From: a virus
Direction: 5' to 3' (one strand)
Length of the DNA stretch: 31,980 nucleotides
Virus record (IMG/VR): IMGVR_UViG_3300008113_001033
Location: 1-31,980 of that record
Below the pieces are notes generated by a model. The model was not told the DNA's origin, ran no database searches, and saw only the letters and a list, made by a program, of their open reading frames with translations. A program made the position numbers and the translations under genes. Positions 1 to 31,980 of the stretch are shown here, one piece after another; the stretch's first letter is position 1; the number at the start of each line of letters is the position of its first letter.

Positions 1-2
1 TG

Positions 3-230
3 AATGTAGTGTTTGGTGCTTCGGTTTTTTTTTGGACTTTAGGAAGCGAATTGTTGACGGCTTTGATGGACTATTTGGAGAAGGAGATGAAGGGGATGGA
101 CTTAACGACTATTCAGAGCAAACTCAATTTGGAAAACAATGGGGTTGGTATCAAAGCATATATGCACTCGCTAAAGGAGACGTTACACGATTTGACGCAG
201 TTACCAGAGAACCATTGGTTAAGTGTTTGA
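3..230 (+). CDS. Tail assembly chaperone, C-terminal part, unshifted frame (partial)
   Basis: This frame is open from the window edge to a TGA at 228-230. It begins with NVVFGASVFFWTLGSELL, a segment I recognise from tail assembly chaperones of Bacteroidota phages. Such proteins coat the tape measure protein during tail assembly (the role of lambda gpG/gpGT). The 5' part of the gene is almost certainly the open frame at the far end of the window (31678-31980), with a short stretch missing between the two. The region after about position 105 is also open in the -1 frame, which carries its own conserved-looking protein, so the two frames overlap over more than 100 bases. The family call is from memory and inference; the open frames are directly visible. 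Confidence 0.6.
   Translation, partial: NVVFGASVFFWTLGSELLTALMDYLEKEMKGMDLTTIQSKLNLENNGVGIKAYMHSLKETLHDLTQLPENHWLSV
25..33 (+). promoter_or_regulatory. Candidate -1 ribosomal slippery site (nine T run)
   Basis: In the chaperone frame the codons are GTT TTT TTT TGG, so T TTT TTT at 26-32 is a perfect X XXY YYZ heptamer for a -1 slip. It sits upstream of the stretch where both frames look conserved, and I found no better canonical heptamer between 33 and 120 in that frame. I did not identify a clear downstream stimulatory hairpin. Confidence 0.45.
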
Positions 231-304
231 CCTTACTAACATTTGAGAAGCAAAAGACGGAAATAGAAATTAGACAAATTAAAAAGCAACAACAAAAATG
301 GTAG
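32..304 (+). CDS. Tail assembly chaperone, -1 frameshift extension (gpGT-like)
   Basis: This second frame overlaps the short chaperone frame and runs about 25 codons past its stop. It has no ATG; the only nearby start-like codon is a TTG inside a T-run. Its body reads WGWYQSIYALAKGD followed by VTREPLVKCLTLLTFEK, a segment I associate with the T part of Bacteroidota phage chaperones, and it ends in a charged tail just past the ATG of the next gene (298). A -1 slip on the T-run at 25-33 would fuse it to the upstream frame. That would give the long minor form expected in tail assembly, with the T part recruiting the tail tube protein. Free initiation at the TTG is the alternative but seems less likely. 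Confidence 0.55.
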   Translation: MDFRKRIVDGFDGLFGEGDEGDGLNDYSEQTQFGKQWGWYQSIYALAKGDVTRFDAVTREPLVKCLTLLTFEKQKTEIEIRQIKKQQQKW

Positions 305-1071
305 GATTCTACACAATCATAGATACATTGAAAGCGGAGTTAAATAGTTCTCCGTTTGTTAATTCAGTTACAGAGGGCAGCATCTTTAATGTTGACTTAG
401 CTAAACAGACTATATTTCCTTTGTCTCACATTATGGTTAACTCGGCATCGTTTGAGGAAAACGTGATGAGGTTTAACGTTAGCATCATTGCTATGGATAT
501 TGTCGATATATCAAAAGACGAAACTACAGATGTATTTACAGGCAACGATAACGAGCAAGATGTATTGAATACTCAGTTAGCAGTTCTTCAACGAGTATAT
601 GAAGTAATGAGACGAGGCACATTATATACTGAATTATTTCAAGTAGATGGTAACCCAAGTTGCGAACCATTTACAGAACGCTTTGAGAATTTATTAGCAG
701 GGTGGACAATGACATTCGATGTATTAGTACCTAATCAAATGAGCATCTGTGATAATGTTAATACGGTTTCAGTTTATAGCCAAGTAGTAGATTTTGACCC
801 TGAGAACCCTGTAAGACCGAGATATAACTCGATTCAATATTTATGTGATGGAGAATTCTTAGATGCTTCCTACGGAACAGACGAGCAAAACCTAACGGAT
901 TTAATTGCTATGTTTAATCAAGTGCCACCTGTACAAGAACAAGCTACGTTTTTAGATTATGGAATTTGTTATGATAATGGAGATGGTAGAGTAAGAATGG
1001 AGATGACATTAGAAGCCTATAACGCATTTGCTTGTGATGGAACTTTAACGCTTAATGTTATACGTGATTAA
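298..1071 (+). CDS. Tail terminator-like tail protein
   Basis: This 257-residue protein starts at an ATG overlapping the end of the chaperone extension, and its TAA overlaps the next ATG. The N-terminal 140 residues (FYTIIDTLKAEL, then DLAKQTIFPLSHI, then VSIIAMDIVDISK and GNDNEQDVLNTQLAVLQRV) resemble the tail terminator/tail completion-like proteins found beside gp10-like proteins in Bacteroidota phages. The C-terminal 100 residues contain several cysteines and an acidic, possibly metal-binding stretch (GICYDNGDGRV), whose role I cannot name. The gene order (chaperone, this gene, gp10-like) supports a head-tail joining or tail-capping job. The exact function is inferred. Confidence 0.5.
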   Translation: MVGFYTIIDTLKAELNSSPFVNSVTEGSIFNVDLAKQTIFPLSHIMVNSASFEENVMRFNVSIIAMDIVDISKDETTDVFTGNDNEQDVLNTQLAVLQRVYEVMRRGTLYTELFQVDGNPSCEPFTERFENLLAGWTMTFDVLVPNQMSICDNVNTVSVYSQVVDFDPENPVRPRYNSIQYLCDGEFLDASYGTDEQNLTDLIAMFNQVPPVQEQATFLDYGICYDNGDGRVRMEMTLEAYNAFACDGTLTLNVIRD

Positions 1072-1613
1072 TGCAGAAAGACGAAGTACAAAAGGCTTTA
1101 GAACGCTTTAGAGACCACGTAGTAGCACAAGCTAAACGTAACCTTACCAATAAGGATAAGAACGTTAGTAAGAAGCTATACAACTCTATCAGTGGAGATG
1201 TAAAAGTATTCCCTAATTCCATAGGTATGTACTTCGATATGGAAGAATACGGAGCATATCAAGACCAAGGAGTTAAAGGTAAGAAGAGTGCAAGTAAAGC
1301 ACCACAATCTCCGTTTAGATTTGGAAGCGGTACAGGTAAGAAAGGCGGCTTAACGGCAGCTATGGAGAAATGGGTTACACAAAGACGAATCCAATTTAAA
1401 GACAGAAAGAGTGGTAAGTTTATGAGTTACAAATCTACTGCGTGGTTAATCACAAGAAGCATATACTCAAAAGGTGTTAAACCAAGTTTATTTTTTACTA
1501 AGCCATTTGAGGCAGCATATAAGAATCTTCCTGACGTATTGATAGAAAAATACGGATTAGAAGGAATGAAAGCATTTAACGACATAATAAAACAACCTAA
1601 GACTAATGGCTGA
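1071..1613 (+). CDS. HK97 gp10-like neck/tail completion protein
   Basis: This basic 180-residue protein starts on the A of the previous TAA. It has the layout of the HK97-gp10 family: an N-terminal helical part (AQAKRNLTNKDKNVSKKLYNSI), a central segment with DMEEYGAYQDQGVKGKKS and PFRFGSGTGKKGGL, and a C-terminal part ending in SLFFTKPFEAAYKNLP. The phrase 'RSIYSKGVKPSLFFTKPF' is typical of the Bacteroidota members. These proteins join tail to connector at the neck. It overlaps the next gene by eight bases, consistent with translational coupling. The family assignment is fairly firm and the structural position is inferred. Confidence 0.65.
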   Translation: MQKDEVQKALERFRDHVVAQAKRNLTNKDKNVSKKLYNSISGDVKVFPNSIGMYFDMEEYGAYQDQGVKGKKSASKAPQSPFRFGSGTGKKGGLTAAMEKWVTQRRIQFKDRKSGKFMSYKSTAWLITRSIYSKGVKPSLFFTKPFEAAYKNLPDVLIEKYGLEGMKAFNDIIKQPKTNG

Positions 1614-2685
1614 TAATAGAATCTTTGCACGTTCTCCATTTATTGTGAGAATCGCAGAAGCATCACAAATAGAAACACAAGTAAAATTATACCTTTGGAA
1701 TGGCACAGGTTCGGCACCTGCATCCCCAACTTATACTTTGAGTAAGTTAATCCCTGCACCTACAGATATAGAAACGCTATACAATATTTCTCCGTATATC
1801 AAAGAGTTTATTTCGCATCAATCTTTTCAGAATAACTATAGTAACTTAAATCAAGTTTTATTTGATGATGACTATTGCAATGTAAAGGTAGATACGTATA
1901 AAAAAGTGACTTCCTCATTTGTCCTTGTTAGCTCTACGACTTACAAAGCGTTTGATGGTTACGGAACTTACACCGAAGGAATGAATCCAGATTTAGGAAA
2001 CGTTCTTTTAGATGAAGGAACTTATTCTTATGAGTATGATTCTTCGGTAGATTTATTATATACACCACTGAAAAGAGCAGGAGCAGTAACTATAAATATA
2101 GAGAGCGGACATAAAGTAAAATACACGGAATTAAATACTGGTAACACATTTACGAATACTTCTATAACTACAGGAATGCGTAATGCTTATAGAGTATATT
2201 TAAATTATTACGACAATGGAAATATAATGCAGGTTTTAGATGGTTCTGATAACGTTCTATGGGAGGCTACATTTAAACCTATTGTAGAATGTAAGTATAC
2301 ACCTGTAGTAATAGACTTCATTAATAAGTATGGTGGATGGCAGCGTGAGTTTTTCTTTAAGGCATCTAAAAACACGGTATCTACAACCAATACTACTTAC
2401 AACTTAATGCAGGATACACTATATAACTACGATATATTAGAAGGACAACGCAAAGTTTTTAACTCAGTAATGTTAGAGACGATACAAGTTAATTCTGACT
2501 GGAGAGACGATAGCTATGCGGAAGTGATTAGGCAGTTAATGATGAGCGAGAGAATCCTTTTAAACAACTCTCCTGTGAAGCTAACCACGAATTCTATGGA
2601 GATGTTCAAGGAGATAAACACGAAGATGATAAACTACCAATTAGACTTTGAATACGCATACGATATAAATAACACAGTATTGTAA
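1606..2685 (+). CDS. Putative tail structural protein, function unknown
   Basis: A 359-residue protein starting at an ATG inside the end of the gp10-like gene; its stop overlaps the ATG of the next gene. The N-terminus (ARSPFIVRI, then KLYLWNG and LSKLIPAP, NISPYIKEFI) looks like a beta-rich virion protein found before the baseplate-like gene in related phages. No signal peptide, membrane segment or catalytic motif is visible. Its place in an unbroken chain of tail genes points to a tail-tip or baseplate component, but I cannot assign a specific role. Confidence 0.5.
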   Translation: MADNRIFARSPFIVRIAEASQIETQVKLYLWNGTGSAPASPTYTLSKLIPAPTDIETLYNISPYIKEFISHQSFQNNYSNLNQVLFDDDYCNVKVDTYKKVTSSFVLVSSTTYKAFDGYGTYTEGMNPDLGNVLLDEGTYSYEYDSSVDLLYTPLKRAGAVTINIESGHKVKYTELNTGNTFTNTSITTGMRNAYRVYLNYYDNGNIMQVLDGSDNVLWEATFKPIVECKYTPVVIDFINKYGGWQREFFFKASKNTVSTTNTTYNLMQDTLYNYDILEGQRKVFNSVMLETIQVNSDWRDDSYAEVIRQLMMSERILLNNSPVKLTTNSMEMFKEINTKMINYQLDFEYAYDINNTVL

Positions 2686-4620
2686 TGAGAAAGGTACAAG
2701 TATATATAGAGAATCAAAAGTTAGAGTTATTTGACGATGAACAAATTCAGATTACAAGTTCAGTACAGAACGTACAAGATATTGCTAAAGTATTTACAGA
2801 TTTCTCACAATCTTTTACCGTACCTGCATCACCTATAAATAATCAGATATTTCAGCACTTCTACCAAACGGATGTAGATTCTACTTTAGACTACCAACTG
2901 CGAAGAGATGCGAAGATAGAGATAGACTTAGTTCTATTTAGAACAGGAAAGATACAACTCGAAAAGGCGAACTTAAAAAAGGGAATGTAAATTAGCGGTA
3001 TTAGATTTCTCTCCTTACACACACGAATACTCTGGTGCAGAAATTCAAGCACGAATCACAAATACTACGGATTACGATGTTAGATACCCTTTGATTACTT
3101 CTGAGCGTATTTGGACTTATGGAGATGCAACAAGTACGGATATAAGTGTTACAGGAACACGAATGAACTATTATGAATTATTTCCTGCGCTAAAAATCAG
3201 AAGAGTATTTGATGCTATAGAATCTCAATATGGGGTAGACTTTCAAGGAGCGTTCTTAACAGATGCAAGATTTGACAACGCATTTTTATATTTAAAGAAT
3301 AGCGAGACATTTGGTTTTCAAACTGAGCCGCAAAGAATAGATTTTACTTCCTATAGTGGTTTTGATACTACAGGATTTGTAGCAAGAGACTGCTTTAATA
3401 CCGTAGAAGATACCTTACTGATAGTTTACGATGACGAGGATTTAAATCCTGCGGTAGGAACTCACAATATTAATTTAGTTTGTTCATCTGTTTCTAACCC
3501 AAGTGCAACTTATTACATTGACGTATATAATAACGGAGTTTTAGAAACCACTTTACAAGCACAAGGTACAGGAAGTATTGACACTTTAACCTATAGCAAT
3601 GATGTAGGATTAAACAATGTATTCTACTTTGTGGTAAGAGCAAATGCAGCTATAAATATTAAAATAGACGTATACTACAATCAGTATCGTACTGAGTGGT
3701 ATGATAGTGGAGGTGGAGTTTTCGTACAGATTTATACATTACTCATATTTAACGCTATAACTTCAACACTTGCTTTAGTAGCTGATTTGGATATAGGGAA
3801 TAACATTCCTGATATGACCGTGTCGGATTTTGTAAAAGGAGTGCTAAAAGAGTTTAATTTAACTATAGCACCTTTAAGTCCTACATCGTTTGAATTAATG
3901 CCGTTAGAAGATTGGTATGCAAAAGGAAGAATTGTAGATATCACACCACATACGGATATTGATAGTATTGATATTCAACGAGTGCCGTTATATAAAAAGA
4001 TTTCATTTAAATACCAAAAGTCGGAATCATTTATTAATACAGGATTTGCAGATACTTTCGGAAGAGAGTACGGAGACTTAGAGCAAACTTTTGATTATGA
4101 TGGAACGGAATATTTAGTAGAATCACCATTTGAGAATTTACTACATTCTAAATTCACAGGAACTAATTTACAAGCAGGATATATAATAAACAGAAACTTT
4201 GGGAAGTACATTCCTAAACCTATATTGTTATATATGGCTGAACAAACTGCGTGTAGTTTCAAGTTTAACAATGCAACTACCGTAGACACGATTACAAACT
4301 ATATGCCATTCGGACAAGATACGTTTGCAAATGGGCAGTATTTGAGTTTAAACTTTGGACCAGAAATAAGTTCTTTACGTGAGATAGTAATTAATAACCA
4401 CATATTTGCTACATACTACTCAAACTACATTAACAACCTTTATGTTAGAAAGAATAGGTTAGTATATGTAAAGTGCTATTTGCCACTTGCGTTACTTACA
4501 TCTATTCGTTTAAATGATAGGGTTATTATCAGAGATAAGCGTTATGTGATTAACGAGATGAAGTCAAACCTAACTACAGGTGAAAGGATTAACTTTAAAA
4601 AGTCCTGTAGTTATGCCTAA
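2685..4620 (+). pseudogene. Disrupted baseplate/tail-tip-like protein gene (frame change near 2980)
   Basis: The first part (2685-2990) starts MRKVQVYIENQKLELFDDE and stops shortly after LEKANLKKG. The remainder is open in the +1 frame from 2977: KLAVLDFSPYTHEYSGAEIQ and onward to 4620, about 547 residues. Together they would make one protein of about 645 residues, probably a distal tail or baseplate subunit (QNVQDIAKVFTDFSQSFTVP is characteristic of this family). The frame changes at an A6 run. In related proteins as I recall them, a segment of roughly 25 residues lies between KANLKKG and the DFSPY-like motif, so a short deletion as well as a frame change is likely. A plain ATG at 3091 could restart only the second part. 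Confidence 0.6.
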
Positions 4621-4900
4621 CGGAGCGATTGAATTTAATATAGATGAGGGTACTACAGGAATAGTAGCAACTCCCGATAGAGGTTTTGCAGATAGAAACG
4701 TTCAGTTTGTCATCCCGGCGAATGCAAATGGTGGTTATTTCTTGATGACTGAAGATGGAGATAACTTAGATACTGAAGACTACAATAATTTAAGAAGCGA
4801 GGAAGGAACACCAGAGATATTAAACGTAGAAATTACATACGATTTCCCTGATGGGACTACAGAAACACAAGATTATCCATTTGTAATATCAGACTTATGA
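4613..4900 (+). CDS. Small tail-associated protein, unknown function
   Basis: I place the start at the ATG at 4613, which gives the common ATGCCTAA overlap with the preceding stop and a 95-residue protein beginning MPNGAIEFNIDEG. A GTG at 4580 would add 11 residues but lies deep inside the upstream gene. The protein is acidic and probably beta-rich (GGYFLMTEDGDN, NVEITYDFPDGT), with no membrane segment. It sits between the baseplate-like and tape measure genes, so a small tail component is plausible. No family recognised. Confidence 0.5.
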   Translation: MPNGAIEFNIDEGTTGIVATPDRGFADRNVQFVIPANANGGYFLMTEDGDNLDTEDYNNLRSEEGTPEILNVEITYDFPDGTTETQDYPFVISDL

Positions 4901-5052
4901 TTAAGAATATTTTAGAGTTATTAAAAATAGACGATTTCTACGGAAAGACGGAGTTAATAGACATAGCAAAAGGTAAGTATAAAATACCTACAAGCGCACG
5001 TGAAGCATACAAACAAGGTAAAAGAGAGTTAAAGAGTAAAAGACGTAAGTAA
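4897..5052 (+). CDS. Small basic protein, unknown function
   Basis: A 51-residue ORF (MIKNILELLKIDDFYGKTEL at the start) with an ATGA overlap to the previous gene and a one-base TAATG overlap to the tape measure gene, so it sits tightly in the operon. The N-terminus is amphipathic and the C-terminus very basic (QGKRELKSKRRK). Its place just upstream of the tape measure protein suggests a role in tail assembly, but I do not recognise it. Confidence 0.5.
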   Translation: MIKNILELLKIDDFYGKTELIDIAKGKYKIPTSAREAYKQGKRELKSKRRK

Positions 5053-6838
5053 TGGCTGAAAAGAAAGTAATAGAACTAGAGGTTAAGAGTGACTCGTTAG
5101 GAAGTCTTAAATCCCAACTAAGAGCAGCGCAGAACGAAGTTAATGACCTTGCTGCAAAGTTTGGTGCAACATCACAGGAAGCGGTAAATGCAGCGAAGAA
5201 AGCTGCTCAATTAAAAGATGCTATTGCAGATGCTAAAGCGTTAACAGATTCATTCAACCCAGATGGAAAATTCAATGCGTTATCTGCTTCTATTGGTGGT
5301 GCGTTAAATGGATTCCAAGCCTTTGAAGGTGCTATGGGTTTAGTAGGTGTAGAATCTGAAGACTTACAGAAAACTTTACTGAAGGTACAGAGTGCTATGG
5401 CACTATCTCAAGGTGTTCAAGGGTTGTTAGAAGCTAAAGATAGCTTTAAGCAATTAGGAGCAGTAGCAGCAGATGCGTTAAAAGTTATTGGGATGACATT
5501 AAAGAGGCTATTAGTGGAGTTAGCGCAGAGCAGGAAGCGTTAAATGCTAAATCACAAAAAGACGTAGACCTACAGAAAGAAAAATTAGAGAGTTTAGATT
5601 CTCAAGATAACATCTTAAAGCTACAAGGACTTACAGAAAAGCAAATACTTCAGCTTAAAATAAAGCAAACAGATGAAGCTATAAAGGCTTATGAGATATC
5701 TATTAAGAATCAGGAACAAACTTTAAAAGCACAGATACAAGCCGAGCAGCGAAACAAAGAGATACTTAAAGGAATACTTCAATTCATTTTAGCACCTATA
5801 AACCTACTCTTAAAAACTGTAGACGAGATAGGCGCATTTTTAGGTAAGGATTGGAACTTGCAAGACCAAGTAATGGATTGGACTGCTTCATTAATCTTTG
5901 ACCCTAAAGAAGTAGAAGAAGAAGGAATGAAAGCTATAGCAGAATCTAAAAAGGCTTTAGCAGAATTAAAGAATCAACAAGCAGGATTTAAATTAGAAAT
6001 ACAAGCTATTGACAAAGCAGCAGCGGATGCACGTAGACAAGCAGCTAAAGAAGCAAACGATAAACGAGTAGCAGCAGAAAAGGAAGCAAATGATAAGCTA
6101 AAAGAACTTGCTGAAGACAAAGCTAAATTTGATTTAGAGCAGATTGAACTTGATGAAATTAGACAAGAACAAGCCTACCAAAGAAAGTTAGATGCAGCAG
6201 CAAAAGCAGCAGAAGAAGAGAAGGCTATGGAGGATGCTTTACGAGCAGAACGATTAGCAGCAGAACAAGCAGATGAAATAAGACAAGAGGAAGCGTGGGC
6301 AAGAGAACAAGAAGGAATAGCTAAACTTCAAGAATTAAAATATGCAGCAGTTCTACAAGGTTTAACTTTAATATCTGACTTGTCCGAAGTATTCGCTAAA
6401 AAAGGAGAGAAACAAGCTAAGAAAGCATTTGAAATACAAAAGGCAGCAAGTATAGCGGCAGCAGTAATCACAACTTACCAGAGTGCGGTTAGTGCGTATC
6501 AATCTCAATTCTTACCATTGCCTGACCCAACATCACCTATTAGAGGTGCTATCGCAGCAGGTATAGCGGTAGCGGCAGGATTAGGAAACGTAGCTAAAAT
6601 AGCATCACAAAAGTTTGAAGGTAGCGGTTCTATTAGTGCTTCAGCAGCACCAAGTGGTGGTGGCGGTGGAGGTGGTGGTGTAATCACTCCTAACTTTAAC
6701 ATAGTAGGAAATGCACAAGCTACAAATCCATTGGCAGGATTAGGTGGGCAACCATTACAAGCCTATGTAGTAAGTGGAGATGTAACGACTGCTCAGTCAT
6801 TAGATAGAAATAGAATCAATTACGCAACGTTTGGATAA
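5052..6838 (+). pseudogene. Disrupted tape measure protein gene (frame change near 5483)
   Basis: The N-terminal frame (5052 to about 5482, MAEKKVIELEVKSDSLGSLK with AQNEVNDLAAKFG) matches the start of Bacteroidota tape measure proteins. It then runs out of frame and stops at 5543. The rest is open in the -1 frame from about 5483: SYWDDIKEAISGVSAEQEAL, a long Ala/Glu/Lys-rich coiled coil, then FEIQKAASIAAAVITTYQSA, a nine-glycine stretch (about 6652-6680) and NRINYATFG at the end. The combined length is about 594 residues, which by the usual 0.15 nm per residue would give a tail of roughly 90 nm. The hydrophobic segment that normally precedes YWDDIK in this family appears to be missing, so a deletion at the junction is likely rather than a single-base indel. 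Confidence 0.7.
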
Positions 6839-6842
6839 TTAT

Positions 6843-6858
6843 AAAGTTATTAGGTTAT
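6843..6858 (+). promoter_or_regulatory. Repeated upstream element, copy 1
   Basis: AAAGTTATTAGGTTAT lies directly before and into the ATG of the protease gene. It matches 15 of 16 bases of the element upstream of the scaffold gene at 9423-9438. It consists of two imperfect direct repeats, AGTTAT and GGTTAT, 8 bases apart. It may be a phage-specific promoter or translation element; the function is unknown. Confidence 0.35.
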
Positions 6859-7456
6859 GAATAAGATAATAGAATTAGTGATAGACGAGAACGATGAGAT
6901 GAGCGGAATCGATGCCGTTTCTGTGGTTAGTTCTCCTGCGATAGAAGAGAATTTTATTGCGTTACATAAACACGAAGTAGAGTTGAAAGAAGTAGATACT
7001 GAGAAGCGTATCTTAATGGGTGCTGCTTTAGTTCCTAATAAACAAATCTACAGACGTAACGACAAGAACGAAGAGTATCATATCTATTTCAGTAAAGACA
7101 CGGTTAGAAAAGCATCTGAGTTATTCTTAATGAGAGCAAACCAAAATAACGCTACATACGAACACGATAAAAAATTGAGTGGTATGAGTGTGGTAGAATC
7201 GTGGATTATTGAAGATGAGAAAAAAGATAAATCTGCAAAATACGGATTCAGTTTACCTGTAGGAACTTGGATGATTTCAATGAAGGTAAATAATAATGAG
7301 GTATGGAAAGACGTAAAAGAAGGTAAAGTAAAAGGATTTTCTATAGAAGGTTACTTTGCAGATAAATACGAAATGAGCCTTATTTCTGCAGTTACTGAGC
7401 CACAAAATGAAGATGAATTAATTGAGAAGCTAAAAGAAATTCTTAAAGACGCTTAA
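6857..7456 (+). CDS. Prohead protease, XkdF-like (S78_2 type)
   Basis: This 199-residue protein carries the pattern of the XkdF-like phage serine protease family. An N-terminal segment NKIIELVIDENDEMSGIDAV and VSSPAIEENFIAL leads into the core ILMGAALVPNKQIYR. The core has a candidate catalytic His103 in NATYEHD and Ser115 in VVESWII, and the conserved KGFSIEGYF near residue 160. Such proteases mature the scaffold and the capsid N-terminus during head assembly. It lies between the tape measure gene and the fibre/scaffold/capsid genes, two genes further from the capsid than usual. The stop overlaps the next ATG. The catalytic residues are assigned by pattern, not by alignment. Confidence 0.75.
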   Translation: MNKIIELVIDENDEMSGIDAVSVVSSPAIEENFIALHKHEVELKEVDTEKRILMGAALVPNKQIYRRNDKNEEYHIYFSKDTVRKASELFLMRANQNNATYEHDKKLSGMSVVESWIIEDEKKDKSAKYGFSLPVGTWMISMKVNNNEVWKDVKEGKVKGFSIEGYFADKYEMSLISAVTEPQNEDELIEKLKEILKDA

Positions 7457-8586
7457 TGAAAATTCCTTATTTCATAAGATATACAGATGTCACATCTTTA
7501 GATAATACTGATGGATTGTATGTTGAGAATTCAAGTGGTAATGCAGAGAAGATATCAGTATCGGATTTTATAACATACTTAAACACTTCTTTAGCACCAC
7601 CTGTAGCAGTAAGCAATCTTGTATTTGTAACTCAAAAATCTGACTTGCCTACACCATCTGCTGGAGTTATTACATTGGCTGCGGGAGTTACTTATTTCTT
7701 TACTGATGAGGTAGACCTTACAGGGGATAGATTAGTATGTGGACAGAATACTACTATTTTAGGAGGCTCTTCTGAGAATTGTATTGGAACTATTAAAGAC
7801 TACACTAACTTTATTATGCAAGATAGTGCGTTTTTAAATAGTGGAGGAATGACCTTAGACGGAACTATAGGCACGGTAGGATTTACACAATGCCTATTTG
7901 ATAATTACTCTGCTACTACTGCCATCATTATTGCTTCTACTTGTACTATTTCAAGGCGTTTTAGGATTATATATTCGTCTTTTGTTACGCTAAGTGGTGA
8001 GACATCTATCAATGTTTCAGCTTCTGCTACCATATCGAATGAGAGATACATTTTAGATACGGTTAACTTCAGTGGTGGAGGTACTTATATTAGTGGAGTA
8101 GACCAAACTTCTAATAAATCTTTGTTTATTAACTGTGTAGGAATAACCAACACGGCAGTAAATGGACAGTTATATATGCAAGGTAACACCACTGCTACAA
8201 CTATAAGCAATACTACTGACTTTTTTAAGGTTTCTGGCACTACTACGGCAAGTGCGGATAACTCTAAATACACGCATTCAAATAACAGATTAACAAACGA
8301 TGCTGCAATTAGTAGAAAATACTTAATTCAGTGTGTACTTTCGTTTACTGCTTCTGCGAATGATATCTGTGAATTCGGTTTTTATGATAGCAAACTGGCA
8401 GCAGTAAGGACACCATCAAGGACAAAGGCTACATCTAATGCTTCGGGAAGGGCAGAAAACGTTTCTTTCTCGTGTGTTGTATCCCATATTCTTGGGGATT
8501 ATTTAGAGATACATTGCAGAAATACTTCGGGCGCAAGAAATATCACCGTAGATCAAATGAACTTTATAATAACTGAAATTAAATAA
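7456..8586 (+). CDS. Fibre-like beta-helix virion protein
   Basis: This 376-residue protein begins KIPYFIRYTDVTSLDNTDGL and then NAEKISVSDFITYLN, a tail-fibre-like adaptor segment also seen in the protein at 14596. The middle is rich in Ser, Thr, Asn and Gly with repeated short beta motifs (TTILGGSSENCIGTIKD, NLVFVTQKSDLP), typical of right-handed beta-helix proteins. The C-terminal 110 residues look like a compact beta-sandwich (CVLSFTASANDICEFGFYDS). A virion-surface or receptor-binding role is likely. It is odd that it sits in the head module between protease and scaffold. Confidence 0.5.
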   Translation: MKIPYFIRYTDVTSLDNTDGLYVENSSGNAEKISVSDFITYLNTSLAPPVAVSNLVFVTQKSDLPTPSAGVITLAAGVTYFFTDEVDLTGDRLVCGQNTTILGGSSENCIGTIKDYTNFIMQDSAFLNSGGMTLDGTIGTVGFTQCLFDNYSATTAIIIASTCTISRRFRIIYSSFVTLSGETSINVSASATISNERYILDTVNFSGGGTYISGVDQTSNKSLFINCVGITNTAVNGQLYMQGNTTATTISNTTDFFKVSGTTTASADNSKYTHSNNRLTNDAAISRKYLIQCVLSFTASANDICEFGFYDSKLAAVRTPSRTKATSNASGRAENVSFSCVVSHILGDYLEIHCRNTSGARNITVDQMNFIITEIK

Positions 8587-9209
8587 TGGAACATTTAAAG
8601 GCAATATTGTCCGAATTAAGAAGAACACGTACCATTGTTTTAGTTATTCTATTGATAGCATTTATTCTATATTACTACAAGTCTTTAGTTACTCAAGTTG
8701 TAGAGACTAAAATGAAATATAAAAAAACGGAGATATCTTTCAACAAGGCTATAAATAACAACGTTCTAATTCAACAGATGTTAAATGATTTAATGATTGA
8801 ATTCAAAGCTGACAGAGCGTATATATTTCAGTTTCATAACACTATTAAATATTATGACGGAAGCCACAAGAACCATATGTCTAATAGCTTTGAGGTGTGT
8901 AATAAAGGAGTAAGTCCAGAATGTTATTGGCTGCAAAATATACCTGTTAGTTTATATCCTGTATTCCTTCAAGATGTTATGCTAAAGAAGATGTGTTATA
9001 GCAAAGTGGAGGATATACAAGAAGAGACTACAAGATTAACATTGTTAAATCAAGGGGTTAAAGGTATTGTAATAGCACCTTATTTTTCAGATGGGCAATT
9101 TATAGCATTTATAGGATGTGACTACGTTAAGACAGAAATGGATTCAACGATATCTTTTCATCAGTTTGAAAAGTTTACAAATCAAATAGGTAAAATATTA
9201 ATAAATTAA
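8586..9209 (+). CDS. Membrane-anchored GAF-like domain protein
   Basis: A 207-residue protein with one N-terminal transmembrane helix (TIVLVILLIAFILYYY, about residues 16-31) after a short basic leader, then a predicted cytoplasmic or periplasmic domain. That domain begins MIEFKADRAYIFQFHNT, followed by acidic/aromatic segments and GVKGIVIAPYFSDGQFIAFIGCDYV, a layout like GAF-type sensor domains known from other phage membrane proteins. It is coupled to the fibre gene by a one-base overlap. The role is unknown; host membrane signalling, lysis timing or superinfection exclusion are possible. Confidence 0.5.
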   Translation: MEHLKAILSELRRTRTIVLVILLIAFILYYYKSLVTQVVETKMKYKKTEISFNKAINNNVLIQQMLNDLMIEFKADRAYIFQFHNTIKYYDGSHKNHMSNSFEVCNKGVSPECYWLQNIPVSLYPVFLQDVMLKKMCYSKVEDIQEETTRLTLLNQGVKGIVIAPYFSDGQFIAFIGCDYVKTEMDSTISFHQFEKFTNQIGKILIN

Positions 9210-9213
9210 AATT

Positions 9214-9399
9214 ATGGCAAAACAAAAAACAGTAAGTAAGACAAGTCCTAAAGGCGGTAAAAGAGGATGCCTATGTGAAGACGGAACGTACAAGGCAAAA
9301 TGCTGCACAGGCGAATTGCAAAATCAAGGAGTTGGTAGTACGGTAAATCAAGTTGCAAGTAACGTGGTAAACACGAATACGGTAAGACAGATTAATTAA
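9214..9399 (+). CDS. Small cysteine-containing virion-associated protein
   Basis: A 61-residue protein with a basic N-terminus and the cluster RGCLCEDGTYKAKCCTGELQ, four cysteines in 15 residues that could bind a metal. The C-terminus is Asn/Val/Thr-rich. Similar small RGC.C..G...CC proteins occur next to head genes in Flavobacteriia phages, from memory. It starts four bases after the previous stop. Function unknown, possibly a minor head decoration protein. Confidence 0.5.
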   Translation: MAKQKTVSKTSPKGGKRGCLCEDGTYKAKCCTGELQNQGVGSTVNQVASNVVNTNTVRQIN

Positions 9400-9422
9400 A
9401 AATACAACAGAATAAAAACACG

Positions 9423-9438
9423 AAAGTTATTAAGTTAT
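9423..9438 (+). promoter_or_regulatory. Repeated upstream element, copy 2
   Basis: AAAGTTATTAAGTTAT, a direct repeat of AAGTTAT with an 8-base period, ends two bases before the ATG at 9441. It differs at one base from the element at 6843-6858 and shares AAGTTATTA with the sequence before 11700. It may mark late transcription or translation starts. Confidence 0.35.
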
Positions 9439-9440
9439 AA

Positions 9441-10061
9441 ATGTTAAATATGAAAAAGAACGTAATCAATCAAATTAAAGAACTTCTCGGGATGGAAGTT
9501 AAATTAGGTACTATGAAACTTTCAGACGGAGTAACGGTATTGGAAGCTGAAGTGTTTGAAGCAGGAGCAGAAGTTTTTATAGTTGCTGAAGACCAAAAAA
9601 TTGCTTTGCCAATTGGAGAGTATGAATTGGAAGATTCTCGAATTTTGGCAGTAGTTGAGGAAGGTATTATTTCTGAAATTAAAGACGCAGTTGCTGAAGA
9701 GGAAATGCCGATGGAAGAGCCAGAAGCAGAATCAGAGGTAGAAGTTGAAGCAGAAGCTGAAGCACCGAGAGACATTAAAAAGACGGTTGAATCTATCGTT
9801 AAAGAAACGTTCTTCTCAGAAATGGAAGCACTTAAAATCGAAAACGAAGAGTTGAAAGCTAAATTAGAAATGTTTTCAAAAGTTGAGCCTACTGCAGAAG
9901 TTGCTACTGAAGAAACTATTGAAGAGAATAAGGTTGAATTAGAGGAAGTATCTCCTATCACTTTCAATCCTGAGAATGTAAATAAAGTAGAAGGATTTAA
10001 ATATGCTTCTAAAAGAGCAAAAACAACAATGGATTCTATCCTTGAAAAATTAAATAAATAA
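9441..10061 (+). CDS. Head scaffolding protein
   Basis: A 206-residue, strongly acidic protein directly upstream of the major capsid gene, the usual scaffold position. The N-terminal 80 residues look like a small beta-rich fold (TMKLSDGVTVLEAEVFEAGA). The middle is almost all Glu, Ala, Val and Pro (about residues 90-110), followed by a coiled coil (FFSEMEALKIENEELKAKLE). The C-terminus is basic (YASKRAKTTMDSILEKLNK), as expected for the part that contacts the capsid protein. A second in-frame ATG at 9450 is an alternative start. The protease at 6857 is its likely processing enzyme. Confidence 0.65.
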   Translation: MLNMKKNVINQIKELLGMEVKLGTMKLSDGVTVLEAEVFEAGAEVFIVAEDQKIALPIGEYELEDSRILAVVEEGIISEIKDAVAEEEMPMEEPEAESEVEVEAEAEAPRDIKKTVESIVKETFFSEMEALKIENEELKAKLEMFSKVEPTAEVATEETIEENKVELEEVSPITFNPENVNKVEGFKYASKRAKTTMDSILEKLNK

Positions 10062-10088
10062 ATAATAAACTAATAATTTAAAAAAAAG

Positions 10089-10985
10089 ATGGCAACTACA
10101 ACATCAATCACTACAAGTTATGCTGGCGAATATGCTGGTAAATACATAGCTGCGGCTTTGTTATCTGCTCCAACTTTAGAGCAAGGTGGATTAACTATCC
10201 ATCCAAATGTTAAGTACAAGCAAGTTATTCAAAAAGTAGCTACTGACGGAATCGTTAAGAACGCTACTTGTGACTTCGATGCTACTTCAACTATTACTTT
10301 GACTGAAAAGGTATTGAATCCTGAAGAGTTCCAAGTTAACCTACAACTTTGTAAAAAAGACTTTCACCAAACTTGGCAGGCGGCAGAGATGGGTTACGGA
10401 GCATTCGATGTTCTTCCTAAGTCTTTCGCTGACTTCCTTATTGCTCACGTAGCTGAGAAAGTTGCTTCTTCTATGGAATCAACAATTTGGACAGGAGTTA
10501 ACGCTACGGCAGGTCAGTTTGCAGGTATTATGACGCAACTTACTACAGATGCTGATTTACCAGCTGCACAAGAAGTAGCAGGTACTACAGTAGATGCAAG
10601 TGATGTTATCGCTGAAATTGGAAAAATCGTAGATGCTTGTCCTGCACGTTTGTATGGTTTGGGTGGGTTTGCTGCATCAGGTTTAGGTGCTAATGGTGTT
10701 AACGCACAAGGTACACAATGGTACACTAACGGTTCACTTTCATTCGATGGTATTCCAATCTTTATGGCTAACGGAATGGCTGATAATACAGGACTTTTGG
10801 CTCAGTCTTCTAACCTACACTTCGCTACAGGATTGTTAAATGATATGAACGAGGTTAAGGTTTTGGATATGAGTGAATTAGATGGTTCTCAAAATGTACG
10901 TGTAATTATGCGATTTACTGCTGATGCGAAATACGGATTTGCAGGAGATTTAGTTACTTACGGAATCACTAACTCTGCTAACTAA
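10089..10985 (+). CDS. Major capsid protein, possibly with an in-frame deletion
   Basis: This 298-residue protein is the major head protein of an HK97-like Bacteroidota phage: ATTTSITTSYAGEYAGKYIA at the start, NPEEFQVNLQLCKKDFHQTW in the middle, and SLSFDGIPIFMANGM, NEVKVLDMSELDGSQNVRV and DLVTYGITNSAN at the end. Codon use is noticeably less A-rich than in its neighbours, as expected for a highly expressed gene, and a strong terminator follows. At residue 190 the sequence reads CPARLYG then LGGFAASGLGANG. In related proteins as I remember them, about 20-25 residues stand between these two motifs, so an in-frame deletion of part of the capsid fold is suspected. Confidence 0.8.
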   Translation: MATTTSITTSYAGEYAGKYIAAALLSAPTLEQGGLTIHPNVKYKQVIQKVATDGIVKNATCDFDATSTITLTEKVLNPEEFQVNLQLCKKDFHQTWQAAEMGYGAFDVLPKSFADFLIAHVAEKVASSMESTIWTGVNATAGQFAGIMTQLTTDADLPAAQEVAGTTVDASDVIAEIGKIVDACPARLYGLGGFAASGLGANGVNAQGTQWYTNGSLSFDGIPIFMANGMADNTGLLAQSSNLHFATGLLNDMNEVKVLDMSELDGSQNVRVIMRFTADAKYGFAGDLVTYGITNSAN

Positions 10986-11005
10986 TATTAACTAATTAAA
11001 TAATC

Positions 11006-11038
11006 GGGGAGGGCGGTTTTTCTTCCCTCCCTTTTTTT
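11006..11038 (+). terminator. Rho-independent terminator after the capsid gene
   Basis: GGGAGGG at 11007-11013 pairs with CCCTCCC at 11025-11031 around an 11-base loop, followed by seven T. It ends the highly expressed capsid transcript and separates it from the tail tube gene. Confidence 0.85.
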
Positions 11039-11060
11039 ATAACATTTAAAATTTTAACAA

Positions 11061-11612
11061 ATGAGCTGTGATATTGCAAACGGAAGAATAGAGCCTTGTA
11101 AAGATGCGGTAGGTGGTTTAGATGCTATCTACATTATCAACTATGGGGATTATTCTTACCCAGAAGATTTAACGTATAACGTTACCAACACAGATGTCAT
11201 TGATGACATTAACGGCGTAACATCCGTGTATAAATTCGAACTTAAAGGAACTAACTCTTTTGAGCAAACGATAAACTCTTCAAGAGACAACGGAACTACT
11301 TTTGTAGAGCAGGTTTTAGTTGCTAACTTAAAAAAGCAAGATGTAGCTACCCATAAAATGGTTAAGTTACTTGCTTACGGAAGACCTCACATTATCGTAA
11401 GAAATCGTAACAATCAGTTCTTTCTTGCAGGTGTAGAGAGAGGAATGGATGTAACTGCGGGAACTATCTCTAACGGGACTGCGCTTGGAGATTTCTCTGG
11501 ATACACTTTGACGTTCACAGGAATGGAGAACATCCCTGCAAACTTCTTGGATTGTTCAACTGAGGCAGGGCTTGAAACAGTTCTTTCTGGTGCCACTATT
11601 GTAACCGTATAG
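11061..11612 (+). CDS. Major tail tube protein
   Basis: A 183-residue, beta-rich protein (SCDIANGRIEPCKDAVGGLDAI at the start, YTLTFTGMENIPANFL near the end). Its size, lack of membrane segments and place just after the capsid gene, flanked by terminators on both sides, fit the major tail tube subunit. The motif with GRPHIIVRNRNNQFFLAGVE is one I associate with tail tube proteins of Flavobacteriia phages. Codon use is similar to that of the capsid gene, suggesting high expression. The assignment is inferred from context and pattern. Confidence 0.65.
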   Translation: MSCDIANGRIEPCKDAVGGLDAIYIINYGDYSYPEDLTYNVTNTDVIDDINGVTSVYKFELKGTNSFEQTINSSRDNGTTFVEQVLVANLKKQDVATHKMVKLLAYGRPHIIVRNRNNQFFLAGVERGMDVTAGTISNGTALGDFSGYTLTFTGMENIPANFLDCSTEAGLETVLSGATIVTV

Positions 11613-11637
11613 TTTTTCTTTCATAATAGTTGGATTA

Positions 11638-11665
11638 GGGTAGCTTCGGTTACCCTTTTCTTTTT
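11638..11665 (+). terminator. Rho-independent terminator with UUCG loop
   Basis: GGGTAGC at 11638-11644 pairs with GTTACCC at 11649-11655 around a TTCG tetraloop (one G-T pair), followed by TTTTCTTTTT. It closes the tail tube gene, so capsid and tube genes each have their own terminator. Confidence 0.8.
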
Positions 11666-11686
11666 AAAAACAATTTGATGTGCTTT

Positions 11687-11699
11687 AAGTTATTATAGT
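11687..11699 (+). promoter_or_regulatory. Repeated upstream element, weak copy 3
   Basis: AAGTTATTATAGT just before the ATG at 11700 shares the first nine bases with the elements at 6844 and 9424, at the same distance from the start as in copy 1. This copy follows a terminator, so a new transcript or start signal would make sense here. Evidence is only the sequence match. Confidence 0.25.
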
Positions 11700-12032
11700 A
11701 TGATAGTATTAAATGTATCAGAACTTAGCCAAATTATTAGCTTCATTCCACGAGAGGAAAGCTATGATACTTTGGAGTTAACTGATGAGCAAACAAATGA
11801 TACAGCTGAAGTAGAAATATTGGATTCTGTAGTAGGAGAATATTACCACACTATAGAAGCTATATTTGATTTAGTTGAAAATCATTTCTATATGTTGGTA
11901 TTAAAAAACGGAAGTGATATAGTATTTAAGGATAAAGTATTCTGTACTAATCAGCCTATAGTATCTTTCAGCGTTAACAACGGGCAGTATACATCTTCTA
12001 CCACAACAAACGATTTTATAATTTATGAGTAA
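11700..12032 (+). CDS. Small structural-module protein, unknown function
   Basis: A 110-residue acidic protein (IVLNVSELSQIISFIPREES at the start, then NHFYMLVLKNGSDIVFKDKV and FCTNQPIVSFSVN). It overlaps the portal gene start by eight bases, so it is probably translated with the portal. The second half, with VFKDKVFCTNQ, resembles small virion-linked proteins seen in related phages. No catalytic or membrane features. Confidence 0.5.
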   Translation: MIVLNVSELSQIISFIPREESYDTLELTDEQTNDTAEVEILDSVVGEYYHTIEAIFDLVENHFYMLVLKNGSDIVFKDKVFCTNQPIVSFSVNNGQYTSSTTTNDFIIYE

Positions 12033-13794
12033 TCTACACATATTAAACTTAGCAAAATACGAAGCACCTGTCATTGAGGAATCAAAGAAGAATGAGTGGG
12101 TAACGTATGGAGAAAATAACTCTTACTATCAGTTCTTAATTGATAGATATAAAAACTCTACTACTAATAACGCTATTATAAATAATATTAGCCGTTTGGT
12201 ATATGGCAAAGGTTTAAGCGCAGTAGATGCTTCGAGAAAGCCTAATGAGTACGCTCAAATGATGTCTATGATTAACGCAGACGATATGCGTAAAGTAGTA
12301 TTAGATTTTGAGATGTTGGGACAAGCAGCGTTTCAAGTACATTATTCTAAGGATAGAAGCAAAGTATTAAAGGCTTATCATATACCTGTGCATCTTTTAG
12401 CACCTGAGAAGTGTAATAAAGACGGACAAATAGAAGCCTATTATTATTCGGATAATTGGGAAGATTTAAGAAACTATGCACCTAAGAGAATTCCTGCATT
12501 TGGATTCGGTAATGAGCAAGTAGAAATAATGTTCATTCAACCTTATTCGGTAGGGATGAAATATTTTAGCTATGTAGATTATCAAGGTGGCATCCCATAC
12601 GCAGTATTAGAGGAGGAGATATCAAGCTATTTAATTTCTGAGGTTCAATCTTCTTTTAGTTCACGCACGGTAGTGAACTTCAATAATGGACAACCAACAC
12701 CAGAGGAGCAAGATATTATCTCTTCTAAGGTTATGTCTAAACTTACAGGCGCAAATGGACAAAGAGTAATCGTAGCATTTAATAACAACGCTGAAAGTAA
12801 AACTACAATAGATTCTATACCTGTAGACAATGCACCCGATTTATACAATCAGTTGAGTGAGGAATGTATGCGTAAGATTATGTTATCGCATAACGTTACA
12901 TCACCACTTCTTTTTGGTATTGCTTCTTCAAATGGATTTAGTTCAAATGCGGATGAGTTACAAAACAGCTTTGTGTTATTTGATAACTTAGTTGTAAGAC
13001 CAAAACAAGAAGTATTGCTTAGTGCTATTGATAGAATCTTAGCAGTTAACGGAATCAGTCTTAACCTATTCTTTAGAACTCTTAAACCACTTGAATTTAC
13101 AGATTTAGAGAATGCACAAACCGAAGAGCAAGTAGCAGAAGAAACAGGAACTCAGTTAAGTTCAGAGGCTACGGATGAAGAGTTAGAAGTTTTATTAAAC
13201 GACTTAGCAGGAGAAGTCTTAGGAGACGAATGGGAGCGTGTTACAGAGCGTGAAGTAAAGGAAGGCAATACAAGTACTGAAGAGTGGGTAAATAATGCGT
13301 TAAATCCAAAGAAAAGCGTATTAGCACGTTTAGCATCTGTAATTAAATCAGAGCCGAGTAGAGAATCTAACTTAGACAAATCAGTTTATAAGGTTAGATA
13401 CGAATATTCAGAGCGATACAATAAAGCTAACTCACGAGAATTCTGTGTTAAAATGATGGCACGAACTGCAAACGGAGTAGTATATCGTTTAGAAGACATT
13501 GACAAAGCAAGTAGAGCAGGAGTAAATGAGCAATTAGGACATAAGGGGCAACCTTACGACTTGTTCAAATTCAAAGGTGGAGTTAATTGTTCTCACTATT
13601 GGAATGAGGTTCTTTATAAACTAAAGACTAAAAAAGATGGTAAAGGATATGTAGAGGATAAGTCTTTGAGTTCTTCTAACGAGGTTAATTCAATACCTAA
13701 ATCATACCAACCACGACCTACAGGCAACGCACAAAGCAAAGTAGCACCTATAGATATGCCTAACAACGGACATCACCCTAATTACGGAAAATAA
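12025..13794 (+). CDS. Portal protein fused to a C-terminal head-morphogenesis-like domain
   Basis: A 589-residue protein. Residues 1 to about 385 look like a portal of the Bacteroidota phage type (WVTYGENNSYYQFLIDRYKN, NNISRLVYGKGLS, and TSPLLFGIASSNGFSSNADE near residue 295). An acidic linker follows (about 365-400). Residues from about 453 (YKVRYEYSERYNK, REFCVKMMARTANGVVYR, DIDKAS, KGGVNCSHYWNEVLYK) resemble the C-terminal domain of Mu gpF-like minor head proteins. The portal forms the dodecameric DNA gate at the head vertex. Fusion to a minor head domain saves a separate gene, and none is seen nearby. The stop overlaps the adaptor ATG by one base. Confidence 0.7.
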   Translation: MSNLHILNLAKYEAPVIEESKKNEWVTYGENNSYYQFLIDRYKNSTTNNAIINNISRLVYGKGLSAVDASRKPNEYAQMMSMINADDMRKVVLDFEMLGQAAFQVHYSKDRSKVLKAYHIPVHLLAPEKCNKDGQIEAYYYSDNWEDLRNYAPKRIPAFGFGNEQVEIMFIQPYSVGMKYFSYVDYQGGIPYAVLEEEISSYLISEVQSSFSSRTVVNFNNGQPTPEEQDIISSKVMSKLTGANGQRVIVAFNNNAESKTTIDSIPVDNAPDLYNQLSEECMRKIMLSHNVTSPLLFGIASSNGFSSNADELQNSFVLFDNLVVRPKQEVLLSAIDRILAVNGISLNLFFRTLKPLEFTDLENAQTEEQVAEETGTQLSSEATDEELEVLLNDLAGEVLGDEWERVTEREVKEGNTSTEEWVNNALNPKKSVLARLASVIKSEPSRESNLDKSVYKVRYEYSERYNKANSREFCVKMMARTANGVVYRLEDIDKASRAGVNEQLGHKGQPYDLFKFKGGVNCSHYWNEVLYKLKTKKDGKGYVEDKSLSSSNEVNSIPKSYQPRPTGNAQSKVAPIDMPNNGHHPNYGK

Positions 13795-14294
13795 TGGCGG
13801 AAGCACTTTTAATATCGAGAACAGACTTAGTTAAATTTACTGCGGTAAATGGTAATGTAGATACAGATAAATTTATTCAGTTTATCAAAATAGCACAGGA
13901 CGTACACATACAAACTATGTTAGGTACAGACTTGTTAAATAGAATCAAAGCTGATATAATAGCAGATACTTTAGCTAATCCTTATTTAGACCTTTTAGTA
14001 GACTATGTAAAGCCTATGTTGATTCATTGGGCAATGGTAGAGTATTTACCTTTTGCAGCTTATACGATTGCTAACAAAGGAGTATATAAACACGATTCAG
14101 AGAACGCTACTACAGTAGAAAAAAACGAAGTAGATTTCTTAATCGAAAAGCAAAGACAAATAGCACAACACTACACACAAAGATTTGTAGATTATATGTG
14201 TTTTAACACGGCATCTTTCCCAGAGTATAATTCTAATTCAAATGGTGATATGTACCCAAGAGGAGAGAATAACTTAAATGGGTGGTATTTATGA
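13794..14294 (+). CDS. Head-tail adaptor (connector) protein
   Basis: A 166-residue, mostly helical protein starting on the last A of the portal stop. LLISRTDLVKFTAVNGNVDT, then KFIQFIKIAQDVHIQTMLGT and DLLVDYVKPMLIHWAMVEYL match the head-tail connector-like family that follows portals in Bacteroidota phages. The acidic/aromatic tail ends NNLNGWYL. It probably forms the ring below the portal. Confidence 0.6.
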   Translation: MAEALLISRTDLVKFTAVNGNVDTDKFIQFIKIAQDVHIQTMLGTDLLNRIKADIIADTLANPYLDLLVDYVKPMLIHWAMVEYLPFAAYTIANKGVYKHDSENATTVEKNEVDFLIEKQRQIAQHYTQRFVDYMCFNTASFPEYNSNSNGDMYPRGENNLNGWYL

Positions 14295-14398
14295 AGAAGT
14301 ACAAGGTAAAAGAAAACAATATACAAAAGTTAAAGTTATACTTAAAGAAAGTAGAGAAAGATGGCGAACACAATAGGATGGGGACAAGGCGTTCTTAA
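14291..14398 (+). CDS. Small basic protein, unknown function
   Basis: A 35-residue ORF with an ATGA overlap to the adaptor gene (KKYKVKENNIQKLKLYLKKV at the start), lysine-rich and helical. It overlaps the start of the next gene by 38 bases in another frame. The overlap style suggests it is translated; no function can be given. Confidence 0.4.
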   Translation: MKKYKVKENNIQKLKLYLKKVEKDGEHNRMGTRRS

Positions 14399-14585
14399 CA
14401 CGATTAGTTGGGGAGCAGATGGAAGTAGCGGTGGTTTAGAGACTACTAATTTACTTGCTGAGAATTCTGATTTCTTTGTTACACAATCGGGAGACTTTCT
14501 TATAGATGAGACATTATTTAATAGCGGAGGATTTGGAGCGATATACGATGCTTCTTATTCTGGCGAAACATTATTAGAACGATAA
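14361..14585 (+). CDS. Small GWG-repeat virion protein
   Basis: A 74-residue protein beginning ANTIGWGQGVLNTISWGADG, two copies of an N-T-I-x-W-G repeat. Related phages carry longer versions of this repeat in small tail or fibre proteins (from memory). The second half (LLAENSDFFVTQSGDFLIDE) resembles short beta-strand repeats seen at fibre tips. Probably a fibre-associated virion component. Confidence 0.5.
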   Translation: MANTIGWGQGVLNTISWGADGSSGGLETTNLLAENSDFFVTQSGDFLIDETLFNSGGFGAIYDASYSGETLLER

Positions 14586-14595
14586 AAAATACAAA

Positions 14596-15039
14596 ATGGC
14601 AGAGAAGAAAATAAGTGAACTAACGGCTAAAGGCGCAGCACTTGCGACTACGGATTTAATGGTTATATCTGAGGTATCAGGTGCATCGTATGTTACTAAG
14701 AGCGTTACAGGTGCGGATATAATTAATCCACGAGTTCAGTCTGTTGTGAGTGCAGCTACGGTTACGGCTACGTCTTTGAATGATTTAGTTAAGATTACTG
14801 CACAAGCTGCGGGACTTACTTTAGCTAACCCTACAGGAACTTTCGCTGAAGGACAGGCATTGATATTTAGAATCAAAGACAACGGAACTGCAAGAGCAAT
14901 TACATTCGGTGCTAATTTTAGAGCGGTAGGTGTTACTTTACCAACTACTACAACTATTAGCAAAACGACTTATGTAGGATGTATCTACAATTCTACAGAT
15001 ACTAAATTTGATGTTATAGCATCTTTAACTGAGGCATAA
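14596..15039 (+). CDS. Tail fibre/appendage protein
   Basis: A 147-residue protein. Its start (AEKKISELTAKGAALATTDL followed by LMVISEVSG) is the common attachment motif of phage fibre proteins in this host group. The rest is a small beta domain (ALIFRIKDNGTARAITFGAN, then VGCIYNSTDTKFDVIASL), typical of a short fibre knob. It is coupled to the large receptor-binding candidate by a one-base overlap. Confidence 0.6.
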   Translation: MAEKKISELTAKGAALATTDLMVISEVSGASYVTKSVTGADIINPRVQSVVSAATVTATSLNDLVKITAQAAGLTLANPTGTFAEGQALIFRIKDNGTARAITFGANFRAVGVTLPTTTTISKTTYVGCIYNSTDTKFDVIASLTEA

Positions 15040-16565
15040 TGTACTACGGATTATTAGGATTAGCGAGTAAAAAGGGCACAAGTTACGGCACACTAACAAC
15101 TGCGTGGATAGCTGCTACGGGAGAAACAGACTTGACTATCTTAGGTGCGTTGAATACACTTGAGAGTGACTTAACTACCTATGGACTGACTTCTAAGATG
15201 AAGGCATTGTATCCAATGGTAGGTGGTACTGCGGCAAAACATAAATTTAATTTTATGGATGCGCAAGATACTGATGCTGCTTATAGATTGGTATTTAATG
15301 GTGGGTGGACTCATTCAAGTACGGGAGCATTGCCTAATGGTACTAATGCTTTTGCTGATACTAAATTAAACGCAAGTACAGTTTTAGCATCTTTTAATAG
15401 TAATCATATTTCTTACTATTCAAGAACTCAAAATTTAACTGATTCAGCCAATATGGGAGGAGGTTCTGGTAGTGCTTATTTAACTTTAGAACGTAGTACA
15501 CAATGGAATGGAAACACTTTTTTAAATTTTGCTATTGACCCAACAACTTCATTATTTATAAATACAAGGACTGCAAATAATGTTCAAAAGTTATATAGAA
15601 ACGGAAGTCAATTAGGAAGCACAAATACAACTACAATTACTACTTCTGCAAATGCTGCTTTATATTTAGGAGCCAGAAATATTGGTGGAGGTAATCAATA
15701 TTCAGTAAGGGAGTGTGCTTTAGCATCAATAGGAGATGGATTAAATGACACCGAAGCATCTAACTTCTACACTGCGGTACAGACTTTTCAAACAACTTTA
15801 GGAAGACAAGTGGGTGTGCCTATCGTATCAGATTCAGATGCACAAGCATTCTTAAATGCTGCGGTAATTACAGATACTACACAAGCAACTGCGGTTAACA
15901 ATCTTGTAATAGGATTGAAAGCAGATAGTTTATGGACTAAGATGGCTGCAATCTATCCAATGGTAGGAGGTACTGCAACAGCTCACTCTTATAATTTAAA
16001 GAATACGGCAGCTAACCAAATCACTTGGTCGGGTGGTCTTACACATAGCAGTACGGGAGTTTTGCCAAATGGAGTGAATGGATTAGGTGATTTAAATTAT
16101 ATTCTTGCAACTTCAGTTAGTACATTAACACCACAAAATAATCATATTTCATTCTATTCAAGAACTGACAATTCAAGTGGTTATGATATTTATGGAACTG
16201 CTGCCACAAATCAATTGGGTATAATTGCTAAATATACTCCAAATGGAAAAGCATATTACATTGTAGATGGGACTTACTCTCCAAATGTTGCAAATGCAAA
16301 TGGCAATGGATTCTATTTAGGTGCTGCAAATTCAAGCAGTACAACTAAATTATTCAGAAATGGTTCTTCTATAGTTACGGGTAGCACTACACAGACATCA
16401 TTTGGAGGTTCAACTGGAAATATAAAATTGTTTACTGGTGATGGAACATATGGCAGTAAAGAATGTGCATTTGCATCAGTTGGTACGGGTTTATCAGACA
16501 CCGATGCAGCAAATTTCTATACACGAGTACAAACATATCAAACTGCATTAAGCAGAAACGTATAA
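15039..16565 (+). CDS. Receptor-binding protein with two LamG-like repeats
   Basis: A 508-residue protein with a short N-terminal segment and two tandem copies of a domain of about 210-240 residues. Copy 1 starts near residue 55 (KALYPMVGGTAAKHKFNF, GGWTHSSTGALPNGTNAF) and ends VQTFQTTLGRQV. Copy 2 starts near residue 306 (AAIYPMVGGTATAHSYNL, GGLTHSSTGVLPNGVNGL) and ends VQTYQTALSRNV. Composition and the conserved YxxR/LFRNGS strands fit a concanavalin/LamG-like carbohydrate-binding fold. It is probably the main host-recognition protein. Domain duplication with divergence could broaden binding. Confidence 0.6.
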   Translation: MYYGLLGLASKKGTSYGTLTTAWIAATGETDLTILGALNTLESDLTTYGLTSKMKALYPMVGGTAAKHKFNFMDAQDTDAAYRLVFNGGWTHSSTGALPNGTNAFADTKLNASTVLASFNSNHISYYSRTQNLTDSANMGGGSGSAYLTLERSTQWNGNTFLNFAIDPTTSLFINTRTANNVQKLYRNGSQLGSTNTTTITTSANAALYLGARNIGGGNQYSVRECALASIGDGLNDTEASNFYTAVQTFQTTLGRQVGVPIVSDSDAQAFLNAAVITDTTQATAVNNLVIGLKADSLWTKMAAIYPMVGGTATAHSYNLKNTAANQITWSGGLTHSSTGVLPNGVNGLGDLNYILATSVSTLTPQNNHISFYSRTDNSSGYDIYGTAATNQLGIIAKYTPNGKAYYIVDGTYSPNVANANGNGFYLGAANSSSTTKLFRNGSSIVTGSTTQTSFGGSTGNIKLFTGDGTYGSKECAFASVGTGLSDTDAANFYTRVQTYQTALSRNV

Positions 16566-16568
16566 ACT

Positions 16569-16826
16569 ATGAAACTAACAGACACAACACAAGCAGAATA
16601 TCCTAACTATGTAGGACTGCTTACACAGGTGCAGAAAAATCAATTAGTAGGTCAGCAATACACTGAGGATAGCTACTTCAATCCTATTCAAGATGCGGAT
16701 GACAATTGGATAATCTCAACTGAGGAGATGAACTTCTGCAATAATCAGACTTTCTTATGGGTTAAAGATTTGGATTTAATTGCTTATAATCCTAAACCTT
16801 TTCCTCCATTTCCACCTGTAAATTAA
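16569..16826 (+). CDS. Small fibre-associated protein
   Basis: An 85-residue protein beginning KLTDTTQAEYPNYVGLLTQV and containing QYTEDSYFNPIQDADDNWII, ending in a proline-rich PKPFPPFPPVN. This is a frequent gene after fibre proteins in Flavobacteriia phages, from memory; a tail-fibre assembly role is possible but unproven. Confidence 0.5.
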   Translation: MKLTDTTQAEYPNYVGLLTQVQKNQLVGQQYTEDSYFNPIQDADDNWIISTEEMNFCNNQTFLWVKDLDLIAYNPKPFPPFPPVN

Positions 16827-16836
16827 ATTAATTTAC

Positions 16837-16844
16837 TATCTTTG
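16837..16844 (+). promoter_or_regulatory. Candidate Bacteroidota -7 box (TATCTTTG)
   Basis: TATCTTTG fits TAnnTTTG and lies six bases before the ATG of the first lysis-region gene. No TTTG -33 element is present about 20 bases upstream, and the leader would be nearly absent, so this is tentative. Confidence 0.35.
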
Positions 16845-16849
16845 CCACT

Positions 16850-17089
16850 ATGGAACCTATAACGATAATTGAATCGGTAAAGAAACACGGAGTAACAGGA
16901 TTACTTTGTGTTTGTTTATGGTGGATGAATGGTAGACTATCAGACGTTGAAGAAAAGCTATACAATTGCTTAACGACTTCTAAATCGGTTAGTGCATCTA
17001 AACACGAACCTAACCACGTTCAACTCTTCGCTATACTTCCTGATAAACTAAAATTAAAATATGGAACTAAAAGAAAGATGGCTATCTAA
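16850..17089 (+). CDS. Small membrane protein of the lysis region
   Basis: A 79-residue protein with a hydrophobic stretch (HGVTGLLCVCLWWM, about residues 13-26) and a soluble tail (NGRLSDVEEKLYNCLTT). It overlaps the next small membrane protein by 29 bases and precedes the endolysin, so a holin or antiholin role is reasonable. No specific family recognised. Confidence 0.5.
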   Translation: MEPITIIESVKKHGVTGLLCVCLWWMNGRLSDVEEKLYNCLTTSKSVSASKHEPNHVQLFAILPDKLKLKYGTKRKMAI

Positions 17090-17261
17090 AACGCCAAAGT
17101 TTTGGAAGAAAGTACAAAGAGTAGGAATCATTGCAGGAGCAGTAGGAGCAGCTATAATCGCAGCACCTGTAGCTTTACCCGCAGCATTAATTACGGCAAG
17201 TGGATATTTGTTAGCAATCGGTGGAGTAACTGCTACACTATCACAACTTACTAAAGAGTAA
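17061..17261 (+). CDS. Holin candidate
   Basis: A 66-residue protein: basic N-terminus (ELKERWLSKTPKFWKKVQRV) followed by two hydrophobic segments (GIIAGAVGAAIIAAPVALPA and LITASGYLLAIGGVTATL). Size, double hydrophobic hairpin and position right before the M15 endopeptidase fit a small holin that opens the inner membrane for the lysin. Inferred from context. Confidence 0.5.
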   Translation: MELKERWLSKTPKFWKKVQRVGIIAGAVGAAIIAAPVALPAALITASGYLLAIGGVTATLSQLTKE

Positions 17262-17277
17262 CTTACCTAATAGTAAT

Positions 17278-17727
17278 ATGCAATTAAGTAAGCATTTAAG
17301 TAGAGCAGAATTTGAGCGTTCAGATGCTGCTACAAACTACGGAATAAGCAACTCAATGAATTCTGGGCAACTTGCTAAAGCTATGGCATTAGCTGAGAAT
17401 TGTTTTGAGCCTATTAGAGAGCATTTAGGGAAGCCAATTAGAGTGAATAGTGGTTATCGTTCTCCTGCCGTAAATAAACGCATTGGAGGGGCTCTAACAT
17501 CTCAGCATAGTTTAGGCGAAGCAATAGACTTAGATTTACACGATAGAGATTTATTTGAGTGGATTATAGATAACGTTACTTTTGACCAATTAATTTATGA
17601 AGCAGGAAATGATACTGAGGCAGCTTGGTTTCATATTTCCTACCGAGAAGGTCGTAATCGTAAGCAAGTATTACGAATGATAAAGAAAGGCGGTAAATCT
17701 ACCTATATACCTTACAAACGCAAATAG
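17278..17727 (+). CDS. Endolysin, M15-family peptidase
   Basis: A 149-residue protein with the M15 zinc-peptidase signature: His77 and Asp84 in SQHSLGEAIDLD (S-x-H-x-x-G-x-A-x-D) and His119 in WFHISY, the three expected zinc ligands. NSGYRSPAVNKRIGG just before the first ligand is typical of the peptidase M15_3 family. It would cleave peptidoglycan stem peptides (L-Ala-D-Glu or D-Ala-D-Ala type) after holin action. No signal peptide. A terminator follows directly. Confidence 0.8.
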   Translation: MQLSKHLSRAEFERSDAATNYGISNSMNSGQLAKAMALAENCFEPIREHLGKPIRVNSGYRSPAVNKRIGGALTSQHSLGEAIDLDLHDRDLFEWIIDNVTFDQLIYEAGNDTEAAWFHISYREGRNRKQVLRMIKKGGKSTYIPYKRK

Positions 17728-17750
17728 AACCGAGTAACATCGGTTTTTTT
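17728..17750 (+). terminator. Rho-independent terminator after the endolysin
   Basis: AACCGA at 17728-17733 pairs with TCGGTT at 17740-17745 around GTAACA, continuing into a run of T to 17750. It starts directly after the endolysin stop and closes the late operon. Confidence 0.75.
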
Positions 17751-17763
17751 ATTCAAACTTATT

Positions 17764-18461
17764 ATGAGAAAACGTCTATTTTTTGACATAGAAACATCAT
17801 TTAATATTGGTATATTTTGGAGAAGTGGTTACAACCTAACAATACAACCGGATGACATTATAAAAGAACGTGCTATAATTTGCGTTAGTTGGAAGTGGGA
17901 GGGTAAAGATGAGGTTCATAATTTAACCTGGGATAAAAACCAATGCGATAAAAAACTTTTAAAAGATTTTGTTAAAATATTAAATCAAGCAGATGAAATA
18001 GTAGCGCATAATGGAGATAGATTCGATATAAAAAAAGTCAGTTTAATTTTAATTCAAACAAGTTAGATTATATTGCTAAATTTCTCGGAGTTGGTGCGAA
18101 GCTGAAGCACGAAGGTATGGATATGTGGAAAGCTATTATTTTTAATAAAGATGCTGATGCTTTAAAACGAATGGTAGAGTATTGTGATATGGATGTTATT
18201 GTACTTGAAAAGGTTTACCACAAATTAGAACCATATACAAAGCAAAAAGTAAACTATGCGGTATTGAGAGGTGGAGAGAAGTTTGAATGTCCTAACTGTG
18301 GTAAATTGCCACACTATAAAAGTATGTACACAACTGCGGCAGGAACTATTCAACACAGAATGCAATGCTCAGATAGAAAGATTTGCAATAAGAAGTTTAC
18401 TATTAATAACAAAACTTATATTGGTTATTTACAATTTAAACTTCGTAATAACATAAAATAG
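17764..18461 (+). pseudogene. Disrupted DnaQ-like 3'-5' exonuclease gene (frame change near 18036)
   Basis: The first part (17764-18066) has FFDIET (Exo I, Asp8 and Glu10) and EIVAHNGDRFDIKK (Exo II), then runs out of frame to a TAG. The second part is open in the -1 frame from about 18033: FNFNSNKLDYIAKFLGVGAK, then MVEYCDMDVIVLEKVY (Exo III, Y-x-x-x-D) and a C-terminal zinc ribbon (CPNCGK ... CSDRKICNKKF). In complete relatives as I recall them, roughly 25 residues separate the HNGxxFD motif from FNFNSNKLDYIA, so both a deletion and a frame change seem to have occurred at the A7 run. When intact, the protein would be a single-strand exonuclease of phage replication or recombination. Confidence 0.65.
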
Positions 18462-18513
18462 CGTACCTTAGTAAAACTTTTTTCGTAAAGTTAATCTGTT
18501 TTGTTTAGGTAAG

Positions 18514-18550
18514 AAAGGGAGTTCAGAGATGTTCTCCCTTTGTTTTTTTT
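18514..18550 (+). terminator. Rho-independent terminator
   Basis: AAAGGGAG at 18514-18521 pairs with CTCCCTTT at 18534-18541 around a 12-base loop, followed by G and eight T. Together with the promoter at 18624 it separates the late and early regions. The 216-base gap 18462-18677 holds only this terminator and that promoter. Confidence 0.85.
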
Positions 18551-18623
18551 ACATCCTACATCCCTTTGTTTATAAGGCTTTCAAAAATAAATTAAAAAAA
18601 AAGTAAAAATAATTGTTAAAAAG

Positions 18624-18655
18624 TTTGGTAGTTATAAACAATCGCATTATATTTG
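18624..18655 (+). promoter_or_regulatory. Bacteroidota-type promoter for the early region
   Basis: TTTG at 18624-18627 and TATATTTG at 18648-18655 are separated by 20 bases, matching the host sigma consensus TTTG-N19-21-TAnnTTTG. The surrounding sequence is A/T-rich. It is the only site here with both elements well placed. It would start transcription about 18662, just ahead of the gene at 18678. Confidence 0.75.
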
Positions 18656-18677
18656 TCGAAACAATAATACAAAACAG

Positions 18678-18920
18678 ATGAAAAAACAGATTAAAGAAGC
18701 CTTAGAACTTCACGCAAAAGCAAATGAATTGCTTTACTTATGCGAAGGAATGCAGAACCGAATAGATAATATGCTACGGTATAATGCAGAGATAGCTATT
18801 CCTAACAACTTTCACGAGCATTCAGAGAATGTTATTGATACCTGCCAACGTGGATTAGGTAGATTATGGAGAAGCTACCATATAGTGATTGATAAACTTA
18901 AAAGCCTTGATGAGATATGA
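18678..18920 (+). CDS. Early protein of unknown function (80 aa)
   Basis: First gene after the early promoter: an 80-residue helical protein (KKQIKEALELHAKANELLYL, NVIDTCQRGLGRLWRSYH). No motif recognised. As the first expressed gene it may act on host functions, but nothing in the sequence shows this. Confidence 0.5.
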   Translation: MKKQIKEALELHAKANELLYLCEGMQNRIDNMLRYNAEIAIPNNFHEHSENVIDTCQRGLGRLWRSYHIVIDKLKSLDEI

Positions 18921-19054
18921 AAGAGGAATTAATAAAGTACGTTGAGCAATTGGAAATTGAGCGACAAGAAAACATAGATGTTTATTCAGAAGAAACATTA
19001 AACAGATTAGATAATTTAATTAAAGAGTACCACAAACTAATATTGTCATTATGA
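18917..19054 (+). CDS. Small early protein (45 aa)
   Basis: An ATGA-coupled ORF between two early genes, ending in an ATGA overlap with the next. It is a helical, acidic 45-residue peptide starting KEELIKYVEQLEIERQENID. The tight overlaps on both sides support that it is translated. Function unknown. Confidence 0.5.
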   Translation: MKEELIKYVEQLEIERQENIDVYSEETLNRLDNLIKEYHKLILSL

Positions 19055-19239
19055 AAACACGTAACGTATTTAAGAAAGTAACAGAGGCATTTAACCAACA
19101 CGTAAAGCCTACTACATTAGAAAACGAGTTCATCCCTAACAACGGAGTAAGACACGGAGACTTAAAAAGATATTGGGATAACTACAACGCTCAATTAGTA
19201 AACAGAATTTCAGAAATAAAAAGCTATGAAAAGATTTAA
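19051..19239 (+). CDS. Small early protein (62 aa)
   Basis: A 62-residue protein beginning KTRNVFKKVTEAFNQHVKPT, with RHGDLKRYWDNYNAQLVNRI in its second half. It overlaps the genes on both sides. No family recognised. Confidence 0.5.
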   Translation: MKTRNVFKKVTEAFNQHVKPTTLENEFIPNNGVRHGDLKRYWDNYNAQLVNRISEIKSYEKI

Positions 19240-19369
19240 GATAACATACAAGGTAAAGCTAAAGACTTGGGAAGAACGTTACTTAATTGTAAGCGCACAC
19301 ACTCAGTCAGATGCTAAAGATAAATTCCAATTATGGAAAGGTTTAATAACAGATATAAACGAGATATGA
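19226..19369 (+). CDS. Small early protein (47 aa)
   Basis: A 47-residue ORF (KRFKITYKVKLKTWEERYLI at the start, SAHTQSDAKDKFQLWKG next), a small alpha/beta-like protein. It overlaps the previous gene by 14 bases and the partial DnaA-like copy by four (ATGA). Function unknown. Confidence 0.5.
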   Translation: MKRFKITYKVKLKTWEERYLIVSAHTQSDAKDKFQLWKGLITDINEI

Positions 19370-19491
19370 ATTATAACATACAATCAATTACAGACACAAA
19401 GAAATCATTCCCTAAGAATACAAGATTCGTGTTTGAGGATTTTCTAATAGCTTGTCCATTTTCTCTGGAGTATCTTAGAAGATTAAAATAA
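19366..19491 (+). pseudogene. Truncated tandem copy of the DnaA-like gene
   Basis: A 41-residue ORF whose first 38 residues are identical to the start of the next gene (NYNIQSITDTKKSFPKNTRF and onward to SLEYLR), then RLK and a stop. The 114 matching bases carry seven differences, all in third codon positions and all silent. The DNA-binding domain is absent. It is either a remnant of recombination between two related phages or a retained short peptide. It keeps a good start (ATGA overlap) and could be translated. Confidence 0.6.
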
Positions 19492-19610
19492 GTAAGATGA
19501 ATTATAACATACAATCAATTACAGATACAAAGAAATCATTTCCTAAAAATACAAGATTCGTTTTTGAGGATTTCCTAATAGCTTGTCCTTTCTCTCTGGA
19601 GTATCTTAGA
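19366..19610 (+). repeat. Direct repeat: two 114-base copies, 131 bases apart
   Basis: Copy A is 19366-19479 and copy B is 19497-19610; 107 of 114 bases match and the encoded 38 residues are the same. The copies are separated by 17 bases, which include the stop codon of the truncated reading frame. Confidence 0.85.
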
Positions 19611-19925
19611 CAAGTATCACGCAAACGAGAAGTAATGCAATGGAGGCAGTTAGGTATGGTTTGGTTAGCAATAGAAAATATGCACCTGAGCAAAGCAGGT
19701 AAGTTCTTTGATAAAGACCATAGCACAGTTATTCACGCTTTAAAAGTAGTTAGACAAGCAAATAACGGATTTGATTATGTGCTAAAAGAAAAGATTGATA
19801 AGATAATGAACTGCATTGATTTAAGCGTACCTTACTCAAACGATTCAAGCGAGAACGAAAAGAACTCTTTAATTTATTTAGAACGATTGATTAAAAAAAA
19901 ATTAGCTACTGAAGGTATGCTATAA
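19497..19925 (+). CDS. DnaA domain IV-like DNA-binding protein
   Basis: A 142-residue protein. Residues 41-90 (SRKREVMQWRQLGMVWLAIE, then AGKFFDKDHSTVIHALKVV) match the C-terminal DNA-binding domain of the replication initiator DnaA, including the signature DHSTVIHA at 74-81. No AAA+ domain is present. The N-terminal 38 residues are a phage-specific segment repeated in the truncated upstream copy. It may bind an origin or operator, or interfere with host DnaA. The C-terminal 40 residues are polar and basic. Confidence 0.7.
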   Translation: MNYNIQSITDTKKSFPKNTRFVFEDFLIACPFSLEYLRQVSRKREVMQWRQLGMVWLAIENMHLSKAGKFFDKDHSTVIHALKVVRQANNGFDYVLKEKIDKIMNCIDLSVPYSNDSSENEKNSLIYLERLIKKKLATEGML

Positions 19926-19937
19926 GTTAATAAATAC

Positions 19938-19945
19938 TATATTTG
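19938..19945 (+). promoter_or_regulatory. Candidate promoter -7 box (TATATTTG)
   Basis: TATATTTG lies 24 bases before the ERF gene ATG with an A-rich leader. No clear TTTG is present about 20 bases upstream. It would give the recombination genes their own start. Confidence 0.5.
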
Positions 19946-19969
19946 TAAACAATTAAAAACAGAATAACT

Positions 19970-20509
19970 ATGAAAAAAGAAGAAGTGGTAGACGTTCTAC
20001 CGAAAAGCGAAACTATCTACACTAAGCTATGGAAAGCAAAGCAAGAGATAGGCAAAGTTACTAAAGGTTCTAACAATCCTTTCTTTAAATCAAAATACGC
20101 TGATTTAAACGCTATTTTAGAAGCTACTGAACCAATCCTATTAAAACACGGTTTAATACTCTTACAACCCATCTTAGACGGCAAGGTATGTACTCAGATA
20201 ATAGACATAGAAAACGGAGATAAGATAGAAAGCAGCTTAGTTCTTCCAATGATTACCGACCCACAGAAATTAATTGCTTCGATTACTTACTACCGAAGAG
20301 GAAGTTTACAGACGCTTTTAAGTTTACAAGCGGTGGATGACGATGGAAACACGGCACGAGAAGCAGTAAGCAAGTTATTCCCTCAGGAACGTTTTGAATC
20401 AGGACTTACTAAAGTATCAAACGGAGAGTTAACTACTGAGCAATTTAAGAATGCTTTGAAAGGATATGAATTAACTGAGTTACAAACTAAGGCAATGATG
20501 TTGTTATGA
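19970..20509 (+). CDS. erf: ERF-family single-strand annealing protein
   Basis: A 179-residue protein with the ERF pattern: KAKQEIGKVTKGSNNPFFKS, KYADLNAILEATEPILLKHG, then DPQKLIASITYYRRGSLQTL and LSLQAVDDDGNTA. ERF proteins anneal complementary single strands in phage recombination and genome circularisation. The YqaJ-like nuclease two genes downstream is the expected partner that makes the strands. It overlaps the next gene by four bases (ATGA). Confidence 0.8.
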   Translation: MKKEEVVDVLPKSETIYTKLWKAKQEIGKVTKGSNNPFFKSKYADLNAILEATEPILLKHGLILLQPILDGKVCTQIIDIENGDKIESSLVLPMITDPQKLIASITYYRRGSLQTLLSLQAVDDDGNTAREAVSKLFPQERFESGLTKVSNGELTTEQFKNALKGYELTELQTKAMMLL

Positions 20510-21138
20510 AAATTAGAAGTAAAGCTACCTATAATAAATATTATAATTTTTTATTGGAATTAAAATCAAGAATAGATGATAAAAGAGAATATATTGTACT
20601 TGCAGATATTTGTAAAGAATATTCAGTAGGAACTCAAATTACAACAATATTAATTAATTCTGGAGTGGTTCATAAAATTGAACACGGACAATATGAATGG
20701 AATAAAAAAATTCCTGTTTCAATGATATTAGTTAAAAAAATGATTGAAAAACATAATCAAAAATATAAAGAACAAAGAGAAAATAATAAAGATAGATTGA
20801 TTAATGCACCACAAAAACAATTGTCAAAATCTACAAAAGTTATAAAAACACAGTTAGAAAAATTTAATGATGATTTTTCAAATTATTTGAGCATAGCCGA
20901 AGCAATATCTCACTACGGAAAATCTGAAAGCACTATTCGTTCTATTGTACGTTTGGCTTCAAAAAAGAAAGGTGTACTAAAACACGAAGCCTTAAAAAAT
21001 GGTTCAAAGAAAATCTACATATCCATAGATTATTTAGATAGTATTTTTAATAAAAAAATTGTTAAGGATATTAAATATGTAGAGAATTCTAAAGTTGAGT
21101 TAGGTGTTATTCGTAAATTTTTAAAATGGTTATGGTAA
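20506..21138 (+). CDS. Putative DNA-binding protein with two helix-turn-helix-like parts
   Basis: A 210-residue, very lysine-rich protein. The N-terminal part (IRSKATYNKYYNFLLELKSR, VLADICKEYSVGTQITTILI) and the C-terminal part (YLSIAEAISHYGKSESTIRS, KNGSKKIYISIDYLDSIF) each look like a winged or helix-turn-helix domain, joined by a basic linker. The gene is visibly more A-rich than its neighbours, a possible sign of separate origin. It sits between the two recombination genes with overlaps on both sides. Function inferred only. Confidence 0.5.
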   Translation: MKIRSKATYNKYYNFLLELKSRIDDKREYIVLADICKEYSVGTQITTILINSGVVHKIEHGQYEWNKKIPVSMILVKKMIEKHNQKYKEQRENNKDRLINAPQKQLSKSTKVIKTQLEKFNDDFSNYLSIAEAISHYGKSESTIRSIVRLASKKKGVLKHEALKNGSKKIYISIDYLDSIFNKKIVKDIKYVENSKVELGVIRKFLKWLW

Positions 21139-21809
21139 TGAAAATCAGATGTAGCGCAATAGGTAAGATAATGACTTCTCCCAGAACAAAGGGGGAGGTT
21201 CTATCTGAAACGGCAAAGACTTATATTCAAGATTACTTTAAAGAAAAGGAGTTGGGAATAGCTAAAGAGTTTTGGAGTAGATACACGGATAAAGGTTTAC
21301 AGATGGAAGACGAGGCGATAGAGTTTGCAGGTCAAGTATTAGGATGGGATTTTGTAGTTAAAAACACGGAACGATATAATAACGAATGGCTCACAGGAGA
21401 ACCCGATGTAATTACAAAGTACCTACTTGCTGATATTAAATGCTCTTGGGATGGTTCAACTTTTCCGTTATTCGATACTGAGTTAAAGAATAAAGATTAT
21501 TTTTGGCAAATGCAAGGATATATGTTTCTTACAGGATTAGATAAAGCTGAGTTAATTTACTGCTTAATGAACACTCCGCATCAAATCGTAGAAGATGAGG
21601 TACGAAGAGCGCATTGGAAAGCAGGATTAATAGATGAGGATTTAGATTTGCGTGAAGCGGTACAATCTCAACACACGTTTGACCACATTCCTAACAACCT
21701 ACGAATTAAAAGATTTATCGTAGAAAGAGACGAACAAGCTATCGAACAGATTAAAGAGAAAGTAGAACTTTGTAGAAACTATTACGAACAATTAAAAAGT
21801 ATATTATGA
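21138..21809 (+). CDS. YqaJ-like / lambda exonuclease-type recombination nuclease
   Basis: Three in-frame ATGs occur (21126, 21132, 21138). I choose 21138, which overlaps the upstream TAA by one base and gives KIRCSAIGKIMTSPRTKGE, a common start of the family (223 residues). The PD-(D/E)XK core is visible: EWLTGEPDVITKYLLADIKC, with Asp and Glu-x-Lys-like spacing (the DIK motif). DYFWQMQGYMFLTG follows, as in YqaJ viral recombinases. It would process double-strand ends to feed the ERF protein. Confidence 0.75.
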   Translation: MKIRCSAIGKIMTSPRTKGEVLSETAKTYIQDYFKEKELGIAKEFWSRYTDKGLQMEDEAIEFAGQVLGWDFVVKNTERYNNEWLTGEPDVITKYLLADIKCSWDGSTFPLFDTELKNKDYFWQMQGYMFLTGLDKAELIYCLMNTPHQIVEDEVRRAHWKAGLIDEDLDLREAVQSQHTFDHIPNNLRIKRFIVERDEQAIEQIKEKVELCRNYYEQLKSIL

Positions 21810-21997
21810 AAGATACAATTGTAGAATCCGTTTTAAGCGCATTTAAAAGACGCTCAGAGCGTGGAATAGATAAATATGGAGTAACACTTAACAGAGAAGA
21901 TTTAAGTACGTTAGAATGGCTAAAACATTTTCAAGAGGAATTAATGGATGCAACGCTTTATATTGAAAGACTAAAACAAGAATTTAATAACAAATAA
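21806..21997 (+). CDS. MazG-like small protein
   Basis: A 63-residue protein with ERGIDKYGVTLNREDLSTLE and HFQEELMDATLYIERLKQ, a pattern found in small phage proteins related to all-alpha NTP pyrophosphatases (EE...D motif). Four-base overlap with the nuclease gene. It may adjust nucleotide pools; the enzymatic activity is not certain at this length. Confidence 0.5.
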   Translation: MKDTIVESVLSAFKRRSERGIDKYGVTLNREDLSTLEWLKHFQEELMDATLYIERLKQEFNNK

Positions 21998-22010
21998 AAA
22001 CAAAGTAAAA

Positions 22011-22289
22011 ATGAAAAAAATGATTTTATCAATAGCAGTTATATTGCTATTATCTTGCGAGAAAGACAATCCACAACCTAACAACAACAATACTTTAGAT
22101 TGTGATTGTGATAGAGTAATGGAGCATAATAAGTTTTATGTAGTAGGAGATGCACAAACAGGTAAACCTGGTTTCTACTTTGGAACATACGTACTAATAA
22201 ACGATTGCTCCAAAGTACAATATAACGGAGAATGGAGTACAGCAAATGGAGACGCAGAACCTATAAACGGAGAATGTTATACTAAATAA
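22011..22289 (+). CDS. Phage-encoded lipoprotein
   Basis: A 92-residue protein with a type II signal peptide: KKMILSIAVILLLSC, cysteine 16 being the lipidation site (lipobox LLSC). The residues after it, EKDNPQPNNNN, are acidic and polar like the surface-export signal of Bacteroidota lipoproteins. The mature part has four cysteines (DCDCDR and two more) and probably folds as a small beta domain. Being in the early region and surface-exposed, it could block superinfection or act on the host envelope. This role is inferred. Confidence 0.65.
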   Translation: MKKMILSIAVILLLSCEKDNPQPNNNNTLDCDCDRVMEHNKFYVVGDAQTGKPGFYFGTYVLINDCSKVQYNGEWSTANGDAEPINGECYTK

Positions 22290-22314
22290 TTTAATAATCA
22301 AAAACAAAAGTAAA

Positions 22315-22551
22315 ATGAGTTACGACAACACGAACACGGCAGTTATTTTTAAGAATAACAAGAAAGAAAACGAGAAGCATCCTGATTACAGAGGGACTAT
22401 AAACGTAGACGGAAGAGAATTAGAAATTAGTCTATGGGTAAAGGATGGAAAAGCAGGTAAGTTCTTTTCGGGTAAGATTCAAGAACCATTTAAAAAGATG
22501 GAGAATGCTACGGATAAGATTAATAATGAAAGTTCTGGTTTACCTTTTTAG
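22315..22551 (+). CDS. Small SSB-like protein with a GLPF C-terminus
   Basis: A 78-residue protein (SYDNTNTAVIFKNNKKENEK, HPDYRGTINVDGRELEISLW, VKDGKAGKFFSGKIQEPF). It resembles small phage proteins with an OB-like core. It ends NNESSGLPF, like the tip of bacterial single-strand-binding proteins that recruits replication partners. The helicase at 23590 ends with a similar tip, so both may dock to the same host or phage partner. Confidence 0.5.
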   Translation: MSYDNTNTAVIFKNNKKENEKHPDYRGTINVDGRELEISLWVKDGKAGKFFSGKIQEPFKKMENATDKINNESSGLPF

Positions 22552-22569
22552 TATGTAAATAAATTTAAT

Positions 22570-22577
22570 TATATTTG
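22570..22577 (+). promoter_or_regulatory. Promoter -7 box (TATATTTG) for the structured RNA
   Basis: TATATTTG with transcription expected to begin at about 22583-22585, exactly at the first base pairs of the structured RNA that follows. No clean TTTG -33 box is seen at the usual distance (only T-rich sequence), so the promoter is likely but not complete. Confidence 0.55.
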
Positions 22578-22582
22578 CTGCA

Positions 22583-22680
22583 AGGTTAGAGTCTCAAACA
22601 TAGTTAACCTAAAGAAGTTATTAAACCCTGATAATGAAGTAGACGTGAGACTCCTACGGATTTATCGGGGTTTGTTATTT
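22583..22680 (+). ncRNA. Structured RNA with two hairpins and complementary loops
   Basis: Hairpin 1: AGGTTA (22583-22588) pairs with TAACCT (22605-22610). Hairpin 2: 22623-22634 pairs with 22662-22673 over 12 base pairs (one G-T pair), followed inside by GTAG (22639-22642) with CTAC (22654-22657). Loop 1 contains GAGTCTCA (22589-22596) and loop 2 contains TGAGACTC (22646-22653), which are perfectly complementary over 8 bases, as in a kissing-loop fold. A T-rich end (TTTGTTATTT) follows hairpin 2, so it could be a free RNA of about 95 nt or the leader of the gene at 22695. It does not fit any riboswitch or ribozyme core I know. Confidence 0.65.
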
Positions 22681-22694
22681 AATAAATTATTATT

Positions 22695-22895
22695 ATGGCA
22701 AAAATTGTTTTAACAAATGGTGTTCTTAATGTAGAGGAATCTTATGATGAGATTTTAAACAAAGAAAGAAAAGGAGATTGGATTGAATTAGTTGAATACA
22801 ATCAAGAAGTAAGAAACAGAAATAAATCAATGGGCTTAGAAGGTGATTACAGACTGTTAGTTAATATTAACCACATTCAATTAATTAAGCTATGA
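22695..22895 (+). CDS. Small early protein (66 aa)
   Basis: A 66-residue protein (AKIVLTNGVLNVEESYDEIL, LVNINHIQLIKL at the end) of a type common in Bacteroidota phages, with no assigned function. It is the first gene downstream of the structured RNA and may be under its control. Four-base overlap with the replication gene. Confidence 0.55.
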   Translation: MAKIVLTNGVLNVEESYDEILNKERKGDWIELVEYNQEVRNRNKSMGLEGDYRLLVNINHIQLIKL

Positions 22896-23593
22896 GCGGA
22901 TGGATTAAGTTACATAGACAAATTAGAAACCATTGGGTTTTTAAAAATGCTAATTATTTTAAGGCTTGGGTTGTAATTATTTCAGAGGTTAATCATCAAT
23001 CTACAAAGGTTATTATTGAAGGAGAATTAATAGAATGTAAAAGAGGACAAAGTATAAATAGTTTATCTACTTGGGTAAGCATTTTAGGTAAGGATTGGAC
23101 AATTCAGAAACTCAGAACATTTTTAAAATTACTTGAAAAAGATGAAATGATTAACACGGAAGGACTACGAAAAACAACACGGCTAACTGTCTGTAATTAC
23201 GATAGTTATCAAAGTGAGCAACAAGGAGACAACAAGCAAACAACAAACAGACAACAAGGAGATAACAAGGAGATAACAACAAACAAGAATGTAAAGAATG
23301 TAAAGAATGAAAAGAATGAAAAGAATATTATACCAAGTATAGAAGAGTTTGTTTCTTATGGTTTGTCTTTAGTTGAAGATGTATCCATAGAAGCGTTAAA
23401 ACTTAAACATCAAAGTTGGTTAGTTAATAATTGGTGTAAGGAGAAGAATGGTAAATTGATTAAAATTGTAAATTGGAAGTCTACTTTAAGTAATACAATT
23501 TCATATTTACCTAAACAACCTAAACAGATAGCTAAATCTGAAGAGCAAATAAGATACGAACACGTTTTAAAACAAATGGAACTAAACAAATGA
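22892..23593 (+). CDS. Replication initiator/replisome organiser-like protein
   Basis: A 233-residue protein starting SGWIKLHRQIRNHWVFKNAN, the typical start of phage replication organisers with a winged-helix N-terminal domain (residues 1-110, with KDWTIQKLRTFLKLLEKDEM). A low-complexity linker follows (QQGDNKQTTNRQQGDNKEIT, then KNVKNVKNEKNEKN). A C-terminal domain resembles the DnaD/helicase-loading part. The helicase gene starts at an ATGA overlap. It likely binds the origin and loads the helicase at 23590; origin repeats may lie within this gene. Confidence 0.6.
   Translation: MSGWIKLHRQIRNHWVFKNANYFKAWVVIISEVNHQSTKVIIEGELIECKRGQSINSLSTWVSILGKDWTIQKLRTFLKLLEKDEMINTEGLRKTTRLTVCNYDSYQSEQQGDNKQTTNRQQGDNKEITTNKNVKNVKNEKNEKNIIPSIEEFVSYGLSLVEDVSIEALKLKHQSWLVNNWCKEKNGKLIKIVNWKSTLSNTISYLPKQPKQIAKSEEQIRYEHVLKQMELNK
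23285..23326 (+). repeat. 9-base tandem repeat inside the replication gene
   Basis: AAGAATGTA twice, AAGAATGAA twice, then AAGAAT: 4.7 units of 9 bases encoding the KNVKNVKNEKNEKN linker. Just upstream are similar CAACAAGGAGA repeats. Unit number may vary between strains; it could also be origin iterons. Confidence 0.7.
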
Positions 23594-24528
23594 TACTATC
23601 AACAGGACATAGCACAAAATATCTAAACGATTATAAGAGCGGTAAGATATCTCAAGGGTTGGGTATAGGATGTGTATTAGATGACTACATTAGATTTAAA
23701 CGTAAGCAGCTAAATATAGTTTTAGGACACGACAACGTAGGTAAATCTTATTGGATGGAATGGTACTTTCTTGCATTGGCTACTAACCACGATTTAAAAA
23801 CAGTTGTTTGGATGGGTGAGAATTCAAGCGGACAAGTAATGCGTGATTTAATACAAATGTATTCAGGTAAACATTTTAAGGATTTAACTTATGATGAGAT
23901 ACGCAAACACGAATCATTTATTGAATACTATTTTAAATTCTTAAGCAATGAAAAACTATACAAGCCAAAAGAAGTTTTAGATATAATTGGTTCTACAGAT
24001 GCAGATATAGGATTTATTGACCCATTTACAGGATTAGATAGAGGAATGCAGCATTCAGATAACTATGAATTTTTAAATACTACAAGACAATTCTGCAATC
24101 AATCTGGAAAGACTTTGTATGTATCAACACATCCTAACTCCGAAAGTGGTAGAAGCGGTATGTTATACGGAGATGATTTTCCTGAATGGAAAGGACATTT
24201 AAAACCACCACTTAAAGCGCACATAGAAGGCGGTAAACCTTTCTTAAATCGATGTGACGATATGTTAATCATTCACAGGTTAGTTAAGCATCCTACAATG
24301 AAATATTCTACAATGATAGACATAGAAAAAATTAAAGATAGAGATACAGGTGGTCAATGTACTGAGTTAGGTATGCCTTTATTATTTGATTTTAATAGTG
24401 GATTAGGATTTAAGATTGGTGGCATTGACCCTATAAAAAGACGAAATAATATAATGAATAATGAAACGCAATCTTTTTACAGAGCATTAGAACATAATAG
24501 TAACTTTGACGATAAACTCCCTTTTTAA
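23590..24528 (+). CDS. RecA-like replicative helicase/ATPase
   Basis: A 312-residue protein with Walker A GHDNVGKS at 46-53 and Walker B IGFIDPF in the middle. YVSTHPNSESGRSGMLYG follows as a sensor-like segment. This is the layout of the RepA/DnaB-like hexameric helicases found in Bacteroidota phages next to the organiser gene. The C-terminus, NFDDKLPF, closely resembles the tip of bacterial SSB (acidic residues then PF). It would unwind DNA at the fork. Confidence 0.7.
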   Translation: MILSTGHSTKYLNDYKSGKISQGLGIGCVLDDYIRFKRKQLNIVLGHDNVGKSYWMEWYFLALATNHDLKTVVWMGENSSGQVMRDLIQMYSGKHFKDLTYDEIRKHESFIEYYFKFLSNEKLYKPKEVLDIIGSTDADIGFIDPFTGLDRGMQHSDNYEFLNTTRQFCNQSGKTLYVSTHPNSESGRSGMLYGDDFPEWKGHLKPPLKAHIEGGKPFLNRCDDMLIIHRLVKHPTMKYSTMIDIEKIKDRDTGGQCTELGMPLLFDFNSGLGFKIGGIDPIKRRNNIMNNETQSFYRALEHNSNFDDKLPF

Positions 24529-24529
24529 T

Positions 24530-25378
24530 ATGAAGACAGTAAACAGTATAAGCGGTGGTAAGACATCGAGTTACATAGCAGCCAATTATCCAGCTGATTT
24601 TAACATATTTGCTTTAGTAAGAACAAACGATAAAAAATGTTTATTTCCCGATGCTAAAATACGTCAAATTGTAAGCGACAAGATAGGACACGATTTTATA
24701 GGAACTTTAGAAGAAGATACTATTATCTATACAATACTTGATTTAGAACAGTTTATAGGCAAAGAAATAGTATGGTTAAGTGATACCACTTTTGATGAGG
24801 TAATAGCGAGTTATAAGATGGCAAATGGTAAAAATTATTTACCTAATCAAATGACAAGATACTGTACGGTAGATATGAAAGTTAAACCTATTGCTCAATG
24901 GTGTTATGAAAATATTGAACTTCCTTTAGAAATGCGAATTGGATTTAGAGCAAATGAAATGAGCCGAGCAAAAACTATGATTGAAAGAGCGGTAGATGGA
25001 ATAGAAAGTTTTAAGTTTAAGGTAGGAGAAAAAAACGGAAGGAATAAATGGAAAGAACTTCCATATAGAAAAGTAGAATTTCCTTTAATTAAGGATGCAA
25101 TTTTTAAAGATAAAATAGAAAAGTATTGGGAAGATAAACCTGTAAGATTTGCTTACCGAAACAATTGTGTAGGATGTTTTCATAGAAACGAATTGATGTT
25201 AAAGTATATGAGTGAGAAGGCAAGTAAACAATTTGATTGGTTTATTGAGCAAGAACAAAAAAACAACTGTACTTTTAAAAGCGGAATAACTTACGAAAAA
25301 ATTAAAAACCACAGATTGCAATTAGACTTATTTGATGAAGACTTTCAAGATTGCGATTCTGGATATTGCGGACTATAA
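24530..25378 (+). CDS. PAPS reductase-family protein
   Basis: Start at the ATG at 24530 (two bases after the helicase stop), giving 282 residues. SISGGKTSSY at residues 6-15 is the PP-loop motif of adenine-nucleotide alpha-hydrolases. NQMTRYCTVDMKVKPIAQW matches the RxCTxxxK segment of phage and Dnd-type members. Two further Cys clusters occur (NNCVGCFHRN and the C-terminal DCDSGYCGL), which might bind a metal. The canonical ECGIHxG of sulfate-assimilating enzymes is absent. The function in phages is unsettled; sulfur transfer to nucleic acid is a possibility. Confidence 0.65.
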   Translation: MKTVNSISGGKTSSYIAANYPADFNIFALVRTNDKKCLFPDAKIRQIVSDKIGHDFIGTLEEDTIIYTILDLEQFIGKEIVWLSDTTFDEVIASYKMANGKNYLPNQMTRYCTVDMKVKPIAQWCYENIELPLEMRIGFRANEMSRAKTMIERAVDGIESFKFKVGEKNGRNKWKELPYRKVEFPLIKDAIFKDKIEKYWEDKPVRFAYRNNCVGCFHRNELMLKYMSEKASKQFDWFIEQEQKNNCTFKSGITYEKIKNHRLQLDLFDEDFQDCDSGYCGL

Positions 25379-25388
25379 AACAAAACAG

Positions 25389-25661
25389 ATGAACTTATTT
25401 GATGTAATACACGCTAAGACTTCCTTAAATGCGATTATAGGAAGCATCCGACTTTCTCTACACGATTTACGAGAGAAACACGAACACAGAAAGGATTTAA
25501 TAGAAACCTTAGAAAAATACGAAATATGGATGAGTGAAACCAGAGATACTTTAAGTGCTATGGAAGATGAGAACAAGCAGCTAATTAGAAGACTTGCTCA
25601 GTATCATACAGAGTATTTAAAATTGAAGCGAGAAAATAATGAATTAAAAGAAATATTATGA
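25389..25661 (+). CDS. Coiled-coil protein, unknown function
   Basis: I start at the ATG at 25389 (90 residues, NLFDVIHAKTSLNAIIGSIR). The frame is open upstream to 25332 but that lies inside the PAPS-reductase-like gene. The second half is a heptad-rich coiled coil (EDENKQLIRRLAQYHTEYLK). ATGA overlap with the methyltransferase. Function unknown. Confidence 0.5.
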   Translation: MNLFDVIHAKTSLNAIIGSIRLSLHDLREKHEHRKDLIETLEKYEIWMSETRDTLSAMEDENKQLIRRLAQYHTEYLKLKRENNELKEIL

Positions 25662-26326
25662 AGATTTTAAATTTATATGCTTGTTTAGGAGGTAACCGAT
25701 ACAAGTGGGATGAGGTAGCAAATAACTTAGAAATAACTGCCGTAGAACTTGACGCTGAAGCTGCGAGATTATATCAAGAAAGATTCCCAAATGACACAGT
25801 AATAGTTACGGATGCACACCAATACTTATTAGACCATTACAAAGAGTTTGATTTTATTTGGAGTTCACCGCCTTGTCCCACTCATTCAAGAGCAAGATAT
25901 TGGAATAGTTCAAACTACGATACTACAACTGAACCTGTTTATCCGGATATGAAGTTATATGAAGAGATATTATTTTTACAACATTATTATAAACACGGAA
26001 AATTTGTAGTTGAAAATGTAATACCATACTATGAGCCATTAATACACGCACAAAAACGAGGAAGGCATTTGTACTGGACCAACTTTAATTTGCCGAATGA
26101 TTTAAATGATAGAAGATTTGCAATCAGTTCAGCAAAACAAGAGTTAAAAGGTTTATGTGATTTTCATAATTACGACTTTACAAAATATGAAGGCAAACAA
26201 TCTGTTTTAAAAATGGCTCGTAACCTGGTTGACTATGAAGCAGGAAAAACGATACTTGAAACTGCTTTAGGAATAATAAGAAAACAAGATGTTAACCAAG
26301 TATCAATATTTGACTTTGACGTATGA
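25658..26326 (+). CDS. C5-cytosine DNA methyltransferase (small, orphan)
   Basis: A 222-residue protein with motif I NLYACLGGNR, the PC motif WSSPPCPTHSRAR (catalytic Cys73), and ENV at 119-121 (VVENVIPYYEPL). A short recognition part and the C-terminal VLKMARNLVDYEAGKTILE follow. It is smaller than typical C5 enzymes, as in related phage proteins, with no nuclease partner nearby. Such orphan enzymes usually protect phage DNA from host restriction. Target sequence unknown. Confidence 0.75.
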   Translation: MKILNLYACLGGNRYKWDEVANNLEITAVELDAEAARLYQERFPNDTVIVTDAHQYLLDHYKEFDFIWSSPPCPTHSRARYWNSSNYDTTTEPVYPDMKLYEEILFLQHYYKHGKFVVENVIPYYEPLIHAQKRGRHLYWTNFNLPNDLNDRRFAISSAKQELKGLCDFHNYDFTKYEGKQSVLKMARNLVDYEAGKTILETALGIIRKQDVNQVSIFDFDV

Positions 26327-26850
26327 AAGCTAAAAAATGCAAAGTATGTAAAAACGAATTTACACCGATATACACTACTGCACAAAGCACCTGTAGTTTA
26401 AACTGTGCTATTGAACAAACTGCTCAGAAGAAAAGCAAAGCGTGGAAAGAACGTAAGAAGATATTAAAAGACGAACTAACTACTGTGCAAGATTTAATGA
26501 AAGTAGCGCAGCAAGTATTTAACAAGTATATCAGGTTAAGAGACGAGGGTAATTTATGCGTGAGTTGTGGTAAAACACCTAAGAAAGGAAACGCAGGGCA
26601 TTTTTATTCAGCAGGTGGACACTTCAACGTGAGGTTTGATGAGCGCAATGTACACTTACAATGTGAGTATTGCAATTCGTTTTTATCTGGCAATCTTTTA
26701 CCTTACCGTGAAAATCTTTTAGTTAAGTTAGGATATGAAGAATTTGAACGTTTAAGCATTGATGCGATGAAAACACGAAAGTTCACACGAGAAGAATTAA
26801 AAGAGATCATAGAAAAATATAAGAAAAAAATAAAAGACTTTAAAAATTAA
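26323..26850 (+). CDS. ninG: NinG-like recombination endonuclease
   Basis: A 175-residue protein with a zinc knuckle at the start (KKCKVCKNEF, then TCSLNCA), a basic helix (KKSKAWKERKKILKDEL) and a second region LCVSCGKT ... NAGHFYSAGGHFNVRFDERN with LQCEYCNSFLSGN. This is the NinG/Rap family pattern. These proteins bind branched DNA and help recombination, consistent with the ERF and YqaJ-like partners upstream. Confidence 0.7.
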   Translation: MKAKKCKVCKNEFTPIYTTAQSTCSLNCAIEQTAQKKSKAWKERKKILKDELTTVQDLMKVAQQVFNKYIRLRDEGNLCVSCGKTPKKGNAGHFYSAGGHFNVRFDERNVHLQCEYCNSFLSGNLLPYRENLLVKLGYEEFERLSIDAMKTRKFTREELKEIIEKYKKKIKDFKN

Positions 26851-26853
26851 ATA

Positions 26854-26861
26854 TATATTTG
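26854..26861 (+). promoter_or_regulatory. Promoter -7 box (TATATTTG)
   Basis: TATATTTG in A/T-rich sequence right after the NinG stop. The transcript would start about 26868, shortly before the ATG at 26883. This supports 26883 over the TTG at 26859 as the start of the next gene. The -33 region is only T-rich. Confidence 0.55.
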
Positions 26862-26882
26862 AACCAACAAAACAGAAAAATT

Positions 26883-27191
26883 ATGAAAGTAGAAATCCAA
26901 AACTTTACAGGAACTCAGAAAGAGTTTGAATTAGAAATCGTCTATTCACAAGGAGTGATAGAAGCATTCTCAGCTAAAGCCGAGTATAGCTATAAATACA
27001 ACTTAGCAACTGACACACCAGAGTTTATCTTTGAAAGCATTCAAGGGGCGAAATGGAATGGCATTACAGGTATTTACTATCCTTATGTTTTCTCGGAGGA
27101 AGAATGTGATGCAATTGAAGCACAGATGAGAGACCAAATTGATTGGGAAGAGATTATAGATGTGTTAAACAATTGGAATAATAGAGACTGA
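26883..27191 (+). CDS. Unknown early/middle protein
   Basis: A 102-residue acidic protein starting KVEIQNFTGTQKEFELEIVY; the promoter just upstream decides this start. The C-terminal part is acidic (FSEEECDAIEAQMRDQIDWE). No family recognised. Confidence 0.55.
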   Translation: MKVEIQNFTGTQKEFELEIVYSQGVIEAFSAKAEYSYKYNLATDTPEFIFESIQGAKWNGITGIYYPYVFSEEECDAIEAQMRDQIDWEEIIDVLNNWNNRD

Positions 27192-27192
27192 T

Positions 27193-27411
27193 ATGAAAGC
27201 AATATTAGAATTTAACCTACCAGAAGACGCACACGAATACAATCTTGTAAACAAGGCGGTAGATATGAGCGTAGTGCTTCACGAGTTCGACCAATATTTA
27301 AGAGGGAGACTTAAATACGAAGACAATATAACCGACGATGCATATAACGCAGTTGAAGAAGCACGAGAGAAGTTATGGGAAATGTGTAGAGATGGAGGTA
27401 TAGAACTATGA
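27193..27411 (+). CDS. Unknown small protein (72 aa)
   Basis: A 72-residue acidic protein (KAILEFNLPEDAHEYNLVNK, VVLHEFDQYLRGRLKYED) of a kind common in phages of many hosts, where EFNLPED is a recurrent start and the rest is helical. No enzymatic role is known. ATGA overlap with the next gene. Confidence 0.55.
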   Translation: MKAILEFNLPEDAHEYNLVNKAVDMSVVLHEFDQYLRGRLKYEDNITDDAYNAVEEAREKLWEMCRDGGIEL

Positions 27412-27635
27412 AAGTAACAGAACTAAAAATCTATCACGCTACAATGTTTGTTATATTTAGCGTAATACTTGTTTTACTCGTTTCTAAGACACTTTCTACT
27501 AATAGTAATAGCAAAGTATATCCAATAGAAAGAAGTACGATTAAAACGTCTTATTTAAAGCCATCTCATTTATCAAAAGAAAACCTATCTTTGCATAAAC
27601 AAAATTATTACGAGACATTATGGAACGAGAAATAG
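27408..27635 (+). CDS. Small single-pass membrane protein
   Basis: A 75-residue protein with one transmembrane helix (ATMFVIFSVILVLLVSKTL, about residues 11-29) and a polar tail. Overlaps the next membrane-protein gene by 16 bases. Function unknown. Confidence 0.5.
   Translation: MKVTELKIYHATMFVIFSVILVLLVSKTLSTNSNSKVYPIERSTIKTSYLKPSHLSKENLSLHKQNYYETLWNEK
27586..27593 (+). promoter_or_regulatory. Possible promoter -7 box (TATCTTTG)
   Basis: TATCTTTG lies inside the end of the 27408 gene, 27 bases before the ATG at 27620 and upstream of the sigma-factor gene. No -33 element visible; it may be a chance match. Confidence 0.25.
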
Positions 27636-27796
27636 TATTTATATACCTTTTGATTCAAGCATTTTTTATGTTAGGACTAAGTATGTTAGCATTTAAGTTT
27701 GAATATTTTAATTTATCAGTAATATTTTTAGCGATAGGTGGATTAAATTTATTAGCTTTGAGCATCTTTATTTATGATATATGGGTAGGAAGATAG
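27620..27796 (+). CDS. Small two-helix membrane protein (58 aa)
   Basis: A 58-residue ORF with two hydrophobic segments (IVFIYLLIQAFFMLGLSML and LSVIFLAIGGLNLLALSIFI) joined by a short polar turn, a holin-like layout. It overlaps its neighbours. It could be an antiholin or an inner-membrane effector; nothing decides this. Confidence 0.5.
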   Translation: MEREIVFIYLLIQAFFMLGLSMLAFKFEYFNLSVIFLAIGGLNLLALSIFIYDIWVGR

Positions 27797-27906
27797 TAAA
27801 AGACGAAATGCACAGGAAGTACAGAATAAAAAGACGTACTGCTGATTGGTTTTTAAGTTATATGTATGATGGTATGGCTTTTATAAGGCTAAATCCTGAA
27901 GAATGA
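27781..27906 (+). CDS. Small basic protein (41 aa)
   Basis: A 41-residue ORF beginning GRKIVKDEMHRKYRIKRRTA. It overlaps the membrane-protein gene by 16 bases; a later ATG at 27808 is possible. Highly basic first half, maybe nucleic-acid binding. Low support beyond the gene-packing style. Confidence 0.4.
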   Translation: MGRKIVKDEMHRKYRIKRRTADWFLSYMYDGMAFIRLNPEE

Positions 27907-27942
27907 AATATGTTTATAAGGTTATAGATTTAATTTGGGTGT

Positions 27943-28515
27943 ATGTTATTAGCCGATTGTATAGAAACGAAGACAACTGAAAATAGTTCAGAGTGGTTAG
28001 CATCGGTAGCAAAACACCACAAGCACTTTATATCGGTAGTTAAATCCTTTGGAGAAGACCGATACTCAGAAGATATAGTGCAGGAGATGTATTTAAGAAT
28101 CTACAAATACACGAACCCAGAGAAGATAATAAAAGACGGACAAGTAAATCAAGGCTTTATATGGTTTGTATTACGTAATATTTATGTAGACTACTGTAAG
28201 CAAAAATCTAAGATTGAAAAGGTTACTGTAAACGATGCTTTAGACATAAAAGATATTGACGTTAGCGGAATGGAGAAAGCTAAAAACGATATTGAACTAA
28301 AGATTTATATGGAGATAGATTCCTGGCATTGGTACGATACGATGTTATTTAAGTTATATAAAGAGAACAATCATTCTATGCGTGAGTTATCTGCGTTAAC
28401 TAAAATATCTGTAACGTCTATATTTCACACTATAAAGCATTGTAAGCAACGTTTGATTGAGAATGTAGGAGAAGACTATCAGGATTATTTGAATGGCGAT
28501 TATGAAAGAATCTGA
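27943..28515 (+). CDS. Sigma-70-like RNA polymerase sigma factor
   Basis: A 190-residue protein with an ECF-like layout: region 2 at about residues 42-90 (YSEDIVQEMYLRIYKY, FIWFVLRNIYVDYCKQK) and region 4 at about 130-172 (HSMRELSALTKISVTSIFHT, KHCKQRLIE). It would direct host RNA polymerase to phage late promoters. Its place between the early genes and the packaging genes, and the lack of host-type promoters in the structural region, support this role. Late promoter sequences are not known; the repeated elements at 6843, 9423 and 11687 are candidates. Confidence 0.7.
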   Translation: MLLADCIETKTTENSSEWLASVAKHHKHFISVVKSFGEDRYSEDIVQEMYLRIYKYTNPEKIIKDGQVNQGFIWFVLRNIYVDYCKQKSKIEKVTVNDALDIKDIDVSGMEKAKNDIELKIYMEIDSWHWYDTMLFKLYKENNHSMRELSALTKISVTSIFHTIKHCKQRLIENVGEDYQDYLNGDYERI

Positions 28516-28663
28516 AAACACATACACAACATTAGGAGAATTGCGCAGGAATTATACTGAGCAGTTAGATAAGTTTTATAAGTTGCTACAGAAATACGAA
28601 AAGCTACAGAAAGAATTTGACCAACTAAAAGAAAGATATATGAACTTAATAGATAATAAATGA
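28493..28663 (+). CDS. Small coiled-coil protein (56 aa)
   Basis: A 56-residue ORF overlapping the end of the sigma gene by 23 bases; ATG at 28502 is an alternative start. Mostly a coiled coil (QLDKFYKLLQKYEKLQKEFD). The ATGA overlap with the following gene supports translation. Function unknown. Confidence 0.45.
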   Translation: MAIMKESENTYTTLGELRRNYTEQLDKFYKLLQKYEKLQKEFDQLKERYMNLIDNK

Positions 28664-28836
28664 AGACGATAAAAGCGTATTTAGAAAACCAAAAGGAACT
28701 TGCATATGTAGGATATGCAAATAGCTTACAGAAAGAGAATGTAAATTTATTAGAGAGTAAACATTTTTTAGAAAGAATAGTACATTTAGAATTGTTAATT
28801 AAAGAATTAGGAAATGGAAAAGAAAAGAAGGGGTAG
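28660..28836 (+). CDS. Small helical protein (58 aa)
   Basis: A 58-residue ORF (KTIKAYLENQKELAYVGYAN at the start, VNLLESKHFLERIVHLELLI next), helical with a basic end. It overlaps the next gene by 23 bases. No family recognised. Confidence 0.45.
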   Translation: MKTIKAYLENQKELAYVGYANSLQKENVNLLESKHFLERIVHLELLIKELGNGKEKKG

Positions 28837-29278
28837 ACAGCCGAAGATAGTTAAAGAAGTTGTAGACATAGTAAAAGACGAAGCACAAGAATTAGTAAAC
28901 GAGATTAAAGAAGATGTCGCTGAAGGGTTAGGAGATACTTTAGAAAAGGTATTTGAGAAAACAGGCATCAAGAAGTTAGTTAAGTTTATCGCTGGAGAGG
29001 ACTGCGGATGCGATGAGCGTAAGAAGAAGCTAAATAAGTTATTTCCTTACAGAAAGATTAGCTGCCTAAATGAAGACGAATACAATGTATTAGATACTTT
29101 CTTTGGTAAGAATACTGCTGAAATAGCACCGAGTGACCAACACGAACTACTCAAAGTTTACAATAGAGTGTTAAACGTTAGACAAGAACCTACAAGCTGC
29201 TCAAGTTGTTGGAGAGATATTCTCAATCAGTTGAAGAAAGTGTACAAACAATATAAAGACGAAAACTCTGAAGACTAA
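28814..29278 (+). CDS. Unknown protein upstream of the terminase genes
   Basis: A 154-residue protein with a basic start (EKKRRGRQPKIVKEVVDIVK), an acidic amphipathic part (NEIKEDVAEGLGDTLEKVFE), then CGCDERKKKLNKLFPYR and CSSCWRDILNQLKKVYKQY. The four cysteines in CGC and CSSC could bind zinc. It often precedes terminase genes in related phages, from memory. A DNA-packaging or regulatory role is possible. Confidence 0.5.
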   Translation: MEKKRRGRQPKIVKEVVDIVKDEAQELVNEIKEDVAEGLGDTLEKVFEKTGIKKLVKFIAGEDCGCDERKKKLNKLFPYRKISCLNEDEYNVLDTFFGKNTAEIAPSDQHELLKVYNRVLNVRQEPTSCSSCWRDILNQLKKVYKQYKDENSED

Positions 29279-29288
29279 AGACTGCATA

Positions 29289-29471
29289 GTGAACTATTAT
29301 TTAGTAGTTATAAATCCAGAACTCCATAGACAAGTATGGAATAGTTTAAAACTCACTATGGCAATTGCTGAAGCTGAGTATATATTATTTTATGATAAAA
29401 CGATTAAAACAATCCATATGGAAGAGGTAGACTACGAACTATTTATAAGTTATAATTATTCACCGAACTAA
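29289..29471 (+). CDS. Small protein with GTG start (60 aa)
   Basis: A 60-residue protein beginning at a GTG (no in-frame ATG between the upstream stop and here): NYYLVVINPELHRQVWNSLK. Weakly supported by the compact gene packing; function unknown. Confidence 0.4.
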   Translation: MNYYLVVINPELHRQVWNSLKLTMAIAEAEYILFYDKTIKTIHMEEVDYELFISYNYSPN

Positions 29472-29486
29472 CAAAACACGAAACAA

Positions 29487-29915
29487 ATGGGAAGACCTAA
29501 TAAGATACATAGCCCCGAACACCTATGGGAGTTATTCCAAAGCTATAAGAAGAAGACTAAAGAAAACCCATTCATTGTAAAAGACTTTGTAGGTAAAGAC
29601 GCAGAGATGGTTTATAGAGAAAAGGAAAGACCTTTGACGATAGAAGGCTTTGAAAACTACTGTGCAGACCAAGAAATAATTCAAGATTTAGGAATGTATT
29701 TTAGTAATTCAAAAGGAAGGTATAAACGTTTTTCTACTATCTGTTCACGTATACGCAGGGAAGTGCGCTCAGACCAAATCGAAGGAGGTATGGCAGGTAT
29801 GTATAACCCATCTATCACACAGCGTCTAAATAGCCTTGTAGAGAAGACACAGACTACTATTATAGAACAACCCTTGTTTGATTTAGAAGGAGATAACGAA
29901 GAGTTGGAAGATTAA
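29487..29915 (+). CDS. terS: Terminase small subunit
   Basis: A 142-residue protein with GRPNKIHSPEHLWELFQSYK, KERPLTIEGFENYCADQEII and FSTICSRIRREVRSDQIEGG then MAGMYNPSITQRLNSLVEK, the pattern of the gp3-like DNA-packaging small terminase in Bacteroidota phages. The N-terminal half should bind the packaging site and the C-terminal part contact the large subunit. It precedes TerL with one small gene in between. Confidence 0.7.
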   Translation: MGRPNKIHSPEHLWELFQSYKKKTKENPFIVKDFVGKDAEMVYREKERPLTIEGFENYCADQEIIQDLGMYFSNSKGRYKRFSTICSRIRREVRSDQIEGGMAGMYNPSITQRLNSLVEKTQTTIIEQPLFDLEGDNEELED

Positions 29916-29921
29916 TTTAGG

Positions 29922-30341
29922 ATGAAAGAAATAATAGAGTATAATAATTTGATATTACAAGGTATTAATCCTGACAGAGCATTGAATAAAATTAAATTCA
30001 AATATATGTCTGTAGAAATGTTTAAATATTTAAATAATCAAAAGGCGGAAATAATTAAAATATGCAAAATACCAAATATTAAAAATAAAAAATTTGCAAG
30101 GGATTATTCAGATTGGAAGGAATATAAAAAAACAGTTTGGAATATTACAAAAAAACAAGATTTAAATTCATTGCCAAATATTGAAAAAAGAGGATTCAAG
30201 GATTATCATTTAGACCATAGAATATCTATATGGTATGGATATAAAAATAAAATTAATCCATTTATAATTGGCGATATAAGTAATTTAAAAATGATACCTT
30301 GTAAAGAAAATATGTTAAAAGGAGTAAAGTCAATTTTTTAA
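29922..30341 (+). CDS. HNH endonuclease between the terminase genes
   Basis: A 139-residue protein ending in an HNH-like core: YHLDHRISIWYGYKNKINPF and IGDISNLKMIPCKENMLKG, with the DH and N...K pairs of the motif. The gene is noticeably richer in AAA and ATA codons than its neighbours, suggesting recent arrival. HNH enzymes near terminases can act in packaging (as in HK97) or be mobile homing enzymes; the base composition favours the latter here. Confidence 0.6.
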   Translation: MKEIIEYNNLILQGINPDRALNKIKFKYMSVEMFKYLNNQKAEIIKICKIPNIKNKKFARDYSDWKEYKKTVWNITKKQDLNSLPNIEKRGFKDYHLDHRISIWYGYKNKINPFIIGDISNLKMIPCKENMLKGVKSIF

Positions 30342-30349
30342 ATACAATA

Positions 30350-31510
30350 ATGTTCAAAGTAACTACTGCTATACGAAAGATTCTTGCGTTAAAAAAACGG
30401 ATTAAGATAATTCAAGGCGGAACTTCGGCGGGAAAAACATTTGGGATATTGCCCATTCTTATAGATAAAGCAGCAAGGCAATCAGGACTTGAGATTAGTA
30501 TAGTAGCTGAAACAATACCACATTTAAGAAGAGGTGCATTAAAAGACTTCTTAAAGATTATGAGGTGGACTAATAGATATGTAGATGCAAACTTTAATAA
30601 ATCACTTTTAAGATATGAATTTGCGAATGGCAGTGTTATGGAATTCTTTTCGGCTGATGATAGTTCTAAGCTACGGGGTGCTCGTAGGGATATACTATAT
30701 ATTAACGAGTGCAATAATGTCACTTTTGAAGCGTACAATGAGTTATCGATTAGAACGAAGAGAGAAGTATTTTTAGACTTTAACCCTGCAAATGAGTTTT
30801 GGGTACACACAGAACTAAAAGACGAACCAGATTCAGATTTTATAATTCTAACCTACAAGGATAACGAAGCCTTAGACCAATCCATAATAGACCAAATAGA
30901 AAAGAACAAGGAGAAAGCGAAGACATCTGAGTATTGGAGGAATTGGTGGAACGTTTACGGACTTGGTTTAGTAGGTAGCTTAGAGGGAGTAGTGTTTAAT
31001 AATTGGAAGATAATCGACACTATTCCGATTGAGGCACGATTAATTGGCATAGGATTAGACTTTGGTTATTCAGTAGACCCTACTGCAATAGTAGAAATAT
31101 ATCAATACAACGGACAAAGAATAGTAAGAGAGAAGGTATATCGCACAGGTATGCTTAACTCTGACATCGCTAAAGAACTACAAAAAAACGTAGTAGTGTA
31201 TGCTGATAGTGCTGAACCTAAAAGTATAGAAGAAATACGCAGACAAGGAATAACGATTAAAGGCGTTACGAAGGGTAAGGACTCGATTAATTACGGAATA
31301 GATGTAATGCAACGCCAAGAGTATTTAGTAACGTCAGACAGTATTAATCTAATCAAGGAACTTAGAAGCTACTGCTGGGACACGGATAGAACAGGAGTAA
31401 GATTAAATAAACCCGCAGGAGGCAACGACCATATTATAGATGCACTGAGGTATCACGAAATGGAAACTTTAGGATTAAACAATAGCTATGGAACATACGC
31501 CATCCGTTGA
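30350..31510 (+). CDS. terL: Terminase large subunit
   Basis: A full-length 386-residue packaging ATPase-nuclease. Walker A is IQGGTSAGKT (residues 21-30) and the Walker B region is DILYINECNN (114-123, Glu120 catalytic). The nuclease part has acidic sites in GIGLDFGYSVDPTA, VVYADSAEPKSIEE and NDHIIDALRYHE. It cuts concatemeric DNA and pumps it into the prohead through the portal. No disruption is seen, unlike several other long genes here. The next gene starts inside its end. Confidence 0.85.
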   Translation: MFKVTTAIRKILALKKRIKIIQGGTSAGKTFGILPILIDKAARQSGLEISIVAETIPHLRRGALKDFLKIMRWTNRYVDANFNKSLLRYEFANGSVMEFFSADDSSKLRGARRDILYINECNNVTFEAYNELSIRTKREVFLDFNPANEFWVHTELKDEPDSDFIILTYKDNEALDQSIIDQIEKNKEKAKTSEYWRNWWNVYGLGLVGSLEGVVFNNWKIIDTIPIEARLIGIGLDFGYSVDPTAIVEIYQYNGQRIVREKVYRTGMLNSDIAKELQKNVVVYADSAEPKSIEEIRRQGITIKGVTKGKDSINYGIDVMQRQEYLVTSDSINLIKELRSYCWDTDRTGVRLNKPAGGNDHIIDALRYHEMETLGLNNSYGTYAIR

Positions 31511-31664
31511 GGAAATGATAGCCGTAGTTAAAGACTACATACACGATAGAAAGCGTGTAAGGGTAAAAATAGTATTTGACAACCCAATGAGAATGCGAAG
31601 AGATGTAATGCTCTTAAACGAAGCCTATAGCATAGCAGTTATGTATAACAATAAGGATAAATAA
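31488..31664 (+). CDS. Small protein downstream of TerL (58 aa)
   Basis: A 58-residue ORF overlapping the TerL end by 23 bases: EHTPSVEEMIAVVKDYIHDR, then VRVKIVFDNPMRMRRDVMLL. It sits between TerL and the tail chaperone. Function unknown. Confidence 0.5.
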   Translation: MEHTPSVEEMIAVVKDYIHDRKRVRVKIVFDNPMRMRRDVMLLNEAYSIAVMYNNKDK

Positions 31665-31677
31665 AAGTTATAAAAAT

Positions 31678-31980
31678 ATGAAGTTAGAATTGCTTATACC
31701 AACATCACTAAGTGAGATTCCATTAAAGCACTACCAAGAGTTTAGAAAGGTAGCTGAGAACTCAAACGATGAGGAGTTTATAGCTGAGAAAATGAAAGAA
31801 TTATTCTGCGGCATAGAACTAAAGGATGTGATTAAAATCAAAGCGTCTGATATTTCTGATATGGTGAGCCACTTCAATAAATTGTTTTCTGGAAAGCAAA
31901 AGTTTGAACACAGGTTTAAGATAGGAGATTTAGAGTTCGGATTTGTACCTGACTTAGAGAATATATCTTGGGGAGAGTAT
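31678..31980 (+). CDS. Tail assembly chaperone, N-terminal part (partial)
   Basis: Open from the ATG at 31678 to the window end (101 residues, KLELLIPTSLSEIPLKHYQE and IGDLEFGFVPDLENISWGEY). It is the N-terminal part of the same chaperone type whose C-terminus is at 1-304. Directly joining the window ends would give a TGA at once, so at least a short piece (length one more than a multiple of three, by reading frame) is missing between them. Confidence 0.6.
   Translation, partial: MKLELLIPTSLSEIPLKHYQEFRKVAENSNDEEFIAEKMKELFCGIELKDVIKIKASDISDMVSHFNKLFSGKQKFEHRFKIGDLEFGFVPDLENISWGEY

Follow-up and report, generated by a model that had tools for sequence, protein, structure and literature searches.

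What is the intergenic element that lies between an SSB-like gene and a group of replication genes in a phage sequence of 31,980 nucleotides (the window, that is, the whole stretch of DNA analysed), and does it act on the genes that follow it? A first-pass annotation had proposed at this site a promoter-driven structured RNA, consisting of two hairpins whose loops carry perfectly complementary 8-mers, and the coordinates that it gave for the promoter box, both hairpins and the loop 8-mers all proved correct on reading the sequence (Table 1). Each of the two loop 8-mers, GAGTCTCA and TGAGACTC, occurs once in the window. Taken alone, the window offers a weak case for a folded RNA: the MFE of the fold of 22575-22700 has a z-score of -1.5, and 16 of 200 shuffled sequences were equally stable. 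The element is judged to be real because of the comparative evidence, the single-sequence fold being weak.

Table 1. Features of the RNA element and of the neighbouring genes, in window coordinates.
Feature	Position	Strand	Description	Basis
SSB-like gene, variable upstream neighbour	22315-22551	+	PHROG 18154, E 1.5e-15	
Promoter -7 box	22570-22577	+	TATATTTG, Bacteroidota type	read from sequence
RNA element as a whole	22582 to ~22679	+		window sequence
Hairpin 1	22583-22610	+	AGGTTA 22583-22588 with TAACCT 22605-22610, 6 bp; loop 22589-22604	
Kissing strand 1	22589-22596	+	GAGTCTCA; abuts 5' strand of stem 1	
Conserved single-stranded linker	22611-22622	+	AAAGAAGTTATT-type	alignment A2
Hairpin 2	22623-22673	+	two stems, 4x4 internal loop, apical loop 22643-22653	
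Hairpin 2, lower stem	22623-22634 with 22662-22673	+	AAACCCTGATAA with TTATCGGGGTTT; 12 bp, one G-U	
Hairpin 2, internal loop (4x4)	22635-22638 / 22658-22661	+	TGAA / GGAT; tandem G-A conserved	
Hairpin 2, apical stem	22639-22642 with 22654-22657	+	GTAG with CTAC	sequence
Kissing strand 2	22646-22653	+	TGAGACTC; abuts 3' strand of apical stem	
T-rich tail, intrinsic-terminator-like end of hairpin 2	22671-22679	+	TTTGTTATT	sequence
First gene after the RNA	22695-22895	+	66 aa, no family match	family profile search
DnaD-like helicase loader (replisome organiser)	22892-23593	+	PHROG 2514, E 1.4e-30	
Replicative helicase-like ATPase	23590-24528	+	PHROGs 18375 and 239	

Many homologues of the element were recovered from uncultured Bacteroidota phage contigs. 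When viral contigs were scanned with the pattern GAGTCTCA-gap-TGAGACTC, the total lengths among the matches listed clustered at 62-65, and nearly all of the listed matches of that length were the same element, complete with promoter box, hairpins and T-run. Homologues of the gene at 22695-22895 led to three loci in which the shape of the RNA is kept and the kissing pair is CGTCCTAC/GTAGGACG or CGTTCCAC/GTGGAACG, and patterns free of loop letters, fixed at the promoter box and in stem 1 alone, yielded many further alleles, each time with the complement in hairpin 2. A covariance model, R1, was built from 46 sequences (alignment A2) on the stems only, leaving out the kissing information; over the loci it gave 119 members that were taken further, and in the window it has one real match, at 22580-22683, with 107 bits. 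As a guard against selection bias, loci were also retrieved with an alignment of helicase proteins (A6) as the sole query: of the 80 loci kept, 59 were hit by R1 and 58 of these hits are credible; the RNA there mostly precedes the helicase by about 600-1000 nt and shares its strand. Among the helicase-retrieved loci with at least 1 kb of upstream sequence the RNA is present in 58 of 68, two variants found by descriptor included, and this set holds about 30 core strings, a few of which are chance matches in weak hits. The uncultured Bacteroidota phages concerned form a large group: among 600 pattern-matched stretches listed, at least 586 encode a relative of the same helicase.

In all 119 R1 members the two loops are complementary over 7 nt or more, although the model knew nothing of kissing. 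In the canonical members of both sets the exact complement reaches at least 7 nt in 168 of 170 and at least 8 nt in 163 of 170, and it is realised by 39 distinct core strings, some of them one-base extensions of others; 37 of these 39 allele classes attain 7 nt, whereas permutation gives 4.5 on average and 10 at most. In alignment A2, with the kissing pseudoknot included, 91.1% of the cells are paired as compared with 74.2% after shuffling (a value reached by none of 500 shuffles), double changes occur in 23 of 29 pairs, kissing pairs counted, and moving the kissing partner by one column lowers the pairing to about 50%. The measure of further pair types is weaker, being reached by 13 of the 500 shuffles. 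RNAalifold predicts 16 pairs on the same alignment, 13 with double changes, and the columns of stem 1 are 100% paired in the 46 sequences, with double changes in four of five pairs. Compensatory changes, whose absence the first-pass annotation had named as an argument against the RNA, were looked for in every pairing and found in each: in all three stems and in eight of nine columns of the kissing helix. Covariation across dozens of loop alleles thus supports the core proposal, a structured RNA linked to a promoter and held by 8 bp of kissing.

The arrangement of the kissing strands is also constant. Of 119 members, 118 have strand 1 directly against the 5' strand of stem 1 and 117 have strand 2 directly against the 3' strand of the apical stem, and the remaining loop connectors measure 5-9 nt and mostly 2-4 nt in the same members. 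Both stems would therefore leave the 8-bp helix at the same end, a geometry to which an intramolecular fold with a linker of about 12-15 nt appears suited; the sequences fit kissing within one molecule and between two equally well. The tandem G-A in the internal loop of hairpin 2 is kept across members; a kink-turn was considered for this loop and rejected, as there is no 3-nt bulge. A short reading frame through the ATGA of hairpin 2 was not conserved on inspection by eye. In the window, a loop 1 of the GAGTCTCA type doubles as an antisense -7 box, TATGTTTG (22595-22602, minus strand), which is absent from the other loop alleles seen.

At its 5' end the RNA follows a promoter box closely. Among 82 distinct upstream regions, 79 have a strict TAnnTTTG at 4-8 nt ahead of stem 1; part of this set had been retrieved by selecting for TATATTTG itself, the first search being free of this selection. 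The sigma-A box of F. psychrophilum lies at -12 to -5 (PMC9723704), and because this geometry was applied here the predicted start, +1, falls at about 22582. No clear -33 element was seen upstream of the RNA. At the 3' end, a T-run of at least five follows hairpin 2 in 109 of 119 members; it is T5 to T9 in most relatives and interrupted in the window itself (TTTGTTATT). Hairpin 2 has a median MFE of -18.4 kcal/mol as against -7.45 kcal/mol for background windows, a value that 1.25% of the background reaches; a standard terminator scan, which considers loops of 3-8 nt only, does not list it. In about 100 of the 119 members the next ORF, whatever its identity, begins 6-20 nt past the end of the R1 model, and most of the larger distances are probably due to the ORF caller choosing an ATG inside the RNA. 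The start codon usually comes within about 20-30 nt after the T-run, leaving no obvious room for another promoter. Two further TATATTTG sites in the window that look like promoters (18648 and 19938) have short, plain leaders of about 20-25 nt and no such RNA; the structured leader is therefore special to the replication operon.

The genes on both sides of the RNA are almost always on its strand. In nearly all loci it is followed by zero to two small ORFs, a DnaD-like loader (downstream of the RNA in about 95 loci) and the helicase, and the link to replication that had been suggested from the window alone is borne out by this position directly upstream of the DnaD-like/helicase operon. The immediate neighbours vary between loci on either side; SSB-like, DnaA-C-like and ParB-like genes were seen among them, the last two named by eye. 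Within the DnaD-like gene of the window, tandem 11-bp units (CAACAAGGAGA-like, about five copies) form an iteron-like array at 23219-23279, a candidate replication origin. Further downstream, at 25658-26326, a match to C-5 cytosine methylases covers no more of the profile than its N-terminal 80 residues, possibly a sign of a short or split gene.

The RNA usually occurs once per genome, and some phages (L243, L244, L249 and L251) carry two copies, about 1.7 kb apart and of differing alleles (CGTCTGAC and GTCTTCAC), the first before a ParB-like gene. The alleles are exchanged between close relatives: the window and locus L122 are 97-99% identical downstream and 62% in the RNA, and more generally such relatives are 97-100% identical in the DNA just downstream and 62-67% in the RNA, while others share the upstream side instead, so that the RNA allele is tied to neither neighbour.

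Considered together, these sequences have the anatomy of an attenuator leader, with a leader between the promoter and the first gene and an intrinsic-terminator-like hairpin at its end. Because the spacing to the next start codon is tight, our preferred reading, with a probability of about 0.5, is a leader close to its promoter in which termination is conditional, rather than an RNA that is purely free. In this view the replication operon of the phage has a transcript whose opening ~95 nt are the element. Transcription would begin at the TATATTTG promoter and yield, in turn, hairpin 1, the linker and hairpin 2; pairing between the two hairpin loops would fold the RNA into a compact pseudoknot in cis, and hairpin 2 would double as an intrinsic terminator just ahead of the first of the replication genes. 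As the space from the T-run to the start codon is too short for a promoter, the replication genes would need hairpin 2 to be read through or inactive, and they would be made only when the polymerase gets past this terminator. The kissing contact may set whether, or how fast, the terminator hairpin is completed, and the released RNA of about 95 nt could be a by-product or a second actor. The data show the folded structure with its covarying kissing pairs, its place before the operon, and a promoter box and T-run that are conserved; transcription and termination, like the direction and the trigger of the control, are in this proposal what we infer.

A free, trans-acting small RNA of the phage, with its own promoter and terminator and placed before the replication genes by accident, is an unlikely reading, even though the promoter, the structured body of about 95 nt and the T-run are those of a small RNA gene and the alleles move independently of the neighbouring genes, as the window and L122 illustrate. 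If hairpin 2 terminates transcription it necessarily controls the operon a few nucleotides on, and a search of the same contigs for trans targets of the kissing 8-mers showed no enrichment outside the element (5 observed, 10.8 expected). It is quite improbable that the folded nascent RNA instead modifies the polymerase in the manner of the put RNAs, enabling it to pass hairpin 2 and terminators further on. These are known from phage HK022, whose putL and putR lie at or near the start of early transcripts, two hairpins each and at most two per genome; the put RNA measures about 70 nt, has two stem-loops, follows an early promoter and binds RNA polymerase, thereby suppressing termination (as described in PMC9378689). 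Several features recall this system: an early-type transcript that opens with two hairpins, next to a promoter box; the occasional presence of two copies per phage, as for putL and putR in that account (PMC9378689); and the immateriality of the downstream gene. The RNA studied here, however, is longer, comes from phages of another host group and conserves a T-run and a kissing pair, neither of which figures in the account of PMC9378689; the comparison is one of descriptions, and no sequence or family link to put was found.

Kissing could also take place in trans, loop 1 of one copy with loop 2 of another, so that the leader of the replication operon would act as its own antisense: released and nascent leaders would meet through allele-specific loops, termination would rise with the number of genome copies, and phages of the same allele would be incompatible. 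If so, the operon would be shut down as genome copies accumulate and same-allele phages would regulate each other. The two loops are indeed perfect mutual complements, the alleles are diverse and swapped between close relatives, two-copy phages carry different ones, and a minimal variant with fully paired loops of 6-7 nt resembles classic RNA-RNA kissing hairpins; yet the connector lengths suit the cis fold, which is expected to win kinetically, and this arrangement seems to us still more improbable than a put-like one. A role at the level of DNA, as a single-strand origin structure or a recombination boundary, would agree with the adjoining replication genes and the position at mosaic borders, but it is hardly credible given that the many G-U pairs in the stems, the adjoining promoter box and the one-sided T-run point to RNA and that origin-like tandem repeats are found elsewhere, inside the DnaD gene. 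The probability that remains goes to other roles, such as that of a 5' stabiliser.

The leader with conditional termination resembles attenuators and other structured 5' leaders in its succession of promoter, structured leader, terminator-like hairpin and operon within a few nucleotides; it differs from them in the conserved contact between a hairpin and the terminator loop, and no conserved antiterminator pairing was noticed when alignment A2 was inspected by eye. In copy-control systems of the ColE1 and R1 type (RNAI/RNAII, CopA/CopT), kissing loops of 6-8 nt exist in many alleles beside replication genes. The likeness in loop size, allele number and adjoining genes is evident, but there the loops lie on sense and antisense RNAs and here both are on one strand. 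An antisense copy-control RNA of the CopA/RNAI type was rejected, as the conserved promoter box shares its strand with both loops; the Rfam score for CopA is at chance level (13.6 bits, 60 being needed). The STAXI motif (RF01728), a pseudoknot repeated two to three times, is listed for Enterobacteriales near SSB and DNA-handling genes (PMC2864571). It is likewise a pseudoknotted candidate RNA in such surroundings, and was rejected since the window has one two-hairpin unit without tandem repeat and no Rfam match.

The first-pass annotation knew no described family with this layout, and the Rfam search agrees with it: at gathering scores Rfam 15 gave no match in the whole window, and a permissive scan of 22500-22720 gave eight, all far below the cut-off. 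No description of the RNA was found in the literature, our coverage of which is incomplete. In the INPHARED phages, blastn with three alleles returned short chance matches only, and R1 stayed at noise level, 21 bits or less, on five cultured Bacteroidota phages that included the nearest by portal (Nonlabens P12024S, 34%) and by terminase (F. psychrophilum FPSV-S2, 54%). Pattern matches in bacterial genomes were scattered over unrelated taxa, none scoring with R1, and 0 of 198 Bacteroidota genomes had a copy under stricter filters and without a positive control; there is thus no evidence of prophage copies at what appears to be a limited sensitivity. We rate the element as a new RNA family of a known general kind, a structured phage leader or small RNA, whose layout, a hairpin kissing the loop of a terminator hairpin before a replication operon in dozens of alleles, we have not found described.

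The element is a well-supported family of structured RNAs in phages, viruses of Flavobacterium-type bacteria, and probably a switch or brake on their replication genes; it points to RNA-level control of these genes in phages for which little such control has been described. Its dozens of kissing alleles, swaps, two-copy phages, minimal-loop variant and broken-pair chimera amount to a natural experiment. The minimal form of hairpin 1 was seen in seven weak hits (L292, L274, L322, L329, L301, L291 and L326), in which, by eye, its loop pairs with that of hairpin 2 by 6-7 nt, and L283/L285 represent a further variant. The apparent chimera (L281, 801-901) has loop 1 of one allele, GGTCTGAC, and loop 2 of another, GTGAGAGC, so that kissing is broken. 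A natural deletion is found in L176 (2988-3053, minus strand), where the promoter box and hairpin 1 are kept and hairpin 2 is nearly all gone. Finally, L017 carries RNAs at 1790-1893 (plus strand) and 6720-6823 (minus strand), each before its own DnaD/helicase genes, as could result from duplication of the module or from a chimeric assembly.
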